Virus record (IMG/VR): IMGVR_UViG_3300042147_000020
Span: 62,001 to 126,000 of that record
DNA from: a virus
DNA length: 64,000 nt
Strand: one strand, 5' to 3'
Each line of letters starts with the position of its first letter. Positions within the stretch are counted from its first letter, which is position 1. Below, one piece after another: positions 1-64,000 of this stretch. The notes under the pieces are model-generated. The model ran no database searches, was not told where the DNA came from, and was given only the letters and a program-made list of their open reading frames with translations. Both the position numbers and the translations under genes were made by a program.

Positions 1-40
1 GCTGGACTACACTAGACACAGACCTACCTCCTTGTTCCCC

Positions 41-2017
41 TTACTGTTTGGTAAGATCCCCCATCATCAGGGCATCTAGCGGATGGTCAGGACGCTTCTT
101 CAAGATGAAGGTCTTAATGTCCTGCAACGTGGCTCCTTGACGCTCGTACGCCATACTGGCCGACAAGCTACGGAAGTCCATGTTGTCCTCGTAGTAACCC
201 ACTTCCCCGTTCACTCGATCCAGCGGCAGCCGGTGATCGCGACCTTCCACACTCTCAACCATGGTCGAAAGGATGATGCCTTCCAAGTGAGCAATGTTCA
301 CGCTCAGCTTAGAGCTGATCAGATCGTAGAAAGCAAACAACGCTTCCTCAGTGTTCGAGTAGGTGTTCGACGATTTAACCTTCGAACGTTTGCCACGTAC
401 TTTCCCAGACTTTGTAGGGGCCGCTTTGATGAAACGCTCAATGTCACCCATGTACTCCACCATGTTGGTGTGCTTCATTGGCAACTTGAACATCGTATCA
501 GAGTAATCCCACTGCGACAGATCAATGATGTAGTCGCCGCGAGAGTTGAGTTCCCAACCTACACGTTTAATGTAGATCAGGGCATCTTCGGTCAAGAAGC
601 TCAACCGGCTACCCATGGACACCGACAGGTTGACTTTATCCAAGTTCCCGTCATCAGCGACAATCTCCAGCGTGATGTCAATGATCTCGGAGAGTTTCTC
701 CAGAGGCAGGTTACGAATCGTGCGAACCCGATTGATGTCAGGCAAGCGCGGTGCGTATTCTGCTGAGATCACCATCTTCACGGAGGAACGCTCAGCCAAG
801 TCAGCGCTGAGTTTGATTTCTGCCCCAGTATTCCCCTGTCTGAGATACACAGCATCGTGCTCACAGATATAGAAGTCATCTACTACCGAACTACCGTCCA
901 AGTGTTTGGTCGACAGAACGTTCTGGGATACCAGCTCACATAGAGTGGTGGCACATACGTGACCCAATACAGTGTGTGGCGGAATCGAGAAGGAGATCTC
1001 ACCCAAGCAAACCGAGCAGACGCCGTAGCGATCTGGGTGACGACACTTCAGTACGGAACGCACTTCAATCTCTTCGCCAATCAGTTCACGTGACGACTTC
1101 AGGATTGGCTTCAAGCCTTCTGCCGTCTTGTAGTACTTACCTTCCAACGCTTGGAAGTTACCAGCCGTGACTTTCCACAGGATGGTGTCTTGAGTACCAC
1201 AGTCTTCGTAGTGCACATGCTGCAACGTCGCACAACCCAACTGCATCTTCCGGTTGAAGTACTCGGAGTCAGCCACTGGATCTTTAGCAGCCCAGAGAGC
1301 CTTGGAGGCCGAACGGGATTCTACCAGTGCGTCGTACAGGCTCACCAAGCCCTGGGTGTAGTTACGCATGACCGGATCGTGGAAGATCCGTGAGTCAATG
1401 TCAGTCAGGAAGCCCCGCAAGGAAACTACCTGCAACACCTGACCCAAGCTAACCAGTTTGGACTTTACCGCCTTACCGATAGGATTCCCTTGGAGTTCAT
1501 TGGGATCTTTCAGCACAGCAGACACACCACGATAGGTATCGTCGATGGAGTTCTGCGTAGGCTTAGCCGCAGCGTTCAACGCAGCGATCTTCGGGTGGCG
1601 GATTACGTCAACGAAGTCCGTGATGCAGATACTGGCCACTTCCTCTTCCAGTCCAGTCACGGTGTCGTTGTAGATGTCTTGCTCCACGTCGTAGATCCAA
1701 CCGGACCACTCAGTGTTGTCAAACGCCGTACGCGTGGTGTTGCAATAATCCATCGCTAGGCTACGACCAAACGCCAGCAGGTTGTTGAAGGTATCCTTCG
1801 TCAGGCGCTCATCACCCATGTGCGATTTCTTCAGACACGGAATCTGAGGATACGCACGGTTGAAGATGGCGCAGTACCAAGTAAAGATAGTGGCTTCACG
1901 CTCCACCACCATTTCACCATCGTCGAACACCATGATGAACTTCGCCTCTGGGGATTCCAAGTCCCAGATTTGTTTCTTCGTCAACTGGTAAATGTCACGG
2001 GCGTTGTAACGATTCAT
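41..2017 (-). CDS. RNA polymerase beta' subunit, C-terminal part (non-virion RNAP)
   Basis: 658 aa. Resembles the C-terminal half of a multisubunit RNAP beta' subunit: the stretch around residues 235-275 (RSASKALWAAKDP, ending in EDCGTQ) matches the conserved region preceding the EDCGT motif. It is followed by a Cys-rich segment (CRHPDRYGVCSVC) and GHVCATTLCELVSQNVLSTKH, equivalent to the trigger-loop approach. Start chosen at the ATG behind GAGGAGGAAC. It follows the beta C-part gene after a 9-nt gap, the order I recall for phiKZ gp71-73/gp74. It should assemble with the beta' N-part at 14.7-16.1 kb and a beta N-part outside the window to form the polymerase that transcribes middle and late phage genes. 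Confidence 0.85.
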   Translation of the reverse strand: MNRYNARDIYQLTKKQIWDLESPEAKFIMVFDDGEMVVEREATIFTWYCAIFNRAYPQIPCLKKSHMGDERLTKDTFNNLLAFGRSLAMDYCNTTRTAFDNTEWSGWIYDVEQDIYNDTVTGLEEEVASICITDFVDVIRHPKIAALNAAAKPTQNSIDDTYRGVSAVLKDPNELQGNPIGKAVKSKLVSLGQVLQVVSLRGFLTDIDSRIFHDPVMRNYTQGLVSLYDALVESRSASKALWAAKDPVADSEYFNRKMQLGCATLQHVHYEDCGTQDTILWKVTAGNFQALEGKYYKTAEGLKPILKSSRELIGEEIEVRSVLKCRHPDRYGVCSVCLGEISFSIPPHTVLGHVCATTLCELVSQNVLSTKHLDGSSVVDDFYICEHDAVYLRQGNTGAEIKLSADLAERSSVKMVISAEYAPRLPDINRVRTIRNLPLEKLSEIIDITLEIVADDGNLDKVNLSVSMGSRLSFLTEDALIYIKRVGWELNSRGDYIIDLSQWDYSDTMFKLPMKHTNMVEYMGDIERFIKAAPTKSGKVRGKRSKVKSSNTYSNTEEALFAFYDLISSKLSVNIAHLEGIILSTMVESVEGRDHRLPLDRVNGEVGYYEDNMDFRSLSASMAYERQGATLQDIKTFILKKRPDHPLDALMMGDLTKQ

Positions 2018-2026
2018 AGTTCCTCC

Positions 2027-4228
2027 TCAGGACTCTTTCTTATAGACGAAGCGAATACCGGCACATTCAAGGATATGTCGCACGAACAGATTGTTACGAC
2101 CGTTGCCTACTGGATGTTCCTTACGGTCAATAACAGTTTGAATGTCGGTAGGCTTGTCAGCCCGCAAGAGATTGGCCAGAATCTCTTTACCCACGGTTGG
2201 ATTGTTCGACTGGTCGATAATGTCTGCCCAGACAGCACCACCACAAGTTGCCGCACCCAAACGCACTTCTGCTTCACCAGTCATCCGTACCGGCTGAGCT
2301 GCTCCAGGATAACTGTTCTTGTCGCCTTTGGTGATCTTGGCTGGAATGCCGTGGTGTTGCAGCTTCGGTGCAGAAACACCTGACCAATCGCCACCAGTCT
2401 TCTCCAACACAATGATGTCAGCACCGCCAATCAGGATATTCTCCTTCGTGACGATCTTGTTACCATTGATCCCGCCAAACGTAACCGGACCGTATACAGG
2501 AGGGAATTCCGCCCGCAGTTGGTCGATCATGGTTGGGTAATCCACTGGGGAGTTGTTAGGCATCCACAGGTAGATCCCATCACGCAGTACAGTCAGAACG
2601 TGAGGTTCCCCTTTGTTGAGGTAGTCAGGTTCATCCATCACCTGCACCATCCACGGAGAGACAATGAGGTAGAAGCGGCGCAGACGTTGCCAAGCAGCAT
2701 CGCACTTTGCAGGATCTAGACGCGGACCCCAGTTTGGCACTTGAGACTTGAACAGGCTCTGCTTGGCATCTTTAGGAATGTCAGAACCATCTTTCGCAAA
2801 ACCAAACTCAGCACGCAGTTGCTTGGTGAGGCGATCAGCACAGGCGTTGATGTAGGGTTCGTACAGACAGCCCAAGTTCATACGCTTGATCACGGAATAT
2901 GGTTCCATGATAATGTCCGCACGGTTGCCTTCAGCATCGACTGGCATCCGGTGGGCTGGCCACACTTGACAGATTACGCCCTTGTTACCGTGGAACCCAG
3001 ACAGCTTCGCACCATCAGTAGGCTGCGTTTCGAACTCAATGGTGATCTCAACACGCCAATCGTCCAGAGGCTGACGACGGTGAGTCTTGTTCACCTGAAC
3101 ACTTTGAGCACCGTGTGGACGGTTCACGTAACCCAAGGCTTCAAAGATCAAGCGATGGAACTCGTGGCTCAGGTTCAAGTTCGGGCCGTATTCCTTCTTG
3201 AGTTGCTTGTGGACTTCCAGAATCCGGTTGTAGAACCGCATGGCTGCCTGATGATACTTGCTCATCTGACGTTCCATACCCACTGGAGTCGGTGGGTTAC
3301 GGTTGGTATCATCGTGGTGTACCACAATGTCCACTACACGGGCCCGAGGCGTCACGTAGGTGAGTCGGTCGTAGACGTAGTCCACTTCCTTCAGTGCAGC
3401 CACCGACATCTCTACAGGAGCTAGCAGAGGGTTGTACGGACGGGTTGCAAACAACAGACCATCTGCACGGACGTAGTCACCAATGTCCGGGAATGGCTTG
3501 TACTCGTCAGGACGGTTGGGGTCAGCGTACAGGTTCAGGAACATGTGGTTCTTACCTGCGGACTCCACATACTTCTTGAAGCCCTTCGCGGTGATCTTCG
3601 GCAGCACGTCGTCTGCTACAATCACACCGTCTTCAATCACGCCTGCAAGTGACATGTACGCCACCTTCAGTTCCAGCGATGGCGTGTAGTTACCGTGTTC
3701 GTCAATGTTCGGCGAGTCAGCTACCACAGAACCGGCTGGGATACGACTACCAGCATACAGCTTGGTGGACAAGTCCTTGTTGAACTTGTACTTAAAGCCG
3801 AAGTACTGGTGGTTACAGTTGAAACGTGGGACAGACATCATCCCGACTTCTTTTGTTTCTGCATCTTCGTAGATGTAAATCGTTTCAGGGTTTTCGACAA
3901 TGGAGTCACCACCCATGGTCTGAGGGTACCGCTCAATCTCAGCAATGATGGTAACGTTGGTGTCGAACTTCTTTGCAAAGGTGAATTTACCAAACTCACG
4001 CTCAGTACCAGTCTGCTGGCGGCGTTTGCTGGCCCCTTTGATCACAAGGGCTTGGCCGAGCTGAGAGTTAACCATCTGCACCCGAGAAGCACTGTTACCA
4101 CGGATGTGGGTAATCATGCTGCCCATACCACCGATCTCTGGAAACAGTTGGTATTCTGTTGCCATCGGATCTTGGTTCATGTAGTGCGGAATCGGGTTAC
4201 CACTTGCGTCGACGGGTGATTCGTTCAT
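2027..4228 (-). CDS. RNA polymerase beta subunit, C-terminal part (non-virion RNAP)
   Basis: 733 aa. Contains the beta-subunit signature KLSGFHGNKGVICQVWP followed by MPVDAEGNRADIIMEPYSV and KRMNLGCLYEPY, equivalent to cellular beta (K-x-AGRHGNKG, MPY-GTPVDI, PSRMNIGQ). The N-terminal half of beta is absent, so the subunit is split as in phiKZ. Start after TTAGGAGCGCTTT. It sits directly upstream of the beta' C-part with 9 nt between them, suggesting co-transcription and coupled assembly. An early-type TATATTA promoter lies about 65 nt upstream, fitting transcription by the injected virion RNAP. Confidence 0.9.
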   Translation of the reverse strand: MNESPVDASGNPIPHYMNQDPMATEYQLFPEIGGMGSMITHIRGNSASRVQMVNSQLGQALVIKGASKRRQQTGTEREFGKFTFAKKFDTNVTIIAEIERYPQTMGGDSIVENPETIYIYEDAETKEVGMMSVPRFNCNHQYFGFKYKFNKDLSTKLYAGSRIPAGSVVADSPNIDEHGNYTPSLELKVAYMSLAGVIEDGVIVADDVLPKITAKGFKKYVESAGKNHMFLNLYADPNRPDEYKPFPDIGDYVRADGLLFATRPYNPLLAPVEMSVAALKEVDYVYDRLTYVTPRARVVDIVVHHDDTNRNPPTPVGMERQMSKYHQAAMRFYNRILEVHKQLKKEYGPNLNLSHEFHRLIFEALGYVNRPHGAQSVQVNKTHRRQPLDDWRVEITIEFETQPTDGAKLSGFHGNKGVICQVWPAHRMPVDAEGNRADIIMEPYSVIKRMNLGCLYEPYINACADRLTKQLRAEFGFAKDGSDIPKDAKQSLFKSQVPNWGPRLDPAKCDAAWQRLRRFYLIVSPWMVQVMDEPDYLNKGEPHVLTVLRDGIYLWMPNNSPVDYPTMIDQLRAEFPPVYGPVTFGGINGNKIVTKENILIGGADIIVLEKTGGDWSGVSAPKLQHHGIPAKITKGDKNSYPGAAQPVRMTGEAEVRLGAATCGGAVWADIIDQSNNPTVGKEILANLLRADKPTDIQTVIDRKEHPVGNGRNNLFVRHILECAGIRFVYKKES

Positions 4229-4289
4229 AAAGCGCTCCTAACAGGGTGGAGTTAATACAGGAGATCTTGGATGCACGTACCCTTGATCC

Positions 4290-4315
4290 CATTAATAATA
4301 TAGGTTTCAAAAGCT
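4290..4315 (-). promoter_or_regulatory. early-type promoter (TTTGAAACCTATATTA)
   Basis: Read on the minus strand, TTTGAAACCTATATTATTAATG lies 62-87 nt upstream of the RNAP beta C-part start. One of ten copies in the window; the core matches the TATATTAC early consensus of phiKZ-like phages. Confidence 0.7.
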
Positions 4316-4340
4316 TTTTAATGAACGTGAGGTTCTGACC

Positions 4341-4685
4341 ATGGCAATGCCAATAGACCAGTTGCAGGTTAACAGTGGGGCAGCTATCTATTACGATGCT
4401 GCGTTCCGTCGCGTGCTGGAAACCCACATGGGACTCCTACGCAACCTAGCCTCAACACAACTTGTACAGATCGAAGCACAACTGGCGTATAAGTACGAAT
4501 TCGACTTCTACGGACTGTTGCAGGAAAAGGGTGTGGCTGAACACATGCACTGGGTTATCCTTCGTGTGAACGATATGGTTGACCCGCGAGAGTTCAAGTC
4601 TACGATGGATCGGCTGTATGTTCCCTCGGCAGAAGTGGTTGACGCCATCCGAAAGCTTCACATGACCAGCGCTACAAAGATTTAA
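4341..4685 (+). CDS. conserved phage protein of unknown function
   Basis: 114 aa, the only plus-strand gene in the first 18 kb. No recognised domain; mostly helical with an acidic/aromatic middle (AYKYEFDFYGLL). Start ATG behind GAGGTTCTGACC. It lies divergently from the RNAP beta gene and convergently with the next one, and is closed by a strong bidirectional hairpin. The reverse strand across this span has an open frame of similar length, but the ribosome-binding site and downstream terminator favour this one. Confidence 0.7.
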   Translation: MAMPIDQLQVNSGAAIYYDAAFRRVLETHMGLLRNLASTQLVQIEAQLAYKYEFDFYGLLQEKGVAEHMHWVILRVNDMVDPREFKSTMDRLYVPSAEVVDAIRKLHMTSATKI

Positions 4686-4691
4686 CAAGAC

Positions 4692-4730
4692 AAAAAAAGA
4701 AAGGGAGCGTGAGCCCCCTTTCTTTATGCC
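4692..4730. terminator. bidirectional terminator with TTTATGCC tail
   Basis: AAAGAAAGGG and CCCTTTCTTT form a 10-bp stem with an A-run before and TTTATGCC after, between convergent genes. Confidence 0.8.
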
Positions 4731-4732
4731 GC

Positions 4733-6037
4733 TTAGATCCCGTTCGGGAACATTACCGCTGGCTGGTTAAAGCTTTGGGGTGTGTTGAAGAACCCCTGCG
4801 GTTGTGCCTGTTGAACGTAGCCGCCACGCGTTACTTGTTGTGGCTGCTGGAACTGTTGCTGCGGTTGGTTACGGAACAGCCCAGGTTGCTGGAACTGTTG
4901 TTGTTGCTTGAACAGCGCTTGCTGCTGTTGCAGAGCTGGGTTGTGCGAGACGACCGAGTTCCACGACAGACCAGAACCAGTGCTAGCAACAGGCGCTGGC
5001 GCTGGAGCAGGTTGCTGGGTGAAACCCGTTGGCGCTGGCTGTTCGTTCCATGGTGGAACAAACGCCGCCGGTTTGGCTTCGGACTCACGGTCAACCACAG
5101 CTTGTGCAAACTTGCTGGTGTCAACGTGTGGGTGCTGGTGCGGTTTTGCCTGAGTGGACTCAGCAGCTTCACCGGAATCGCCTTCGTTACCGGACAGCGA
5201 CGGGATCAGGTCACGATACTGGGCCAGATCAGCGATATGCTTCTCAAAACCCAACTCGATGTGCAGGTCCGCCGGGTTGTCCAAGTGTTTCTTGAACAGG
5301 TTAGTAACCTTGTTCAGTTTGCTGGCGATCTTCGCGTAGCTGGTCAGCAGTGCGTGCAGGTTCGGAGCAGCCAAGCTATTGCTACCGAAGGAGTAGGTTT
5401 CACCTTCAGCATCAGGTAGCACGTAGTTGAACAAGGCGGTGATGGCCTTCTTGTTCTTCAGGCTGTTCAGGTTTACGCCACAAGCGTAAGTACCTTCCGA
5501 CTTCAGTTGCTCGATCAGAGGGAAGTCCACTACGCACACGCGCTGGAACTTCTTACCCTTGTACTCGCCACCGCGCTTGACGTACATGTTGATCATGCGG
5601 TGTTCGCCGTCGATCGACACTACGTCCAGCAGTTTTTCCAGCTTGGTCAGAGTTTCTTCCTTGACGTTCGGGATCAGGTCGAGGAATTCATTCTGCGTTG
5701 GCGACAACTTCTTGTGGTAGTCGTGATCAACCGCGATGCCCATCAGCTCGGTCACCAAGCAGGTAGCCACGGTGGTCAGGCGGTTCAGGCAGGCGATCTT
5801 CAGTTTGCGGAACACTGGGGATTCGCCACGGATGATTGCTTCGGACAGTGGGTGGAACGCGAGGGTGTTCGCCCAGTCCGGATTCGCCAGCACGTCATGT
5901 ACTGGCAGAACCAGACGCTTGCCGCTCACTTGCACCGGAACTTTGTTGTTGCCGATCACGAAGCTGATCAAGTGGTTTTCATCGACCACGAAATTAACAG
6001 ACTTCAGGATCGACTGATACAACTCGATGATAGTCAT
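4733..6037 (-). CDS. phiKZ gp70-position protein with Gln-rich tail
   Basis: 434 aa, no recognised domain. Residues 1-270 look globular; the last 130 are low-complexity (PAPAP, runs of QQ, NQPQQQFQQPQ), ending FNQPAVMFPNGI. The start chosen is the ATG overlapping the stop of the upstream gene (ATGA) behind GGGAAGG; an in-frame ATG five codons earlier is possible. By order (gp68, gp69, gp70, then RNAP beta C-part) it corresponds to phiKZ gp70. The disordered Q-rich tail suggests a multivalent scaffold or RNA/protein-binding role, which is inference. Confidence 0.65.
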   Translation of the reverse strand: MTIIELYQSILKSVNFVVDENHLISFVIGNNKVPVQVSGKRLVLPVHDVLANPDWANTLAFHPLSEAIIRGESPVFRKLKIACLNRLTTVATCLVTELMGIAVDHDYHKKLSPTQNEFLDLIPNVKEETLTKLEKLLDVVSIDGEHRMINMYVKRGGEYKGKKFQRVCVVDFPLIEQLKSEGTYACGVNLNSLKNKKAITALFNYVLPDAEGETYSFGSNSLAAPNLHALLTSYAKIASKLNKVTNLFKKHLDNPADLHIELGFEKHIADLAQYRDLIPSLSGNEGDSGEAAESTQAKPHQHPHVDTSKFAQAVVDRESEAKPAAFVPPWNEQPAPTGFTQQPAPAPAPVASTGSGLSWNSVVSHNPALQQQQALFKQQQQFQQPGLFRNQPQQQFQQPQQVTRGGYVQQAQPQGFFNTPQSFNQPAVMFPNGI

Positions 6038-7560
6038 AGTTGACCTTCCCAAGGATTGTGGATGTTGCCGCCAACAGGTGGGACGACGAGATTATTGGAC
6101 TGTGCGTGTTGATGGTGTTGAGCCATCCCTTGTTGCACAGAGTGTTTGATGTCCAAGTTGTTGGCCATCTGATCGAAGTCCTTCACCAGGCCGAAGACGG
6201 CTTCTTGGTTATACGACATCACCGGTGCAGTCAGTGCATCAGCGAACCCAGTGAAGCAGTGAGGAGCCATTGTCCCACCATTCAAAGAGATGTTGACGTA
6301 CGTCTCACCGAACATGTCCACTTGAACAGACATGTTGAACTTGGTCATGCGGTTGTTCGACAACCCTTGCAACACGCTGCCGATCAGCCGTTGTTTGAAC
6401 ATCTCGATATACCGAGTCATGTCCATCTGAGCGAACGACAGGTAGTTCGGTGCGATGTCCACCACGTACTCACCACCGAGGGTATCGTTGGTTGCAGTGA
6501 AGTTCAGACCGATCAGCATCAGTTCCGACATGATTGCAGGAACTTCGCGGGCCACCGTAGTAGCCGCCATGCATTCAGGTGTTGCTGCTGCAAGGTTAGC
6601 GGTTTGACCAGCTTGGTGCAATTGCTGCACGTACTTGGATTCACCACCAGTCACAGCAGCGACGTGGTCGAGGCCAGGGCTAACCTGACACAGCGAACCG
6701 TACGTGATGCTACCGTCTTCGTTGAAGTTCAACGTACGGCAGATCGCATGGAACAGCGGATCTTCGTTGATCACCGACTCAGCCACGTTACCGATGGCGT
6801 ACGACATGGCTTCCGCAGGAGAGGACATGCCACCCATTGCGTTGGTAACCGAATCCCGATAGTTGCTCAGGACGGTAGACATGTAGACGTTGGTCAGCTC
6901 GTTGCTACGGCGAGACTTCTTCGGCAGCAAGTCTGCGAAGAGCAGACGACCATCGTTGTAAGGCTCAGTCCCGGACTGCATCGACACTTCCATAATGCTG
7001 AAGATGTCTTCTGGGCGGGTGGACATTGCCACTTCCGACTGGTCTTGGTTGAAGCTTGGGTTGTACTTACCGAACAGCAGGTGACTGGAATCAATCACCG
7101 AGGAACGAACCGCGTTGCCGTGACCAGCATCGTAAGTGCTGTGTTGCAGTGTCACGGTGTTATTGAAGAACAGCTTCATGGCTGGGTCGAATACGACCTG
7201 ATTGTTGTTGGTGCGGTGGTAGCCTGGGTAATCGGTGTAGCCCGTCACGTAGCTGATCAGGTTGGCACCCATCGCTTGGCTATGGACTTCCATCATGAAA
7301 CGCAGGCGCTGTTCGCCCCAACCGTTTGCAATCTGGATGTTGGTCATCAAGTCTGCCTTCGGACGCAGCAGTTGACCAGAGAACGGTGCCAGAACACCGG
7401 CGTTGATGTTACGACCGCCTTTGGTTACTTCTTGCAGGATCGACATGGACTGGAAGTCGATGTTGTCGCCTAGGTAGAACGGACGGAGGAACTGGTCGCC
7501 GTAAGTACCGGTTGGGCAGAACAACAACTTGGTAATCTGGAAGCTTGCACGAGGGTTCAT
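6034..7560 (-). CDS. phiKZ gp69-position protein
   Basis: 508 aa, no motif I can name. Well-folded composition, Met/Asn-rich, without membrane segments. Stop overlaps the next start (ATGA), so translation is coupled. Its place between the gp68- and gp70-like genes makes it the phiKZ gp69 equivalent. From memory, gp69 has been linked to protein import into the phage nucleus (Imp1/PicA). That link rests only on remembered synteny and needs a profile search. Confidence 0.6.
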   Translation of the reverse strand: MNPRASFQITKLLFCPTGTYGDQFLRPFYLGDNIDFQSMSILQEVTKGGRNINAGVLAPFSGQLLRPKADLMTNIQIANGWGEQRLRFMMEVHSQAMGANLISYVTGYTDYPGYHRTNNNQVVFDPAMKLFFNNTVTLQHSTYDAGHGNAVRSSVIDSSHLLFGKYNPSFNQDQSEVAMSTRPEDIFSIMEVSMQSGTEPYNDGRLLFADLLPKKSRRSNELTNVYMSTVLSNYRDSVTNAMGGMSSPAEAMSYAIGNVAESVINEDPLFHAICRTLNFNEDGSITYGSLCQVSPGLDHVAAVTGGESKYVQQLHQAGQTANLAAATPECMAATTVAREVPAIMSELMLIGLNFTATNDTLGGEYVVDIAPNYLSFAQMDMTRYIEMFKQRLIGSVLQGLSNNRMTKFNMSVQVDMFGETYVNISLNGGTMAPHCFTGFADALTAPVMSYNQEAVFGLVKDFDQMANNLDIKHSVQQGMAQHHQHAQSNNLVVPPVGGNIHNPWEGQL

Positions 7561-7590
7561 CTTTTCTTCGACCTTCTTTAGTCAGGGAGA

Positions 7591-9111
7591 TTAGGTTGGG
7601 ACGCGTTCGAGAATCAAGCGAGCCAACTGGTTCTTGATCTCAGCCGGAACGACCATGTCGCCGTTCACAACGTGCTTCGCTACATCTGGCAGCAACTCTT
7701 TAGGCAAGTTCAACGACCAATAGCACTTGGACATTTCGCTGGTCAGCAGGTTGATTGCACGGATAGCGACGTTGTTCTGACGATCCGACTGTGGTTTACC
7801 ACTCTGACGCTGGGCGTAAGGGTAGCGTTCCATCAAGGCTGCGATGTACTCTTTGGAGACGCGTGCACGGAAATCACCCGTGGTCAGTGCGTACTCTTCA
7901 TCGTAGACGGCAGGTTGGGCAGTCATCAGCGCTGCCAGTTCTTTGTAACCCCAGTGCCACAACAACGCTTGGGTTACCCCAATCGTGCGCAGTAGTGCTG
8001 GTTTGCTCAGGCTTGGGATAGCCCGTGCCGACAGCGAACGTGCCATTACCCACTGACACAAGGTCATGTGGTGTTGATCAACCCGCATGTTGGTCATCTG
8101 GATGGAAATCCCCACGAACCCTTCGACTAACTCGATTGGTACGGTTGGATCGACCTTTACCGCCATAGCAGTATAGTTCTCTGTATAAACAGACAGCATG
8201 ATGATGTCGCCGTTGGACACCTCTTGCTTGATCTTGTAGTTCTCAGCCGAAGACATGTTATCTTCTTCAGCCTTCTCCGCCGCATTGCGCTTTGGAATGA
8301 TGCTACCCGCTTTCCAGAAGTTCCGGTCGAGCGAGTTCAGGCTGGTGTCAATAGTGTGGAATACGTTGGAGATCACGCTGGAGTTGTTATCCTCCACGGT
8401 CACTTCACCAATACTCACCTTACGGACAATCACCTTTGCCAACAACCAGTCTGGCAATTCGGTAGATCCCAACGACTTGAACACGGCCCCGTTAGAGACT
8501 TTCTCCAGTTGTGCGTAGGAATCAATGTACACCCGCAGACGATCCATTGCTGGACAGTCGTAGATCCACGCTTCGCTGATCAGCGACATCGCGTACCATT
8601 CCTTGTAGTTGTTGCCAACTTCTCGGAAGATCTGTTCCACGTATTCGCCGAAGATTGGAACCATCGGACGGTGCGCTACCGACATCACACCCAACTGGTA
8701 GTAGTCGTCACGCAGATACGTTTTGTTTTGCGGCTTGTCGTCGTACTCGGTTTTGGTAGTCGTCGGGATTACTACCTTACCGTGCATCCGCATCCACGAG
8801 GTGAGGTCATCACTAGGGATACAGCCGTACATTTCCCGGACCAACTTGATCAGACGTTTCTTCATCCGATCTTTATCCGCTACAGTCTTGATGACTTCGT
8901 GGATTGCTACGTAGTGCGCCCAGATCGCATCCTGCTGGTGCGAAGGGAGAGATGCAAAGAATGCGTTGATCTGCGTGAACAGGTTCGGCAAGTCTTTGAA
9001 ATTGTTCCGACGATAGATAATCGAAACGCCCCAGTCCAGAAACTCATCGCCGTGCACGGTACGGAGAGTGGTGAGTTCGCTGGGCTTTTCACTGATGTTA
9101 TCAATACGCAT
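7591..9111 (-). CDS. candidate fifth subunit of the non-virion RNAP (phiKZ gp68 position)
   Basis: 506 aa. No conserved RNAP motif is visible. In phiKZ the fifth nvRNAP subunit gp68 (about 520 aa) lacks sequence similarity to cellular subunits and lies a few genes upstream of the beta C-part; this gene has the same position and size. Start set at the ATG behind AGGATAG rather than an in-frame TTG nine codons upstream. An early-type promoter lies about 30-55 nt upstream. Confidence 0.6.
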   Translation of the reverse strand: MRIDNISEKPSELTTLRTVHGDEFLDWGVSIIYRRNNFKDLPNLFTQINAFFASLPSHQQDAIWAHYVAIHEVIKTVADKDRMKKRLIKLVREMYGCIPSDDLTSWMRMHGKVVIPTTTKTEYDDKPQNKTYLRDDYYQLGVMSVAHRPMVPIFGEYVEQIFREVGNNYKEWYAMSLISEAWIYDCPAMDRLRVYIDSYAQLEKVSNGAVFKSLGSTELPDWLLAKVIVRKVSIGEVTVEDNNSSVISNVFHTIDTSLNSLDRNFWKAGSIIPKRNAAEKAEEDNMSSAENYKIKQEVSNGDIIMLSVYTENYTAMAVKVDPTVPIELVEGFVGISIQMTNMRVDQHHMTLCQWVMARSLSARAIPSLSKPALLRTIGVTQALLWHWGYKELAALMTAQPAVYDEEYALTTGDFRARVSKEYIAALMERYPYAQRQSGKPQSDRQNNVAIRAINLLTSEMSKCYWSLNLPKELLPDVAKHVVNGDMVVPAEIKNQLARLILERVPT

Positions 9112-9139
9112 ACGTTCTATCCTAGTGGAGTACTGCAAC

Positions 9140-9165
9140 TAGATGATATATACTTCAAATATCTT
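9140..9165 (-). promoter_or_regulatory. early-type promoter (TTTGAAGTATATATCA)
   Basis: Minus-strand ATTTGAAGTATATATCATCTAG upstream of the gp68-like gene; a variant of the TATATTA motif with TATATCA. Confidence 0.6.
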
Positions 9166-9222
9166 TGTATGGCATACAGCCAACACATAGTCCGGCTATG
9201 AGAGACAGGAGGACTTAGAGTC

Positions 9223-9247
9223 GAGCCAGGTCGTATTGACCCAGCTC
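9223..9247 (-). terminator. hairpin downstream of the SSB-like gene
   Basis: GAGCCAGGTC and GACCCAGCTC form a 10-bp stem with two wobbles around a 5-nt loop, just after the stop codon. No T-run. Confidence 0.5.
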
Positions 9248-9262
9248 TCCTCTATTCAGTAG

Positions 9263-9994
9263 TTACATCGGGAAGTCGTCGTCGTCGAAGCCGCCAGCCT
9301 GAGTCTGGTTGCCGCCGCCTTCGTTACGCTGTTTCCAGCCACCACCATCACCGCCACCTTGGCGCTGTTGGCCACCGCCCTGAGGACGCTGCTGTTGACC
9401 GCCACCACCGTTGAAGTCTTTCTTCACCGGCTCAACGTACTCTTTCACAGCTACGGCAGCCATCATGTTGGCCAGCATGTTGCGATAGCCGCGCAGGAAG
9501 TAGTTGGACGCTTGGCGTTTGTCCATCGGATTACCGTCGGTGCCAATCATGGCGTGGTAGTTCGATGGTAGCAGGTTGAACTTCAGGTACGGGCGATCTT
9601 TCGCCACGACAGCCAAGAACAGGCAGCCTTCTTTGTCACGACCGACACAGGTAGTGGAAACCAGCTTCGGTTGGTCGGAACGCTTGCCTTCGAAGAAGGT
9701 GTGGTTCAGGTTCTGGATCTTCAGAACCATGCCGTCTTCCAGGGTCAGTGCGTCTTGCATCGCTTCGAGCAACATGTAGAACGTAGGCATGTCCATCGCA
9801 GCGCGGATGTTGCCGTTCATCTTGTCGTTCGGGACGTTGGTGTAAACGTCGATGCGCGGGTTGTTGCTTACCAGCGAGATCGCGAACGAGCCAGGCTTTT
9901 GTGCACCCTGAGCAGGTGGGCAAGACAGACGGAGTTTGAACTCGTCCATTGCGTTCTTGGCGCGAGGTGGGGCTTGAAATTGTGGACCGGCCAT
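9263..9994 (-). CDS. single-stranded-DNA-binding-like protein
   Basis: 243 aa. A folded N-terminal domain (about 1-180) is followed by a Gly/Gln/Asn-rich linker (GGGGQQQRPQGGGQQ) and an acidic, phenylalanine-containing extreme C-terminus (FDDDDFPM, 236-243). That architecture is typical of SSB proteins, whose acidic tip recruits replication and repair partners. I did not recognise an OB-fold signature, so the call rests on architecture and on its neighbour, an Mre11-like nuclease. It probably acts in replication inside the phage nucleus. Confidence 0.55.
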   Translation of the reverse strand: MAGPQFQAPPRAKNAMDEFKLRLSCPPAQGAQKPGSFAISLVSNNPRIDVYTNVPNDKMNGNIRAAMDMPTFYMLLEAMQDALTLEDGMVLKIQNLNHTFFEGKRSDQPKLVSTTCVGRDKEGCLFLAVVAKDRPYLKFNLLPSNYHAMIGTDGNPMDKRQASNYFLRGYRNMLANMMAAVAVKEYVEPVKKDFNGGGGQQQRPQGGGQQRQGGGDGGGWKQRNEGGGNQTQAGGFDDDDFPM

Positions 9995-10062
9995 TTTGAA
10001 TCTCCAGAACTTTTGTTTCGTACAAATTATGGGAGTTCCCCGTATTTCAATACAGGGAGTCG

Positions 10063-10914
10063 TTAAAACATCGAGAGAATGATACCTTTAAAGACCGGAT
10101 GTAGCGGTTCCGAACGGATGTCCGACTTCATCTTATCCAGCGACGTCGTGGGGTTCCAACGATGCGCTTCGGCTAACTCAATGATCTGTTTCTTTTCCTT
10201 TGCGGGGAAAGTGCCAAAATGAACTCCATCACCAAAGAACTGTAACGTCACATGGTTGAAGGGCATTCTCGCAAGGTCCTTACCTCCTGTCAGCTTGCTG
10301 TTCCAGGAAGTGTAGGACTTCACCTTGCCTGTGTGGGATTCCAACAGGCGAAGCTTGGTGAAGTTGTAGCGAGACAACAGATCCACAGGCATGTGGGTGA
10401 TGATCAAAGCATCGTCGTTGTTCCCGCTGAGTTTCAAGTCAGACATCAACACAGGGCGATCCTGCATGACACCTGACAATTTCTGAATCACTCCGTCCTC
10501 CAAACCTCGAAGGAACATCTGCTTTTCAGTTTTCAGTTCCCTATGAAAGCAGTGTGGGTATTCCCGCATGATGCTTTTATAAGACTGACAGTAAACAACC
10601 ACCTTACAACGGTCGTGGGTGTAACGATCCACAGCCGCTTGGATGATTTGAATTTCTGCGGTTAATGCATCCACCAGAGGATCGGGGAACACCTTACTGT
10701 GGTCAGCCGTTGGGATGGCGCCTAAGATGTTTCTTATTAATGTACGCACGTTGATCCAAAGCGCATTCGCACTGAGGATCGGGGGTTTGCTTTTATGCTC
10801 GGGCATTTCTTCCGAAATGCCAAAAGCACTCTCCAACGCTAAAGCCGTAGCAATGGAAACGGGAACTTGCGTCCCCACCTCACGATCAGCTAGGACTTGA
10901 TAGTACTTGTCCAT
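10063..10914 (-). CDS. unknown protein coupled to the Mre11/SbcD-like gene
   Basis: 283 aa, no recognised domain. The start overlaps the end of the upstream SbcD-like gene by 29 nt, indicating coupled translation and probably a shared process (DNA end handling or recombination). Mixed alpha/beta composition, no signal or membrane segment. It could be an accessory nuclease or recombination factor; nothing in the sequence decides this. Confidence 0.65.
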   Translation of the reverse strand: MDKYYQVLADREVGTQVPVSIATALALESAFGISEEMPEHKSKPPILSANALWINVRTLIRNILGAIPTADHSKVFPDPLVDALTAEIQIIQAAVDRYTHDRCKVVVYCQSYKSIMREYPHCFHRELKTEKQMFLRGLEDGVIQKLSGVMQDRPVLMSDLKLSGNNDDALIITHMPVDLLSRYNFTKLRLLESHTGKVKSYTSWNSKLTGGKDLARMPFNHVTLQFFGDGVHFGTFPAKEKKQIIELAEAHRWNPTTSLDKMKSDIRSEPLHPVFKGIILSMF

Positions 10915-12022
10915 TCAACAACTCCTGAGTGGCTGCGATCAGCACGGGATCGTCGGTACGCTCCCGAACGCGTTTCATGACCATCTCAATAATATTGTCG
11001 GGGGTGATGGCAGCAGGAGTGAACGGAGTGATGATTGCGGAAACGGCTTCCCGATTAATCTTCTCCCCACCTACTGTCTTCTGGGTTAACCAGTGTAACC
11101 TGTAACGATCGGTAACTTCCTTGAAGCCCACCAGTATCGGTGCTCCCTTCTCGGCAATGATCCGCACATGACTATCAATCGGCATGGTGTTGATCAGGTT
11201 GTCGATCTTGGTTAAAGCTTCGTCTAAAGGCAGTCCCGTACAATCCACAGACTTATACAGCTTAGCCCCTTCAGTTACCACAAAACGAATCTCGTGGTCT
11301 ACGTTATCCCGATCCACCACTACACGGTAATGTCCTTTGTCTTCTTCTTCACCGTGAGTCAGGCGATCAAAGGAACCAGCAGCGAGAATGTTACCGTACT
11401 GCGAACGCTTGTGGATGTGGCCACCGAATACAAAGTACTTGGTGATCTCCATATAACGCTCAGGAATGTGGGTCGGCACTGGTACGTGAGAAGGAAGCTG
11501 GTAGTTGAACGCACCGTGTAGCACAGTGAAGTCTACCTGAGACAAGCCTTTCTCATGCAATTCCTTACACACGTCTTTCCAAACTTCGTCTGTCTCGTGT
11601 TTCCATTCGTCTGGGACGTACAGGACATTGATACCGAAACGTTCGATGTGTTCGATCGACAGGGACTCTACCCACTTGATGTCGCAGCCAATGTCAGCTA
11701 CGTCGTTCTCGGTGATAAAGTGTACCGACTGTTTCCAGTCGTGTGACGGAGTGCCTTCCAGAATGCGTACCACAATGTCCCTACGCTTACACATGTGCAG
11801 GAACAAGAACATCCAGCGACGAATCAGCGAGATGTTTGGATCAGGGTAATACACCAACCGATCAAACAGATCACCAGCAATGATGATCATGTCCAACTCA
11901 CCTGTCTCAGCGTTATCAGGAAACGCCTTTTGCAGGTTCTTCAGAATGTGGTCGGTTGATGTCTTGTTGTGCAGAAGGTGAACATCCCCCATTTCACCTA
12001 TACGCAACTTACGCCAAGTCAT
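10886..12022 (-). CDS. Mre11/SbcD-like metallophosphoesterase (recombination nuclease)
   Basis: About 378 aa. All calcineurin-like phosphoesterase motifs are present in order: GDVHL, AGDLFDR, a GNHD equivalent (EGTPSHDW), HGAF and GGHIHKR. This is the SbcD/Mre11/T4 gp47 arrangement, a two-metal nuclease for DNA ends that works with an SMC-like ATPase (SbcC/gp46). No such ATPase is in the window. The start chosen is ATG (MTWRKLR) overlapping the upstream gene; a GTG seven codons earlier is possible. The SSB-like gene lies close downstream. Confidence 0.85.
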   Translation of the reverse strand: MTWRKLRIGEMGDVHLLHNKTSTDHILKNLQKAFPDNAETGELDMIIIAGDLFDRLVYYPDPNISLIRRWMFLFLHMCKRRDIVVRILEGTPSHDWKQSVHFITENDVADIGCDIKWVESLSIEHIERFGINVLYVPDEWKHETDEVWKDVCKELHEKGLSQVDFTVLHGAFNYQLPSHVPVPTHIPERYMEITKYFVFGGHIHKRSQYGNILAAGSFDRLTHGEEEDKGHYRVVVDRDNVDHEIRFVVTEGAKLYKSVDCTGLPLDEALTKIDNLINTMPIDSHVRIIAEKGAPILVGFKEVTDRYRLHWLTQKTVGGEKINREAVSAIITPFTPAAITPDNIIEMVMKRVRERTDDPVLIAATQELLNGQVLSSPS

Positions 12023-12569
12023 AGTCGTCCGAAAGGAAATCACCAGTGGCCAAAGGAACAGCTACTGGTTTAGCGGCTGCGGCTGCAACTTCTTCAGGCG
12101 TGTCTGTGAAGCCCGTCACGTTGTAGTAGGCGAAGACTATACGCCACTCTGCGATCTCTTTAGGATCGAGTGCACCGTCCTTCACACGAGCTGTCAGCAC
12201 GTTCTTCAGGTAACGCTGACCGAGCTTCGGTACAATGTCATCCTTCTGCATCGCTTTGGAGATGTGTTCGAACATCGAGTCACGAGAACCACGCGCTTTG
12301 TGCAGGTTCATCGAACGACCAATCGCCGGACACTTGAACAGGAACTCGTTACCACGCCAGACCGTGATCGGACGCTGTACGGAATCGCTGTGACGCAACC
12401 AAGGCTCGTAAGACTTGATAGGTTCCCGGCTGATAATCATCGGGAGAATCGTGGTACGGAAGACCTCTTCCTGTACTCGGGGTAAATCTTCTTCGAATGC
12501 TTTTGCCAATACCTCGAACGCGTTTTTAACTTCGTCTGTATTGGGTACCGGTGCGCTTAGTGGGTTCAT
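12009..12569 (-). CDS. unknown 186-aa protein
   Basis: Acidic, helical N-terminus, a middle with basic patches (KARGSRDSMF), and an Ala-rich linker (VAAAAAKPVAVPL) before the tail GDFLSDDYDLA. The acidic tail is reminiscent of proteins that dock on replication partners, but no domain is recognised. Good RBS (GGAG) immediately after a perfect 16-bp inverted repeat. It overlaps the SbcD-like start by 14 nt. Confidence 0.65.
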   Translation of the reverse strand: MNPLSAPVPNTDEVKNAFEVLAKAFEEDLPRVQEEVFRTTILPMIISREPIKSYEPWLRHSDSVQRPITVWRGNEFLFKCPAIGRSMNLHKARGSRDSMFEHISKAMQKDDIVPKLGQRYLKNVLTARVKDGALDPKEIAEWRIVFAYYNVTGFTDTPEEVAAAAAKPVAVPLATGDFLSDDYDLA

Positions 12570-12583
12570 TAGTTATTTCTCCT

Positions 12584-12621
12584 ACAAAACTCCTAGGGTT
12601 GTTATACCCTAGGAGTTTTGT
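12584..12621 (-). terminator. perfect 16-bp inverted repeat between two genes
   Basis: ACAAAACTCCTAGGGT and its exact complement surround a 6-nt loop. It lies 36 nt past the upstream gene's stop and ends within 5 nt of the downstream gene's RBS. Works as a terminator on either strand, or as a structure presenting the RBS. Confidence 0.65.
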
Positions 12622-12657
12622 ATAAAGAGTTACGTTTGATAGATGGCGGTACTTTCT

Positions 12658-13200
12658 TCAGACAGCCTGGCCGACAGCAACGGACGTAGCATCCAGAGGC
12701 TCATCGGACAGACGGTGCACTTCAACGAAGTACACTTTGTTCGGCACTTGGCCGATCTTTGTAGCGAACTCGCGGCTGATCAGTTCAACCATGACCGGTT
12801 CCACAGGGACGGAGTCAAACACATCTTCGCCATCACGACGAGTATGGATGTTCAACTGGTTCGGGCAGATCGGATGATCGGCGGCGTCCTGGTATACGCG
12901 GTACATAGTATTAAGGCTCATGGCCTCCAGGAAGGTGAACACGATTTCAGGGGCTGCCGGAGCCTCTTCGTGATGGTGAAGACCATGCTGCAACGCGTTC
13001 AACTGAGTGCGGTGCATCTGGTTCACATTCATGGACAGGTCACGAATGGCCGACAACAGCGTGTTCTCCAACTCATCCTGACGCTGTTCCAGTCGAGCCA
13101 GACGTTCTGGGGTCGTCGGCGGACGCTGTGTTGGGGTCACTGGATCAGGAGTGTGGAGGTTGTGAAGGTCAGGAGCTTTGGTAAGGCCTGCATGAGACAT
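12658..13200 (-). CDS. unknown 180-aa protein with a coiled-coil segment
   Basis: Pro/Thr-rich N-terminus (HTPDPVTPTQRPPTTPE) followed by a heptad-like segment (residues about 31-70, RLARLEQRQDELENTLLSAIRDL) and a globular C-terminal half. No family recognised. The design suggests an oligomeric adaptor or minor virion component. It is the second gene after a 134-aa unknown, 11 nt apart. Confidence 0.6.
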   Translation of the reverse strand: MSHAGLTKAPDLHNLHTPDPVTPTQRPPTTPERLARLEQRQDELENTLLSAIRDLSMNVNQMHRTQLNALQHGLHHHEEAPAAPEIVFTFLEAMSLNTMYRVYQDAADHPICPNQLNIHTRRDGEDVFDSVPVEPVMVELISREFATKIGQVPNKVYFVEVHRLSDEPLDATSVAVGQAV

Positions 13201-13211
13201 GGGTTCTTTCC

Positions 13212-13616
13212 TTAATTACCGTTGTTGGCGTCGAAGATCGCTACGACTTTCGAGTTGATGATTTGAAGTTGCTTACCCACACTGTAAGTTACCCCGTCTT
13301 GCCCCACTTGAGCATCCACCCGTAGGCTCAGCTCACCTGGCTTGTTGGCGTCTTCCACCGCAACTGTCACGTCCACTTGGACTCGGTCGAAGTACGGCCT
13401 TAGTAGGTTAGTCAGGACTTTGGTAGTTTCTGACAGCAGTAGGCTTTGATTCTCCGAACAGATTTTAATAATGTACGGAAGAGAAGCAATGTTGCCACGG
13501 TAAAGGTGGCTCTGGGAGAAATCACTTACAAAGAAGTAACCTACCAGCTTGTCGAGTTTCTCTGAAATGTTCCCTACCCAACCGGAAGCACTCAGACTAG
13601 GTACTTGCACTGCCAT
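13212..13616 (-). CDS. unknown 134-aa protein
   Basis: Start behind AGGAGGGCC. The N-terminal half is helical. The C-terminal half looks like alternating beta strands (VQVDVTVAVEDANKPGELSLRVDAQV), a pattern seen in small baseplate or tail proteins. That is composition only; no family is recognised. Confidence 0.6.
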   Translation of the reverse strand: MAVQVPSLSASGWVGNISEKLDKLVGYFFVSDFSQSHLYRGNIASLPYIIKICSENQSLLLSETTKVLTNLLRPYFDRVQVDVTVAVEDANKPGELSLRVDAQVGQDGVTYSVGKQLQIINSKVVAIFDANNGN

Positions 13617-13665
13617 GAGATGGCCCTCCTATGAGATCATAGAATGGCTCAAGACTGGCAACCCA

Positions 13666-13699
13666 ACAAAAAAAGAAGGGGAGCCGAAGCTCCCTTTCA
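13666..13699 (-). terminator. intrinsic terminator
   Basis: GAAGGGGAGC/GCTCCCTTTC hairpin followed on the minus strand by a T-run, downstream of the 205-aa gene. Confidence 0.8.
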
Positions 13700-13701
13700 G
13701 T

Positions 13702-14319
13702 TTACAGTGAGGCGTTGTGCTTACTGGTCGGGTCATCCCGACGCTTACGGATTTCACGAATGATGTTCGAGATCGAATCTTTGAGATCCATCTGCTCGTC
13801 AAAGCGGAGTTCGTGATCACCTTCTAACAGTTCTTCGAAGAAGGTCCACGCTTCCCAGCCGCCATCATCGCGTTCTTCTACTATACCGTTGTTCAGGCGA
13901 CGGTAGTCGTAGTGGTCATGGCCAATCGCGTTCCCATGGATGTTCTGATAGGTATCAGAGTAACCATCCAACTGTTGACGCAGGAACATTGTACGGATTG
14001 TTGGGTCAGCCATGATGTAGCGCTGCATTACGATTGGAGCATGTTGCATTTGGGCGATCGTATTCAATTGCTTGATTACGTCGGCATCCCACATCGTCTG
14101 CACTGTACGTACGGCTGCACGTGCCGCACGCAAAGCGTTATCCCCGAAGAAATGTGCCCACTTCTCCCGAGCTGTGTCCATGAACAGTCGACCGGAGTCT
14201 GTCAGGTTCTGCGACAGGTTCATCGCTTGGTCTTTCAGATACTCAATCGTGTTCTGGTCACGTGGTGCGTACGCCAGCTCGTTAAAAGCTAGGGTACCAC
14301 CTTCAATGTAAATCGCCAT
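13702..14319 (-). CDS. unknown 205-aa protein, possibly virion-associated
   Basis: Strong RBS (AGGAAGGAGC). Helical, rich in Arg/Ala/Gln in the middle (ALRAARAAVRTVQ) and strongly charged at the C-terminus (REIRKRRDDPTSKHN). No signal peptide or membrane segment. No family recognised. Confidence 0.6.
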   Translation of the reverse strand: MAIYIEGGTLAFNELAYAPRDQNTIEYLKDQAMNLSQNLTDSGRLFMDTAREKWAHFFGDNALRAARAAVRTVQTMWDADVIKQLNTIAQMQHAPIVMQRYIMADPTIRTMFLRQQLDGYSDTYQNIHGNAIGHDHYDYRRLNNGIVEERDDGGWEAWTFFEELLEGDHELRFDEQMDLKDSISNIIREIRKRRDDPTSKHNASL

Positions 14320-14362
14320 GGTTACGCTCCTTCCTCACATACCTTACGGACGGGATGTAAGA

Positions 14363-14641
14363 TTAAACAAGGGAGAAGCCCCGCTGTTCCAGCCATTCTG
14401 CCGAAGAGTTAGAAGCCACCAGTGCCATTGACTCATCGTCGCCGGTTACTAGGTACAGGTCGTACTGGATCTTTCCGTCAGCTTCACGTTTACGAGCAGT
14501 GAAGGAGATCTTGCGGGTCTTCAGTTCATCGCGCATCTTGGCGAAGTCTTCAGGGGTTTGCTTTACCAGGGTAAGGTACATGGCGGGCGTGCTACATTGC
14601 CCGGACTTAACCATCTCCACTATTTTATCAACATTACACAT
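14363..14641 (-). CDS. unknown 92-aa protein
   Basis: Small alpha/beta protein with charged centre (FTARKREADGKIQYDLYLVTGDDE). Start behind AAGGAAAAG. It lies between the RNAP beta' N-part and the 205-aa gene, with a hairpin on the upstream side. No family recognised. Confidence 0.6.
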   Translation of the reverse strand: MCNVDKIVEMVKSGQCSTPAMYLTLVKQTPEDFAKMRDELKTRKISFTARKREADGKIQYDLYLVTGDDESMALVASNSSAEWLEQRGFSLV

Positions 14642-14662
14642 AATCGACTTTTCCTTAAAAGC

Positions 14663-14684
14663 GTGGGGACACTTAGATCCCCAC
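14663..14684 (-). terminator. terminator after RNAP beta' N-part
   Basis: GTGGGGA/TCCCCAC 7-bp stem with GCTTTT on the minus-strand 3' side. Confidence 0.7.
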
Positions 14685-14694
14685 AGATTCGGGG

Positions 14695-16116
14695 TTACTT
14701 GCCGTGATGGATAAAGTTGGCGATCGTGGCGATCATTGTGGAGGAAAGACTAACGTGTCCCGAGATTGCTCGTGGGGTACGTAGGTCCAACACACCGTTC
14801 TTGGGCGCCAGCGGGTCCAGCTTCACCAGGGTATCGTGGTCCAGAATCACAATGCCGTTCAAGGCATCGCCGTCAAAGTCAGCGTTCATACCGGAAAGGA
14901 TGTTCACAGACGGACTGATGGTGTTGATCGCTGGGTTCGTTTTAACGCGTTTCACGTAGAGCCGTTGCGCTGACAGACGAGTCAGGGTCGGGTTCCGCTG
15001 GAAGATCACTGGGATGCCGCCACGTGGGGCTTCAGCAATCAGTTCCTTGAACAGCTCATCAAGGAGCGGGTGATAGCACAGGGTGTTCTCGAAGAGGAAC
15101 TTGTTGGCCTCGTTCGGGGTGTAGCCTCGTTTCAGTAGCTTGTTGGTCAAGTGAACCTTGAACGTCATCACCGATAGAGACCATGGAAGTTCCAAGTCTT
15201 CGTAGTGGTGAGGATCAGACAGCGAGGAAATCACTGCACGGAAGGAGAAGCTATCCCGTGATCCAAAGATGTGCTTACGATACCAACCAGGCTTCCCACC
15301 CAACTGGGTAGAGATGAATGGGGCATAATAAGCGACCAACATGTTCAACGCTTTGATCGTTCGCAACTCGATCTCACGCTGACGCAGGGGTGTAGGCGAA
15401 TTCTCAATACTGCTGAACGCTCGCATGGCGTTTACGGCAGGAGTCATCCCGGTGTCGGCGTAAGTGCCGGTAGCGGTGTTCTCCGTGATAAACGTGATAC
15501 GTGAGGGACAGGGCAGATACTTACAGAAGATCTCCTTACGGTACATCTCAATGAACGTGAGAGTGTCGTCCATTTGCTGCTGGTTCTTGTTGTTCGGAAG
15601 GATCTCCCGCAAGAACAGGTTCATCAGTTGATCGAAGTTACGGTAGAAGGTGTTGATCCCTCGACCGAGTTGCAACGACTTGATGTAGTCCAGGACGTTG
15701 TTAGCGTCTTGGTTAGGTGGTTGATAGCCTGGGTTTGTAATCCAGTCTAGCAAGTTCACACCCTTGTACAGGAAGATTGGCTTCAGTACGTGGAATGCCC
15801 ACGGGTTGATCAGTGTGTCCACGCCACGGGGTGTGGTGATCCACAGGAGCGATTCTAGCGGTCGTTCCGTAACAGACATGCAGGTGAACCCGCAGTCGTC
15901 GCAGACAACCCCTACGTTGTGCTCGTACTTAACCTTCTTGCACTCACATGACGGAATCACGTCCAAGGTATCACCCTCGTAACGCGACATGATCATGCGG
16001 TTCAGCTTCTCCCGGTCTTCTTCGGTGGTGACATCGAAGTCGTTGATAATCACTGGAGCCGACGTCAAGCTATTGAACAGCTCATCGTGATCAACAATAA
16101 CTGCTTCTACACCCAT
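14695..16116 (-). CDS. RNA polymerase beta' subunit, N-terminal part, catalytic (non-virion RNAP)
   Basis: 473 aa. Carries the invariant active-site motif NADFDGDALNG (residues 411-421), whose three aspartates chelate the catalytic magnesium. An N-terminal zinc-ribbon-like CxC...CxxC (about 58-78; CECKK and CDDCGFTC) matches the beta' zipper/zinc region. The C-terminal half of beta' is a separate gene at 41-2017, about 13 kb away. Start behind CAGGAGAACC. It follows the shell-protein candidate directly, as phiKZ gp55 follows gp54. Confidence 0.92.
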   Translation of the reverse strand: MGVEAVIVDHDELFNSLTSAPVIINDFDVTTEEDREKLNRMIMSRYEGDTLDVIPSCECKKVKYEHNVGVVCDDCGFTCMSVTERPLESLLWITTPRGVDTLINPWAFHVLKPIFLYKGVNLLDWITNPGYQPPNQDANNVLDYIKSLQLGRGINTFYRNFDQLMNLFLREILPNNKNQQQMDDTLTFIEMYRKEIFCKYLPCPSRITFITENTATGTYADTGMTPAVNAMRAFSSIENSPTPLRQREIELRTIKALNMLVAYYAPFISTQLGGKPGWYRKHIFGSRDSFSFRAVISSLSDPHHYEDLELPWSLSVMTFKVHLTNKLLKRGYTPNEANKFLFENTLCYHPLLDELFKELIAEAPRGGIPVIFQRNPTLTRLSAQRLYVKRVKTNPAINTISPSVNILSGMNADFDGDALNGIVILDHDTLVKLDPLAPKNGVLDLRTPRAISGHVSLSSTMIATIANFIHHGK

Positions 16117-16141
16117 GGGGTTCTCCTGAAAATACCGGACA

Positions 16142-16172
16142 TAAAAAGAAAAGGGGCGCGAACGCCCCTTTC
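16142..16172 (-). terminator. intrinsic terminator after the shell-protein candidate
   Basis: GAAAGGGGCG TTCG CGCCCC hairpin followed by TTTTCTTTTTATG on the minus strand. It separates a probably very highly expressed gene from the RNAP gene. Confidence 0.85.
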
Positions 16173-16190
16173 ATTACCGCTTAGCCGAAA

Positions 16191-18194
16191 TCAGTTACGA
16201 CCCCAGTTGCCGGTGAACGGCGAGCTGAAGAGGCGGGAGTTCTGCTGGGTAGCGGTGCCGTAGTTGAAGAAGTTGCCCACGTTCTGATTAACAACCAGGT
16301 GGTCCAGAGCGTAACCGCCGCGCTGTACTTGACCTGCGTTGTCATCCAGACCTTTGGCCGGACGGACGTTCAGACCCGACTTCACGATCGCTTCCGACAG
16401 TGCGTCCAAGAACGTGTTGTCGAACGATACGCGACGAGCGAAGCCCTTGATCACGATGTCGCCAGAGATCAGTTGACGCAGGATTGCCTTGCGCTGATCC
16501 AGACGGACTTCCAGTGCGATGTTGGTGTTGCGGTGGGTGTCTTCCCACGCTTCAACCAGCTTCGGATTGGTTTTGCCAGCCAGGTTCAGGATTGCGACGT
16601 AGTCCAGCTCACGCAGGTCACGACGATTGCCTTCGCGATCGTAGTAGTAGCCCAGGTGGATGCGATCCTGATCGTCGTAGCAGACCGGAGCCGCTGCGTT
16701 GAACAGATTCTGGAAGTGACCCATGGTCAGGTTGTTCGCCGCTTGCAGGATTGCCATGCGGGCATCTTCGTTGCCGTTGGCGGCAGCGATGAAGGTTTGG
16801 TGAATCCAGCTCAGCTCACCAGCTTCTTCGATGTCCAGGGTGTAGATCAGCTTTGGAGCGATCAGCATGTTGATCAGTTGGCGCATTTCGTTGTCGCCGA
16901 ATTCGGCGCTACGAGTGTCCAGACGATCAGGCTTGGCTTGCGGATCACCGGTCAGGTTGATTTCGTAGCCCAGTGCGCCCAGGTCTTTCAGGTCAACGTC
17001 GTTGCCTTTACCTTTGTGGGTGCGGAAGGTACCGGACCAGTGCATGTTGCGGTTCAGACCCAGTGCAGTGCTGAGTGCCAACAGTTGCAGTTCCATGGTG
17101 ACGGCGTCAGTCATGGTGTCGATGGTGGTCATGACCAGACGAGGCTGGTACATTTGAGTAGCCATCGGCTGCTGCTGTTGGAACATGTTGCCCATCTGCG
17201 GCGCTTGCTGGAAACCGGCAGCGGCAGGTTGGTACATCAGATCAACGTACGCAGTAACGCGAGTGAGCTGACGGGACTGTTGCAGGCCGAACTGTGCATC
17301 GGTTTGGGTCTGTGCCGACATGCCGACAATGATGTCGCCACGAACTGGCAGGCCGACGATGTTCTCTTCATGTTGACGAGTGAAGTCAACACGAGCGATC
17401 ATTTGGTCGTTAGCACCAACTTCACCCAGGGTGAACGGTTCTTCAACCGAGCCCAGCTTGTTGTCCATGATGGTGTACACCGCCTGAGTGGCGTTGTGCA
17501 ACAGACGGTTGAAGCGGGTTTCGGTGAAGTCTTCGGTTTCGCTGTTGACGATCACGCAGCCGCCGTCGTGAACCAAGGCATTGATGCCGTAGCTGTCGAT
17601 GACGAACTTTTCCAGAACCGACCAGTACGACTTGTGCAGGTAGATGTCACCGGCAACAACGTCGACTTCGACCTGAGCACCGTTCAGGTTCAGGGTCGAG
17701 CTTTCCAGCGGAGAACCCGAGGATTCAATCATCAGGCTGTAGACCGCGATGTGGTTCTGACCGCCGACGGCTTCCTTGTAGCAGACCAGGATCGAGCTGT
17801 AGGTAACTGGGGTAGCGTTGTTGTCCAGAACCAGGAGACGGAAGTCAGCCTTCTGCTGTTCGTTCATGGTTTTGGCGATGCGGTCTTTCAGGCCTTGAAA
17901 GATGACGCTGACGTCTTCACCGGCCATGTTACGGCCAACTGGACGACGGTGGTTGGCGTTGATGTCGAGGACCGAACGGCCACGGCTACCGACGCGAGAA
18001 GAAGGCTGGTTCACGTTTGCACCTGCTTGAGCGAAAGACTGTTGTTGGGATTGTTGAGCTTGTGGTTGAACTTGTGGCTGCTCAGCCTGCGGAGCCGACT
18101 GAGATGCCTGGGGATTCAAACCTGCCGTACGCATGGCATCAGCCATTGCATTGTTCGGAGGAGTTTGTTCGTTACGGTTCTTCTGGACGGCCAT
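16191..18194 (-). CDS. chmA: candidate chimallin, the phage-nucleus shell protein
   Basis: 667 aa. Residues 1-55 are a Gln/Pro-rich disordered segment, followed by a long folded region and a short C-terminal tail (SPFTGNWGRN). The call is by synteny: it lies immediately upstream of the RNAP beta' N-part, the position of phiKZ gp54 (ChmA) next to gp55, and its length is close to the roughly 630 aa I recall for 201phi2-1 gp105. Codon choice is strongly biased to C/G-ending codons compared with neighbours, as expected for a very abundant protein. An early-type promoter lies about 85-110 nt upstream and a strong terminator follows. I could not confirm the fold from sequence. Confidence 0.65.
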   Translation of the reverse strand: MAVQKNRNEQTPPNNAMADAMRTAGLNPQASQSAPQAEQPQVQPQAQQSQQQSFAQAGANVNQPSSRVGSRGRSVLDINANHRRPVGRNMAGEDVSVIFQGLKDRIAKTMNEQQKADFRLLVLDNNATPVTYSSILVCYKEAVGGQNHIAVYSLMIESSGSPLESSTLNLNGAQVEVDVVAGDIYLHKSYWSVLEKFVIDSYGINALVHDGGCVIVNSETEDFTETRFNRLLHNATQAVYTIMDNKLGSVEEPFTLGEVGANDQMIARVDFTRQHEENIVGLPVRGDIIVGMSAQTQTDAQFGLQQSRQLTRVTAYVDLMYQPAAAGFQQAPQMGNMFQQQQPMATQMYQPRLVMTTIDTMTDAVTMELQLLALSTALGLNRNMHWSGTFRTHKGKGNDVDLKDLGALGYEINLTGDPQAKPDRLDTRSAEFGDNEMRQLINMLIAPKLIYTLDIEEAGELSWIHQTFIAAANGNEDARMAILQAANNLTMGHFQNLFNAAAPVCYDDQDRIHLGYYYDREGNRRDLRELDYVAILNLAGKTNPKLVEAWEDTHRNTNIALEVRLDQRKAILRQLISGDIVIKGFARRVSFDNTFLDALSEAIVKSGLNVRPAKGLDDNAGQVQRGGYALDHLVVNQNVGNFFNYGTATQQNSRLFSSPFTGNWGRN

Positions 18195-18279
18195 CTCTGG
18201 TTCCTTTTCTTTTCGAGGGTTACTAGCACAACATTAGCCAATGCACTATTCTAATACATTTACTGCTAAGTGTTCATGT

Positions 18280-18305
18280 TGGTAATATGTGGCTCAAATT
18301 GCTTT
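18280..18305 (-). promoter_or_regulatory. early-type promoter (TTTGAGCCACATATTAC)
   Basis: Minus-strand AATTTGAGCCACATATTACCAAC, upstream of the shell-protein candidate. Carries ATATTAC and the upstream TTTGA box. Confidence 0.7.
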
Positions 18306-18412
18306 GAATCAACTATTACCGATTCTTTGGATCATGCGCCCATATTCACTAAGTGCTCATCGCACCCAGAAGGATCATTTTCCTTATAAGATATAGTGGC
18401 GTATGTATTCTT

Positions 18413-18703
18413 TTACTTAATCAGGGTATTGCTGATCACACAGTGCACGTAATGTCCTGCGGCTTTAGCTGCTTTGCGAGCATCTATCTCAGCCAACGAT
18501 TCCATCAGTTGCTTGGAATCGAAAGGGAACTCGGTGATGGTGTGACCACGATCCTTGGAGATTCCTAGGACAACGTGTCGTTCGAACTTCTTGCGCTTAG
18601 CCTTCTTAGGCTGTTCTGGGATTTCCACTTCCGGAGCCTTACCGGTTGCACGAGCAATATCAAGGCGCATCTGTGCTTCCCAGTCTTTCAATTCTTTGGT
18701 CAT
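18413..18703 (-). CDS. unknown 96-aa basic protein
   Basis: Very Lys/Arg-rich centre (EQPKKAKRKKFERHVV), suggesting nucleic-acid binding, though no domain is recognised. An early-type promoter lies upstream. It is a single-gene unit between the shell-protein promoter and a divergent gene. Confidence 0.6.
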   Translation of the reverse strand: MTKELKDWEAQMRLDIARATGKAPEVEIPEQPKKAKRKKFERHVVLGISKDRGHTITEFPFDSKQLMESLAEIDARKAAKAAGHYVHCVISNTLIK

Positions 18704-18762
18704 AGCGGTTCAACTCCATAGTTGAGATAGATTAATGATAGATTCAGTGTGGTCTATCACGA

Positions 18763-18785
18763 GGATAATATGTATTTCAAATTCC
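18763..18785 (-). promoter_or_regulatory. early-type promoter (TTTGAAATACATATTAT)
   Basis: Minus-strand GAATTTGAAATACATATTATCC, 60-80 nt upstream of the 96-aa gene. It also lies just before the divergent plus-strand gene. Confidence 0.65.
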
Positions 18786-18812
18786 TTTGAATCCAGTTTA
18801 AGGGCGCCTACC

Positions 18813-19913
18813 ATGTACACCCTCTTTAATGAAACAATCTGGGGTTCGAGCGGTGTTACTATTACTTACCCCAAATACGAGCAAGCCCTCAAAGGTCTAC
18901 GTTTGAATTTGGAGCGAGTGGTTGACTACAACCGCCAATACCCCAGAGCTACCAACAGTAATCACTTCCTCGTGAAATTGCTGCAATCCCTTAACGTACC
19001 ATTATCCATGGACGTCAACATTTACAGGGACAGAGTCACAGAGGTGGCTGAAGGCGTGGGTATGGCCTTGAACCTAACCTCTTCCTTATATAGAGGCCGT
19101 GTGTTCAGTCCCGGTGTGTTCTACGGGAAAGGGTCTTACGAGATCATCATTGCTCACTCTGAGGATTGGGACATCAGCAACATCGAGGATGAATGGGAGA
19201 ACTATCGCCCAGTTACCTTTCTGACTCACCCCAAGAGTGACCTCGACATTGATCTCCCAGAAGGAATGCAGAACAGCTCAGAGACTGGGTTGTCAGTAAT
19301 TCTGGTTAACGTTCCTATGTTGGCCTGTCAGTACAAGATGTGGCGGATGCGGGAGTGGTCACAGAACAGTACAGCACAACGCACCAAGATGCAGTTTGTG
19401 GCCTCGTACCCGTTGACCAACAGTCTGCACTCCCAGTTGGACATCGCTCTCCTCAATCGCTTCCAGCGCATCTACAGGGGTGATCCTGCGGTGCGCTCAC
19501 TACTCACCCGTCCGTTTGCTTTGACTGATTGGTATCGTCATGTGGACTTTGCTTTGGATCAGATGTCTGTGGACTTCCGTAAAAGGAAGATGTCTATGGA
19601 TCAAGCACTGATGTGGATCAAGGGTGTGTCGAACTGGACACTGCGAGATGCTGTACGGATTCCTGCAATGGCACCTACCCGACAAGTGGTATGGGCTTTG
19701 GGGATGGCTCGGGCGACTCTGGTCAAGTTCTTATTGGACTGGACTGTGGAAACTGGGAACGACCGCAATAAACAGTACGCCAACATCATCCAGTTGGAAA
19801 CCAGTCGCATGTTGAATGACAGTGCACTGCGTGGTGCTCTACCACCGGCGGCATACAAAATCTGGGAAGAGATCTTTGAAGAGATCGTCATAAAAGCTAA
19901 ATCGGTACGGTAA
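18813..19913 (+). CDS. unknown 366-aa protein
   Basis: Start set at the internal ATG (MYTLFNE); the open frame extends 26 codons upstream but runs through the promoter motif. No recognised domain, mostly helical with many Trp/Arg. It is isolated on the plus strand between two minus-strand operons and closed by a strong hairpin. In phiKZ-like phages, plus-strand singletons like this are often virion proteins, but nothing here proves that. Confidence 0.7.
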   Translation: MYTLFNETIWGSSGVTITYPKYEQALKGLRLNLERVVDYNRQYPRATNSNHFLVKLLQSLNVPLSMDVNIYRDRVTEVAEGVGMALNLTSSLYRGRVFSPGVFYGKGSYEIIIAHSEDWDISNIEDEWENYRPVTFLTHPKSDLDIDLPEGMQNSSETGLSVILVNVPMLACQYKMWRMREWSQNSTAQRTKMQFVASYPLTNSLHSQLDIALLNRFQRIYRGDPAVRSLLTRPFALTDWYRHVDFALDQMSVDFRKRKMSMDQALMWIKGVSNWTLRDAVRIPAMAPTRQVVWALGMARATLVKFLLDWTVETGNDRNKQYANIIQLETSRMLNDSALRGALPPAAYKIWEEIFEEIVIKAKSVR

Positions 19914-19917
19914 GCTA

Positions 19918-19960
19918 AACAGCCAGGGCCGCGAAGCCCTGGCTGTTTAGCCTTTATGCC
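19918..19960. terminator. terminator with TTTATGCC tail
   Basis: AACAGCCAGGGC/GCCCTGGCTGTT 12-bp stem, then TAGCCTTTATGCCGC, between convergent genes. Confidence 0.85.
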
Positions 19961-22182
19961 GCTGGTGAGGCTTCGATGAAGTCCGATACAAGCTTGGTGT
20001 TATTGTCGTTAGACAGGAAAACGCCGAGTGATTCCAAAATCAGATAGAACGGACGCACAGTCGAGTACACGAGTTTACGGATGTTCATTGCAGACAGTAC
20101 TTCAGTCGGCAGGCCAGTCAGCTCCACCACATCTTTCGGCAACAGCAAAGTAGTCGCGTTAGGTTTCCCTTCGTACTGCGATGCTAGAGCTGCTTTGATG
20201 TGCGGGTCTTGAATACCTTCAATCCAACCAGCAATGGCTGTCTTGTTCGGTAGATCCAGCGAAACCTTGATTGCAGCGTACGGTGGCTTTGGGGCCTCGC
20301 CGTATTTATCACGGAACACACGTTCCCACAAGAGGTAGTGTTGATACGGTGATTGTCCAGCGTTGACGTAAGCGCCAGCATCTTTTACAGAAGCCCGAGC
20401 GAGGTACTTGGACTCAGCTCTCATCACCGAACTAATAATACCGTGTTCGATGTCAGCAACTTTCTGCATGATGTCGGTGATACGGATCTTTTGTCCAGCC
20501 ATCACGTTGTCCATGATACCACACATGGTGGCCGTCACTTCCTTCATGATGTTCGGTGGGCAGTTAGAGTCTTTGAGGTAAACCCCTTTGATCTCTTCTT
20601 CCAGCTCACTGAAGACGTTACCTTCTTTGGCAGCCTTGTAGGCGAAGTAGTGCTTAGCCATCGAAGTCAAACTGAAGACCGAGAATGCAAACTCGTTCTT
20701 CATAGCGAACACGTTGATCTTGTCCGGCACTACACCCAGCGTTGCGGACAGTTGAGCCAGAACGTGGATGATCGACTGAGTCGCCAGATACACCATGGTG
20801 TAGTTCACAGCAAAGGCTTCTTCGCTGAAGTCTACCTTACCACAGTACCACTGAACCCAGTTCTGTACGGTGAAGATCGTCGAGTCAGTGTCGGAGGTGA
20901 TGGCCACCTGACGCACAGAGTCACGAATCCAGGCTACCGAAGCAGGCATGTTGTCCGTTACCCAGAACGCGTTGATCAGGTAGACGTAGTCATTCAGCAC
21001 TTGGTGGATGTTCTTCACCGTAGCACCGATGATGCAGTAGTCATCAGGACGCTGTTCCAACAACTTACCCAGACCCAGACCACCCAGCTCGTTGGAGCAC
21101 AGTAGGCTCACGAACGCTTTGAGGTCGTTGTCCATAGCCTTGATGTAGGACTTGGCTTCTTCCAGCTCAATGCCGATTGTAGCCTTGGTGGACAGACGTG
21201 CCATGAACACACGCATCGGTAGGTCGTTGAACTTAGACAGGTGCCACATGTCACCGACGTAAGCAAACGCCGAGCGCTCGAGGTCATTCAGACCTTCTAC
21301 CAGCAAGCGGATCTCAGCGACTTGACGCTTGTTCACCCAGTAGTGTTGCGTGGAGTACACAATCAACTCCATCACTTCATCTACAGTGGGTGCCCGTAGA
21401 CCGTAAAGCTCCATGGTCTTTTTGATCAAGTCGTAATCAACGTGACCAATGATGCTGACAATGTTAGCCTTCACCACGTCTGGAGACCAGTAGTGTCGGT
21501 TACCGGCCAAGAACTTCTCGTTGTTAGCATTGCCCAAGCTGGTACCTACCCGACAGGTAGATGTCAGACTAGAGTGTGCAGACTTGTTGTGGAGGATCGT
21601 GGAAGCCGAAGCTTGACCGCCAGACAGACTGTTGTTCGCAATCTTGTACGTGGTCTGTTCGTTTTCCTTGAGGTCTTCCAGTTCACCCATGGTCGCCGCT
21701 TGACGATTCATGAAACGAGCTTGAACTGTGTCACCTGCTTTCAAGAACTCTTCAGCTTTGAGTTTGAACTCTTGGCCAGCCATCTTGGCTTCCAGACCTT
21801 CATGCTTCACCTTACCACGACCGACGATGTTGCCGGTGATGTATTCTGAGAGCAGGGAAGGTAGGACATCAGGGTGTTCGTAGACTGTCATGCTTGGTGC
21901 AAACAGCCAACGGTTCTGAATGATGTCTTTCAGGTACTGCGTGAAAGTGGTTTCATGTTGACCACGATCACCCACTTCATTGCGATGTAAGCAAAGTAGT
22001 GCAGGGTCGACTATTTCAAACTTCCCCCCAGGGCCAGTCTGACGCTGTACGTAAGCCACACAGTCTTCAATCGGTTTACCTGTACGTTTGCTTAGGAAAA
22101 TCGCCATGTCCCGTCGATAGTTCCCTACGACGTCCAGATCACGCTTATACGCGGACGCTGGCTTAACAAAATGGTTCTCCAT
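19954..22182 (-). CDS. divergent family-B DNA polymerase (palm/fingers)
   Basis: 742 aa. Motif B is visible as YKIANNSLSGG (the KxxxNSxYG equivalent, near residue 182) and motif C as ITSDTDSTIF (DTDS, near residue 427). A canonical motif A (DxxSLYP) and the exonuclease motifs are not evident, so they may be highly diverged or on a separate polypeptide. Its place a few genes from the shell-protein gene matches phiKZ gp44. Start behind TTAGGAGTTGTA. It would replicate phage DNA inside the nucleus with the SSB-like and Mre11-like proteins. Confidence 0.8.
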   Translation of the reverse strand: MENHFVKPASAYKRDLDVVGNYRRDMAIFLSKRTGKPIEDCVAYVQRQTGPGGKFEIVDPALLCLHRNEVGDRGQHETTFTQYLKDIIQNRWLFAPSMTVYEHPDVLPSLLSEYITGNIVGRGKVKHEGLEAKMAGQEFKLKAEEFLKAGDTVQARFMNRQAATMGELEDLKENEQTTYKIANNSLSGGQASASTILHNKSAHSSLTSTCRVGTSLGNANNEKFLAGNRHYWSPDVVKANIVSIIGHVDYDLIKKTMELYGLRAPTVDEVMELIVYSTQHYWVNKRQVAEIRLLVEGLNDLERSAFAYVGDMWHLSKFNDLPMRVFMARLSTKATIGIELEEAKSYIKAMDNDLKAFVSLLCSNELGGLGLGKLLEQRPDDYCIIGATVKNIHQVLNDYVYLINAFWVTDNMPASVAWIRDSVRQVAITSDTDSTIFTVQNWVQWYCGKVDFSEEAFAVNYTMVYLATQSIIHVLAQLSATLGVVPDKINVFAMKNEFAFSVFSLTSMAKHYFAYKAAKEGNVFSELEEEIKGVYLKDSNCPPNIMKEVTATMCGIMDNVMAGQKIRITDIMQKVADIEHGIISSVMRAESKYLARASVKDAGAYVNAGQSPYQHYLLWERVFRDKYGEAPKPPYAAIKVSLDLPNKTAIAGWIEGIQDPHIKAALASQYEGKPNATTLLLPKDVVELTGLPTEVLSAMNIRKLVYSTVRPFYLILESLGVFLSNDNNTKLVSDFIEASPAA

Positions 22183-22245
22183 TACAACTCCTAAGCTTGA
22201 GGTCTCTACATTCTATTGGCCGGGTACGGATTTTAATACTTAAGG

Positions 22246-22272
22246 GCATAACAGGGCGGTGACCCGCCCCGC
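22246..22272 (-). terminator. terminator with TTATGCC tail upstream of DNA polymerase
   Basis: GGGCGG/CCGCCC hairpin after the CYTH-like gene, followed on the minus strand by TGTTATGCCC. Confidence 0.7.
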
Positions 22273-22274
22273 TA

Positions 22275-22892
22275 TCAATCAGCAATGGCTTCTTCAGGTT
22301 CGGCTTTCTCAGCCACTACCTTAATAGTCCATTCTTCAAACAGGCTGCTGATCTTGGCCTTTTCTTCGTCCGTGCGTTTGGCAGGTTGGTTAACAATCAC
22401 CTGCTTCATCGGGAACGGGAACTTCGGCAGTTCAGTCTCGGCGTTGGGAACTTCCAAGTCGATCTTGATCCACGGGTGACGCTCACCAGACTGCGTGGTG
22501 TACACGTCTACTTCCCACTTCAGGTCAGTGCCTTCGATTGGGAAGAGGTAGCGGATCTTGTTCAATCCCTTGTCGGCGAAGAAGCGGTATTGCTCGAAGA
22601 AGTCCTTAGAGCAAATCTGCTCTACCTCTTTCTTACCGAGTTCCCCAGGAGTCTTGGTCTTGACGCACATCTGGTACGTCTGGTTGTCGATGGCCCGGAC
22701 ACGACACTGAGCAAAGCTACCCTCACCGGTATCGCGGTAAGATTCCCACTGCTCTTGCTGCTCCTTACCACCGGCTTGTTCGATCCAGTCCCAGTTCTGG
22801 ACTTCGCCAAAGAAGGCGTATTCGATCTCTTGCTGTACCGCTCCATCAGCACCGTCTTCCAGTGAGATGTTCAAACGTCTTAATGACGACAT
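22275..22892 (-). CDS. CYTH-fold (triphosphate tunnel) protein
   Basis: 205 aa from the ATG behind GGAGTTTTT; the frame is open further upstream but without an RBS. The pattern of CYTH enzymes is visible in order: EIE near the N-terminus, RVRAID, VKTK, KEVEQ, NKIRYLF, KWEVDVY and KIDLEVPNAETELPKFP. The family binds polyphosphate substrates (adenylyl cyclase class IV, thiamine triphosphatase, RNA triphosphatase) in a beta tunnel. The phage substrate is unknown; a nucleotide or RNA 5'-triphosphatase role is possible. Confidence 0.65.
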   Translation of the reverse strand: MSSLRRLNISLEDGADGAVQQEIEYAFFGEVQNWDWIEQAGGKEQQEQWESYRDTGEGSFAQCRVRAIDNQTYQMCVKTKTPGELGKKEVEQICSKDFFEQYRFFADKGLNKIRYLFPIEGTDLKWEVDVYTTQSGERHPWIKIDLEVPNAETELPKFPFPMKQVIVNQPAKRTDEEKAKISSLFEEWTIKVVAEKAEPEEAIAD

Positions 22893-22910
22893 AAAAACTC
22901 CAAAATGGAC

Positions 22911-22943
22911 AAAGAAAAAAGATAGGGGCCGAAGCCCCGTATC
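22911..22943 (-). terminator. intrinsic terminator
   Basis: GATACGGGGC TTCG GCCCCTATC hairpin followed by TTTTTTC on the minus strand, after the 136-aa gene. Confidence 0.85.
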
Positions 22944-23028
22944 TAATCCCACCAACCAAGAACCAACAACCCAAGCTAGTCCTAATGGCGACACGGCCCA
23001 ACGTGTCATAGATTAAGGAGACCAGTAT

Positions 23029-23439
23029 TTAATTACCGGCGGTGAGTTCTACTTGGTTGTAGCCGTTCGAACCCAACAGTGCCAGAATCTGATCCCAGTC
23101 GGAAGGCTTGACCCCAGAGATCTTGGCGTTGATCACCGTGTAGTCAGACAACACGATGCTCGATTCCTTGATCCACGGGAGACCTAGGATCTGGCGTTGA
23201 CCCGACGGGAACTCGATCCGTACGTACAGGTAGGCGTCAGGGTCGTTCGGCGTACCGCTTGGCAGTGAACCGAATACGTTGGCGTGGATCTCATCGACCC
23301 CAGTACCCAAGTCGCGGGCAGTGGACGAATCAATCACAGCCAGAACCTTGACGTTCTTGAATTGCGAGTTCAGTACAGCAGTCGGCCAGACCGAGAAACT
23401 CACAACAGATTTCTGAACCAACAAGTCTTGTGTAGCCAT
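23029..23439 (-). CDS. unknown 136-aa beta-rich protein
   Basis: Start behind CAAGGAGTTTC. Beta-rich, with YLYVRIEFPSGQRQILGLPWI in the middle and GLLGSNGYNQVEL-like end, suggesting an SH3-like small barrel. No family recognised. The start lies inside the 3' end of the preceding gene (40-nt overlap) and a strong terminator follows, so it may be expressed differently from the small-gene cluster. Confidence 0.6.
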   Translation of the reverse strand: MATQDLLVQKSVVSFSVWPTAVLNSQFKNVKVLAVIDSSTARDLGTGVDEIHANVFGSLPSGTPNDPDAYLYVRIEFPSGQRQILGLPWIKESSIVLSDYTVINAKISGVKPSDWDQILALLGSNGYNQVELTAGN

Positions 23440-23771
23440 GGGTGTTGAAACTCCTTGAACTCTACCATGATCAACCCATGTGAGTTGATCAGTTTGATGG
23501 AATGAAGAGTACCCCTAACGAGTCGCCGGTAAAGTAGTTCCTCACGTATTCTCTCGACTGTCTCCCAGAATAGCACTAGGAGGTCGTGATCTAACGTTTC
23601 GGTGTCGAGATCGAATGGATCTTCTAACCCTAGGACCGTACTCACCAACAGTTCAAAATCTTGAGTCCGGTCTTCTTCTTCGCCTAAAACGTCGAAGTTG
23701 TCAGGACAAATCATTTTGAATATCTTCAGGGCCTCAATTAAGTTGGTGGACACAAAAGCAGCACGACCCAC
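23400..23771 (-). CDS. small cluster protein (123 aa, GTG start)
   Basis: The frame is open further upstream, but a GTG at 23771 with AGTGAGG 5 nt before it lies just past the preceding gene's stop and is the likely start. The body is acidic (EEEDRTQDFE, DPFDLDTETLDHD). The C-terminal IKLINSHGLIMVEFKEF repeats the beta-hairpin-like ending of other cluster members. Function unknown. Confidence 0.5.
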   Translation of the reverse strand: MGRAAFVSTNLIEALKIFKMICPDNFDVLGEEEDRTQDFELLVSTVLGLEDPFDLDTETLDHDLLVLFWETVERIREELLYRRLVRGTLHSIKLINSHGLIMVEFKEFQHPWLHKTCWFRNLL

Positions 23772-23782
23772 GATAACCTCAC

Positions 23783-24136
23783 TTAGCCAATAAATTCCAG
23801 GATAATGGTGGAACTCACCAGCGACTGGAAACGGTACATCAGTTGACCGTTCGGTTTGTAGAGCTTCATCTGTGTCATACACTTCAGAAGACTCAGTCCG
23901 TATTGCTTCAAAGCGTTGGCCATGATCTCACCATCAGTGGTGAACACACCGTCTACGGCTTTGGAATTCAACACTAACAAACAGTAACGATCTAACTCGC
24001 TCATGTTATTACCGTCAGACAAGTGAGTAATTACATTTCGGGTCTCTTGGAGTAGGTCGTACCCCACCACTTCCATCATCGACATAGTAGTGCGGAACTG
24101 CTTTACGGCAGCGGCGCTATTCAGTGCGACATTCAT
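23783..24136 (-). CDS. small cluster protein (117 aa)
   Basis: No recognised domain. Helical, ending MYRFQSLVSSTIILEFIG, which matches the short two-strand hydrophobic ending of its neighbours. Start behind GACGAGTGAATT. Member of the dense small-gene block, which is read from promoters upstream of 26683. Confidence 0.6.
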   Translation of the reverse strand: MNVALNSAAAVKQFRTTMSMMEVVGYDLLQETRNVITHLSDGNNMSELDRYCLLVLNSKAVDGVFTTDGEIMANALKQYGLSLLKCMTQMKLYKPNGQLMYRFQSLVSSTIILEFIG

Positions 24137-24175
24137 AATTCACTCGTCATAAAACGAGGAGTGCCGCAACACTCC

Positions 24176-24583
24176 TCAATAGTAAGATTCAACCAGCACG
24201 TTACCACCAATCCATTGACGGGTTAGGCGATACCCGAATCCTGGGGTTTTGAAGTATTGACTCGTCATGTCAGAGATCAGCATGTGAATCTCTAAGGCTA
24301 GGTTCGTCAGGTTGTGGAGGGCGATGGCTTCATCGTCAGTCAGTTCACAGAGGTTCTGTTGCCCTTTAACATTACAAAGGAAGTGATCCTCTATAATGCC
24401 CATCACTGTCCACGTCTTATCGTACCGTACGTGGAGGTCAGAGATGCTGAAGGAGAGTTCGGCTAGCCCTTTAAGGCTCACCTCATGCTCCAACAGATAG
24501 GGCTCGAGATGCCAGTAGTCCCGGAGGATACGACTCACCGGGATCAAGATTGGATTTGAACGCACAATTTTAAAATCGCTCAT
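24176..24583 (-). CDS. small cluster protein (135 aa)
   Basis: ATG start (MSDFKIV) preferred to a GTG three codons upstream. Helical core with a C-terminal YRLTRQWIGGNVLVESYY hairpin-like end shared in style with neighbours. No recognised domain. Confidence 0.6.
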   Translation of the reverse strand: MSDFKIVRSNPILIPVSRILRDYWHLEPYLLEHEVSLKGLAELSFSISDLHVRYDKTWTVMGIIEDHFLCNVKGQQNLCELTDDEAIALHNLTNLALEIHMLISDMTSQYFKTPGFGYRLTRQWIGGNVLVESYY

Positions 24584-24610
24584 GATAGTCACTCACTCGA
24601 GTGCATTCGC

Positions 24611-24982
24611 TTAACAACGAGTCAGGTCTACGTAGTGTCCGTGGTTAGGATTCAACCGTAGATCGAAGTCGTAGTTCCCGTGCTTGATGATCGGTTTCAG
24701 GTAACGTGCTACCATTGCCTGTGCCCGCAAGTAGTTATCTTCGTATGCCAACAGTTGGGCCTTGTGGACCCTGAAGTATGCGTACTCCAGTTCCGTCAGG
24801 TGCTGCACCAAGAAGTCATCCATGGAGCAGATCACACTGGCATCGTAGTCGCTAGGGTCGCGGGTGAGTTCCCCATAGATCACGCTACTAAGGAACTCGT
24901 CACGATCAACCCCGAGTTGGTCCAGAATGTCTTTATCCACTGGTGGTAGTAAAGCATCCCGGATATACAAACGCATGGACAT
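24611..24982 (-). CDS. small cluster protein (123 aa)
   Basis: Start behind AGGAGTCTGAC. Helical with a basic end (YDFDLRLNPNHGHYVDLTRC) that again forms a short terminal beta-like element. No recognised domain. It starts one base before the preceding gene's stop. Confidence 0.6.
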   Translation of the reverse strand: MSMRLYIRDALLPPVDKDILDQLGVDRDEFLSSVIYGELTRDPSDYDASVICSMDDFLVQHLTELEYAYFRVHKAQLLAYEDNYLRAQAMVARYLKPIIKHGNYDFDLRLNPNHGHYVDLTRC

Positions 24983-24983
24983 G

Positions 24984-25478
24984 TCAGACTCCTAGGTATT
25001 CTCGCAAGCCTGATGCTACCCAGTCACCGTTCTCCAAACTGCTCTCTACATCCTTCCTCAGGAGTTCGATGTGGTTCTGGGGGTTGTGGGGGCGACACCG
25101 TGCTAATTGTAACAGCTTGATGTCACCTCGTGGGGTCAGGTCAAAGTGCCAACTCCAATCGTCAGCATTCTCTTTGATCATTCTCCAGATGTAACGCTTA
25201 ATGAAATCAATAGCTTCTTCAACCATATCCTCCACTTCATCTTGAGGGATCTTGTCGGAGTAGCTACGGATCTGATTTACCACAATCTCGCGGGCTGCCA
25301 TCACGTTGCCGTAAAAGCAGTTCTCCACCGTACCAGAGAGAATCCCCATCAGGTTCAGGTAGTTAGCACCCACACCCAAGTATGGACGTAGGCGGCCTTC
25401 TAGCTGCTTAATGATTGGTGTCCCAGGTATGACGTACGTCGCCGCGAGAGTAATGCCAATCCCAAATTCGGTAGTCAC
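24984..25478 (-). CDS. small cluster protein (up to 164 aa, start uncertain)
   Basis: The frame overlaps the preceding gene by 71 nt; the true start may be a GTG or ATG up to 44 codons further in. Contains FDLTPRGDIKLLQLARC, comparable to the I(K/R)P(S/T)GLYLY ending of two neighbours but internal here. Function unknown. Confidence 0.5.
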   Translation of the reverse strand: MTTEFGIGITLAATYVIPGTPIIKQLEGRLRPYLGVGANYLNLMGILSGTVENCFYGNVMAAREIVVNQIRSYSDKIPQDEVEDMVEEAIDFIKRYIWRMIKENADDWSWHFDLTPRGDIKLLQLARCRPHNPQNHIELLRKDVESSLENGDWVASGLREYLGV

Positions 25479-25950
25479 CTTTGAACTCCAGCATCAAGTT
25501 ATTGCCTAAAGGCTTGATCACGCAGACTTTCCACGTAGGTTCAGTCAGTAGCTTCATCATGATCTGGTTAACCCCACCCGCAATCGGATCGAGGACTTGG
25601 TTGTCCAGTTCAGAGAAGAAGCAGTCACCTTCACCACGGGAGACAGGAACCCCGATCGTCTGCTCGTAGCCAGGCATCAGTCGAGCCAGTGCACCAGCGA
25701 TGTAACCTACTTCAAAGAATTCACGAGGGTAGTCACCAAATACTCGGGTCAGCTTACGAGTGTTCATTTCCAGCTCATACCACTGGAACCAATGACGCAG
25801 TTCCCGACAGACAATCGCTTGCGCCAACAGACGACACTTGTTGACAGTGATATTAGGCACCATCTCAGGATGGCCGACCGATAACAAGAAGTTATCAAAG
25901 TGATACTTCAGGGTTAGCGCTGTAGCATCAACAGGGAATAGGAAGTTCAT
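25408..25950 (-). CDS. small cluster protein (180 aa)
   Basis: Largest member of the block. Start behind AAAGGCTACC. The WKVCVIKPLGNNLMLEFKG segment resembles the terminal beta hairpin of the other members, followed here by an additional aromatic tail (IWDWHYSRGDVRHTWD). No recognised domain. Confidence 0.6.
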   Translation of the reverse strand: MNFLFPVDATALTLKYHFDNFLLSVGHPEMVPNITVNKCRLLAQAIVCRELRHWFQWYELEMNTRKLTRVFGDYPREFFEVGYIAGALARLMPGYEQTIGVPVSRGEGDCFFSELDNQVLDPIAGGVNQIMMKLLTEPTWKVCVIKPLGNNLMLEFKGDYRIWDWHYSRGDVRHTWDTNH

Positions 25951-25960
25951 TGGGTAGCCT

Positions 25961-26317
25961 TTAAAGGTACAGATACAAACCCGAGGGTCTGATCATCAAC
26001 GTCAATTCACCTTCTGGAATCAAGTGGTGGTTACACGCCTTGATCTTTCGGTAAAGCTGAGTACGTAACAAGTTTTGCTTGTCTAACTGGTGGATGAGTT
26101 TGTACACGTCTGTTGGAGCTGTGTCCTCTTGGAACATCAACAGCAGCGTACTTTCGATGCAGTCTTTGAGCCACGTTGTTTCGATGGTGATCATCAACCA
26201 CTGTGGATCGTGTTGGTGTAATAGATGTCGAAACTGGGGAGTACTCAACGCATCCCTGATCTCGCAGTGGAGCATGACCTGCATGTTGCGGTAATCGGTT
26301 ACTAACTGAAAGTCCAT
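25961..26317 (-). CDS. small cluster protein, paralogue A (118 aa)
   Basis: ATG start behind GGGAG. Aligns over its length with the adjacent 26327-26683 product: shared FQ-V, R--QV-L, I--AL, IE--WL---IE, LD--NLLR and the end (I/K)RPSGLYLY. This is a recent tandem duplication. Function unknown; an early-type promoter upstream of the pair suggests expression on entry. Confidence 0.65.
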   Translation of the reverse strand: MDFQLVTDYRNMQVMLHCEIRDALSTPQFRHLLHQHDPQWLMITIETTWLKDCIESTLLLMFQEDTAPTDVYKLIHQLDKQNLLRTQLYRKIKACNHHLIPEGELTLMIRPSGLYLYL

Positions 26318-26326
26318 AGCCACTCC

Positions 26327-26683
26327 CTAACTGTACAAGTACAACCCCGTAGGCTTGATGTGTAAGGATATAGTCTCGTGGAACTTCCTTGGTGTAATGT
26401 ATCTTGCTATACGTTTACGCAGAAGATGATCACGATCCAAGAAGCGCAAGACCCCATGAAGCACATTGATAAAATGAGAGGAGTAGTGGTGTTCCACTCT
26501 GATCCCCGTGAGTTCTTCAATGGTCTCCGTTAGCCAGAGGTGTTCAATTAGCTCCACCAGTTCTTCGTAGTCTCCGAAGGCTTGGGTGAGGTATTGAAAC
26601 TTGACCATCCCTAGTGCCACATCAATGTCATCCCTGAGGTGCACTTGAATCTGCCGAAACCCCATAACGAATTGAAGCCGCAT
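26327..26683 (-). CDS. small cluster protein, paralogue B (118 aa)
   Basis: First gene of the block and nearest the promoter at 26713. Paralogue of the next gene (ends IKPTGLYLY against IRPSGLYLY). Start behind AAAGGTTAG. No known domain; the set looks like rapidly diversifying early proteins. Confidence 0.65.
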   Translation of the reverse strand: MRLQFVMGFRQIQVHLRDDIDVALGMVKFQYLTQAFGDYEELVELIEHLWLTETIEELTGIRVEHHYSSHFINVLHGVLRFLDRDHLLRKRIARYITPRKFHETISLHIKPTGLYLYS

Positions 26684-26712
26684 GATTCTAACCTTTCTGA
26701 AGGTTTGTTCAA

Positions 26713-26738
26713 TTGGATAATATAGGTCTCAAACTAAT
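26713..26738 (-). promoter_or_regulatory. early-type promoter (TTTGAGACCTATATTAT)
   Basis: Minus-strand TAGTTTGAGACCTATATTATCC, 30-55 nt upstream of the first small cluster gene. Likely drives the whole 23.4-26.7 kb block. Confidence 0.75.
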
Positions 26739-26744
26739 TAGGAT

Positions 26745-27670
26745 GACCCCTATGCCCTTCTACTCTATACTATCTGGGGTTGGTGTGAACTTATACACGG
26801 AGTCGCTCACAGAGGCTCACAGAGGGCATAAAGCCCCTCACCGGATAACCAGCAAGGGGCTCGATGCTTTACACTGCCGTCGGTCGGCTATCTGTGAGTG
26901 GAGTCAGGTCCCCTCTCGGCCAACCTAGTGGGGTCGGAGTAGCCAGGCGTGTTTTCCCACCGAGCGCCCCTGACGGCGACAAGGATTACGGCTAGAACGT
27001 ACGCACCCCTCCAAATGCCCGGCTCGGCTGGTAAAGGTAGGATTCCAATGCGTACGCGATTTACTTAAAGTAAACCCCCTAATGAATTACCCTGTGTCTG
27101 GCCAGACCAAAGGAGCAACACATTAGAGGCTGCACTTTACCAGACGGCTGCCATATAGAGGCTGCGCACCGGTTTGTTACAACTTGAGCCCTTCGCGGGG
27201 GCCCCGTACCTTTTGTCTTACTGGTCGAGTGCGAGTCAACCTATACGACTTCCTGTTATACGTCCGGTTATCCAAGGTTAGGTTGCGGACGCCCCACCCT
27301 TGCCGGGCAGAGATACGTGATCTCCCGCGCTCGCAGGAGACGACGATTTAAGACCCCTGATCCTACCGGCTCTCTGGACAGAGTAGTCACTAGGTTTTGA
27401 CCGTGGTCAGGGGAATTCAAGCTACCCTCTCTCTTAGAGCTGTCTACACTTACACAATGACTCGGGTTAGACCCAAGGTCGTGATTTGGGGTTTGGTCCT
27501 AAAAGTAGTAACCATTCCTACGACAGACAGGGGATTAGCCTGTGAGGGTACAACTTAGGGTGAGTGGGAAAGCCTAAACCTTCCAGACAGTAGTGTGACC
27601 CGACGGGTTGGAGTCACCTGTCCTAGTGGGTAGATAAAGTCCACTTGGCGTTACCGCTACACTCACTTGG
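26745..27670 (-). ncRNA. candidate large structured non-coding RNA (about 0.9 kb)
   Basis: About 925 bases without a credible ORF, yet full of complementary segments: CGTACGCA (26998) with TGCGTACG (27049), TATGCCCT (26751) with AGGGCATA (26823), AGCCCCT (26832) with AGGGGCT (26855), CTAATG (27079) with CATTAG (27121), CCCCTGA (27354) with TCAGGGG (27407). A coaxial GACAG-GTGAC (27586) pairs with GTCAC-CTGTC (27613). TAGAGGCTGC is repeated at 27124 and 27157. Size and position beside a phage tRNA cluster recall the GOLLD and ROOL giant RNAs; I did not recognise their consensus. Strand is inferred from the neighbours. Confidence 0.55.
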
Positions 27671-27673
27671 GGT

Positions 27674-28126
27674 TTAACGACCGCACCAACTCTTCTTGGT
27701 GCCACCGTCGTACGCAACTGCAAGACCATTCTTGATCAGCAGTTGTGCGATGTCTATGTCATCCACCATCACTGTGGAGACGATGCGGAAGTACTTATCA
27801 CGTTCAGGGTTCACCAGTGTAATCTGGTTGGCTGCGTCGATGTACTTCTTCAGCAACAGTCGGGCTTGACGTGCTTTGGCTTTCTCAGCTTCTTGCTCAG
27901 CGACTACTTTACAAGTGCTACGCATTTCAGGAGTATCAATCCCAGCCAAGCGAATCCCGATGTTCTTTCCGAAGAGGTCAGGAACCTCAGGGATGTTCAC
28001 ATAGAGAGTATCGCCATCGTAAATCCTAACCACTTGGGACGACTTCAGGTTGAAGTCCCCGAAGGCAAAGACGCTGAATGAAGCCAGCATCAGTACCAAT
28101 GTTGCCACAATGTTTCTAACCTTCAT
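27674..28126 (-). CDS. secreted staphylococcal-nuclease-like (SNase/TNase) endonuclease
   Basis: 150 aa from the ATG behind TTGGAGTTTAGT; an in-frame ATG four codons earlier lacks an RBS. A signal peptide is clear (MKVRNIVATLVLMLASFSVFAFG). The SNase core follows: VVRIYDGDTLYV (calcium-site Asp39), IRLAGIDTPE (Arg59, Asp64, Glu67), then RDKYFRIVSTVMVDD and DIAQLLIKNGLAVAYDGG. Two Cys (72, 148) could form a disulfide. Ca-dependent cleavage of DNA/RNA in the periplasm or after release is expected. It lies between two non-coding RNA segments. Confidence 0.85.
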   Translation of the reverse strand: MKVRNIVATLVLMLASFSVFAFGDFNLKSSQVVRIYDGDTLYVNIPEVPDLFGKNIGIRLAGIDTPEMRSTCKVVAEQEAEKAKARQARLLLKKYIDAANQITLVNPERDKYFRIVSTVMVDDIDIAQLLIKNGLAVAYDGGTKKSWCGR

Positions 28127-28139
28127 ACTAAACTCCAAG

Positions 28140-28385
28140 GGATATAGGACATACTATCCTTGGGTCGTCTGTAGGCTTCTTAAAGGGTGCCTTCTCTCTA
28201 CGTCGGGAAGGTTTATGTTCCGTTGCGCAGTACCATGACCTCGTTTGACCGAGAGAAGACATTACTCTTTACCCCATTAGTTCCCCTAGTTCTGATTACC
28301 CTGCGCGTCAGGTCGGTCGTAACTAGGGTAGGCGCGACAATGGCGCCTCGTTTTACTTCTGTTCCCTAAGGAACCTTCTAATGGG
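28140..28385 (-). ncRNA. structured RNA segment abutting a tRNA-like gene
   Basis: About 245 bases without an ORF. CTAATGGG (28378) pairs exactly with CCCATTAG (28273), enclosing AACTAGGG (28321)/CCCTAGTT (28284), AGGCGC (28330)/GCGCCT (28343) and a GTTCC/GGAAC tetraloop hairpin, a multi-helix junction. Further on, GAGAGAAG (28251) pairs with CTTCTCTC (28191). The junction begins directly at the 3' end of the tRNA-like gene, so both may be one RNA. Confidence 0.55.
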
Positions 28386-28510
28386 CATCCCCGACAAGCC
28401 TCGAACTTGCGACCTCCAGCGCTCCTCTCGTTAAACCATCTTCACTACTGGAGAGTTAATGATGGAACTTGAGGTTGGACTGGTGCTCTAACCGACTGAG
28501 CTACGGGGAC
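28386..28510 (-). tRNA. tRNA-like gene with a 58-nt anticodon-loop region
   Basis: Cloverleaf elements are all present: acceptor GTCCCCG/CGGGGAT, D stem GCTC/GAGC with an AGTCGGTTA loop, anticodon stem CCAGT/GCTGG, variable AGGTC, and T arm GCAAG-TTCGAGG-CTTGT. Instead of a 7-nt anticodon loop there are 58 nt with nested pairings (CCTC/GAGG, CCATC/GATGG). No U33 or anticodon can be assigned. CCA is not encoded (GCCCAT follows). It could be an intron-bearing, decoy or degenerate tRNA. Confidence 0.6.
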
Positions 28511-28519
28511 GACTACAAA

Positions 28520-28607
28520 TGGCGGAAGAACAGAGATTCGAACTCTGGGGGCTGTTACACCCGACGGTTTTCAAGACCGTTGCCTTAAACCACTCGGCCA
28601 TCCTTCC
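28520..28607 (-). tRNA. tRNA-Ser (TGA)
   Basis: Complete class-II tRNA: acceptor GGAAGGA/TTCTTCC, discriminator G, encoded CCA, anticodon stem ACGGT/ACCGT with loop CTTGAAA (anticodon TGA), long variable arm, T loop TTCGAAT. Only 9 nt from the preceding tRNA-like gene. Confidence 0.95.
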
Positions 28608-29060
28608 AAAACAAGCCTCGATACTATTCCTCGAGGAAGTCACCGTACAGCCAAGGCGTTAGCTGTAATCCATTGGGAACTGAGCAAGAGTCGAATGGAA
28701 CTCGAAGTCAACATGCTCACTCCATCACTTCGGGACGGAGCACTCACCACCTGTCGTGTAGCCAGTGGATTTGTGGTTGGGTGACACCAGGCAGGGCAGG
28801 CGCTCGGTGTTTGGTCTCGTCGCTCGGTACCACCAAGTCATGCTGAGTTGCCACACGAAGCTCTCTTCTGTAGGCTGTAACAATCCCTACTCGAACCTAT
28901 GAGCCTCGGTCTCAGTGCATTGATAAATGCTATCGACAAGATTTGTGGGCTTAAGCCTTAGCTCGAGCCATTAACTTTAGCAAGCCTTTTGCCAAGGGCT
29001 TGGTCTTCACCATGCGGCGAGGACGGTAGATCTGGAAGCACGGCATCGCTATTCTCCATT
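28608..29060 (-). ncRNA. hairpin-rich non-coding stretch
   Basis: About 450 bases without a supported gene. Hairpins include TGCTCCGTC/GATGGAGTGAGCA, CCACCTGTC-type stems, ACAGC/GCTGT and GCATT-GATA-AATGC. It lies between the alginate-lyase-like gene and tRNA-Ser(TGA). No tRNA or known RNA family recognised; it may be part of a long precursor. Confidence 0.35.
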
Positions 29061-29735
29061 TCACTCGTGGGTTGTGGACAACTCACTGATGATGCACACT
29101 GACCCGTCTTCCACAGGAGTAGTATCGCTGTAGTCGACTTGATTGTAGACGCCCCCGTGGAACTGAAGAACACGATCGTTCCAAGAGCTGTCCAACCGTA
29201 GGGCTGGACAGATGGACTTACGACCTTGACACAGAACCGAAACGGATACGGAACCACCGGCGGTCACGTGAACACTGATCTTGAAAGGTACCCCAAGTGG
29301 GACATTCTCCAAGATGGTGGCGTTCATGATTACCGGATCGTCAAAACTAGCACGGAACCCGATCGTGAGCTTACCTTTGTTCCAGAACACCTTAAGCGGC
29401 GGGGTGTTCGAGTCTTTGACATGAAGCTGTGCTACCACAACCTTCTGGGCCCAGTTGACCTTGGTCAACGTCATTGTCTGGCGGCTCCAGTGATGGGCGG
29501 CACTTGACAAGGACCAGTAGTCAGCCTCTTTCCATTCCGTACGAGTACGGTGTACGCTTTTACTCGAAGCCCCCTTTGTGGGAGCAGTGAACTGAATGGA
29601 ACCGTCTTCGAGACGGAGCACGCAGCTTGCACAGTTGGCTAAAGCGTAGTCACCCATGACTTCTAGAGCCACTGGGTCAGTCGGAGAAACAGGTAGCGGT
29701 GTAGCGATGATGTACTGCGATATGTCGACAAACAT
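29061..29735 (-). CDS. polysaccharide lyase family 7 (alginate-lyase-like) protein
   Basis: 224 aa; start at the ATG behind TGGAGATGACAG. The three hallmark PL7 motifs appear in order and spacing: RTEWKE (65-70, for RTEL/RSEL), QLH (103-105, for QIH) and QFHGGVYNQ (191-199, for YFKAGxYNQ), with the connecting beta strands (TLTKVNW, PLKVFWNKGKLTIGF) of a jelly roll. The family eliminates uronate bonds in alginate, an exopolysaccharide of Pseudomonas. Tyr of YFKAG is replaced by Gln, so activity or specificity may differ. No signal peptide; release at lysis or virion incorporation is inferred. Confidence 0.8.
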   Translation of the reverse strand: MFVDISQYIIATPLPVSPTDPVALEVMGDYALANCASCVLRLEDGSIQFTAPTKGASSKSVHRTRTEWKEADYWSLSSAAHHWSRQTMTLTKVNWAQKVVVAQLHVKDSNTPPLKVFWNKGKLTIGFRASFDDPVIMNATILENVPLGVPFKISVHVTAGGSVSVSVLCQGRKSICPALRLDSSWNDRVLQFHGGVYNQVDYSDTTPVEDGSVCIISELSTTHE

Positions 29736-29780
29736 TCTGTCATCTCCAGTTAGGACCATAAGATGACGGAACGGGGAATG

Positions 29781-29869
29781 TGGCAGTAGATGAGAGATTC
29801 GAACTCTCGAGGCTGTTACACCTACACCCTTAGCAGGGGCGCTCCTTAATCCATCTCAGACAATCTACT
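29781..29869 (-). tRNA. tRNA-Ser (GCT)
   Basis: Class II: acceptor AGTAGAT/ATCTACT, discriminator G, encoded CCA, anticodon loop CTGCTAA (GCT) on stem CGCCC/GGGTG, long variable arm, T loop TTCGAAT. Confidence 0.93.
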
Positions 29870-30031
29870 GTAAAGCATTTGATCAAGACCCGGTGTGTTG
29901 TCTGTTGTATCCCTAAGGAGCCCCAAGCAGGATTTCGGGTTGTACCTGCAATACGACCTTTGTAGGCCTGTTATACCGTTTAGATAGGTTTTTAACTACT
30001 GGGGCACTTCTACAACACCACTGATCAAAAC
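29870..30031 (-). ncRNA. structured spacer between tRNA-Asn and tRNA-Ser
   Basis: The 160-nt spacer is closed by an exact 8-bp helix, TTTGATCA (29878) with TGATCAAA (30022), flush with both tRNAs. It encloses GCAGG/CCTGC and GCCCC/GGGGC pairings. Possible processing guide or separate RNA. Confidence 0.4.
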
Positions 30032-30107
30032 TGGCTCCATGACCTGGACTCGAACCAGGGACATCTTAATTAACAGTCAAGCGCTCTACCAACTGAGCTA
30101 CCATGGA
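30032..30107 (-). tRNA. tRNA-Asn (GTT), copy 1
   Basis: Acceptor TCCATGG/TCATGGA, discriminator G, encoded CCA, anticodon stem CTTGA/TTAAG with loop CTGTTAA (GTT), T arm CCTGG-TTCGAGT-CCAGG. Confidence 0.95.
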
Positions 30108-30152
30108 ATTTATTCGGTAGTTCTACAAATCATACTGGTTTGCAGTATTTAT

Positions 30153-30476
30153 TTACACATCTTCAATCGGTCGTACTGAACCCTGGAGGTAAACGGAGAC
30201 ATTAGCAGCCGCAGAGTTAGCTAAAACACAACGACCAATGAAAGGGAACACACCGATGGTGTACATACCCACTTCAGCGAATGTCAGGTCTACTACCGGT
30301 ACGTAGGTGCCATCAGGAGCAAGGGCCTCTATCGTCACGTTACCACCACCCAAGGCTCCGGTGATGTAGATGTTCATGGGGTGGGTGTTGTCCATGTAGT
30401 CAAAATGTAAGGACGTGGCGTTCTCAGTGATGTGGTCAAACGCGGTGAAGATGTTACCACGGAGTTTGTTTGACAT
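30153..30476 (-). CDS. unknown 107-aa beta-rich protein
   Basis: Beta-rich, glycine-containing (YITGALGGGNVTIEALAPDGTYVPV), resembling a small jelly-roll or decoration-type fold, ending in SVYLQGSVRPIEDV. Start behind GGAAG. A terminator precedes it, so it has its own promoter. No family recognised; may be a head or tail decoration protein or an accessory factor. Confidence 0.6.
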   Translation of the reverse strand: MSNKLRGNIFTAFDHITENATSLHFDYMDNTHPMNIYITGALGGGNVTIEALAPDGTYVPVVDLTFAEVGMYTIGVFPFIGRCVLANSAAANVSVYLQGSVRPIEDV

Positions 30477-30528
30477 TTCAGGGACTTCCTAAAGATAGGG
30501 GAAATAAAGGATCGACATACCATAAACG

Positions 30529-30558
30529 GCATAAAACCGAGCCCGAAGGCTCGGTTTT
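30529..30558 (-). terminator. intrinsic terminator with TTTATGCC
   Basis: AAAACCGAGCC TTCG-type GGCTCGGTTTT hairpin followed by ATGCCGTTTATGG on the minus strand. Confidence 0.85.
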
Positions 30559-30585
30559 ACTAATTACACGAAGGAGACGTAAAAC

Positions 30586-30768
30586 TTAAGTAGCCTTCAG
30601 GACTTCGGTCACCTTGATCTCGCGATCGTCGTAGACAACGCGCTGAGCTTGTTCACCGTCTTGTAGGATGAACTTCTCGTACACTTCGCCTGTAACGCGA
30701 TTCACGATAACCACTTCAACTTCTTTATCGGAAGCGCAGTGGGCTTGAGTAATTACAGTGGTAGTCAT
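30586..30768 (-). CDS. unknown 60-aa protein
   Basis: Small beta-type protein (KEVEVVIVNRVTGEVYEKFIL), strong RBS (AAGGAGTCGTC). It lies 9 nt after the Tad2-fusion gene and before a terminator, so the two form a two-gene unit. Function unknown; a co-factor of its neighbour is possible. Confidence 0.6.
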   Translation of the reverse strand: MTTTVITQAHCASDKEVEVVIVNRVTGEVYEKFILQDGEQAQRVVYDDREIKVTEVLKAT

Positions 30769-30777
30769 GACGACTCC

Positions 30778-31602
30778 TTAACGACGGTTGTAGTTGATGC
30801 GCTTAACTTCAAGTTCAGCGAACAAGTCCATCGGGTAATCGTCTGGCAGGTGAGCAGCAACTGTAGAGTTGGTGGTCTGCGGGTCGATCACAATGCTGAA
30901 CGGCAGCCGAACGAGGTTGCCCAGTGCACCGTTGATGATGATGTCGCGGTTGATCTTGGTCGCATTGCTGAATCGGGCCGCAACCTCTACACCGTCTTTG
31001 GTAACGATGCGCAGTAACTTGATCGAGTCGATGCTGTCAGTGGAGTCAATCGCTACACCACTGGCTCCGATCAGGCCGAACAGAGACTTGCGATCGCCGT
31101 CCTTCAACGGGAGACGGATCACCGAAGTGTCGCTCACGATGGTAGGTTCGTGTAGGATCTGCCAGTCTTCAGCCAGTTGATCCGATTGTGCCGGAGTCCA
31201 CGGGGTGAATACGTTCTGTGCAGTCTTCATGCCGACCCATGGTGCGAGTGTTGGACACTCGTTCTCACCGGGCTTGTAACCGACAGTTCCACAACCCACG
31301 TCGTAATGACCAGGCTGAACCATTACCAACCACATACCTTGACCATTCCACGAAGGACGCGTAACACGCTTGCCTTGCTTCAGGGCTTCGATGGCTAACC
31401 CGAAGGTCAGAGAATCGCACGGACGGTAGCTGTCCTCGAACACGGCTTTAGGCGACCAAGACTGGTGACCGTTGTCGTATTCCACAAGGTAGCCTTCATC
31501 GGCACCGTTTTCGTCAGCAGGTAACTCCCAGCCTTTGAGTTGGTTGTAGTCCAACCGAGACATCGGAGTTCCGATAACCTTCTTGGTACCAATGTAGTTC
31601 AT
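30778..31602 (-). CDS. Tad2 (DUF2829) anti-Thoeris domain fusion protein
   Basis: 274 aa in three parts. 1-60 (YIGTKKVIGTPMSRLDYN, GWELPADENGADEGYLVEY, SWSPKAVFEDSYRP) is a segment often found before this domain in phages. 64-150 is a Tad2/DUF2829 domain: LTFGLAIEALKQGKRVTRPSWNG, MWLVMV, APWVGMKTAQN, FTPWTPAQSDQLAEDW. 151-274 is an unrecognised beta-rich extension. Tad2 proteins sequester the gcADPR signal of the Thoeris defence system. Activity of this fusion is inferred; the added C-terminal domain is unexplained. Start behind GGTAGATAAC. Confidence 0.8.
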   Translation of the reverse strand: MNYIGTKKVIGTPMSRLDYNQLKGWELPADENGADEGYLVEYDNGHQSWSPKAVFEDSYRPCDSLTFGLAIEALKQGKRVTRPSWNGQGMWLVMVQPGHYDVGCGTVGYKPGENECPTLAPWVGMKTAQNVFTPWTPAQSDQLAEDWQILHEPTIVSDTSVIRLPLKDGDRKSLFGLIGASGVAIDSTDSIDSIKLLRIVTKDGVEVAARFSNATKINRDIIINGALGNLVRLPFSIVIDPQTTNSTVAAHLPDDYPMDLFAELEVKRINYNRR

Positions 31603-31626
31603 GTTATCTACCTTGAATGAATGAGG

Positions 31627-31702
31627 GTCCCCCTACCGGATTCGAACCGATGCTCGCTACCCACGAAGGGCGGCAGCTCTAACCGACTGAGCTTAAGGGC
31701 GA
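31627..31702 (-). tRNA. tRNA, probably Arg (TCG), imperfect
   Basis: Acceptor TCGCCCT/AGGGGGA has one G-G mismatch. D stem AGCT/AGCT. Anticodon stem CCGCC/GGTAG has one C-A mismatch around loop CTTCGTG (anticodon TCG). T arm ATCGG-TTCGAAT-CCGGT. No encoded CCA. May be decaying or atypical. Confidence 0.65.
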
Positions 31703-31710
31703 CATTAAAA

Positions 31711-31872
31711 CTAGCAAACCATCACAGGGACGGGAATGCCTTGTTCTTTGCAAACACGCTCAAGGTTAGCCTGAGCATCCTGCCATTGTTTTAGTCTGGC
31801 GAGGGTTTCCTCACGAGACTGGGGTTTGATCTTGGAACGATCCAGATCACTTAAGCGAAATGTACGTACCAT
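31711..31872 (-). CDS. unknown 53-aa protein
   Basis: Small ORF starting MVRTFRLSDLDRSKIKPQ and ending GIPVPVMVC, with a helical charged middle (REETLARLKQWQDAQANLERV). RBS GGGAG 5 nt before ATG. It occupies the space between the tRNA-Arg candidate and the next gene. No family recognised. Confidence 0.55.
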   Translation of the reverse strand: MVRTFRLSDLDRSKIKPQSREETLARLKQWQDAQANLERVCKEQGIPVPVMVC

Positions 31873-31881
31873 GACTACTCC

Positions 31882-32133
31882 CTAATCAATAGCGATGCGA
31901 CCGTAAAGGGTTCGCCCGCCGACTTTGACGTCGAAGTGATGGAAGTAACGACCGGTATCGCTACCGAGCCATTTGTCAGTTCCGTTGTCTAGTTCAACTG
32001 CATAACAATCGCCTTTCCATTTACGGATGGCTTGACTCACCTTATTACAAGAGTAAGTCACTTGCCTTGCAGAGAACGTAGGGAACAGTTGCTTAACGAT
32101 CCGACGCATCGCTGCGAAGTGTCCTTCAGACAT
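31882..32133 (-). CDS. unknown 83-aa protein
   Basis: Start behind AGGAGAGCAGTCA. Basic N-terminal half, then WKGDCYAVELDNGTDKWLGSDTGRYFHHFDV, suggesting a small beta-sheet domain. No family recognised. Ends 9 nt before the 53-aa gene. Confidence 0.6.
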   Translation of the reverse strand: MSEGHFAAMRRIVKQLFPTFSARQVTYSCNKVSQAIRKWKGDCYAVELDNGTDKWLGSDTGRYFHHFDVKVGGRTLYGRIAID

Positions 32134-32149
32134 TGACTGCTCTCCTGAA

Positions 32150-32225
32150 TGGCTCCGGGCCTTGGGTTCGAACCAAGGACCAACGCATTAACAGTACGCT
32201 GCTCTACCAACTGAGCTAACCCGAA
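32150..32225 (-). tRNA. tRNA-Asn (GTT), copy 2
   Basis: Acceptor TTCGGGT/GCCCGGA, discriminator G, encoded CCA, anticodon stem GCGTA/TGCGT with loop CTGTTAA (GTT), T arm CTTGG-TTCGAAC-CCAAG. The body differs from copy 1, so it is not a recent duplicate. Confidence 0.92.
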
Positions 32226-32532
32226 AGAATTTGGTGGTCAGTACCGGACTCTTAACCGGCTGCATCCATCTTACGACTAAAACTGCCCCGACTCGTAAGC
32301 AGTGGAAGGTTTCTAACGTAGAACGCGTTGTTTTCCCTAGGTTATCGCTACATGAGTCAGCGACCAGTGTGATCCTAGTTTCTCTCTACGTTGATTTTTT
32401 GAAGTTGACAGGGGAGAAGGGCGGCTCGTTTTATCTCCCGACTTGTACCCATGCACCTTAATGAACCACTGGGCGGCTCCTTTGAGTGCGGTTCGGCTGT
32501 ACCCTACCGTCTGTCAATCAACTTCAAAAAAG
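32226..32532 (-). ncRNA. structured RNA closed by a 14-bp helix next to tRNA-Asp
   Basis: TTTTTTGAAGTTGA (32395-32408) pairs exactly with TCAACTTCAAAAAA (32518-32531), extended by TTGACAG/CTGTCAA alternatives. A second domain is closed by AACGTAG (32313)/CTACGTT (32385) with CTAGG/CCTAG inside. The 14-bp helix begins one base from the encoded CCA of tRNA-Asp. No gene seen. Confidence 0.5.
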
Positions 32533-32609
32533 TGGCGCCTCCGAACGGACTCGAACCGTCGACCCCTAGCGTGACAGGCTAGTGCTCTAACCAACTGAGC
32601 TACGGAAGC
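32533..32609 (-). tRNA. tRNA-Asp (GTC)
   Basis: Acceptor GCTTCCG/CGGAGGC, discriminator G, encoded CCA, anticodon stem CTAGC/GCTAG with loop CTGTCAC (GTC), T arm GACGG-TTCGAGT-CCGTT. Confidence 0.96.
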
Positions 32610-33126
32610 AATGAAAAGTCCTGCTGGGCTTGCAGCGAGCTAACGGCGAACCGTTTGGTGCAAGAGCTGATCCAGCAGGGTGTTCTTGAAATTGGCTCTG
32701 GCTTGCTTCCCGTTTGAATCGGGTCACTGAACTCGTTGTACGTAGGTACCCGCCAGACCGGTCGAAGACAAGGCTACTTCCTAAGACATCGCCAAGTCAC
32801 AATCTCGTTATCCTAAGCCACCCCCTAGGCACCTAATTGGATAACGTTACTACGTACGAGTTTGGGTGATCCTCCCGGCGTCTGAACGCCGAGTTAATGC
32901 ACAGTGAGCCGGATTTTCGTAACGCACAAAGGCAAACGACACGGCATGGCAAAGGATCATGTTCTACTCTACTTGCCCGTGGGTTAGAAGTCCTAGACTT
33001 ATTTTCCCTGATCACCGTAGATCAATGACGTAGCTCCGTGGCCTACTCCTTTCTAGGGGAGAGCAAACTTCGCGTTACAGGGTAAAACCATTACGTAGCC
33101 AGCAAGGGTCTCCGCAATGTTAAAAG
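32610..33126 (-). ncRNA. large structured non-coding stretch between tRNA-Gln and tRNA-Asp
   Basis: 517 bases without a supported gene. CCTGCTGG (32620)/CCAGCAGG (32672) enclose CTTGCA/TGCAAG and an AACGG-CGAA-CCGTT hairpin. AACTCG-ttg-TACGTAG (32730) pairs with CTACGTACGAGTT (32850), a 13-bp helix with one 3-nt bulge, enclosing GTTATCC (32807)/GGATAAC (32839). CGGCGT-CTGA-ACGCCG follows. The density of long-range exact pairing argues for a folded RNA. Confidence 0.5.
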
Positions 33127-33205
33127 TGGAAGAGGGAGATGGATTCGAACCATCGAATGTCGGGATCAAAACCCGATGCCTTTGGCCAGACTTGGCGATC
33201 CCTCT
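33127..33205 (-). tRNA. tRNA-Gln (TTG)
   Basis: Acceptor AGAGGGA/TCCCTCT, discriminator T, encoded CCA, anticodon stem TCGGG/CCCGA with loop TTTTGAT (TTG), T arm GATGG-TTCGAAT-CCATC. Its 3' trailer CTTTTAACAT recurs after tRNA-Tyr. Confidence 0.95.
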
Positions 33206-33351
33206 AGAATTTTCTCACCTCGCCGCTAGGACGGCCCTAGCGACTTATTTTGCCGTGACCCCGGAGTTCAAGGTTGTCGACTCGGCTCGTTACGCCTTGC
33301 CCTACACGGTAAAACCCATGTGTAGGCACGAAGGCCAGCACATGTTAAAAG
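33206..33351 (-). ncRNA. structured spacer between tRNA-Tyr and tRNA-Gln
   Basis: 146 bases with CGCTAGG (33224)/CCTAGCG (33236), CCTACAC/GTGTAGG and an outer GCCTT/AAGGC. No gene. Confidence 0.35.
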
Positions 33352-33437
33352 TGGTGGGTGAGGTAGGATTCGAACCTACGAAGCACACGGCGTCAGATTT
33401 ACAATCTGATAACTTTGAACCACTTGTATACTCACCC
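33352..33437 (-). tRNA. tRNA-Tyr (GTA)
   Basis: Class II bacterial tRNA-Tyr: acceptor GGGTGAG/CTCACCC, discriminator A, encoded CCA, anticodon stem TCAGA/TCTGA with loop TTGTAAA (GTA), 13-nt variable arm, T arm GTAGG-TTCGAAT-CCTAC. Confidence 0.95.
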
Positions 33438-33573
33438 GATAAAGCTGCCGGTGTCGTGCATCGAAGCACTGCTAGTTCCCGGACCGCACTAGCTTTCCAT
33501 TAACGAAGGCTGACGCGTTGTCAGCTATGGCCCTCGGTAATGACTCCCCTGGAGTACACCTGCACAATAGATT
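33438..33573 (-). ncRNA. spacer with short hairpins
   Basis: 136 bases between tRNA-Tyr and a tRNA-like gene, holding GCTGAC/GTCAGC and GTGC/GCAC hairpins. No gene seen. Confidence 0.3.
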
Positions 33574-33730
33574 GCCCCTTGGTTGGATTCGAACCAACGA
33601 CCCTATCCGTTCAACCGACTCCGTTTAACGGGAGAGTTTAGTTACACCCGCTCAGTCAACTCCACCTTACGGTTCATGTTGCGAATACGAATGCTCTCGG
33701 ACTGTTCTACCAGACTGAACTACAAGAGGC
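33574..33730 (-). tRNA. tRNA-like gene with an 88-nt anticodon-loop region; tRNA-His-like end
   Basis: Acceptor CCTCTTG/CAAGGGG extended by a G(-1):C73 pair, the hallmark of tRNA-His. D stem GTTC/GAAC, anticodon stem GTCCG/CGGAT, T arm GTTGG-TTCGAAT-CCAAC. Between the anticodon-stem strands are 88 nt with internal AACCG/CGGTT and AGCGGG/CCCGTT helices. No anticodon can be assigned and CCA is not encoded. Confidence 0.6.
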
Positions 33731-33749
33731 ACAAACCTTTAAAACTAGG

Positions 33750-33848
33750 CCCCTAGGATCAGATTCGAACTGATGACCTTCACAGAGACACTACCTCAAT
33801 TCAGTAGGCGTGTCTCTACAGCGCTCTAACCATCTGAGCTACCCAGGG
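33750..33848 (-). tRNA. tRNA-like gene with an extended anticodon arm
   Basis: Acceptor CCCTGGG/CCTAGGG, D stem GCTC/GAGC, variable AGGTC, T arm ATCAG-TTCGAAT-CTGAT. The anticodon arm spans 42 nt instead of 17 and folds as an 11-bp helix (AGAGACAC/GTGTCTCT plus wobbles) with a small internal loop and TAC/GTA at the tip. No certain anticodon and no encoded CCA. AAACCTTTAAAACT is repeated just upstream of this and of the next tRNA-like gene. Confidence 0.55.
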
Positions 33849-33856
33849 AGAAACCT

Positions 33857-34009
33857 TTAAAACTCACCACGTTCTGGGCGAGCCTTAGTGGCTGCGATAC
33901 CAACAAAGAACACGACTGCGAATACACCCAGTCCTGCTGTTGGGTTAAACGCTGCCGGAATCGCTGCCGTGATTAGCGCTGGTACAAAAACAAACACTGC
34001 ACGCATCAT
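33857..34009 (-). CDS. 50-aa small membrane protein
   Basis: ORF starting MMRAVFVFVPALITAAIPAAF and ending VAVVFFVGIAATKARPERGEF-like sequence: two hydrophobic segments and a basic C-terminus. RBS GGGAG before a double ATG. Likely inner-membrane; function unknown. Confidence 0.6.
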   Translation of the reverse strand: MMRAVFVFVPALITAAIPAAFNPTAGLGVFAVVFFVGIAATKARPERGEF

Positions 34010-34324
34010 GACAACAACTCCCTATTAAATTAACCGCTACCCCGACCTACGGACTGCAATACAACAAGTGTGTCCCAAAAGGAAAAGAAAGAAAACCTTT
34101 GGGGGATGTGGTATGCAAGCACATCGTAGAGCACACTGTTGCCGGGTCACGCTCGACTAAACCGTAGTTTCACTGATACCCGTCGAACCAGTGTATCCCT
34201 GACCAGGGAAACCCCCCTAGAGCCGTGAAGAACTAGGTCGTGCTGGAGTCACTACTATCAGTCGATAACGCGTTAGTCTCTCAATAGATGCGCGGAGTAT
34301 GTAAAATAATACGTAATCTCAGGC
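34010..34324 (-). other. non-coding stretch
   Basis: About 315 bases upstream of the small membrane protein. Contains a CCCAAAAGG/CCTTTGGG hairpin and several short complementary segments. No ORF, tRNA or promoter motif that I can support; may be a 5' leader RNA. Confidence 0.35.
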
Positions 34325-34352
34325 AAAAAAAAAAGGGTTCTCGAAAGAACCC
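34325..34352 (-). terminator. intrinsic terminator
   Basis: GGGTTCTTTCGAGAACCC hairpin followed by ten T on the minus strand, after the 136-aa gene. Confidence 0.92.
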
Positions 34353-34366
34353 CTGAAGGGAGGATG

Positions 34367-34777
34367 TTACGGAATCGCAGGAAAGCCTACAATCTTGAGG
34401 ATCAGGTTACGCTTACGGCGGTACCAACCAGCGGACTTGGCAGGGAAGCCTCTCTCAGTGCTCTGCTTGCGGATCTGAGGGTCGTCTTCGAACAACAGGG
34501 GCACTGGGAAGTATCTCCAGTGTTTCGGTTCGCCAGAGCGCACCAGAGCGTGCAGGGTACGTTTGCTCCACTTACTGGTAGTGATACCAGTGATCAGTTC
34601 TTGACGGATCTCTTCGTGGTCAGCTTCGGTTGGGTACACGGCGAAGATGTTCTTGTAGTGGGCAACAGTCGTCTTGTCTTCATTGGTTGTCTTGTCCATT
34701 ATAAAGAGGACGCCACCAATGTCGTGGAGAGAGATGTTACCATTCTCGTATTTGTGTGTTACGTAATCTGCGGACAT
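34367..34777 (-). CDS. unknown 136-aa early protein
   Basis: Basic C-terminal half (GWYRRKRNLILKIVGF) and a structured N-terminus (YENGNISLHDIGGVLFIMD). A strong early-type promoter 45-75 nt upstream and a strong terminator make it a self-contained early unit. No family recognised; a host-directed factor is plausible. Confidence 0.65.
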   Translation of the reverse strand: MSADYVTHKYENGNISLHDIGGVLFIMDKTTNEDKTTVAHYKNIFAVYPTEADHEEIRQELITGITTSKWSKRTLHALVRSGEPKHWRYFPVPLLFEDDPQIRKQSTERGFPAKSAGWYRRKRNLILKIVGFPAIP

Positions 34778-34819
34778 GATTCGGGCCTTCTAAGGTATGG
34801 GGGGATTAAAGGTACTATC

Positions 34820-34855
34820 CTATTCACTTGGGTAATATAGATCTGAAACTTATTT
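34820..34855 (-). promoter_or_regulatory. early-type promoter (TTTCAGATCTATATTAC)
   Basis: Minus-strand GTTTCAGATCTATATTACCC followed by AAGTGAATAGGATAG. Almost identical downstream bases occur in the copy at 43601. Confidence 0.75.
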
Positions 34856-34906
34856 GCTTCAACCCAAATAGAATGTAGGTACAAACTTTAATCACGGGGT
34901 GTCCAC

Positions 34907-35524
34907 ATGGGGCGTTTAGAAAATCTGCTCAAGGAAGCGATGTTTACCTTGACGTACAGTGCAGAAGGAATCGCTTTGCTGGATGCTAGCGAAGCCGAAG
35001 TTCCTACCAAGGATATTTATATCCTGTTAACCGACACCAAGACCTTAGTAAGTAAGGTGAGTCGCATGGTGACCGGTGATCCGTACAACCACGTATCGCT
35101 GATGCTGTCCGATGACTTTGACAAGGGTATCTATACCTTCAGTCTCTCGAACGGTTTAAACGGCATCTTTGGTGGCTTCATGGTGGAAGATCGTAAGAAC
35201 CTGAAAGGCTCTCACTACTCCATGTACCGTATGGCCGTCACCAGTAGCGTCTACGACAAGATCCGGGCTAAGGTGAGTGACTATGTTAACGCGGTAGACA
35301 AAACCTCCTACAACCACCTTGGGTTGTTCAATGCGATCTTCAAGAAAGGCATCTTCAAGTCTGAGGATGGCCAAGCTGCGATCTGTTCTGAATTCGTAGT
35401 GGAAGTGCTTAAGTTCGCTGGCGTAGAACTCTTCGCCAAAAGATTAGCGAGCACTGTAAGACCTTACGAGATGGTTAAATCCAAGTTGCTGAAGTTCTAC
35501 AAGCGTGGCGTCATAAAAGGTTAA
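34907..35524 (+). CDS. permuted NlpC/P60-like (YiiX-type) amidase or hydrolase
   Basis: 205 aa. The permuted papain-like arrangement is visible: an early catalytic His in GDPYNHVSLML (His62) and a late nucleophile Cys in AAICSEFVVEVL (Cys160), with IYILLTDTKTLVSKVSRMVTG before the His. Members cleave amide or thioester bonds of peptidoglycan or lipids. Plus-strand single gene with its own terminator. A role in entry, lysis or head structure is possible; the substrate is unknown. Confidence 0.7.
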   Translation: MGRLENLLKEAMFTLTYSAEGIALLDASEAEVPTKDIYILLTDTKTLVSKVSRMVTGDPYNHVSLMLSDDFDKGIYTFSLSNGLNGIFGGFMVEDRKNLKGSHYSMYRMAVTSSVYDKIRAKVSDYVNAVDKTSYNHLGLFNAIFKKGIFKSEDGQAAICSEFVVEVLKFAGVELFAKRLASTVRPYEMVKSKLLKFYKRGVIKG

Positions 35525-35531
35525 ACCCTCC

Positions 35532-35560
35532 GGCTCACTTCGGTGGGTCGGTTTATGACG
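35532..35560 (+). terminator. hairpin with GGTTTATGACGGCATA tail
   Basis: GGCTCAC TTCG GTGGGTC stem right after the stop codon, followed by GGTTTATG. Confidence 0.7.
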
Positions 35561-36135
35561 GCATAGAAGGGATGCTCGAGGGCCACTTAGGAAAGTCCAT
35601 AGATACACCCTCACGATCGGAGGAGTATCGTCACAATCCTGAAGAGTCCCTGCGGCTTCCATGATCTTCTATGTTTCTTACTGTTAAGTAGAACTGGCTT
35701 GTCGTACCCGTGATCGTCTTCCCTCCAACGCGTTAGGAGAGTACTGGCTCATTCGAGCACTACCTTAGATCCACACTGTTTTTGTGCTTACACCGTCGTG
35801 CTACTCCGGCCCCAAACTGAGGCTCTATCACATTGAAATGCTCGTGAACCTCTAAGCGCTATAAGGTGGCCAAGAGGTATGCTTACCCGGCCCTTTGCCG
35901 AGTGCATTACCACCGAACCACTTAAAGGTGATCTTAGAAAGGCGCAAGGCGTTTGATTGTGGTTTGCCGGAATCTCTCCCTATGTCGGGTATCAAACTGA
36001 ACACGAGCGTGTGCATCAGTCTGAAAAGAGCGAACTCTCTAACCCAACTAGAAATCCCCAACCAAAGCCAGTTCTTCAACTCTTCTGTCACGGTGTGCGC
36101 GTAAACCGTTGGCTTCAGGCTCAAGATTATACTTT
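35561..36135. other. non-coding or uncertain stretch
   Basis: About 575 bases between the NlpC-like gene and the 112-aa gene. A minus-strand open frame at 35852-36160 (about 100 aa, hydrophobic N-terminal half) has no good RBS and an atypical composition, so I do not call it. No tRNA seen; short inverted repeats occur but none is striking. Confidence 0.4.
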
Positions 36136-36474
36136 TCAGAAGTCCTCTATGCCAGACCACGTACCACGAACGTGCGGCTGTCGGTACTCCTCCAAGTTAC
36201 TACGCAGTAACTCAGGCCTGTGGTGCGCATGCCATCGCCGTTCTACTTCTACCACCGGGTCGTAGTCTAAGACCATCCCGGCTGTGAGTGAAGGCACAAT
36301 GGCACCGCAATCCAAGTGATTGAAAATTCCAGGGTCAACGCCAATGAAGATCCGTTGACGTGATTCAGCCTGGTATTCATCTTCCGTAACCACGTCAATG
36401 CCGTGGTCCACTAGAAGTCTCACTAAACCTAGTGCGCAACCGCCGAGGATCAAGATCTTTCGGCTGCTACTCAA
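36136..36474 (-). CDS. unknown 112-aa protein (TTG start)
   Basis: Starts at TTG with AAGGA 6 nt upstream. Alpha/beta N-terminus (KILILGGCALGLVRLLVDHGIDVVTEDEY) resembling a Rossmann-like strand-helix-strand, then an Arg/His-rich tail. Twelve nt after the zinc-ribbon gene, so in the PhuZ operon. No family recognised. Confidence 0.5.
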   Translation of the reverse strand: MSSSRKILILGGCALGLVRLLVDHGIDVVTEDEYQAESRQRIFIGVDPGIFNHLDCGAIVPSLTAGMVLDYDPVVEVERRWHAHHRPELLRSNLEEYRQPHVRGTWSGIEDF

Positions 36475-36486
36475 TAGACATCCTTA

Positions 36487-36678
36487 TCAGCCCAGCCCGA
36501 CACCAGAAGGACGGTTCTCGACCTGATGTTTCGCAGGATCGTAAACTACCTTCTCGTAACAGTTGTGCCAAGGTTTACCCAAACAGCAAGTGCAATGGAA
36601 CGGGGCTGCCACTGGATTGCTCAGGAGTTCAATGACTCCGCACTTGTCGCAAGCGTATTCCAGCAGCGTACCGCTCAT
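36487..36678 (-). CDS. 63-aa zinc-ribbon-like protein
   Basis: Two Cys pairs, CDKCG near residue 10 and CTCCLG near 30, form a probable zinc ribbon. The start overlaps the PhuZ stop (TAATG), so translation is coupled to PhuZ. Probably a DNA- or protein-binding accessory; no specific family. Confidence 0.65.
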   Translation of the reverse strand: MSGTLLEYACDKCGVIELLSNPVAAPFHCTCCLGKPWHNCYEKVVYDPAKHQVENRPSGVGLG

Positions 36679-37640
36679 TACAACACCAGGCCGTCGTCAG
36701 TAGTGGCAGTGTCGCCCACCAGATCGACAGCAGCAGCACGGCCTTCACGACGACGAATGAAGTCGTCCAGAGTCTTCTGGAGTTTCTCGTAAGTAGCATC
36801 GAGATTCTCGGTGGACACTACGAGGTGAACTTCTTTGACGCCTTCGATAGCAGTCGTGAAGTAACCGGTGCACGGATATTCCGGGATCGGCTCTTCGAGA
36901 TGCTTCTGATCACGGTCGCTGTACAACGAAGCGATGGTGATCGGGTCCTTGATGACCTTGACGTCTTCCGGGTTGTAGAAGATGTCCAACATCGCCAGTT
37001 GTGCAGGCACGCTGGTCGAGTGGTTGAAACGCAACCAGTTGGCAACGTCTTTGGTATCCAGCTCGTCGTTCTGACGCGAAGTCAGGTAGCACAGGCTGGA
37101 GATGGCCAGGTTGATTTGACCGTCGACTACCGAACGAGTGCAGTCGCCGCCGTTGTGGCGGTAGTACATGACGATCGGGGTATCGACTTGCTTGGAGATG
37201 GCTGCCAGCGACTTGATGGTGTTCAAGGTGTTCTGTGCAGTGATGGTCGATTCCGAAGAACCAGCCAACAGCACAACTACCGAGTGACCGCGAGCTGCCA
37301 GTTCTTTTGCCAGCAACGGACCGATGACCGAACCCGAACCGCCGGACGCCGAGAAGACCACGATGTTGAAATCTTCGGGGGCTTGCTTCAGCAGGATTTG
37401 CTTGACCGCTGCGGAGATCTGCGCGTGGTTCTCTTTACGCACTTTACCGGAGCCATCAGTTTTGTCGAGGACGTAGATCGAGTCTTCGTTGGTGATACCG
37501 GCCAAGTTGGAACGGCTGGTGTCAATGAAGCTGACCAGAGGGGTCGCGAAGCCAGGAGCTGGCGGACGGTCGATGTAGGCCTTGACGATGTTCGTACCCA
37601 GACCACCACAGCCGTACAGACGCACTTTACCTTGTTCCAT
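36678..37640 (-). CDS. phuZ: PhuZ, phage tubulin/FtsZ-family GTPase
   Basis: 320 aa. N-terminal strand-loop RLYGCGGLGTNIV (GTP-binding T1) and the tubulin signature as SASGGSGSVIG (97-107, for GGGTGSG), then NTIKSL and the central helix, ending in a C-terminal tail (DTATTDDGLVL) of the type that contacts the next subunit. In phiKZ-like phages PhuZ filaments form a bipolar spindle that centres the phage nucleus and carries capsids. High C/G-ending codon use suggests strong expression. RBS AGGAAG. Confidence 0.95.
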   Translation of the reverse strand: MEQGKVRLYGCGGLGTNIVKAYIDRPPAPGFATPLVSFIDTSRSNLAGITNEDSIYVLDKTDGSGKVRKENHAQISAAVKQILLKQAPEDFNIVVFSASGGSGSVIGPLLAKELAARGHSVVVLLAGSSESTITAQNTLNTIKSLAAISKQVDTPIVMYYRHNGGDCTRSVVDGQINLAISSLCYLTSRQNDELDTKDVANWLRFNHSTSVPAQLAMLDIFYNPEDVKVIKDPITIASLYSDRDQKHLEEPIPEYPCTGYFTTAIEGVKEVHLVVSTENLDATYEKLQKTLDDFIRRREGRAAAVDLVGDTATTDDGLVL

Positions 37641-37798
37641 GTTTTTAACTTCCTAGCTAATTCGATTAAGACGGGAGATATAGCAAGAGCGCATTACTCT
37701 CAATAGATACATCCCATATATCTTTTTTTACAGACGTACCGCCTATGGTGCGTTATTGAATGACCGCAGGGTCTTCTTTATTAACCCGGAGGTGCTAA

Positions 37799-38614
37799 GT
37801 GAATCCAATTCAGAAAGCAATCTCGGACGTGAAAGCGGCGATCCCTCGGGAGATCCTCGAACGAACGTTCATGAAACCTGATAACGTAGCTCTAGGGCAG
37901 CGTCAGAGTTTCACACCGACCTCCTTGGACTTCCGTATTCGTACGCTGGTCATTGAAGGTAACGTACTCCCCGACTGTAACTTGGTGGGTGGTACCGAAG
38001 TAACAATCCCGTTGGTAGAAGTGTTGCCACAGTGGATCTCTGACTACAACGTGTTGTACCGTATTCCGAAACACCTGACTCAGAACCGCAGCATCATGCG
38101 TCTGATTCACATGACCTTCGGTGACGGTGGTGTGGTCGGTAGTATGAACCTCGCTATCCAAGGTCGCTCTGCGATGATGGACGGGGCTCAAGGTGTACTG
38201 CAAGCTCACTTACCTATTCCGATCGTCTCTACGGCGAACATGGAACTGGTGGGTGAGAACACGGTACTGGTGAAAGACAACATCACGATGCCGGGCAACC
38301 CGTATCTGCGGTGTGTGATTGAGGGCGATACTGAACTCAACCACTTACAGCCAACCTCCTACCGTCACTTCAGCAAACTGGTGATCTTGGCGACTAAACA
38401 ATATATCTTCAACAACATGGCGGTTGCTACTGACCAAGCTGCGTTGTCGGGTGGTATGGCGTTGGGTCGGATTCGTGAAATCATTGACGGTTACTCGGAT
38501 GCTTACGAACAGTACGAGGAATACTTCGAGACTGTCTGGCGTAAAGTGGCTCTGTTCAACGATCCTGAAGCGAACAAGCGTCATCTGAAGTACATCACTG
38601 GGGGTCGCTGGTAA
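37799..38614 (+). CDS. unknown 271-aa protein, probably virion-associated
   Basis: GTG start behind CGGAGG. Alpha/beta protein with beta-rich middle (NLAIQGRSAMMDGAQGV, VLVKDNITMPGNPYLRCV). No recognised domain. It overlaps the next gene (TAATG). In phiKZ-like phages, plus-strand genes in this region belong to the late class. Confidence 0.6.
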   Translation: MNPIQKAISDVKAAIPREILERTFMKPDNVALGQRQSFTPTSLDFRIRTLVIEGNVLPDCNLVGGTEVTIPLVEVLPQWISDYNVLYRIPKHLTQNRSIMRLIHMTFGDGGVVGSMNLAIQGRSAMMDGAQGVLQAHLPIPIVSTANMELVGENTVLVKDNITMPGNPYLRCVIEGDTELNHLQPTSYRHFSKLVILATKQYIFNNMAVATDQAALSGGMALGRIREIIDGYSDAYEQYEEYFETVWRKVALFNDPEANKRHLKYITGGRW

Positions 38615-39366
38615 TGACCTACCAAGAAGGTAAGTACAGTACGTTCACCCACAACGGTAAGGAGTACCCTCTCGACCCGTTTCTGAAGCGTGCTGAGAAG
38701 CTCCACGCTAAGTCAGTTTCTATGGCGAAGCTGGAGTGGAACGTACAAACAGCACAGCCTGATCCGAAACGGGTGGCCACTGCTGACATCAATTACCCAA
38801 TCCTCTACACGATTGACCCTAAGTGGGGATACGTTGTAGTGGATGGCCTGCACCGTTTGACCAAAGCTTACCAAATGGGTAAGCGGTCGATCATGGGTAA
38901 AGAAATACCTCAAGAGTGGTTTGACGAGATAGGTACTGTTTCAATGGAAGACTCAAGCAATCCATCCTACACCGTTGGTCAGGTGACTCGTGAGCGAGCA
39001 TTCGACTGGCTCGCACAAAACCGTCAGCAACGCCCTGAGCCGCTGTTACAAGATTCCTATAGCTCAGGTGGTACTGGGGTGGATCGTGTGTACGCCTTCG
39101 CTTACCAAGGGGACGAGATCGTAGGTTACGCTAGCCTGTTGAATGGTCAGCGCTACCTGATCGACATGTACGTCCCTGAGTCACTGCGGGGTCAGGGTAT
39201 CGGTCGCCAACTGATCGACTCGCTGTTGGTGGATCTGGTGGTAGTTCGTAAAGATCAGGAAGACATCATTGCTTTCCTGAAGGCTACAGGCTTCTCGCTG
39301 GAGAACGACTTTGTTAATACCAAGGTCTATCGGAAGTATCATGGACCTAAAGTCCACGCTTACTGA
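38614..39366 (+). CDS. ParB/sulfiredoxin-like domain fused to a GNAT acetyltransferase
   Basis: 250 aa. The N-terminal half has a ParB-like core (NYPILYTIDPKWGYVVVDGLHRLTKAYQMG, residues about 60-88) with the GxHR motif of the ParB/Srx nuclease or NTPase fold. The C-terminal half is GNAT-like: IVGYASLL then MYVPESLRGQGIGRQLIDSLL, with the RGQGIG acetyl-CoA loop. Coupled to the preceding gene. The combination suggests modification of a protein or nucleic-acid target; substrate unknown. Confidence 0.7.
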   Translation: MTYQEGKYSTFTHNGKEYPLDPFLKRAEKLHAKSVSMAKLEWNVQTAQPDPKRVATADINYPILYTIDPKWGYVVVDGLHRLTKAYQMGKRSIMGKEIPQEWFDEIGTVSMEDSSNPSYTVGQVTRERAFDWLAQNRQQRPEPLLQDSYSSGGTGVDRVYAFAYQGDEIVGYASLLNGQRYLIDMYVPESLRGQGIGRQLIDSLLVDLVVVRKDQEDIIAFLKATGFSLENDFVNTKVYRKYHGPKVHAY

Positions 39367-39406
39367 CGGCATAGAGAGAGGCTCCCCGCCTCTCTCTTTT
39401 ATGCGC
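39366..39406. terminator. bidirectional terminator with TTTTATGC tail
   Basis: GAGAGAGG/CCTCTCTC hairpin with GGCATA before and TTTTATGC after, between convergent genes. Confidence 0.85.
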
Positions 39407-39407
39407 T

Positions 39408-39761
39408 TTACGGATGACGGCGACTACGGAACCAGAACGGATCGTGTCCGGCGTACGGTTCGTGACCAGCAGTAGCGAACTCAAAGAAGCCCACACTGGT
39501 CTGCACTTTGATCGCAGCAGGGTCACGAGCATCAATCGACCATTCCACTTTACTGGTAGTGTTCTCGTAAGAGGCTCCTAGAGAGGCGTGGTGTTTACGA
39601 CCATATTCCATGATAGCGCCAGTGGCTTTGAGCTTCACAGGGTCTAACAGGCTGACTGTGTCCAGGTTACGAGTAGGACAACGGCCAATGCGACCAGTCA
39701 GGACAACAATCAATGCTTCGAATTGTTTCTGCTGATACGGTTGGGTGGGGGTTGGAGTCAT
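39408..39761 (-). CDS. unknown 117-aa protein
   Basis: Beta-rich C-terminal half (SVGFFEFATAGHEPYAGHDPFWF) and a Pro/Gln N-terminus. RBS AAGAAGCCC. No family recognised. It lies next to the AT-rich non-coding interval at 39.8-40.1 kb. Confidence 0.6.
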   Translation of the reverse strand: MTPTPTQPYQQKQFEALIVVLTGRIGRCPTRNLDTVSLLDPVKLKATGAIMEYGRKHHASLGASYENTTSKVEWSIDARDPAAIKVQTSVGFFEFATAGHEPYAGHDPFWFRSRRHP

Positions 39762-40149
39762 TCTAGGGCTTCTTAGCTAGTGGATGGATAGTGGCCTTTC
39801 ATAATCATGAAGCACTATCTGTATTTATTTAACGAAAATTCGGAATTTTTTATTTTTGTTAGTTCTAAAGCTCCTAGTGTAGACATTGACACGCAGTCTG
39901 GTCGTACTCGCGTACTAGCCTGCTGTAGTCTACTGGTGTAGCGTAAACTCCCTGCGGGAGAAAAAGGCTAGCATAGACTATGGAGTAGGCTATGCTAACG
40001 CAGCCACTCAATAAACAATATTGTTAAAGCTTCGCTTTGTGTTTATTGCCATCCCCCAAACCCCCTTCCACTACTGAAAAAACTTGTTACTACAAAAGAT
40101 ATAACAACCGAACTATTCTTTTACACAAGCAGGGGCTAAACCCCTGCGT
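39762..40149. other. AT-rich non-coding interval with strong inverted repeats
   Basis: About 390 bases without a gene. A 9-bp exact stem CAATAAACA (40009)/TGTTTATTG (40040), an 8-bp stem TAGCATAG (39969)/CTATGCTA (39990), a CTCC-CTGC-GGGAG hairpin and A/T-rich flanks (AATTTTTTATTTTTG). This composition suits a replication origin, regulatory RNA or attachment-type site; nothing decides between them. Confidence 0.45.
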
Positions 40150-40554
40150 TTACGTGTAGAAGTAATCAGTGGTGTCAACATCGAGGAATGTCACAGTCAC
40201 TTGGAACAACAACGACTTGAAGTCCTGAGGTGAGACTTGAAACAACTCCCCGTCTACCACAACGTAGTAGCTATCGTAGAACAACCGACGGAGCTGAGTA
40301 CAGATCTCTGAACGAGCGAGGAACACATTGGGACGAACCTTAATGTCATCCTTCATGCTTACACGTTTCAGGTAATCGTAGATATATAGGTGGATATTCT
40401 TACGACCTACCGCTTGGTCAACCCCCACCTCACGCAAAGCTGCAAATCCATCCACCGTACCCTCTAGGAAGCTCTCTAACGAACGTTCAGTCCGATTGAG
40501 TACAAGGCCTAAGGATTCAGCAAGAACCTCTCCAGTGTCTCTACAATCACTCAT
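40150..40554 (-). CDS. unknown 134-aa protein
   Basis: Helical N-terminus, with a YYVVVDGELFQVSPQDFKSLLFQVTVTFLDVDT C-terminal beta-like segment. Followed by a GCAGGGG/CCCCTGC hairpin overlapping the stop region. No family recognised; size and style resemble the small early proteins at 23-26 kb. Confidence 0.55.
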   Translation of the reverse strand: MSDCRDTGEVLAESLGLVLNRTERSLESFLEGTVDGFAALREVGVDQAVGRKNIHLYIYDYLKRVSMKDDIKVRPNVFLARSEICTQLRRLFYDSYYVVVDGELFQVSPQDFKSLLFQVTVTFLDVDTTDYFYT

Positions 40555-40604
40555 CTAAAGCCCCCAGCATAATGAGGCCACCGGGATGGCAGCCTCAGAA
40601 TGAT

Positions 40605-41099
40605 TTAGATAGCACACGCAATGTAGAGCGCAGCGTCTTCCATACTTGCCACTACCACAGCACCGGAGTCGGTAAGCTGAGTATGTAAGCGAGAGTGATC
40701 AGGCCGTCCAACAGGCAACACCACCAAGGTGTCCTCAGGGTTAGCCATGGCCGCCGACGCCAGTTCTTCGTAAGCAGAGAAACCCGTCTGCTCTTCTGGC
40801 AACACAAACACCTTGGTAGCCGCACTGAGCTGACTCAGGACATCGGCAACAGCCGCCTCCTGTAGCTGTACGGTTTCCAGGGAAGGTTGAGCACCAGCGC
40901 TAACGTTCCAGACTTTAACTTCCTTGTGGCACTCCATGAGTACCGTTTCCCATTCACCGGACTGCACGCCACCGTAAATGATTACGTTGCGTTCGTTCTT
41001 GATCCCGTCAACGTCTGCCAACTCGTCATTAGGAGCGGCAACGTGATCTGGACTTTCATCAGCTTCGTCAGAAGCATCGAAGTAATCACTGAGAGACAT
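40605..41099 (-). CDS. nucleoside 2-deoxyribosyltransferase-like protein
   Basis: 164 aa from the ATG behind AAGGAGTCTAAG. After an acidic N-terminal tail come NVIIYGGVQSGEWE, KVWNVSAG, KVFVLPEEQTGFSAYEEL, TLVVLPVGRPDHSRL and VVVASMEDAALYIACA, the layout of the NDT-like/SLOG-related fold with a Glu in the expected catalytic region. Members handle deoxyribosyl or nucleotide-derived ligands. Could act in nucleotide metabolism or signal-molecule degradation; substrate unknown. Confidence 0.5.
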   Translation of the reverse strand: MSLSDYFDASDEADESPDHVAAPNDELADVDGIKNERNVIIYGGVQSGEWETVLMECHKEVKVWNVSAGAQPSLETVQLQEAAVADVLSQLSAATKVFVLPEEQTGFSAYEELASAAMANPEDTLVVLPVGRPDHSRLHTQLTDSGAVVVASMEDAALYIACAI

Positions 41100-41142
41100 C
41101 TTAGACTCCTTAAGTACAGTTGGTCTCATAACCTATATCGGA

Positions 41143-41183
41143 ACAAAAAAAAGAAAGGGAGTGCAAACCCCCTTTTCTCTTTA
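41143..41183 (-). terminator. intrinsic terminator
   Basis: AGAAAAGGGGG/CCCTTTCT-type hairpin followed on the minus strand by a long T-run, after the 196-aa gene. Confidence 0.8.
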
Positions 41184-41191
41184 GAACCACC

Positions 41192-41782
41192 TTACACCTT
41201 CTGGCGTAAGGCAGCTTTACCACGCACCACCTGAATGAACCCGCCATCGAGGGTCACAGACATGTGGGCTTCTTCGCAACGTTTGACGTTCTCAGTATTG
41301 AGTGTACCGCCTTGGTTGATCAGGCAACGGTGAATGCGTTCGCCCAGCAGCTTCAGCTCTTTGAGCGTAGGCTGTGCTTCTTTCGGGTACCCTTCTAACA
41401 AGTACACGTGTTCATAGAAGATACCGAAGTGACGAATCAAATCGCCAACAGGGTCTTCCACAATCGACTTTGGATCTGGCATGGTCGGGGTTCCTACATG
41501 TGCCCAGCGGTCCTTGAGTTCTTGTACGGCGAGCTTGGTGTTCTCTGGCCCCATCATCTCAGCCAGCGCTCGAGACATTCCATTCATGACACTTTCTTGA
41601 GTGAAGGTCACGTCCGGGTTGTCTTCGACGTATTGCTCAAAGAACGTCTTGGGTCGTTTGTAGCTATCTGTCAGTAGCGGTTCTTCGCCAGTGTAGTTGG
41701 GTGCAGCCATGAATGGGGTATCCATGATGCTGCTGAAGTCGCATTGGATTTCGTCTTCTGAGACGTGTGGCTGATTATTCAT
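41192..41782 (-). CDS. unknown 196-aa protein
   Basis: Helical protein with an acidic N-terminus and charged end (VVRGKAALRQKV). No recognised domain. Flanked on both sides by terminators, so independently transcribed. Function unknown. Confidence 0.6.
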   Translation of the reverse strand: MNNQPHVSEDEIQCDFSSIMDTPFMAAPNYTGEEPLLTDSYKRPKTFFEQYVEDNPDVTFTQESVMNGMSRALAEMMGPENTKLAVQELKDRWAHVGTPTMPDPKSIVEDPVGDLIRHFGIFYEHVYLLEGYPKEAQPTLKELKLLGERIHRCLINQGGTLNTENVKRCEEAHMSVTLDGGFIQVVRGKAALRQKV

Positions 41783-41800
41783 GCGGTAGTGCTCCAGTAA

Positions 41801-41842
41801 AAAAAGAAAACCACGAGAGCCCCGAAGGACTCCCGTAGCTAT
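41801..41842 (-). terminator. intrinsic terminator
   Basis: ACGGGAGTCC TTCG GGGCTCTCGT hairpin followed by TTTTCTTTTTTT on the minus strand. Confidence 0.85.
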
Positions 41843-41855
41843 AAGAATCGACCAG

Positions 41856-42461
41856 TTAGATGGAGGACTCTTGGTTGTTGGCCAACTCGTTCATGGCACG
41901 AGCCACAATGTCATCGGCAGTTTCCACAGTCGCATCCGCCGCAGGCAGTGGCGAAGCGATCTGGTAGAGCGCTTGACGCAGTTCATCGGTCAGTTCCGCA
42001 CCCAGCGTACCGGGTACGTTGGTACCGTGCATCACGTTCAACAGGTCTTTGTCCACCGGGTCGATTTTGGTGTGACCGGTGAGTTCATCAACCTGTTCCC
42101 AGACGCGAGCCGTGAAGCCCGCCTCTTTCAGCTCGTGTTGCTCACACAACCCTGCGATCTTGGCGATCTCATGGTCGACCACGGCCAGAGCCGCTGGGTC
42201 GTTGTTATGATCGGCCTTTTTGTGGGCGTCGTGTAGAACCACGATTTCTTTAACGATCCGATCTTTCGGCCAGTTCTTCAACATGGTTTCCAAGACCGGA
42301 CCTGGTTGACTGCGTGGTACCACAGCCTCACGACGGACAGCTACAGGAACTGTCGAAGGCCGAGATTTAGGAGCGTTGTTTTGTGCGAAGATCGCCGAGA
42401 TGATTGCGTTGTTTTGGGCACGCATATTGGCGATGAGGTTGCTGCTACGTACTACTTGCAT
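41856..42461 (-). CDS. unknown 201-aa protein
   Basis: Ala/Asn/Pro-rich, apparently disordered N-terminal third (RAQNNAIISAIFAQNNAP, RPSTVPVAVRREAVVP), then a helical body. RBS AAGGAGAGTC. No family recognised. Transcribed as its own unit between terminators. Confidence 0.6.
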   Translation of the reverse strand: MQVVRSSNLIANMRAQNNAIISAIFAQNNAPKSRPSTVPVAVRREAVVPRSQPGPVLETMLKNWPKDRIVKEIVVLHDAHKKADHNNDPAALAVVDHEIAKIAGLCEQHELKEAGFTARVWEQVDELTGHTKIDPVDKDLLNVMHGTNVPGTLGAELTDELRQALYQIASPLPAADATVETADDIVARAMNELANNQESSI

Positions 42462-42489
42462 GGTGACTCTCCTTAGAGCAAAAGGTTAA

Positions 42490-42520
42490 GTAGAGCCAAC
42501 ACTATTGTCGGCCCTACCAG
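42490..42520 (-). terminator. hairpin after the duplicated-domain gene
   Basis: GTAGGGCCGACA/TGTTGGCTCTAC stem with an ATAG loop; no T-run. Confidence 0.5.
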
Positions 42521-42529
42521 TACAGGGTG

Positions 42530-43552
42530 TTACTTGCCGTCTACACGAGTCAGTTCCCACAGGATGTTGTGGTCGTAATCGTGGTAGGTTTTCAGGCGCT
42601 GTTCCATCGAGTGGTCGGCAAAGTTCAGATTACCGCCGACCGAGTTCACACTCAGGAACGGTTCATCGTGATCCAGCTCGATAGGATTGATGCAGAACAG
42701 TTTGCCGTCCAACAGGCAGACAACTTGTTCTTTGTAGCCAGGTACGCCGAACAGTGCCACGTGAGTAACCTGGATCATTGCTTCGAAGCGATGGGTGTCG
42801 CGGATGTTGCCACCAGCGGCTTTCACGGCTTCGATGATCTTGTGGTTACGTAGGTGACGGGACAGTTTGATAGGGCTCCAGTTCAAACGATCAGGAGTTG
42901 GCCATGGGTTAGCTTCAACCACCGGCTCATCTTGATCGAGACCCAAACCGTCTACACGGGTCAAGTCCCAGATCACGTTGCCGCTGAAGTCTTTGTAACC
43001 GGCCACGGCTTCTTCCACCGACATCGACACGGTGTCCATGGTGCCACCCACAGAGCAGGTGCTCAGGAACACTTTACCGTCTTCGCTGAGGCCGAGTTCG
43101 TTGACGCTGAAACGGTTATCGGTGTAGATAGCAATCACAGTTTCACGACCACCTTTCTCGCCGAAGCGAGCGATGTGCGACAGTTGGGTGAAGCTGTTAC
43201 CGGCGTGGGAGTCTTCTACAAAGCCATTGGCCATGGCCACGGCGATGAAGATCGCTTCGTTCTGGATAATGCGTTTAGACCGAATGCGCTCTTGGCGAGT
43301 TTCCATTGGCAGCCACAGAGGTTCCAGTTTAGCTGCGAACTCCGGAGAGGCCTCAGTATCAACCACCATTGCTTGGTCGCCCAACATGTAGACATTGTGG
43401 ATCAGACCTTTGTCGTCACGCACGTAAACCACAGGGGTGTTCAGGACATCGGATACAACGCAGTGTTCAACTACGTTGAGGTAATTCAGTTCGCGCATAG
43501 CAATGACGATGGCGTCAACTACAGCGTTTACAGCTTGAGTGGAGTTATTCAT
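42530..43552 (-). CDS. unknown 340-aa protein with an internal duplication
   Basis: Two copies of a roughly 100-aa module. The first (residues about 97-203) contains FTQLSHIARFGEKG, SVGGTMD and GNVIWDLTRVDG. The second (about 238-340) contains MIQVTHVALFGVPG, SVGGNLN and HNILWELTRVDG. No known domain. Early-type promoter 50-80 nt upstream. The duplication suggests pseudo-symmetric binding of a dimeric or repetitive target. Confidence 0.7.
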   Translation of the reverse strand: MNNSTQAVNAVVDAIVIAMRELNYLNVVEHCVVSDVLNTPVVYVRDDKGLIHNVYMLGDQAMVVDTEASPEFAAKLEPLWLPMETRQERIRSKRIIQNEAIFIAVAMANGFVEDSHAGNSFTQLSHIARFGEKGGRETVIAIYTDNRFSVNELGLSEDGKVFLSTCSVGGTMDTVSMSVEEAVAGYKDFSGNVIWDLTRVDGLGLDQDEPVVEANPWPTPDRLNWSPIKLSRHLRNHKIIEAVKAAGGNIRDTHRFEAMIQVTHVALFGVPGYKEQVVCLLDGKLFCINPIELDHDEPFLSVNSVGGNLNFADHSMEQRLKTYHDYDHNILWELTRVDGK

Positions 43553-43600
43553 GATGCGTTTCCTACTGAGGATTTGAGGTTAGTGAACGTGATATTGCTA

Positions 43601-43632
43601 TCCTATTCACCTGAGTAATATGTATCTGAGAT
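43601..43632 (-). promoter_or_regulatory. early-type promoter (CTCAGATACATATTAC)
   Basis: Minus-strand ATCTCAGATACATATTACTC followed by AGGTGAATAGGATAG, nearly matching the copy at 34820. Confidence 0.75.
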
Positions 43633-43641
43633 TTTTTTAAT

Positions 43642-44001
43642 TCAAGTCCTAGGGTTGTAGTAAATATCCAGTACAAACTTCACCGGATCGTTCACACAAC
43701 TGGCCTTCAACATCAAGTAAAAATCAGGACACTGATCCAACCCTTCTTTTACTAGGTTACGCAACAATACACGCCGCAGCAAATAAGCACCCAAGGTACC
43801 TAAGTCACAAAGCTGTAACGCCAGATTGTATTTTCGTTCGAAGTCTTCTATCTCTAATACCACTTTAACGGCAACGGGATCAACATAACTACGACCTAAC
43901 ATCCGTAATAGGCCTAAGCGGATCTTTACATCTTCGTCAGCGTCAGCGATAACTGCAAGGGAATTAAACAACTGTCGAGTCTTTTCCTTTTGAACGACCA
44001 T
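43642..44001 (-). CDS. unknown 119-aa early protein
   Basis: Helical, Leu-rich (LQLCDLGTLGAYLLRRVLLRNLV). Ends with FVLDIYYNPRT, reminiscent of the terminal beta element of small early proteins at 23-26 kb. Early-type promoter 40-70 nt upstream. No family recognised. Confidence 0.6.
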   Translation of the reverse strand: MVVQKEKTRQLFNSLAVIADADEDVKIRLGLLRMLGRSYVDPVAVKVVLEIEDFERKYNLALQLCDLGTLGAYLLRRVLLRNLVKEGLDQCPDFYLMLKASCVNDPVKFVLDIYYNPRT

Positions 44002-44040
44002 GTTGGAACCTCACTTGAAGTGAAGGGGGTAATACTTGCA

Positions 44041-44070
44041 CACAGGTAATATAGGTCCGAAATACTTTTT
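44041..44070 (-). promoter_or_regulatory. early-type promoter (TTTCGGACCTATATTAC)
   Basis: Minus-strand GTATTTCGGACCTATATTACC, upstream of the 119-aa gene and close to the divergent 408-aa gene. Confidence 0.75.
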
Positions 44071-44116
44071 AATGAGCGGTATTTTGTGACTACAGTTACT
44101 CCTGAGGAACGACGGC

Positions 44117-45343
44117 ATGTCTTCTAGTATTAAGGAGGTCTTTAAGCGACAGCTATCAGACCTCGAGCTTGACAGCAAGCTCGTTAAACGTTTGTCCCAC
44201 TTCAAGCACGCCTTCATCAACAAGAACGACGATCACATCAAGTTCTTCGGCGGTAACTTGCTGGGTGTGGAAGTTGTGCGGTATCTCCAAGCTGACCGTG
44301 ATGAATGGTTCAGTGAAGTCCTCGACGTGGATGACGTATCCCTGACTGAGGCTCTCTACTCGCTGGAGGTGATCAACGAGGAATACAAGCGCACCTCTGA
44401 TGTGGTTAACTTGACCAGCGTCTGGTTGCTCCATGCGATCTACAACTCCAAACAGCTCAGTGCTTTGGAGAAAGAGAAGTCGATGATCGACGTGGTGTAC
44501 ATGCTACAGGTGAAGTTTATCACCAGTATCTTTGCCCACTACTTTAAGTTCCCTGCCGACAAAGAGATTGCTCAGGCAGTCTACGAGTCCTTGAGCCGTA
44601 AGTACGCCCTCAAGCAAGCCGGTAGCTGGAACGCTTTGTTTACCGAACGTTCCAAAGATGTGATCGGCCACACCAGTATCCACCTGAAGACCATTAAGAA
44701 CTTCGACGATGACGATGCGATCTTGTACATGATCACAGACATCCAAGGCCGGATTCGTGAAGTGGTCAAGAAGATGTACGCGGTGTTGATCCAGATGCGG
44801 GACAACAAAGACCGTATCTCCAGTACCTCCAGCGTAGGTCTCACGACCGATGGCGAGGCGATCCTTAAAGACCGTCAGCGTAGCTTCTCAACGTACAAGC
44901 GTTACATCCACAGCGTGATCCCGGACAGACAGACGTTTATCCGTGATGAGGTGGTGTCAGTTATTACAGATGCCATGCACACTATGTCCCCGAAGTTATT
45001 TATCGACGTGTTGGAACACTGTAGCACCAACTACGGTAAAGCCAACCACGCTGAGATCGGCGACCTCTGCGATGAAACGTTACTCCATGCTTTCGAGTTC
45101 TTGTCTACTAACCGTGCGCTGCTGCGTAACCAAGGCGACCTGAGCAAACTGTTGACCCGACTGCGTTCGCTGTATATGGCGTCCCGAATGGTTGACCCTT
45201 CCTTGCTGAAGATGCGTGATCTGGCAGACTCTATTGTAGCCAAAGCTTCCATCAGTAAGAACAAAGCCATGCAAGCCAGTCTTCGTACCGGCCTGGAGTT
45301 GTACATCGTCCTACGTACCTTTACCATGAACTACTACTCGTGA
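44117..45343 (+). CDS. unknown 408-aa helical protein next to terminase
   Basis: Start behind TGAGGAACGACGGC. Almost entirely helical, no recognised motif. Followed after 7 nt by a 122-aa gene on the same strand, then a bidirectional terminator shared with terminase. Position corresponds to the gene next to phiKZ gp25. Virion or packaging accessory role is possible. Confidence 0.65.
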   Translation: MSSSIKEVFKRQLSDLELDSKLVKRLSHFKHAFINKNDDHIKFFGGNLLGVEVVRYLQADRDEWFSEVLDVDDVSLTEALYSLEVINEEYKRTSDVVNLTSVWLLHAIYNSKQLSALEKEKSMIDVVYMLQVKFITSIFAHYFKFPADKEIAQAVYESLSRKYALKQAGSWNALFTERSKDVIGHTSIHLKTIKNFDDDDAILYMITDIQGRIREVVKKMYAVLIQMRDNKDRISSTSSVGLTTDGEAILKDRQRSFSTYKRYIHSVIPDRQTFIRDEVVSVITDAMHTMSPKLFIDVLEHCSTNYGKANHAEIGDLCDETLLHAFEFLSTNRALLRNQGDLSKLLTRLRSLYMASRMVDPSLLKMRDLADSIVAKASISKNKAMQASLRTGLELYIVLRTFTMNYYS

Positions 45344-45350
45344 GGCCGTA

Positions 45351-45719
45351 ATGCTGCGAATCGCCAAGGCACTTGGAACCCAGTTCAATTCGGAATCGTC
45401 ACAAACGATGCTGCTAATAGATCGTCTCCCACATGGCGCCGAGCTTCGACGTTTGATGAAGCACAGTAAGCTGGTGATCAAGCGCCGTCGTAAGACCGAA
45501 GAAGTTTCACTGTTCTGGTATAGTAACATCAAGGTGTCTTGGCACATCGACTACTTCGTGGTTCACTACCTCAAAGATGGTCGGTTCTTGAGTTACTCTA
45601 AGCGAGAACACAATGTACCGATGTCCTTCGAAACAATGGAATCGTTGTATTTGGAATCCCTTGAAGTCGTCAGGACTCAACTGAAATCAGAAGGTGTGTG
45701 GTCATCTCTTGGTTCTTAA
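45351..45719 (+). CDS. unknown 122-aa basic protein
   Basis: Basic N-terminal half (KHSKLVIKRRRKTEEV) and a beta-like segment (DYFVVHYLKDGRFLSY). In operon with the 408-aa gene. No family recognised. Confidence 0.6.
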   Translation: MLRIAKALGTQFNSESSQTMLLIDRLPHGAELRRLMKHSKLVIKRRRKTEEVSLFWYSNIKVSWHIDYFVVHYLKDGRFLSYSKREHNVPMSFETMESLYLESLEVVRTQLKSEGVWSSLGS

Positions 45720-45758
45720 GCGCATAACGAGGGAGGCCCAAGGCCTCCCTCTATGCCG
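45720..45758. terminator. bidirectional terminator flanked by GCATAA and TATGCC
   Basis: GAGGGAGGCC/GGCCTCCCTC stem, CGCATAAC on one side and TATGCCG on the other, between convergent genes. Confidence 0.85.
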
Positions 45759-45759
45759 T

Positions 45760-47970
45760 CTATCGACGCATCAGTGCTTGCCAGTGACTGGTGTTCGGTT
45801 TGGTCGAACTACCACCCCAGTTGATTCCCTTCGAGAAGAAATCGCTTTGGGTTTGTCGCTGAGACTTCTGGTTACGAGCCAGTCGTTCATCAGCCGCACG
45901 TTTGATCAAGGAGTCCATGTTAGTGATCTCCTCGGTGTCCTCAGTTACCCGAGTACTCAAGAACCGCAAACGAGCCTCACACTTAGTTACCGTGAAGGTA
46001 TCGTTAGCCTCACTGAGTTGCTCGTACAGATCGTCAATCTCCTTGCGGAACAACTTCTGCATTTGCTTCTCGTAGATTTCTTCTTGAGTCATCTGCTTAC
46101 TGTTGTCACTGACCCCAATCATTACCTGACTGCGGTCGATGCCATAGAACTCGAGGTTCCTCCCCAACGTAAGCAACCAGTTAGCCAACAGCCACGCGAC
46201 TACCGTGTCATCGTGCCCAGAAGCTTCGTGGTCAATCCGCCCTCGTTTCACTACCAACGCTCGGATCTCTCCTGACAGCACCTTGTCCCTTACCAGATGG
46301 CCTGACTTCTTCGCCGCGTTCTGCAACACAGTGGAGTAGAGGGTCATGCGTGATTCAGCAGAGGTGTTGAAACCAAAGTATTTCTTGGTAGCATCGTAGA
46401 ACGTGCTGGTACGACTGGTTGCCGGTTTCGAGATCTCCTTGAACAGATCCGGCTTCTCGTTCGCGTCATCAACGATACGGTTGAAAATACGACGGAAAGG
46501 ATCAATCCCGTGCTTAGGCAGAATCATCAACAGGGCGTCAACGATCATCTGGCCAGTCGACTTCTTCTCTGGGATCAAGGTCATGTTAGGGTACTTAACC
46601 ATGATCTCAGCCAGAGCGTTCGAGAAGCGGATCAAGTTGGTTTCGTTCACAGTGAACGCACCGACTACAGACAGATCACGCGCAGAGATAATAACACCCG
46701 CGATAGCATCTCGACCCACGGCTTCTGAAGTATCGAGACCGAGGATGAACGTGTCGTTGCGTTTGGCGACTTCCAGTTCCTTCTCGTCCAAGTACCAACG
46801 AATGCAGTACAGCTCTTTCGTGATCTCGGTGTACTTGACATCCCGAATCGAATCGCGGATCTTTTCGTTGAGTGCAGGAGTGAGTGGGGAACTCTGAGTA
46901 CCAGAAGTCCATACGTTGAAGAAGTCACGGTCAGCAGCCTCACCAAACGAGGAAGCCTGTGCCATCGCTTCGTACAACCATTCATCCGTGTAGCCCAACT
47001 GACGGTGACTGAAGGTGGCGTTGATCATCAACTTACGTCCAGCGCAGTTGACTTTAACCATTTGCTTCAGAGCGTCAATGTCCACACAGTCGTAGAACAA
47101 CTCAGTCCACGATGCAGCACCGTGAATCATGTCGTACATGAACTTACCGTCCCGGTCATCCTTCTTACCGGCGGTTGTGGTAAAGATGTTGCCGTGTGGT
47201 CGACCGTATTGCTTGGCCTCAGCACGAGCAGTGGTAGCAGCAGCCAGTGCAGCAGGTAGCGTGGTACCGATGTGGTTAATGAAGGGACCTTCGTCGATGT
47301 GGGTGATCGGTGCAGTCAGACCACGACCTAGGTTGTTTGCAGTGGACTCGGAGTTTTGTGCAACACCAGTGGTGTACTGGTTATCGTGAGTCTTACAAGT
47401 CACCTCGAATTGGTTGTCCGAGTCATCACGGTGTTTAGGCACCAAGTACTGCGGCAACAGATCACGCAGCTTCTTGATACGCTCAACGTTCTTCTTACGA
47501 AGCCCGTCATCCTTGGTGATCATGTTGATGATGGAGTTACCAGCACCAATGAACAGAAGCCACAACATCACACAGTCAGTAGACACTGACTTACCTGTCT
47601 GTCGAGGCTGGATCAACGCGATGTCGATACTGTTCAAGAACGCCCATGTTATCGCAATGTTACCCCGGTTAGCTTTGTACTGAATCGGGTTAGGACCAGA
47701 CACCGGAGGAATACGTACGACTTCACGCAGGAAGTACCAGATGTTGTAACGACACTCGATACCGATCGCAATCTTGGTCGCATCAGAAAGAATGGCGGAG
47801 TGTGGATCAACGCCCTTCAGGTCTTGGTTAATCAGTGCGAGTGGAAAATATCGGTTCTGGATCTTCATCTCCCCATACAGGGAAACCAGTCGTAGAAAGG
47901 ATTCGTTCTTGGTGTCGAAGTCCGGTCTAGCTGTCGTGAACCGATTCCAATCTTTGGCAAATAGAATCAT
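45760..47970 (-). CDS. terL: terminase large subunit (DNA-packaging ATPase/nuclease)
   Basis: 736 aa from the internal ATG (MILFAKDWNRF); the frame is open further upstream but runs into the neighbouring terminator. ATPase: Walker A QPRQTGKS (121-128) and Walker B ITHIDEGPF. RNase-H-like nuclease: FILGLDTSEA, then VIPEKK-type region and DHEASGHDDTVVAWLLA with paired Asp. Corresponds to phiKZ gp25. It cuts concatemeric DNA and drives it into proheads; headful cutting is likely but not shown. Confidence 0.93.
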   Translation of the reverse strand: MILFAKDWNRFTTARPDFDTKNESFLRLVSLYGEMKIQNRYFPLALINQDLKGVDPHSAILSDATKIAIGIECRYNIWYFLREVVRIPPVSGPNPIQYKANRGNIAITWAFLNSIDIALIQPRQTGKSVSTDCVMLWLLFIGAGNSIINMITKDDGLRKKNVERIKKLRDLLPQYLVPKHRDDSDNQFEVTCKTHDNQYTTGVAQNSESTANNLGRGLTAPITHIDEGPFINHIGTTLPAALAAATTARAEAKQYGRPHGNIFTTTAGKKDDRDGKFMYDMIHGAASWTELFYDCVDIDALKQMVKVNCAGRKLMINATFSHRQLGYTDEWLYEAMAQASSFGEAADRDFFNVWTSGTQSSPLTPALNEKIRDSIRDVKYTEITKELYCIRWYLDEKELEVAKRNDTFILGLDTSEAVGRDAIAGVIISARDLSVVGAFTVNETNLIRFSNALAEIMVKYPNMTLIPEKKSTGQMIVDALLMILPKHGIDPFRRIFNRIVDDANEKPDLFKEISKPATSRTSTFYDATKKYFGFNTSAESRMTLYSTVLQNAAKKSGHLVRDKVLSGEIRALVVKRGRIDHEASGHDDTVVAWLLANWLLTLGRNLEFYGIDRSQVMIGVSDNSKQMTQEEIYEKQMQKLFRKEIDDLYEQLSEANDTFTVTKCEARLRFLSTRVTEDTEEITNMDSLIKRAADERLARNQKSQRQTQSDFFSKGINWGGSSTKPNTSHWQALMRR

Positions 47971-48017
47971 AAGGGAACCCGTGGGTATAGGGAAGTATTC
48001 ATAGGTATACTCCACAG

Positions 48018-48045
48018 GGCATAAACGGAGCCCTAAGGCCCCGCC
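48018..48045 (-). terminator. hairpin with TTTATGCCC between virion gene and terminase
   Basis: GGGGCCTTAGGGCTCC stem-loop, then GTTTATGCCC on the minus strand. Confidence 0.7.
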
Positions 48046-48055
48046 TATGTTTACA

Positions 48056-49744
48056 TCACGCCGTAGCGTCAACTTGTAGGGTAATCATGCCACCGATACC
48101 CAACTGGAGATCGCCTTCTGGTAGTCGACGGATGAAGCGAATGAACAACGGTTCGCCATCTGCCGGTACTTCTGGAACCAGCAATTCGGTGTTCCAACGG
48201 TCGAGTGGGTAGGTGTACTCGTTAGTCCCGATCATCACAACGAAGTGGTTAGGCTCCGGTGCTACCGTCTCAGACTGAGTATTGACCAACGGCTCGGCGT
48301 TGTAGAACACTTTATTCAGCCAAGTCGATTGCAGTTCGAGACCACAGTCAACCTTAAGCTTCCAGTTGTTAACGTTCACGAACGTAGTAATGGCCCGCAG
48401 ACCTTTACCGTACAACTCAGTTTGACCTGGACTGTACTCAATGTTCCAACCGTTACTGATCGAATTCCCTGGAGTCAAAAGCGCAATGCCTACTCGTTGG
48501 GAATGTCGCCAGTTACTGTAGCTGGAGTTGAGGTCGTTCATGTTGATACCGACGTCTACCCGCTGGATCGGACCGTAAGAGGTCGGATCGAACGGAGCCG
48601 AGTTCACACCGAACGTAACCAACGACGTAACTTCGAGGAACTCTGAACGGTTCAGGTTGAACAGGAACCAGCGCAGCTTGTAACCCAGGACTGCATCCAC
48701 CCACTGAGGGAAGCAGAACAGCTTGACCGAATACGCCCCATCGAGACGAGTAGTGGTTGCCCAATACGGTTCCGACAAGTGTTTCTGCAAGCTCGCCGAA
48801 GCCCCGTAGACGTACTCGTCTGATGAGAGCTTGTACGACAAGGCCAACTCGATCTTCTGCCCCACAATCGAAGCAATGAAGTTCTGAAGGCCATACAGGT
48901 TGAACTTGGTACCATCAACCGGCATGATCTTCTTCGAGCCGTCGCTGTAGGTCACAACACCACGAGCGTTGAGTGCTTCGACCGGCATGTTGATAGCAAA
49001 CTTCAACAGACTGTCGTCGCCTTCCGAGATAAACGGAGACTCGAGGTGGATGCTGGTGATGAACTTCTTCGACGCGTCCGTAGTACGGATAAACGACGTG
49101 TTCATGATCAGCAGCTTAGCGATTGAGGTAACGTTGCCGACGTCGTCATACATCACGACGGTTACGACTTCGTTATCAGGAAGTGCTTGACTGGTGTAAC
49201 CAACCATCGGGGTTTTCACCGCGTAGTTGATTGCCGCTGGAACGCCCGACTGTGGGTTGTTCGGCATCTGCACCAGTTCGAGTGGGATGTTCTCTCCCAG
49301 CAAAGTACCACCTTGGTCATACATCGCCGAGATGACTTTGGACTCGTCACTGATGTCAGTACCCCAGAACACTTTGATAGCCGACACGCTGGTACCGTAC
49401 ACCCGCAGACGCGAGTCAACAGCCAGTACGTGTGGGATCACCGAAGTGTCCAGATACACACGGTAGGATTCAGACTGGTAGCCAGGACCAACACCCAGAA
49501 GGATGTCTTCCTCGGATACAGACTCACCGATGTTCGGTGGAATGTACTGAACCAATTGACTCAAACCAGTGGACAGGTTCGTAGCAACACAACGCCACAG
49601 ACCAGTGTCCCAATCCCAGACTTCGTCGTTTACGTTGGGAACGTAGCGACCGGTGCCAGAAGGCCCCGTATAGATTTCATGCTTCTGCCACCGCGATGGA
49701 CCCCGGTTGGGATCACTAACGGGAATAATGGCCGCATCACTCAT
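48056..49744 (-). CDS. large virion structural protein (phiKZ gp26 position)
   Basis: About 562 aa; ATG four codons inside the open frame, 2 nt past the upstream stop. Beta-rich throughout with Thr/Ser/Val strands, typical of tail or baseplate proteins. No specific domain recognised. It lies between terminase and an 856-aa gene, the order I recall for phiKZ gp25-gp28, where gp26-28 are virion proteins. Confidence 0.65.
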   Translation of the reverse strand: MSDAAIIPVSDPNRGPSRWQKHEIYTGPSGTGRYVPNVNDEVWDWDTGLWRCVATNLSTGLSQLVQYIPPNIGESVSEEDILLGVGPGYQSESYRVYLDTSVIPHVLAVDSRLRVYGTSVSAIKVFWGTDISDESKVISAMYDQGGTLLGENIPLELVQMPNNPQSGVPAAINYAVKTPMVGYTSQALPDNEVVTVVMYDDVGNVTSIAKLLIMNTSFIRTTDASKKFITSIHLESPFISEGDDSLLKFAINMPVEALNARGVVTYSDGSKKIMPVDGTKFNLYGLQNFIASIVGQKIELALSYKLSSDEYVYGASASLQKHLSEPYWATTTRLDGAYSVKLFCFPQWVDAVLGYKLRWFLFNLNRSEFLEVTSLVTFGVNSAPFDPTSYGPIQRVDVGINMNDLNSSYSNWRHSQRVGIALLTPGNSISNGWNIEYSPGQTELYGKGLRAITTFVNVNNWKLKVDCGLELQSTWLNKVFYNAEPLVNTQSETVAPEPNHFVVMIGTNEYTYPLDRWNTELLVPEVPADGEPLFIRFIRRLPEGDLQLGIGGMITLQVDATA

Positions 49745-49746
49745 GG

Positions 49747-52317
49747 TTAGACCCATCCGTCTTTAATAGAGACAAAGTGACTGATGTCAACTTTAGAATC
49801 AAGGTAGAAGGCAATAGCCCGGTTCAGGAAGTTGTACCGATAGATGTCCAACTCAACTTCGTACGACAGGTGGTGAGGGTGGATACTCACGTAACGTTCA
49901 TCGACGCCTAGCTTGCACGGATCGAATGCCAACAGGTACTCGTAATCGGTCAGCCAACGTTTGATGTCCATGTCACCGTAGAACGAAGTCATCTGTTCGT
50001 CCCAGATCGCACCATTGATCAAGTCGAATAGCACCTTACACGCAAACGGGCTGAACACCTCGTAACGTTCTTGGATGATATTCGGATCAGTGATCACAGG
50101 CTCTGGTAACTTCAGAGTCATGTAGTCGGAGAGGGCTTGGTCGATCACCCGAGACTTATTACGCAACGAGTACGTGTTTTCGTCTACTAGATTGCGCAGT
50201 GGAACCACTACGTCATCAATCAGGTACGGGCTACCGTTCTTCACGACATCAGTCAGATACACCCCACTGTGATCCTCGGCGAACACCAGATGCTCACGAG
50301 TCAGGGTTTTACCACGAACGATCATCCGCATGACTTTGTCGTCACGAATGTCGAAGCGTTTGTTACGACTGAGCAAACCGTTTTCAACGAACCCGAATTC
50401 AGCAGCCGGTTCCATCGTCATGTCGTCGTCAGGGAAACCCGTCACACGAACTACGATTTGCTGCGTGTCACTGGGCACGAGGAACTCGCGGTTAGTTAAC
50501 GTCACAAAGGGCCAGTTCAAGTAATAGTCCAAGCCTTCAATCAAGGCATGTCGATTCAAGAACAGTTCCAGTTTACCCATCCGCAGGTTCATGTCCTGCT
50601 TGTAGTAGTTCCCGTCACTACGCTTCTCTGATACTTGGATTGGGAAGTAGTACAACCCATCCGGTGCAATGAGGTCCTGACTGTAGGTCACGAACTTACG
50701 GTCGTCTCGAACAGCCGTGTACCAGTTGACGCGGTCCAGCAACCAAATAACCTTACCGTCCACGAAGCCGTAGTCCACATCTTTAACCGCAGACACCCAG
50801 TCATAAGAAGGCGTACCAGCCACCATCGAACACTTGTAGTACCGGTAGTTGTAAACAGGGTCGATGTCGCTCTGTGCCGCGTTGTAGATCGTCTCCAAGC
50901 TATCAGAAGCGATCCCCACCAAAGCTTCGATCAAACGACAGTCTTTGTTCCGAGGGTTGTAGTACACCCCCGTGCTGTGCGGGTAGTAACCGAGCAACAA
51001 ACCAGCACTGTCAAACTCGTAGCACGTTGCCGAATTCTGCAAAGCAAACGGCATCTTCACGAAACTGTCGTTAGCCAGAATCGTAACGTGTTGAGGAGTG
51101 TCGGCTACCAGCTTACTGATTGCGTTGTAGCCGTAAGCGTTCTGCACCAGCTCACGAGTGATCCCCGGACCTAGGTCACGCATTACCTTGGGATACATTG
51201 CTGCTTCCAAGTTGTCTGCCCGCCACACGGCTACAGTTGACTCAACCCCGAGCATGGCTTTAGGGATGTCGGCCAACGGAAGTTTGTACAACTCCTTAAT
51301 GCGGGAGTTCTCATTCACCAGTGGTCGTTTCCAACCAGACTCGCGAATGCACAAACGAACAGTGATGTCACCAGGGTCTGACCAGTCCGGATGAGCTGCG
51401 ACGAAACCGACTACGTAAGGCACTACCAGCGAGTAGTCCTTGTGCGTAACCATTCGCATCGAGTCGTCCTGATTCTTGTGGTGGTACACACCCTCAAAGC
51501 GACCGCTGGTCTCTTTCTTGATCAGATAGATGTCGATGTCGTCACGGTAGTCAATCGTGTCCTGTTGTGCGTCAGGGTAGTGGAGCAGGTATTTAAACTT
51601 GTTATCCACCAGACTGTTGAACGTACTGAGGTCACTGATCTTCAGGTCGACCACACGACGAATCGTGGAATCGTACACGTACTCGACCACGTCCCCTACC
51701 TTGAAGCGGTCGGGTTGGAAGTCGTCGATCAGATAACCGTTCTTGTAAGCAAAGGTGTGCCCAACCTTAGCCCTCAACGCTTGATACGCACGTTGATAGT
51801 TCAACAGCTTTGCACGGTCGCCATCGTAGGTGTAGCCGTCAATCAAGACGGTGTTCTCGATGTTGTACGAACGCTCAGAAGCGAAGTAGGCGTTGGAGTA
51901 GACCCGGAAGAACACGGGCTGGTTGTACAGGCTATCAAACTGCTCGTTACGCTTAATGGCGATCACGAGGTTTCGATCACCCATCACTTGGAGATACGCC
52001 AAGTGGCGAGGAATCTGAACACCGTCGATGTTGTACAAATCCACCATCATCTTCGCCTTGTTACAGACGGTAGAGAACGGTGTCCAAGTCTTCCATGAGT
52101 TCAACAACCCAAGAAGCTTCGGATGAATCTGTCCAATCCAGTAAACGTTATACAGGTTAGTGCGGTCTGGCAACGCGATGGTCTGCCATTCCACATCAAC
52201 CAAACGAGAGACGCCGTAAGGTCCAGTGATGTGAGCCAAACGGTAGATGTATTGATAGTCCTGATCGGGAGTACACCAGACATTGTCCAGTGCGTGCTCA
52301 ATCAAGTAATCAGACAT
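49747..52317 (-). CDS. large virion structural protein (phiKZ gp27 position)
   Basis: 856 aa, the largest gene in the window. Tyr/Asp-rich, mixed beta, no recognised enzymatic motif. The start overlaps the stop of the preceding gene by 8 nt. Probably a tail or baseplate component given the adjacent sheath and tube genes; assignment is by position only. Confidence 0.65.
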   Translation of the reverse strand: MSDYLIEHALDNVWCTPDQDYQYIYRLAHITGPYGVSRLVDVEWQTIALPDRTNLYNVYWIGQIHPKLLGLLNSWKTWTPFSTVCNKAKMMVDLYNIDGVQIPRHLAYLQVMGDRNLVIAIKRNEQFDSLYNQPVFFRVYSNAYFASERSYNIENTVLIDGYTYDGDRAKLLNYQRAYQALRAKVGHTFAYKNGYLIDDFQPDRFKVGDVVEYVYDSTIRRVVDLKISDLSTFNSLVDNKFKYLLHYPDAQQDTIDYRDDIDIYLIKKETSGRFEGVYHHKNQDDSMRMVTHKDYSLVVPYVVGFVAAHPDWSDPGDITVRLCIRESGWKRPLVNENSRIKELYKLPLADIPKAMLGVESTVAVWRADNLEAAMYPKVMRDLGPGITRELVQNAYGYNAISKLVADTPQHVTILANDSFVKMPFALQNSATCYEFDSAGLLLGYYPHSTGVYYNPRNKDCRLIEALVGIASDSLETIYNAAQSDIDPVYNYRYYKCSMVAGTPSYDWVSAVKDVDYGFVDGKVIWLLDRVNWYTAVRDDRKFVTYSQDLIAPDGLYYFPIQVSEKRSDGNYYKQDMNLRMGKLELFLNRHALIEGLDYYLNWPFVTLTNREFLVPSDTQQIVVRVTGFPDDDMTMEPAAEFGFVENGLLSRNKRFDIRDDKVMRMIVRGKTLTREHLVFAEDHSGVYLTDVVKNGSPYLIDDVVVPLRNLVDENTYSLRNKSRVIDQALSDYMTLKLPEPVITDPNIIQERYEVFSPFACKVLFDLINGAIWDEQMTSFYGDMDIKRWLTDYEYLLAFDPCKLGVDERYVSIHPHHLSYEVELDIYRYNFLNRAIAFYLDSKVDISHFVSIKDGWV

Positions 52318-53221
52318 TCAGAGCCTCGATAAGACGTGAAGTGTTCAGGAGGAAACTCTTCCCGGCGTTGTTACGATCGGACGCTTGAACGATCTTGGCA
52401 ATACCAGAGTTCCGGTAGCTGCGGTCGAGCAACGACATGTAAACCATCCCCAGGAAAGTAGGGAGGTGTTCCAGTGCCACGGCCATGGTTTCTTTCTGGT
52501 TCAGCCCGAACCAACCACCGCCGACAATAGCAAACAACAGAGGAACGTTGAGGTTCTCGCCACGCTTGTTGTTCAGTACTTCTTTGATGACGTCAACCAG
52601 GTCTTGTGGACCGTCCATGTAACGCAGAGCGCCAGCATGATCGAATACCACATCAGCCGGAATGCGAGTGGCACGGGCTACCTTCAACGCGATCTTTTGC
52701 AGTTCACGTTCGTCGATCTCACCCGCTGGTCGGAACATGCAGGCGTAATAAACAGCCGCAACCATGGTGATCAACATTTGTTCTTGTGGAGAGAACGCCA
52801 GACGCTTGGTGATGTTCTCACCGAGGTAACGGGCAAAGACAGTCATCGGCAAGTCACCGAGGCCAGCCATATCTTCCACACCGTGTTGTTGGGCATAAAC
52901 AGTCAACGCAGCTCGTACGACGTTGAAGTTGTATTCACCCATGTTACTGATGCTCAACTCATCGCCCTTGCGACCACGAGTGTAACCCCGAACGTCCAGA
53001 ACTACCAGCTCACCGCCATCACGCGCTTTGAAGAACAACGGGTGGGCAAAGCCTGGAACTTCTTTGTTTTCTGGGATGACACCCCAAACAGAATTGACAT
53101 ACTTGCCGTTCATCTTGAGAGGTTGGATCTCGCCTTCAATTTCAGCGAGGGCCAGAGCCTTTCTGATGCTGTCCATCTGGTACCCAGCACAGGGTTTTGT
53201 TTCATACGGTGAGATCTTCAT
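52310..53221 (-). CDS. virion structural protein (phiKZ gp28 position)
   Basis: 303 aa. Alpha/beta with AGEIDERELQKIALKVAR and LFAIVGGGWFGLNQKET. No domain recognised. First gene of the minus-strand virion operon, divergent from the sheath gene. A role in tail assembly is inferred from location. Confidence 0.6.
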   Translation of the reverse strand: MKISPYETKPCAGYQMDSIRKALALAEIEGEIQPLKMNGKYVNSVWGVIPENKEVPGFAHPLFFKARDGGELVVLDVRGYTRGRKGDELSISNMGEYNFNVVRAALTVYAQQHGVEDMAGLGDLPMTVFARYLGENITKRLAFSPQEQMLITMVAAVYYACMFRPAGEIDERELQKIALKVARATRIPADVVFDHAGALRYMDGPQDLVDVIKEVLNNKRGENLNVPLLFAIVGGGWFGLNQKETMAVALEHLPTFLGMVYMSLLDRSYRNSGIAKIVQASDRNNAGKSFLLNTSRLIEALNV

Positions 53222-53432
53222 TCGCTCAGGTCCCCAATGGAATGTAGGTGTAAAAGTTTACAAAACCGACATATGTACTTTAATACTTAGAATAGTATGA
53301 TGTATTACATCGGTACGGTAACTATACCATTCAAGTCAATTCTCTCTCTAAAGGACCATGGCCTCTTAGGGATGAGAGACTGGGATGGGTTCCCACAGCG
53401 GTAACTTAGATAGATCTATCACAGGAGCTGTT
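53222..53432. promoter_or_regulatory. divergent intergenic promoter region
   Basis: 211 bases between the minus-strand gp28-like operon and the sheath gene, with AT-rich ACATATGTACTTTAATACTTAG and several TATG tetranucleotides. TATG is the feature I recall for phiKZ late promoters. Exact start sites cannot be placed. Confidence 0.45.
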
Positions 53433-55502
53433 ATGATCAATATCAGAAACGCTGCTCCTCGCTCAATCCTGAAGGGCTTTAAAGATGAGAGCGGTCGCGC
53501 TCCGGTTGTAGAACCGGAACAGCTTCCTTCTCACTTGGCGCACACGTTCATCTTTTCTGAACGCGGTCCGCTCTTGCCCCAACTGGTTGTCGGGGACAGC
53601 CTGACCACTACTTACGGTGCGAAATCCTTCGACTACCGTTCGAAGTATGCCAACCACCAAACCGTGCTGGTTAACACCATCAACGGCGAGGGTAACTCGC
53701 AGTTGGTTCAACGTTTGGTTCCTGCTGACGCCAAGACCGCTACACTGGTTCTCTGGCTCGACGTGGTTGCCGACGAAATCCCGCAATTCGAGCGTAATCT
53801 CGACGAGTCGTTCAAGCTCTCCGAGCTGGGCGAGCGTATTGCAGTTGCCGCTGGTGCTCCAGTAGTTAACGGTTTCCGTGGGCGTTGGGTTGTCGAGGCT
53901 CTGCCTGCTGACAAATCCCTAGGCGAACTGGACACCAAAGCTGGCGCGCTGACCTCGGTCAAAACCGGTCTCCAGTCCGAGATGTACCCAATCCACGCGT
54001 TCACCGTTGCCTCCCCAGGCTCGTACGGTAACCTGGTTGGTATCCGTCTCTCTGCCCCGACTACCGAATCGTCTTCGCCAATCGACGACACCACCGCAGA
54101 AGAGGCGAAAGCCTACCTGTACCGGTTCGCGCTGGTTGAACGTCCAGACGAGTTCTCCACTCCGAATGTGAAAGAAACCATTCAGGGTGAGCAGTCGGTC
54201 GACTTCGCTTACAAACCGGGCGTGATCAACACCCGTACCGATAAGCTGGTCTCTGTTGAAGACATCCTGCTGCAATCGTGGAACGCTCCGGCAATCAACG
54301 GTATCCCAGCAACTGTCGGTGTGATCAACGACCAACACGTCTACCACGAAAACATCGCTTTGCTGCTGGCACAGTTCCAAGCCGCAGAAGAGCAGTACGG
54401 TCTGATCTCGGATTCCGAAGACGACACGCACTTGTTCAACTTCGTGGGTGGTAGCTCCATTAACAACGTTCCGTACTACTCGTTCGTTGTTGAAGGTCCT
54501 GCCTCTGGCGGTGTACTGTTGACCGAAACCTCTAGCCATTACGCTAAAGGTGGTTCCGACGGCACCATGGACTTCGCTACCTTCGACGCACTCGTTGCTA
54601 ACGCCACCGCCAACTACGGCGACCTGGCTGGCTTCGACTTCCTCGATACCGCGATCTACCCACAGAGCTGCATCTACGACACCGGTTTTACTCTGCCGAC
54701 GAAGAAGAAGCTGCTGACTGTGCTGGGTCGTCGTAAGGACATGTACGTCGTACTGTCTACCCAAGATGTGTCTGCCAAGCAGAACACCCCGTCCGAAGAA
54801 TCCAGCATCGCCGTCGCTCTGCGTACTGCCGCGCGGATGTTCCCGGAATCGGAAATCTACGGTACGTCGGTTTGCCGTGCTATCGTGATCGGCCACTCTG
54901 GCTACCTGATCAACTCCCAATGGACCAAGTTGACCCCGCTGACCATCGAGTTCGCGGCCAAGTCGGCTCGTTACATGGGTGCTGGTAACGGTATCTGGAA
55001 ATCGGCTCAGTCGTTCTCGATCTCCCCTGCCAACCAAGTCACCATGTTCCGTGACGTTAACGCCAGCTTCAAGAAAGTTGACGTGCGTTCTCAGGACTGG
55101 GAAAACGGCCTGGTGTGGGTACAGAACTACGATCGCCGTAGCCTGTTCTTCCCTGCGTTCCAAACCGTCTACGATGACGACTCCTCGATCCTGAACAGTT
55201 TCTTCAACATGGCTGTAGGTGTTGAACTGGAAAAGATCGCAGACCGCGCCTGGCGTGATCTGACCGGTATCGACTCGTTGACCCCGGACCAGTTCATTGC
55301 TCGTTCCAACCGCATCATCAGTGAAGCCGCTGCTGGCCGTTTCGACGGTCGTGTAGTGATTGAGGTCGAAACCGTCTTGACGGCTGCCGATACTCAGCGT
55401 GGCTACTCGTGGTCGTGTAACATCATCATGTACGGTAACAACATGATGACCGTTGGTTCGTTCACCATCGTTGCCCGTCGTCGTGAGGACCTCGACCAAT
55501 GA
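53433..55502 (+). CDS. tail sheath protein
   Basis: 689 aa from the ATG behind ACAGGAGCTGTT. Position and length match phiKZ gp29 (about 695 aa). The N-terminal part contains SERGPLLPQLVVGDS-like beta strands common to sheath proteins. The C-terminal region (TDQFIARSN, GYSWSCNIIMYGNNMMTVGSFTIVARR) resembles the conserved inner sheath domain. C/G-ending codons throughout suggest very high expression. Directly coupled to the tube gene (overlap TGAG). Confidence 0.85.
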   Translation: MINIRNAAPRSILKGFKDESGRAPVVEPEQLPSHLAHTFIFSERGPLLPQLVVGDSLTTTYGAKSFDYRSKYANHQTVLVNTINGEGNSQLVQRLVPADAKTATLVLWLDVVADEIPQFERNLDESFKLSELGERIAVAAGAPVVNGFRGRWVVEALPADKSLGELDTKAGALTSVKTGLQSEMYPIHAFTVASPGSYGNLVGIRLSAPTTESSSPIDDTTAEEAKAYLYRFALVERPDEFSTPNVKETIQGEQSVDFAYKPGVINTRTDKLVSVEDILLQSWNAPAINGIPATVGVINDQHVYHENIALLLAQFQAAEEQYGLISDSEDDTHLFNFVGGSSINNVPYYSFVVEGPASGGVLLTETSSHYAKGGSDGTMDFATFDALVANATANYGDLAGFDFLDTAIYPQSCIYDTGFTLPTKKKLLTVLGRRKDMYVVLSTQDVSAKQNTPSEESSIAVALRTAARMFPESEIYGTSVCRAIVIGHSGYLINSQWTKLTPLTIEFAAKSARYMGAGNGIWKSAQSFSISPANQVTMFRDVNASFKKVDVRSQDWENGLVWVQNYDRRSLFFPAFQTVYDDDSSILNSFFNMAVGVELEKIADRAWRDLTGIDSLTPDQFIARSNRIISEAAAGRFDGRVVIEVETVLTAADTQRGYSWSCNIIMYGNNMMTVGSFTIVARRREDLDQ

Positions 55503-56359
55503 GCCGCTTAGCCGATACGATCCTTGAAAACAAGGCGTACAACCAGTACGGTCGTCAGGCCATGGTTGACATCCGCAAGGGTGGTCAGAACGGTGTAGCA
55601 CCAGATTTCTCGACGTACATCAGCAACGCTGCTTACGTTCGCCGGAACCTGATCGCCATTCTGATCGAAGCTCCACGTGGCTTCCAGGATCTCGAGAACC
55701 CAGACTACTGGGTATCGACTCTGAAGAACCTCGTCGAGCTGGCGCCAAAATCCATCGAGGGTCTCCAGCAGACCCTCAGCGTTGAGCACATCGAAAACCC
55801 ATTCGGTGGCGCTGGTGAAGTTCAACAGGACATCTCCAACGTTACTCGTGCTCGTTCGGCACCTTCGTTCACCTGGACCGAGAAATACGGTAAGGCGATC
55901 GCTGCGTTCCTGAACGGCTGGGTACTCAACCTGATCATGGACCCAGAAACCAAATACCCTCGTGTGGTCAACAACGCTGAAAAGCCGACTGACCTGCTGC
56001 CGGACTACACCGGCATGACGGTATTGTTCCTGGAGCCAGATCCAACCGGCACCAAAGTGATCACTGCTTGGTTGTCTACCAACATGCGGCCTAACAGCCA
56101 AGTGGCGGAGATCACCGGTAACCGTGACGTCACTGCGGCGCTGCAAGGTCAGGACTACAGCGTGGAGTTCACTGCTCTGACTCAGGTCGGTGAAGGCGTA
56201 AACACCTTCGCTCAAGAGCTGCTGGACAACATGACTCTGACCGGTGCTAACCCTAACCTGCAAGAAGCGTTCGTCAAAGAAATTGACGCGGACGTTAAAG
56301 CAGGCGAAAGCGGTTACGCCGAACAGATCCAGAAGATGGCTGATTCAGCTATCTCCTAA
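55499..56359 (+). CDS. tail tube protein
   Basis: 286 aa, start overlapping the sheath stop. Length and position match phiKZ gp30 (about 285 aa). Polymerises as the inner tube under the contractile sheath. Includes beta-rich sections (GMTVLFLEPDPTGTKVITAWLSTNM, AEITGNRDVTAALQGQDYSVEFTAL) consistent with a tube beta-barrel. Terminator follows. Confidence 0.85.
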   Translation: MSRLADTILENKAYNQYGRQAMVDIRKGGQNGVAPDFSTYISNAAYVRRNLIAILIEAPRGFQDLENPDYWVSTLKNLVELAPKSIEGLQQTLSVEHIENPFGGAGEVQQDISNVTRARSAPSFTWTEKYGKAIAAFLNGWVLNLIMDPETKYPRVVNNAEKPTDLLPDYTGMTVLFLEPDPTGTKVITAWLSTNMRPNSQVAEITGNRDVTAALQGQDYSVEFTALTQVGEGVNTFAQELLDNMTLTGANPNLQEAFVKEIDADVKAGESGYAEQIQKMADSAIS

Positions 56360-56365
56360 GTCTGG

Positions 56366-56402
56366 TGTGAAGCGGGAGCCTTCGGGCTTCCGTTTTATGC
56401 CG
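56366..56402 (+). terminator. terminator with TTTTATGCCG tail
   Basis: CGGGAGCC TTCG GGCTTCCG stem followed by TTTTATGCCG, after the tube gene. Confidence 0.85.
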
Positions 56403-56458
56403 TATTTAATGAGGACTTTACTGTCTATCCCCTTCCCCACCAATAAGGATTTTGTTCC

Positions 56459-57736
56459 ATGGCCCTTAGTGAATATTTTGAAGAGCTTCCTAAAAGCAAG
56501 CTGACGGTGTCGTTCGAGAACTTCGACGCCCTGCGTGCTGTTGCCCGTGATCGTGTAGACGACCCACTGCAAGCCGACGTATCGCTGGAAGCCCTAGCTG
56601 ACGACGTCGATACCTTTGTATGCTCACTGGAGTCGATCATTGATTCCGGCCAGTGCACCATGGGCACCGCTACCATGGTCTGGGCATCGCTGGAAAGTAT
56701 CTCTGCCCGTATGGGTGTGGTGCTGACTGTTCCGTCGTTGGAAGACGCTGGTACTGATCCAGAAGTCATCCACAACATCGCCATGGAAGCGTTCGGTGAC
56801 ATCCTCGGACGTATCATCCAAGGCTACGTGAACAAGTACAAGACCATGTTCGCGGCTTTGATCATCCTGTTCCAAGGCCGTGCTAAGTTGGCACAACGCC
56901 ACAAGCGTCGCATTGGCGAATACCGCCAAGAGTGGAAAGAGAAGGAAAAGGATCTGTACAAGATCCGTCAGACCGGTAGCTCCAACGGGATGATGACCCA
57001 ACAGATGTTCTACCGCAACAACAAGGTCGAAACTGACCCGATGGCTGCGATGGCTTCTGACATGGCCTTCTACCGCTGGATGTTCGGTCCGTACTCCCGC
57101 ACCCTAGAACAAATGGCCAAGACTGTGGGTTCTACCTTCAAGTCGGTCAAGATCCAAGGCGAGAAAGACATCGACACTCTGGTGGGTAAACTGGTCAAGC
57201 TGAAGCGTCCAATCGACGTGTTCGACCAGAAGTACCTGAACAAAGGTCCGATCCTGATGGGTAACGTAGGCTTCACTCTGCGTACCAGTAAGGCACCGAA
57301 ACCAGCAGGCCGTACTCCTGAGTATGAGCGGCTGGCAGAGATGTCGGGCAAGGCGATGGTATACCCAGTGATCAAAGTGTTGAAGAAAGCCTTCGACCCA
57401 AGCTTCATCTGGAAAGACGTGGTCATCAAGAACGACGACGTGCTCAAGTACCTCGACCTGTTGGAAGAGTCCTGCGACATCATCATCGACTACGTAGAGC
57501 GCATGAAGATCCACACCGCTCCTTACTGGGCGATGGTTGATGACATGAAGCACGTGGCTGGTGCTGCTGATGGCGTGGGTAACAACGCCAAGCGTGCGAT
57601 CAAGCAGTGCATCGGTTACGGTGACTCGATCCGTTACCAACACTTCTTCCTCGTCAAGCAAATGTCGATGGTGTTGAACGACATGTCGACTGCCGGTACG
57701 TACTTCATCTCCCGTCTGATTGCTCGTTCGAAATAA
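56459..57736 (+). CDS. virion structural protein after the tail tube (phiKZ gp31 position)
   Basis: 425 aa, mostly helical with a charged central coil (HKRRIGEYRQEWKEKEKDLYKIRQ) and a second helical half. Resembles in style the internal head or tail-associated helical proteins of phiKZ relatives. Preceded by a terminator whose TTTTATGCCG may also serve as its late promoter. Exact function unknown. Confidence 0.65.
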   Translation: MALSEYFEELPKSKLTVSFENFDALRAVARDRVDDPLQADVSLEALADDVDTFVCSLESIIDSGQCTMGTATMVWASLESISARMGVVLTVPSLEDAGTDPEVIHNIAMEAFGDILGRIIQGYVNKYKTMFAALIILFQGRAKLAQRHKRRIGEYRQEWKEKEKDLYKIRQTGSSNGMMTQQMFYRNNKVETDPMAAMASDMAFYRWMFGPYSRTLEQMAKTVGSTFKSVKIQGEKDIDTLVGKLVKLKRPIDVFDQKYLNKGPILMGNVGFTLRTSKAPKPAGRTPEYERLAEMSGKAMVYPVIKVLKKAFDPSFIWKDVVIKNDDVLKYLDLLEESCDIIIDYVERMKIHTAPYWAMVDDMKHVAGAADGVGNNAKRAIKQCIGYGDSIRYQHFFLVKQMSMVLNDMSTAGTYFISRLIARSK

Positions 57737-57741
57737 CGCGG

Positions 57742-57790
57742 CATAAAGGCAAAAAAAAAGAGGGGGCCCGAAAGCCCTCTCTTTTATGCC
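57742..57790. terminator. bidirectional terminator flanked by GCGGCATAAA and TTTATGCCGC
   Basis: Near-perfect palindrome: GCGGCATAAA, an A-run, a GAGGG/CCCTC stem, then CTTTTATGCCGC, between convergent genes. Confidence 0.9.
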
Positions 57791-58167
57791 GCTTTCAAAC
57801 GACGGTAATCCAGCACCAACTCGTGTATCGTGTTAAAGAGTTTCAGTCTGGCTAGATACTCTTTATCCATGGTAAACGATTTGATGTAGTTGTTCTTCAA
57901 CGCGTAGTCGTAGAACTGCTTATAACACAAAGAACGATCAGCCCAACGGTCACTGAAAGCCAAACACCACTGGAAGTAGAACACCGCCAATGGACCGCTA
58001 CAGCTAACTTGGTGTACACGCATGGGTCGCAACTCTTTAGCGAACTCTCGCTCTAGGTCAGCAAACACATTGCGTTCGGTAATGGACTTCCCCCGAAGAT
58101 CCACCGCCTCGTAACTTACCCCCGCCATGATGGCGATCAACAATGTCCTATAACGTTCTACGTCCAC
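57784..58167 (-). CDS. unknown 127-aa protein
   Basis: Helical, basic N-terminal and C-terminal parts (LVLDYRRLKAA), aromatic middle (FYFQWCLAF). No family recognised. Style resembles the small early proteins at 23-26 kb. Confidence 0.55.
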   Translation of the reverse strand: MDVERYRTLLIAIMAGVSYEAVDLRGKSITERNVFADLEREFAKELRPMRVHQVSCSGPLAVFYFQWCLAFSDRWADRSLCYKQFYDYALKNNYIKSFTMDKEYLARLKLFNTIHELVLDYRRLKAA

Positions 58168-58204
58168 GGTCTTGCCCCTAAGGTTATTTCTTCATACGGT
58201 AGGT

Positions 58205-58561
58205 TTAGATTTCACCCATGTACTCACAGATCAAGCCACGTTCTTCCGCGTAGGCTAAGATCTTGTCTTTACACAGATGTCGATGACAGAACACCCCAGC
58301 TCGACACATGCACCCAATGGCAACCTTGTCTTGTTGGAAGAGGGCTTCCCACTCATGCGGGGAATCTTCCTGAGACTTACACAACATCGCATTGTAGCGC
58401 TCGGTGTACTCTTCCTGCGACATGCTCCCGTACTTGTACGCGTGCACGATTTCCTTCGTAGGTGAGAAGGCTGTTTCTTTCTTGAAGGTGGTATCTACAA
58501 AGAGAATACCGAGGGGAGCGCAGCGTCTCCATTGAGCCATTTGTATCGTGTACAGTTCCAT
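58205..58561 (-). CDS. 118-aa Cys/His-motif protein, DUF488-like
   Basis: Contains IGCMCRAGVFCHRHLCKDKILAYAEERG, similar to the C-terminal CxC...CHR segment of DUF488 proteins, with an AYKYGSMSQEEYTERYN segment before it. Function of that family is unclear. Start behind TGAGGTTGCC. The resemblance is weak, limited to one motif. Confidence 0.5.
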   Translation of the reverse strand: MELYTIQMAQWRRCAPLGILFVDTTFKKETAFSPTKEIVHAYKYGSMSQEEYTERYNAMLCKSQEDSPHEWEALFQQDKVAIGCMCRAGVFCHRHLCKDKILAYAEERGLICEYMGEI

Positions 58562-58584
58562 GGCAACCTCAACAAAAAATAAGA

Positions 58585-58622
58585 CTCAGCATAAAAGCGG
58601 TAGGGTTGGCCCCTACCGCTTT
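58585..58622 (-). terminator. terminator with TTTTATGC tail
   Basis: AAAAGCGGTAGGG/CCCTACCGCTTTT 13-bp stem followed by ATGCT on the minus strand. Confidence 0.88.
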
Positions 58623-58634
58623 TACACAGATTAC

Positions 58635-59510
58635 TTAGGCCTTGGCCAGAGCTTCAGCAGCACGCTTGTTGATGCCGTCGCGGACTTTCTTCAGCGAACC
58701 TTTATTGCTGTGGGCGTTCACGCCGTACTTCATCGACACGATGCCGTACTTGGTGACGGTTGCGTTCGGGTCACGAACTTCGCCTTCTTTCGGGATGCCA
58801 CCAGCCGGGTAGTCTTTCGAGCGCTGGATGGTACCGGCCAGGGAGTCGCTGCCGCAGCCGAATTCGACCGACAGTTGTTCCAGCTTCTCGTCGGCTTGGA
58901 AAGCCGGGATAGCGATGTTGGCGAGAGCTTCAGCAGTACCGGCAACCAGGTCGGTGGTGTGATCCTGGTAGGCCTTGACGATTTCTGGGGTCAGGGTTTC
59001 AGGCAGCAGCTTGTTGTACAGATCGCCACTGACTTCGACGATGCCCGCTTCACCGATTTTCATTTCGGCTTGGATAGCTGCGGCCAGGTCCAGAACGTTC
59101 TTTTTGATGTCGCTCATTGCACGATTTCCTTGCGGTTGATTATGTACTTCGGATTTATGAGGGGTAACTACATACACTTGTTCAGCGCAGTAATCTTTTA
59201 CTGGTTGATTAGAGTGTTGCAGGGCACTAGCAACAGTGTCCTTTACAGCTTTATCGACGATCTCATTGATCTCGTCTTGGGTGAGTTCCCTTGGTATAGG
59301 GAACACTGCTTCGATTACTTCGGCCACTTCAAAAACGATCTCCTCACGGATCTCGTCATCAAGGTTGTCGAACCAATGGTCAAACCCGCGCCGCATGCCC
59401 AGTTCAACTAGGACAGCATTAGCAGCTCTTACAGGAGGGACAGTCAGATCAAGGTCATCTAGAACAGGACACTTGTCTGCGATCTCCAACAGCGCTTTAG
59501 CAGTAGACAT
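58635..59510 (-). CDS. 291-aa early protein with a probable internal start
   Basis: Two parts. Residues 1-131 are acidic and helical (DDEIREEIVFEVAEVIEAVF). Residues 132-291 begin MSDIKKNVLDLAAAIQAEM and look like an independent, well-expressed protein with C/G-ending codons and a Lys-rich end. An RBS (AAGGAAA) precedes the internal ATG at 59117, so a 160-aa product is likely made too. Early-type promoter 35-65 nt upstream. Function unknown. Confidence 0.65.
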   Translation of the reverse strand: MSTAKALLEIADKCPVLDDLDLTVPPVRAANAVLVELGMRRGFDHWFDNLDDEIREEIVFEVAEVIEAVFPIPRELTQDEINEIVDKAVKDTVASALQHSNQPVKDYCAEQVYVVTPHKSEVHNQPQGNRAMSDIKKNVLDLAAAIQAEMKIGEAGIVEVSGDLYNKLLPETLTPEIVKAYQDHTTDLVAGTAEALANIAIPAFQADEKLEQLSVEFGCGSDSLAGTIQRSKDYPAGGIPKEGEVRDPNATVTKYGIVSMKYGVNAHSNKGSLKKVRDGINKRAAEALAKA

Positions 59511-59546
59511 TACTGTCTCCCGGTAATAGATTCAAGCTGGTTATTG

Positions 59547-59575
59547 CACTTAAGTAATATATACCTAAGTTTTCT
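59547..59575 (-). promoter_or_regulatory. early-type promoter (ACTTAGGTATATATTAC)
   Basis: Minus-strand AAACTTAGGTATATATTACTTAAGTG upstream of the 291-aa gene. Confidence 0.72.
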
Positions 59576-59588
59576 TCGAATCGACTCT

Positions 59589-59873
59589 TCAGTTACGCTC
59601 AGCTAACACCGTGATCATTCCACGGTCATGACCGATGGCTGTGATCGAGAGTAGAGACTCCTTCTCATTATAGCCAACCCGTAGGAACCAGATACGCTTG
59701 AGGTTCTTGCGCACGTATTCAACCCAACGCTGGGCAACGTGACTGGTCGGACGTGGATTGTCTTGATACCACTTCTCAATGGTGCTCAGGATGTCACGCT
59801 TGACACGATCGTGTCGTTCCCAGTGTGGATGTATCTCTAACTCGTAGTGCAGCGCCTTAGCGTCCTCAGCCAT
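59589..59873 (-). CDS. unknown 94-aa basic protein
   Basis: ATG (MAEDAKAL) overlapping the upstream stop behind GGTGGAAG is preferred to an ATG 13 codons earlier. Basic and aromatic (VKRDILSTIEKWYQDN, RKNLKRIWFLRVGY). No family recognised. Last of a five-gene early operon. Confidence 0.6.
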   Translation of the reverse strand: MAEDAKALHYELEIHPHWERHDRVKRDILSTIEKWYQDNPRPTSHVAQRWVEYVRKNLKRIWFLRVGYNEKESLLSITAIGHDRGMITVLAERN

Positions 59874-60153
59874 TCTTAACTTCCACCGTTGGTTCAGGAC
59901 GTTCCACTTCAAACCGGGATGGAATCTCTTCCCGCTTCCAAGGTACAGTCAGTTTCCCTGAAGAATGGACATTCAGGATCAGTGCTTGCTTAGCCAGAAT
60001 TACTCGACTGTCACTCAGCGTGAACATGGTGTTCTGTTTGATCTTTAAGTAACGCCCAGCCTTGATGTGCTTTACGCCCACCACGTACGCATCCAAGTGA
60101 ATGATGCGATCACCCAGTTGTAGCTGATGACAGTTTACGGAGACCCTAGCCAT
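59866..60153 (-). CDS. unknown 95-aa protein
   Basis: Start at MARVSVNC behind GGAGTGGTC, 20 codons inside the open frame. Beta-type (LGDRIIHLDAYVVG), basic. No family recognised. Overlaps the next gene by 8 nt. Confidence 0.6.
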   Translation of the reverse strand: MARVSVNCHQLQLGDRIIHLDAYVVGVKHIKAGRYLKIKQNTMFTLSDSRVILAKQALILNVHSSGKLTVPWKREEIPSRFEVERPEPTVEVKNG

Positions 60154-60172
60154 GACGACCACTCCACATGGA

Positions 60173-60520
60173 TTACAATAATGCACACGAACAATCATTG
60201 GGTGGTGGATCACGCTCGAGTACCTTCAACACAGGTTCAAGCTTCTTCTCCCAAACGATGTGTTCGTGGTAACCATTGCTCTTAACAGCCACAGCCAACC
60301 CCGACTCTGGGAAGATGTATCCGTACCAAGCCCCAGCCGAATAAAACTTCAGGCGCAGAACTTTCTTGATCTCGCCCTCAGTGATGCGACCTAAAGCATT
60401 GACCTGGACTGTGGTGTTTGGTTGGTAGACCAGGTCTTCTTCAATGATCTCCCAACTCTCATTGACCAAGACGTCTCCTTTACGAAGACGAACCACTTCC
60501 ATCATTACGGGTTCTTTCAT
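60173..60520 (-). CDS. unknown 115-aa protein
   Basis: Start at MKEPVMM, overlapping the stop of the upstream membrane-protein gene (TAATG), behind GAGGAG. Beta-rich with a YIFPESGLAVAVKS segment and a Cys-containing C-terminus (NDCSCALL). No family recognised. Confidence 0.6.
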   Translation of the reverse strand: MKEPVMMEVVRLRKGDVLVNESWEIIEEDLVYQPNTTVQVNALGRITEGEIKKVLRLKFYSAGAWYGYIFPESGLAVAVKSNGYHEHIVWEKKLEPVLKVLERDPPPNDCSCALL

Positions 60521-60732
60521 TACGCACTCCTCATCAACAACCAACCCAGACCACGTCGTACAGGCTTAAAGACCACGATGCTCGCTAGAAACAGAATTTG
60601 AAGGATTGTCACCAGCAGGCTCAGTTTTAGGAACAGTAGGACGAACACGTCTACAATCAAGAAGCCTAATAGCACGATCAAGATAAACTTGGAGATGGCT
60701 GATTTCATGGGTTTGTTTTTCTTCTGGGTCAT
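60520..60732 (-). CDS. 70-aa membrane protein, paralogue of the preceding gene
   Basis: A basic N-terminus (MTQKKNKPMKSAISKF) and two hydrophobic segments followed by FKPVRRGLG. Similar hydrophobic pattern and KPVRR/DPVRR ending to the overlapping gene. Lies inside the 3' part of that gene in another frame. Confidence 0.55.
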   Translation of the reverse strand: MTQKKNKPMKSAISKFILIVLLGFLIVDVFVLLFLKLSLLVTILQILFLASIVVFKPVRRGLGWLLMRSA

Positions 60733-60928
60733 GCTTGAATACCATACGACGAACTGGGTCGTAGACTAAGGGTAGGAAGAGTATAGCTACATAGAAGACT
60801 TGGGCTAAGATGACACTAATCCCCAGAGGGATAAACTGAGCTAAGATAGCTATCAGACACAAGTAGCTAACTGAGCAGGCGAGCAAGTACCAAGCCTTAC
60901 GAGATATACTGCGGATGTATGCTTTCAT
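60566..60928 (-). CDS. 120-aa membrane protein
   Basis: Two or three transmembrane segments (residues about 11-57, WYLLACSVSYLCLIAILAQF, GISVILAQVFYVAILFL) then YDPVRRM. The last 54 residues overlap the next gene in a different frame. First gene of an early operon; promoter 50-75 nt upstream. Possibly modifies the host inner membrane; no family known. Confidence 0.6.
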   Translation of the reverse strand: MKAYIRSISRKAWYLLACSVSYLCLIAILAQFIPLGISVILAQVFYVAILFLPLVYDPVRRMVFKHDPEEKQTHEISHLQVYLDRAIRLLDCRRVRPTVPKTEPAGDNPSNSVSSEHRGL

Positions 60929-60978
60929 GGTAAGAATACCTGATTGATTAAAAGACTATGCTACAACTTTGTAGTTCA

Positions 60979-61005
60979 TCACCTAAGTAATATAGGTTTC
61001 AAATA
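60979..61005 (-). promoter_or_regulatory. early-type promoter (TTTGAAACCTATATTAC)
   Basis: Minus-strand TATTTGAAACCTATATTACTTAGGTG, the best match of the set, upstream of the membrane-protein operon. Confidence 0.82.
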
Positions 61006-61025
61006 AATTTGAACAGAATCAGTTT

Positions 61026-61073
61026 TAAAGGGCATAAAAGCCCCAAGGGCTACACACCCTTGGGGTCTTATGC
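61026..61073. terminator. terminator with TTTTATGCCC tail
   Basis: CCCCAAGGG/CCCTTGGGG stem, CATAAG on one side and GCTTTTATGCCC on the other. Confidence 0.85.
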
Positions 61074-61080
61074 GATCGTG

Positions 61081-61794
61081 TCACCAGTGAGCGCTGGGAG
61101 GCTCCTGATGGGATAGGAGATCAGCCGTCTGGCCTTTCACCTTACCCCACTCAGCCGCTGAGAGTTTAGTGAGGTTTGCTACCTCACACTTGTCCCACGT
61201 CTTCCCACTCCGCTCAAAACGGAAGGTCCAATACCCTTCGGTCAAGATCACGTCCTGACTGAAATGTACATTGGCACCCTTACTCACTTCAAAGTAAGCT
61301 TCGATGGTTCTCGAGATCTTACTGTTGAGTTGGGTCTCAATCACAGACCGGTAGAAGAACTTTCCGATGATCTCGGATGCGTACTGCCACTTCTCTGGCT
61401 TATAAGGAACCAACCAACGTTCGTCTGTCCAATCTGCATCGAACAGAACTTTAACCGAAGGTTTAACAGAGACTTCATTGCGGAAACCGTAGATGTACCA
61501 ACCGTCTTTCCACTGTTTCTCTGAACGACCCCAGCGCCAGTCGCCGTCGTCATTCACATACCCCAAGATACAACCAAAGATCGTCGGCGCCACACTGACG
61601 CGAGGAACCGAACGGTCTTCGTTCATTGCTGAACGTTGAGTCAATTGGGGAATGAACTTTTTGATCGCAGGGTTAATCGAGATGTGGTACAGAAACTCCT
61701 GACCCAACTCTTCAGGTGACACAACCTTACAGCTTTTACCCACACCGTTGCGAAACGATTCGATGTACGCCTTGCAGGCTTCAACATCATTCAT
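61081..61794 (-). CDS. unknown 237-aa protein
   Basis: Trp/Tyr-rich (DGDWRWGRSEKQWKDGWYIYGF), no recognised motif. Follows the protease gene with 9 nt between, so in the head-gene operon and likely late. May be a head-maturation accessory. Confidence 0.6.
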   Translation of the reverse strand: MNDVEACKAYIESFRNGVGKSCKVVSPEELGQEFLYHISINPAIKKFIPQLTQRSAMNEDRSVPRVSVAPTIFGCILGYVNDDGDWRWGRSEKQWKDGWYIYGFRNEVSVKPSVKVLFDADWTDERWLVPYKPEKWQYASEIIGKFFYRSVIETQLNSKISRTIEAYFEVSKGANVHFSQDVILTEGYWTFRFERSGKTWDKCEVANLTKLSAAEWGKVKGQTADLLSHQEPPSAHW

Positions 61795-61803
61795 ACAACC
61801 CCC

Positions 61804-62568
61804 TTACCAGCGGGCCGAAGGTGGCAACACCAAACCAGCAGGGCCAGTTTTCTTCCAACCGAAGTCAACGAAGATCGAACCGCTGCTCACGCCACCATTG
61901 TCTTCCATCGACACACCTTCGCCAACACCGCTTTCCATCGCTTCGATGTGATCACGGGTGAACTCGGCTTCCTCGAAGGATTCCAAAGAAGGAGAGTTCC
62001 ACTTACGAGCAATGTCAATACCAGGCTCGTTCACGTAGTCCCAGGTGACGATCGTACGGATGTGCTTGACCAGACGTCCGCCTTCGATCTTGTCGTCCGT
62101 CAGTGAGCGTACAGAGAAGCACACGCTTTCGTTCGGATTCTCCATCGACTCGCCCAACGCCTGACCTTTCGGACCAGATGGCTTGACGTGACCGATGACA
62201 GCAACCACACGATTACCTGACTTGTCTTTGATAGCGTCCTTCTCGATGCGAACATCTTTGAAGTGGCAGCAGACGTTATCTTCGTAGATCGTTGACACAC
62301 GACGCAGGAAGCTGCGCATGTCTTGACCCGGCAGTTGTTTGGGGTGACCATACTCGCCACGGCAAGCACCAGTCTCGATACGACGCATCAGGTTCGAGGA
62401 TTGCTCGAACAGTGACTGAGCCGATTTCAGCGGATAGAAAGCACCACCGCTGTTGTAGGTGTCCAAACCGCCCAGAACGAACTCGTAATAGCCGTCACTG
62501 TCTGCGGTCATCTTCCCTACTTTGTTTGTGCCACGCAACGCGACACAACCGTAACTTACACGTTCCAT
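61804..62568 (-). CDS. prohead (maturation) protease, phiKZ gp175 type
   Basis: 254 aa. Catalytic His in ACRGEYGHPKQ (His75) and candidate nucleophile Ser in ESVCFSVRSL (Ser152) reproduce the T4 gp21/phiKZ-type (S80-like) serine protease arrangement, with GHVKPSGPKGQ between them. Self-removal of the C-terminus is usual for the family. Cleaves inner head and scaffold proteins during maturation. RBS AAGGTAGG. Unlike the rest of the gene order, this gene is not where I recall gp175 relative to gp25. Confidence 0.82.
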   Translation of the reverse strand: MERVSYGCVALRGTNKVGKMTADSDGYYEFVLGGLDTYNSGGAFYPLKSAQSLFEQSSNLMRRIETGACRGEYGHPKQLPGQDMRSFLRRVSTIYEDNVCCHFKDVRIEKDAIKDKSGNRVVAVIGHVKPSGPKGQALGESMENPNESVCFSVRSLTDDKIEGGRLVKHIRTIVTWDYVNEPGIDIARKWNSPSLESFEEAEFTRDHIEAMESGVGEGVSMEDNGGVSSGSIFVDFGWKKTGPAGLVLPPSARW

Positions 62569-62575
62569 AAGGCAC

Positions 62576-63301
62576 CTACCTTCTCAAGAGTCCTTCGATA
62601 GGCTCCACTGTGTCAGATGGATTCACCAAAGCAGAGGTGAGGCCTTCTTCCCAGTAAGCACCTACCAGTTTTGCTGTAGTGTTACTTGCCCCGTACGTCA
62701 CGCTTCGCAGAGGGATGTAGAACGCGGGGATAGTCCCCAGATCCTTTTCCAACTTCAAAGCGTGGCGATAGAACATTGACCGGTCTGCGGACAAACGACT
62801 GATCGCAGCGATGATCATTTCCACGATGGCGAAGTTAGCACCCACAGACACACCAGCATGTTTCGGTGCACTCTCGAAGATACGCCCCAAGTCCTCGTAA
62901 GACATGAACCAAGGAACGTGTCCCTTGGCAATGATCTCCGAATAGACTCGGTAAATGAAAGTGTCTCGTCTAACCAGGTTGAGGTCAGCAATAACCACAC
63001 TACCCGGATCGAAGACAAACTCAATGTAGTCCTCATCATCCAGTTTGATGTAGTTAGTACTTGTGGGTTCAATGCGCATCATGGCGTTGACCAACGACAC
63101 ACCGTAGTAGGCGTCATCGACCGTGATTGCAAAGATACCAGAGATCGAAGTCTCGGTACCTAAGAACGCCATCTGTTGTTCTGTAAAACGGGCAGGGATG
63201 TAAATCTTACACCCCTTCGTTGTTACCAACGTTCCGTCTTCCATCTCCCGCAGATACGCATGAACCTTCGAAGGATCTCGTTTGAACTTTCTCGGGTCCA
63301 T
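62576..63301 (-). CDS. unknown 241-aa protein, probably virion-associated
   Basis: Mixed alpha/beta protein upstream of the protease in the same operon (7-nt spacing). RBS AAGGAAATAACC. No recognised domain; typical late-gene neighbour of the protease. Confidence 0.6.
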   Translation of the reverse strand: MDPRKFKRDPSKVHAYLREMEDGTLVTTKGCKIYIPARFTEQQMAFLGTETSISGIFAITVDDAYYGVSLVNAMMRIEPTSTNYIKLDDEDYIEFVFDPGSVVIADLNLVRRDTFIYRVYSEIIAKGHVPWFMSYEDLGRIFESAPKHAGVSVGANFAIVEMIIAAISRLSADRSMFYRHALKLEKDLGTIPAFYIPLRSVTYGASNTTAKLVGAYWEEGLTSALVNPSDTVEPIEGLLRR

Positions 63302-63312
63302 CGGTTATTTCC

Positions 63313-64000
63313 TTAGGCGGACGGATTGACTTTGTCAGCGGTGATCAGAGTAGCAACCCAGTTCGGGATGTATTCGATCATTGCCAGCAGACCAGCCTCA
63401 CGAATGTCCAGGGTTGGGTTTTCTTTGGCCGCTGTGTCGAGCATGGTCAGAATTTCCAGTGCGTCGGTGTGCGGGAACATGACGTTGCAGACCACTTTGC
63501 GGCAGGTGAGGAACAGGCAGTCTTCGTACCAGTTGTTCGGCATGTCGCGCACGTAAGCGTGCAGGGCCGTGACGTAGATGCTGCGCTCGGTAACCAATAG
63601 GTCATCCGGCAGAGCAGCGATCTGTTGTTCAACCGCACGTACCAGACCAGTCAGGTAGTGGTTCGCCTTTTGCAGACGCAGGTTGGTCGACATCACACGC
63701 TCTTGGCTTTCCCAGATCTTGACGTACTGGTCTTTGCGATCGAGTAGCATGTCGAAGCTGTAGTTGCGGTCGGTCAGGAAAGCACCGAACAGAACTTCAG
63801 GAGAACCACCGGCTTCCAGGAACTTGCCGTACATGTCGCCGTTCACGCGGATCGCAATCGGAGTGATACCGATGTCGTCTTCACGGAACTGAGTCCAGTC
63901 GTTGATCAGAGTCTTCTTGCTAACAGCAGACTCACGACGCTCGAGCACACGCACCATCGCACGACCCGATTGGGCAACGATTTCAGCAACGAACTCTTTG
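63313..64000 (-). CDS. partial gene cut by the window edge, unknown
   Basis: The frame stays open to the window end (KEFVAEIVAQSGRAMVRVLERRE precedes the first internal ATG at 63957), so the true start lies beyond base 64000. Visible residues (about 229) are helical with no recognised motif. Upstream of the head-protein operon; possibly a virion protein. Confidence 0.6.
   Translation of the reverse strand, partial: KEFVAEIVAQSGRAMVRVLERRESAVSKKTLINDWTQFREDDIGITPIAIRVNGDMYGKFLEAGGSPEVLFGAFLTDRNYSFDMLLDRKDQYVKIWESQERVMSTNLRLQKANHYLTGLVRAVEQQIAALPDDLLVTERSIYVTALHAYVRDMPNNWYEDCLFLTCRKVVCNVMFPHTDALEILTMLDTAAKENPTLDIREAGLLAMIEYIPNWVATLITADKVNPSA

Follow-up and report, generated by a model that had tools for sequence, protein, structure and literature searches.

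What is encoded in the gene-free, hairpin-rich interval beside the tRNA island of this phage? The window analyzed here is a 64-kb stretch of a 238.8-kb virus record. An earlier note had described positions 26745-27670 as lacking genes and dense in hairpins, and had proposed a large RNA that recalls GOLLD and ROOL while matching neither. The product of 19954-22182 is a DNA polymerase of the divergent family B type that phiKZ-like phages carry (PF20286, E 1e-242), with 40-44% identity to LucasX, FLC9 and phiKZ-type phages. From this match we place the window phage among the jumbo phages, as a relative of the nucleus-forming phiKZ group.

All genes flanking the interval and all eight tRNAs (ARAGORN) are on the minus strand, with the tRNAs lying within 7 kb of the putative RNA. 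Read in the direction of transcription, the tRNA island comes first, followed by the nuclease gene, the RNA, an early-promoter motif, an operon whose small proteins have no known domains, and the DNA polymerase gene; by position, the RNA is the final element of the tRNA island. The gene directly upstream (27674-28138, minus strand) encodes an SNase-like nuclease (PF00565, E 2.7e-11). No open reading frame in the interval is common to the relatives described below, and this, together with the minus-strand flanking genes, bears out the description of the interval as gene-free. As judged from the reading frames, the RNA makes no protein.

Folding energy demonstrated that the hairpin density is above chance on the minus strand only. 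The 984 nt from the nuclease stop codon to the next start codon fold with z -3.91 on the minus strand (dinucleotide shuffles; 0 of 20 as good), whereas the plus strand of the same 984 nt gives z +0.54, no better than its shuffles. A separate run on positions 26817-27673 gave z -3.1, and three protein genes of the window gave -0.7 to -1.0. While the interval of the earlier note is indeed gene-free and hairpin-rich, its extent had to be refined: the ornate RNA body is placed on the minus strand at approximately 26828-27673 (sense fold z -3.9), about 846 nt in the window phage with both ends inferred, and positions 26690-26745 are part of the next operon. That note had named free energy against shuffled controls and covariation among the checks on which its proposal could fail. 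The minus strand is better than its shuffles, and covariation is strong across seven phages.

Six further jumbo-phage contigs have a homologue of the RNA at the same locus, and all seven sequences are metagenomic. Four of these contigs (L003, L008, L006 and L002) were found by nuclease and short RNA-pattern searches. A DNA-polymerase alignment search gave 80 loci, and a covariance model of one domain (R1) found the two most distant members, L035 (E 1e-28) and L033 (E 3e-26), which had been held out of it, with the matches 4-7 kb from the polymerase gene. BLASTN also detects both, at 70-76% identity, and the R1 matches thus draw on sequence as well as structure. Among 37 whole phiKZ-like records, which include more distant relatives, R1 matched only L033 and L035; the L034 contig stops short of the locus. 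The core of the RNA is approximately 650 nt in L002, L033 and L035, and the window phage, L003, L006 and L008 carry approximately 200 nt beyond it. A BLASTN search with the RNA as query gave no real match among 50,697 named phages, one run matching tRNA-Leu only, and an RNA pattern scan of bacterial and archaeal genomes found none. A neighboring protein used alone as query recovered no relatives, and a second protein found none among named phages. Contig L004, a nuclease relative, was set aside as lacking the neighborhood of the RNA.

Comparison of the seven sequences shows a predicted fold of at least 18 helices with several multi-branched domains and one pseudoknot, in which invariant loops sit on covarying stems. 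In a hand model of 18 helices including the pseudoknot, with arms chosen by eye for each sequence, 604 of 622 pair cells (97%) are canonical across all seven sequences, with compensatory double changes in 49 of 89 pairs. When arms were swapped between phages, hand-model pairing was 80.4% (maximum 86%). The alignment based on R1, covering a 146-nt domain in all seven sequences, has 96.6% canonical pair cells, with 17 of 43 pairs changed on both sides. Sliding the partner by 1-3 columns lowers pairing to 34-49%, and none of 500 shuffles reached the observed pairing or double-change values, although the sequences are related and such shuffle counts are not probabilities. For the three most divergent members, aligned without bias by MAFFT, RNAalifold gave z -11.5 against column shuffles, and the consensus fold of all seven gave z -10.5 against shuffled columns. 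MAFFT misaligned P3/P4 and P17 between subgroups, and the model-based alignment and the hand helix table were therefore used. Because the arms were picked by hand and the sequences are related, we rely on the combined evidence and above all on the two held-out members.

The features of the fold are all on the minus strand. In Domain 1 (27559-27666), helix P1 (GUGAGYG/CRCUCAC) encloses P3, P4a/P4b and P5, with compensatory changes in P1, P3, P4b and P5; P3 has a conserved loop containing AUCUAC. The "coaxial double helix" of the earlier note (27586-27622) is exactly P4a/P4b. P4a is invariant, a 9-nt loop (CWMCCCGUC) is conserved, and P4b is backed by covariation, the inner stem being GUGACUC/GGGUCAC in the window, GUCC/GGAC in L002 and L035, and GCCC/GGGC in L006 and L008. 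Domain 2 (27423-27550), the multi-branched P6-P11 region captured by R1, holds the 17 double-change pairs given above. Within it, P6 reads UACCCUC/GAGGGUA, UGCUUUC/GAAAGCA or AGCUUUC/GAAAGCU, and P10a reads CAGGU/ACCAG, CAUGG/CCGUG, CAGGA/UCCUG, CACGA/UUGUG or CAGAU/AUCUG.

Further toward the 3' end, the loop of the pseudoknot hairpin PK (27246-27290) is predicted to pair with a segment just downstream. Loop and partner are CCUUA/UAAGG in L002, CUUCC/GGAAG in L033 and L035, UCCUG/CAGGA in L003 and L008, and CUUG/CAGG in the window. Hairpin P13 (27223-27241), with the conserved loop CUCGCA, shows double changes in all four tabulated pairs over seven sequences, and P14 (27186-27205), with the conserved loop GCGAA, in five of six pairs (GAGGGA/UCCCUC versus GGGCCC/GGGCUC). 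The long stem P17 and P18 (27058-27129) come from the hand helix table and from matches to a second model, R2. As read from the sequences, P17c, an extension of P17, and P18 (27058-27135, minus strand) are mutually exclusive and both seemingly retained, also in L002, L003 and L040; in L002 they are AAAUGC/GCAUUU and GAAGCA/UGCUUC. The pair may form a conformational switch.

These results bear on whether the interval is RNA at all. Inverted repeats occur in DNA sites too, and the RNA is known here from its sequence, so that a DNA-level element (an origin, a packaging or recombination site), a degenerate element or chance hairpins deserve mention. Covariation extends over many different helices, the pseudoknot included, and involves G-U pairs, and stability is strongly biased toward one strand. 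Both observations speak against all such explanations, which we regard as highly improbable. By the comparative evidence, the RNA is real and very probably a working one.

The 5' end was set just 3' of the nuclease stop codon. In L033 and L035, P1 begins 3-4 nt past the encoded CCA of a tRNA-Leu, and tRNA 3' processing could therefore free the 5' end. The proposed 3' end is a terminal hairpin (26828-26861, minus strand), either terminator-like or a processing stem. Its position is conserved and its stem differs in each relative, and in every case UUUAUGCC, or a close variant, comes next. A simple terminator scan did not list this hairpin, and its U tract is short or weak.

Beyond this end, and outside the RNA, lies a phiKZ-type early-promoter motif of the downstream operon (CTATATTAT, 26717-26725, minus strand). 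The phiKZ early-promoter motif is TATATTAC. Jumbo phages of the phiKZ-like kind carry an AT-rich early-promoter motif of approximately 10 nt centered near -10 (PMC7598289). The form CTATATTAY occurs nine times in the whole genome, always on the minus strand and never on the plus strand, with five copies in the window against 0.19 expected. The strand bias is similar in relatives, and a longer stretch around the motif, AGACCTATATTAC....GTGAA, recurs among the copies upstream of start codons (ATGs). The nine minus-strand copies mark out the early transcription units of the window phage. In the downstream operon, the first gene has its Shine-Dalgarno sequence inside a leader hairpin (AACCUUCAGAAAGGUU / CCUUCAGAAAGG, 26690-26705, minus strand); the hairpin is near-invariant in all seven loci and retained even where that first gene is lost (L003 and L008).

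Since the motif copy at 26717-26725 lies between the RNA and the downstream gene, the RNA and the downstream operon are probably separate transcripts. This matters for the reading in which the RNA acts in cis, as a leader controlling the downstream early operon or a 3' UTR controlling the upstream nuclease mRNA. The RNA does always lie just upstream of the same small-protein operon, and in four of seven loci it follows directly on the nuclease stop codon. However, the early-promoter motif separates RNA and operon in seven of seven loci, no nuclease gene lies beside the RNA in L008, L033 and L035, and three loci that lack the RNA (L036, L048 and L051) keep the same promoter and short hairpin before that gene block. 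We consider a cis-acting leader or 3' UTR quite unlikely. The nuclease was likewise ruled out as a partner of the RNA, which can dispense with it because it is missing beside the RNA in the same three phages.

Upstream, another motif copy (34832-34840) precedes the tRNA island. A strong terminator-like hairpin with eight T (34354-34333) comes just after this motif, the only upstream one, and the operon link between RNA and tRNAs is therefore only putative.

Few natural RNA classes are so large and elaborate, GOLLD and ROOL being the phage ones. Both are phage-borne, lie near tRNA islands and are about the size of the window RNA (PMC12286853). GOLLD (RF02032) is a phage or prophage RNA, often >800 nt, with many helices (PMC12286853). 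Its association with phages and tRNAs is shared here, as tRNA-Leu abuts the RNA in L033 and L035. Descriptions of GOLLD place its conservation in the 3' half, whereas in the window RNA domains P1-P11, on the 5' side, are no less conserved. ROOL (RF03087) is an RNA of approximately 580-660 nt near tRNA islands in phages, with pseudoknots and no known protein partner, to which the core length in L002, L033 and L035 and the single covarying pseudoknot may be compared. OLE is also ornate, approximately 600 nt and supported by covariation, but is bacterial, from Gram-positive extremophiles (PMC9723947). The window RNA has the general marks of a large ornate non-coding RNA, being hundreds of nucleotides long, with many covariation-supported helices and no conserved open reading frame.

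Despite these likenesses, an Rfam cmscan of three members of the family at E <= 5 matched no family, GOLLD, ROOL, OLE and introns included. The GOLLD model found nothing in five phage records at E <= 10. A ROOL family search, run with no working positive control, gave no match, and the ROOL negative is thus that of the cmscan. The RNA could still be a divergent GOLLD or ROOL member invisible to current Rfam models. Size range, phage origin, tRNA adjacency and many pseudoknotted helices would fit, and a tRNA can lie inside GOLLD much as one abuts the RNA of this family in two phages. Given the empty cmscan and GOLLD model searches, we think such membership unlikely. The suggestion of an RNA that resembles GOLLD and ROOL and matches neither thus agrees with the covariance models, and that of a new class of large ornate phage RNA is supported by fold energy, covariation and the lack of an Rfam match.

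The same searches address the reading as a mobile-element RNA such as a self-splicing intron or retron, for which one could cite the large, ornate and size-variable RNA and the habit of nuclease genes to travel with introns. No group I or II intron or other Rfam intron family was matched, no gene is interrupted, and the RNA is intergenic at a fixed locus in seven of seven phages; the nuclease gene is outside the fold and dispensable. Such an element is barely credible here.

A coding sequence, an intron or a simple leader would each fit poorly. We propose a new family of large structured phage RNA, and consider it likely that these are previously unrecorded ornate RNAs that are linked to tRNA islands and act in trans. 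On this proposal, the minus strand at approximately 26828-27673 would encode a large folded non-coding RNA transcribed together with the tRNA island. In L033 and L035, where a tRNA comes first, tRNA 3'-end processing would release the 5' end of the RNA; where the nuclease gene intervenes, some other cleavage would do so. The 3' end would be the terminal hairpin. GOLLD and ROOL have recently been shown to form RNA-only cages, a homo-oligomeric nanocage in the case of GOLLD. The window RNA would accumulate as a stable particle, RNA-only or with protein, and a trans-acting RNA or RNP particle is the most likely form of action. As suspected for GOLLD and ROOL, it might serve takeover of tRNA or ribosome function in infection, although this role is a guess from analogy.

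If correct, the proposal would add a third, independent family to the phage RNAs associated with tRNA islands, suggesting that such RNAs solve a recurring problem of infection. It would also mean that phiKZ-like phages, which are known for the nucleus they build and for having RNA polymerases of their own, possess a large structured RNA.

Several other phiKZ-like phages have large, strongly folding gene-poor stretches at the same slot, and we treat these candidate RNAs as leads rather than results. The first, L052:5000-5475 (plus strand) and relatives, has z -4.9 and a consensus fold 8.9 SD better than shuffled, and overlaps in part a conserved small reading frame. Burkholderia phage FLC9 (L114), an isolated phage, carries a candidate of this type at 7080-7592 (minus strand, 75% identity) in an unannotated gap of its genome. 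The FLC9/L052 candidate has the same place in related jumbo phages, with a PhuZ-like gene on one side and the early small-protein operon on the other, and like the window RNA it is conserved with a strong consensus fold. In contrast to the window RNA, it has no tRNAs beside it. The two show no similarity in sequence or by model, and a homologous origin of the FLC9 candidate is unsupported, as neither R1 nor R2 matches. FLC9 nevertheless offers a culturable phage for a direct look at a large RNA in the same slot.

In L040, an AT-rich non-coding stretch of 470 nt (5019-5490, plus strand; z -5.3 to -5.5) contains a P17/P18-like motif followed by a strong terminator and an early promoter. Its match to R2 (17.1 bits, E 1.3e-4 over 1 kb) is lost among 1.2 Mb, and the likeness is suggestive only of a distant homologue of the window RNA. 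The gene-poor stretch at the same slot in L068 has z -4.5. It is conceivable, and we put it forward tentatively, that it is common for nucleus-forming, phiKZ-like phages to have a large RNA machine in a single slot before the early gene block near the DNA polymerase, drawn from at least two sequence-unrelated or extremely diverged families (that of the window, that of FLC9/L052, and perhaps L040 and L068), in which case RNA-based particles might have a general role in infection.

The tRNA island has other features of its own. A protein with a Tad2-like (anti-Thoeris) domain is encoded within it at 30778-31602 (minus strand; PF11195, E 7.5e-23). At 28386-28510 (minus strand) is a tRNA-like element (Rfam tRNA, 45 bits) with approximately 57 extra nt in the anticodon arm. 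The five close relatives all retain its acceptor stem and T arm, and the anticodon arm of L002 is a stem capped by UUCG, with no anticodon loop. Directly after this element is a non-coding module of approximately 215 nt (28139-28385, minus strand; fold z -3.2), strongly conserved in all five close relatives. A tRNA-Ala splits the module in L002, and in L008 its counterpart continues directly into the large RNA.

Follow-up and report, generated by a model that had tools for sequence, protein, structure and literature searches.

A Tad2-family protein with an added C-terminal domain in a phage carrying a nuclear shell protein gene

The window, the whole 64,000-nucleotide stretch of viral DNA analysed here, encodes a protein with a slightly unusual domain architecture built on an ordinary sponge family, Tad2, in a nucleus-forming phage. 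An N-terminal domain and a Tad2 domain are followed by roughly 120 residues that form a real coding domain, since they are in frame in two independent relatives and their dN/dS is 0.28–0.43. Judged from the genomes scanned, this C-terminal domain appears to be lineage-specific, being limited to the closest relatives of the window. The strand of the gene, the predicted fold of the C-terminal domain, and the presence or absence of that domain among relatives are new with respect to an earlier note on this DNA. The favoured reading, put forward tentatively and given nearly an even chance, is that an ordinary Tad2-type signal sponge may be fused to a lineage-specific domain for docking to a partner or to the virion. 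Titles and abstract openings on Tad2 and Tad1, Thoeris, gcADPR, and phiKZ yielded no description of a three-part Tad2.

The Gene, Its Neighbours, and the Phage

The open reading frame at positions 30778–31602 exists on the minus strand only: read from 31602 to 30778 it gives 274 residues, and the plus-strand frame over the same positions is interrupted by stops. The gene is present as a single copy in the 238,799-base virus genome. Five queries drawn from the clade of the window were run against IMG/VR and identified three closely related contigs, referred to as L001 (238,014 bases), L005 (94,030 bases), and L002 (81,695 bases). The features are as follows.

30778–31602, minus strand: whole coding sequence, 274 residues plus stop, ATG start, open frame
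31414–31602, minus strand: N-terminal domain, residues 1–63, common to the phrog_872 family
31153–31413, minus strand: Tad2 domain, residues 64–150 (PF11195, 7.5e-23; ModTad2 9eib, 2e-17)
30781–31152, minus strand: C-terminal domain, residues 151–274, predicted beta-sandwich (no sequence family; AlphaFold2 pLDDT 81.9; fold matches; missing from L002)
30586–30768, minus strand: downstream 60-residue ORF, present in the window, L001, L002, and L005 (ORF lists and DNA)
31625–31702, minus strand: tRNA-Arg just upstream of the Tad2-protein gene (ARAGORN)
16191–18194, minus strand: nuclear shell protein, or chimallin (phrog_4795 'nuclear shell protein', 9.6e-112; tblastn to annotated shell proteins)
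36678–37640, minus strand: PhuZ tubulin (phrog_4733 'tubulin PhuZ', 3.5e-90)

The Tad2-protein gene is located among tRNAs, outside any virion gene block, which counts against the favoured reading. L001 also has a tRNA-Arg upstream of the gene, and ARAGORN reports none for L002. On the other side, the AGGAG of the 60-residue ORF, which resembles a ribosome site, overlaps the 3′ end of the Tad2-protein gene; a PHROG search with this ORF gave no clear match. By eye, the gene has no internal start that is backed by a good ribosome site and could yield the C-terminal domain as a separate product. Within the tRNA cluster, positions 29061–29759 (minus strand) encode an alginate-lyase family protein (PF08787, 6.7e-40) with 67.5% identity to a polysaccharide lyase family 7 protein of Pseudomonas phage Psa21, and this identity is the reason for guessing that the host is Pseudomonas. 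In L005, the stretch where the window carries the alginate lyase is occupied by a 302-residue ORF between tRNA genes (9146–10054, plus strand), in which kelch-like repeats are seen by eye. An SNase-family nuclease (PF00565, 2.7e-11) with an apparent N-terminal signal peptide, again by eye, is encoded at 27674–28138 on the minus strand of the window.

By its shell protein gene, the phage is classed as nucleus-forming (Chimalliviridae). The shell protein has 97% identical copies in the contigs of L001 and L005 and was not found in the 81.7 kb fragment of L002; among the named phages listed, the best match is that of Xanthomonas phage LucasX, at 31%. The window also encodes several RNA polymerase beta-subunit homologues, a DNA polymerase, and a tail sheath. 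The earlier note had placed the protein in a phage-nucleus setting, which is upheld because the phage encodes both a shell protein (9.6e-112) and PhuZ (3.5e-90). Its accompanying argument, that small-molecule defences would pass the nuclear shell and that a Thoeris inhibitor would thus be logical, is reasonable. Nine named jumbo phages, chosen as phiKZ-like, were examined for Tad2, and one has it: Erwinia phage Ea35-70, with a 150-residue protein nearest to phrog_1048. In this nucleus-forming Erwinia phage (L107, 1384–3026, plus strand), the genes immediately after that for the Tad2-domain protein encode two paralogues of phrog_6658 and a phrog_11644 protein of unknown function.

The N-Terminal and Tad2 Domains

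The Tad2 core is as clear as the earlier note had stated. PF11195 (Tad2-like) matches residues 66–150 with 81.3 bits against a cut-off of 25 (7.5e-23), and the nearest solved chains in a search of PDB sequences are ModTad2 (9eib, 2e-17), another Tad2 (2.6e-17), and SPO1 gp34.65 (2.2e-12). Across 10 aligned members including the window protein, W85, N86, G87, T127, P134, W135, Q139, D141, D146, and W147 are invariant, and the conserved Tad2 motifs W-N-G and W...Q.D....DW are intact in the window protein.

The description of a three-part protein also stands as to the number of parts, but the N-terminal domain and Tad2 together constitute one common two-part family, phrog_872. The phrog_872 profile spans residues 2–150 (E 1e-48, profile positions 15–171 of 172), and phrog_9467 and phrog_32732 cover residues 2–65 alone. 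Proteins of phrog_872 characteristically end after Tad2, and the window protein departs from this by 124 further residues. In tblastn searches, 291 phage records match, every one below 60% identity and phage N4 gp49 included; the annotations among these matches include 'anti-CRISPR protein' and 'Thoeris anti-defense 2-like protein'.

As applied to this protein, 'anti-Thoeris' is a label drawn from homology. It may be a borrowed name, with the N-terminal domain and Tad2 serving another role in the phage cycle, such as that of a different inhibitor. PHROGs lists the function of both phrog_872 and phrog_1048 as unknown, and the two-part family adjoins lysis, packaging, and other genes in the annotated phages examined. 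In addition, AcrIIA7 is a member of the same superfamily, and its PDB chains match the window protein weakly (1.6e-7 and 6.5e-7). Entries under the name AcrIIA7 or inhibitor of type II CRISPR-Cas score below those for Tad2, however, and the nearest solved relatives are all Tad2, with a match that spans the whole domain. Such a role is considered improbable.

The C-Terminal Domain among Relatives

In sequence searches, the C-terminal domain stands apart. The window copy has no match in Pfam, the window and L001 copies give nothing better than E 0.11 in PHROGs, and a two-row profile has no match among PDB sequences up to E 10. Searches of 50,697 phage records returned chance-level matches only (best E 0.7), and no relative turned up when 84,980 genomes of bacteria and archaea were scanned twice by pattern. 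Two candidates were set aside: an assignment of the L001 copy to QWRF in Pfam, which scores under the family cut-off, and a tblastn match in Vibrio phage 10AMN (E 1), which is a chance match to a different kind of protein, presumably a DNA adenine methylase.

The C-terminal domain occurs in three of the four clade members (window, L001, and L005) and is missing from L002. The full three-part protein has 272 residues in L001 and 274 in L005. In L002 the protein has 153 residues, its last being ILETL, with a clean stop after Tad2, and the gene is flanked on both sides by the same genes as in the window; the core of N-terminal domain and Tad2 stands alone there at the same locus. The alignment of the window with L002 covers window positions 31603–31154 and, after a break at the C-terminal domain, 30789–30585.

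A wider census covered the best 80 of at least 586 confirmed IMG/VR stretches related to the N-terminal and Tad2 domains, with L005 falling outside those 80. In 77 of the 80, the protein ends no more than three residues from the end of the match; of the remaining three, L086 is broken by a stop, and L001 and L043 carry long extensions. Likewise, no extension past Tad2 is found in the eight annotated phage proteins examined. The extension in L043 (2001–2894, plus strand) is a crAss001_48 domain (1e-17) unrelated to the C-terminal domain of the window protein. Since this N-terminal and Tad2 protein carries a different C-terminal addition, the family would appear to accept varied C-terminal partners.

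By Nei-Gojobori counts, dN/dS in the C-terminal domain is 0.28 between the window and L001, 0.41 between the window and L005, and 0.43 between L001 and L005, and thus the domain is kept by purifying selection. Synonymous divergence varies along the gene. For the N-terminal domain, Tad2, and the C-terminal domain in turn, the window–L001 pair has dS of 0.145, 0.76, and 1.47, and the L001–L005 pair has 0.63, 0.56, and 0.36. Identity to the window copy is 55–58% in the C-terminal domain and 95–97% in the N-terminal domain; window–L001 aligned blocks longer than 1 kb near the gene have 83–93% identity. The uneven dS suggests that the gene is a mosaic whose C-terminal part was exchanged through recombination.

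Predicted Fold and Profile Comparisons

The earlier note had named no counterpart for the last 120 residues, which holds for sequence but not for the predicted fold, as matches among viral predicted structures and capsid chains were obtained. When the C-terminal domain alone was modelled with AlphaFold2 from three sequences, the best model reached a mean pLDDT of 81.9 and a pTM of 0.72, the only one of five above a pLDDT of 72 (the others scoring 71.3, 65.7, 53.2, and 45.1). A full-length model from a three-row alignment was poor (mean pLDDT 48.6) and was set aside. The best model has eight strands and one short helix, and the domain is confidently predicted to be a beta-sandwich.

Against viral predicted structures (BFVD), Foldseek gave three matches at E<=1e-3, two of them Psa21 proteins and one from Phabio, the best at E 5.7e-5 with a TM-score of 0.64 and a probability of 1.00. 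The best 12 rows include nine that are named (three from Psa21 and one each from Phabio, PS119XW, PhiEaH1, Eowyn, Noxifer, and PhiPA3), all from phiKZ-like jumbo phages. Matches of 130, 130, and 131 residues agree, by length only, with Psa21 gene 291, Phabio gp335, and PS119XW gp260. In a direct comparison of the C-terminal domain with PhiPA3 gp366, hhalign was not significant (P 0.41) and pairwise shuffling gave Z 1.3–2.4. As a separate observation, Psa21 encodes an annotated ribose-phosphate pyrophosphokinase and nicotinamide phosphoribosyltransferase (L135, 15115–18882, plus strand), a possible NAD-salvage pair; on either side lie small proteins, 113 and 194 residues long, and both sizes recur among the Psa21 fold matches.

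Among PDB structures, none of 813 Foldseek matches reaches E<=1e-3. When VIA-align 2 was run against 994 chains, jumbo-phage capsid chains took the top three rows: S6 (Z 8.2, 107 residues, 3.3 Å), phiKZ (Z 6.7, 114 residues, 3.4 Å), and phi-Kp24 (Z 6.1, 115 residues, 3.5 Å), where Z of 6.1–8.2 is middling and Z below 8 may reflect a common arrangement only. The next rows are a P1 head protein (6.0), a superoxide dismutase variant, and small-virus coat proteins. Nucleotide-binding sponges are not listed by VIA-align, which says nothing on relationship. In phi-Kp24, the hexamer arms and hands are reported to stabilise the shell, probably in the manner of decoration proteins (PMC9700779).

A member of the phiKZ gp224 family is encoded within a series of small genes in each of Psa21, Phabio, and PS119XW, and several records annotate this family as 'virion structural protein', a label given by the annotators. 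Ten families of small proteins from phiKZ-like phages were compared by hhalign with the three C-terminal domains; gp224 (nine sequences) was the only one to align end to end, with a global P of 0.0075 over 112 columns and a local P of 0.025 over 110, the best of the ten families. None of 120 column shuffles reaches its global score of 14.6 (mean 3.1, maximum 8.8), a procedure that also removes ordinary beta patterns, and the reversed gp224 profile gives a global P of 0.82. In a single-sequence scan with the same global score, the Psa21 homologue of gp224 ranks 15 of 215 Psa21 small ORFs. Profiles of gp224 and gp223 found nothing in the window genome and its relatives, in a search run without a positive control, and the gp224 profile found nothing useful among PDB sequences (best E 0.42, a nanobody). 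The profile link between the C-terminal domain and the virion protein gp224 is suggestive only.

Proposed Role of the Protein

Tad2 is described as forming homotetramers, each holding two gcADPR, and as binding cyclic dinucleotides too (PMC12043709), and recombinant SPO1 Tad2 is reported not to bind 3′3′-cGAMP (PMC11722364). As a member of this family, the Tad2 part of the window protein most probably forms oligomers and captures a nucleotide alarm signal, which may be gcADPR, a cyclic dinucleotide, or both, and which the nuclear shell would not keep out. Going by fold resemblance, the C-terminal domain most likely binds a protein partner and not the signal. Such contact would place or stabilise the sponge, and the leading candidate for the partner is a structure of the virion or of early infection. 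The phiKZ-like phages would also make this fold as small separate proteins, and here it would be fused to the sponge.

The earlier note had suggested that the C-terminal residues could add a second ligand or target, and neither is favoured. If the domain were a second ligand pocket or inhibitor, a single protein could block a pair of signals or a pair of defences. In its favour, a sponge of this class is able to take up more than one signal (PMC12043709), and the C-terminal domain is the fastest-changing, mosaic part of the protein, as an arms race would predict. Against this, the fold matches listed comprise capsid chains and small proteins of phages, with no sponge among them, which is weak evidence, and a second pocket is judged unlikely.

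A bolder form of docking is that the C-terminal domain serves as a capsid-docking tag, through which the finished Tad2 sponge is packaged in the virion and enters with the DNA. This is regarded as quite doubtful. If it were true, the sponge would encounter the alarm signal ahead of all phage gene expression, and the protein would be a modular packaged sponge, paralleling the reported injection of Tad1 by phiKZ, with a docking module that is gained, swapped, or lost between close relatives. Lastly, the domain could be a dispensable remnant of recombination with no role of its own. This would fit the ability of L002 to manage without it and its low identity relative to the N-terminal domain, but it is very unlikely given the dN/dS in all three pairs and the full-length, in-frame conservation in three contigs, by which the domain is kept.

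Under the favoured reading of a sponge fused to a docking domain, a C-terminal domain that places the protein in the virion or in an early structure would show how phages position a stoichiometric inhibitor where and when it is needed. The role of this domain is testable with natural variants of 153 residues (L002) and 274 residues, because L002 lacks it at the same locus. According to a 2026 review, Tad1 is so far the sole anti-defence protein described in jumbo phages (PMC13282480). If the protein works, a Tad2-type sponge here would be a second sponge family in nucleus-forming phages.

Comparison with Known Systems

The solved Tad2 proteins (SPO1 gp34.65, ModTad2, and SptTad2) align with residues 64–150 over the full domain (E 2e-17 to 5.6e-9). 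Their chains have 88–101 residues, whereas the window protein, known here from sequence, adds an N-terminal and a C-terminal domain. Proteins of phrog_872, such as phage N4 gp49, share the order of N-terminal domain and Tad2 with the window protein; unlike it, they mostly end at Tad2 (8/8 annotated, 77/80 in IMG/VR). The small beta-sandwich proteins of phiKZ-like phages (Psa21, Phabio, PS119XW, and PhiPA3 gp366) have a predicted fold like that of the C-terminal domain, with TM-scores of 0.50–0.64 and a probability of 1.00, but they share 8–18% identity with it and stand alone, whereas the domain is fused in the window protein. The phiKZ gp224 family matches the three C-terminal domains end to end by hhalign, although single-sequence comparison does not single it out and it is missing from the named fold rows. 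Tad1 and Tad2 are named as separate families in a review (PMC12043709). According to another review, phiKZ injects Tad1, which soaks up signals of the same class (PMC13282480); as a nucleotide-signal sponge in a nucleus-forming phage, it is the known system that the window protein may work like.
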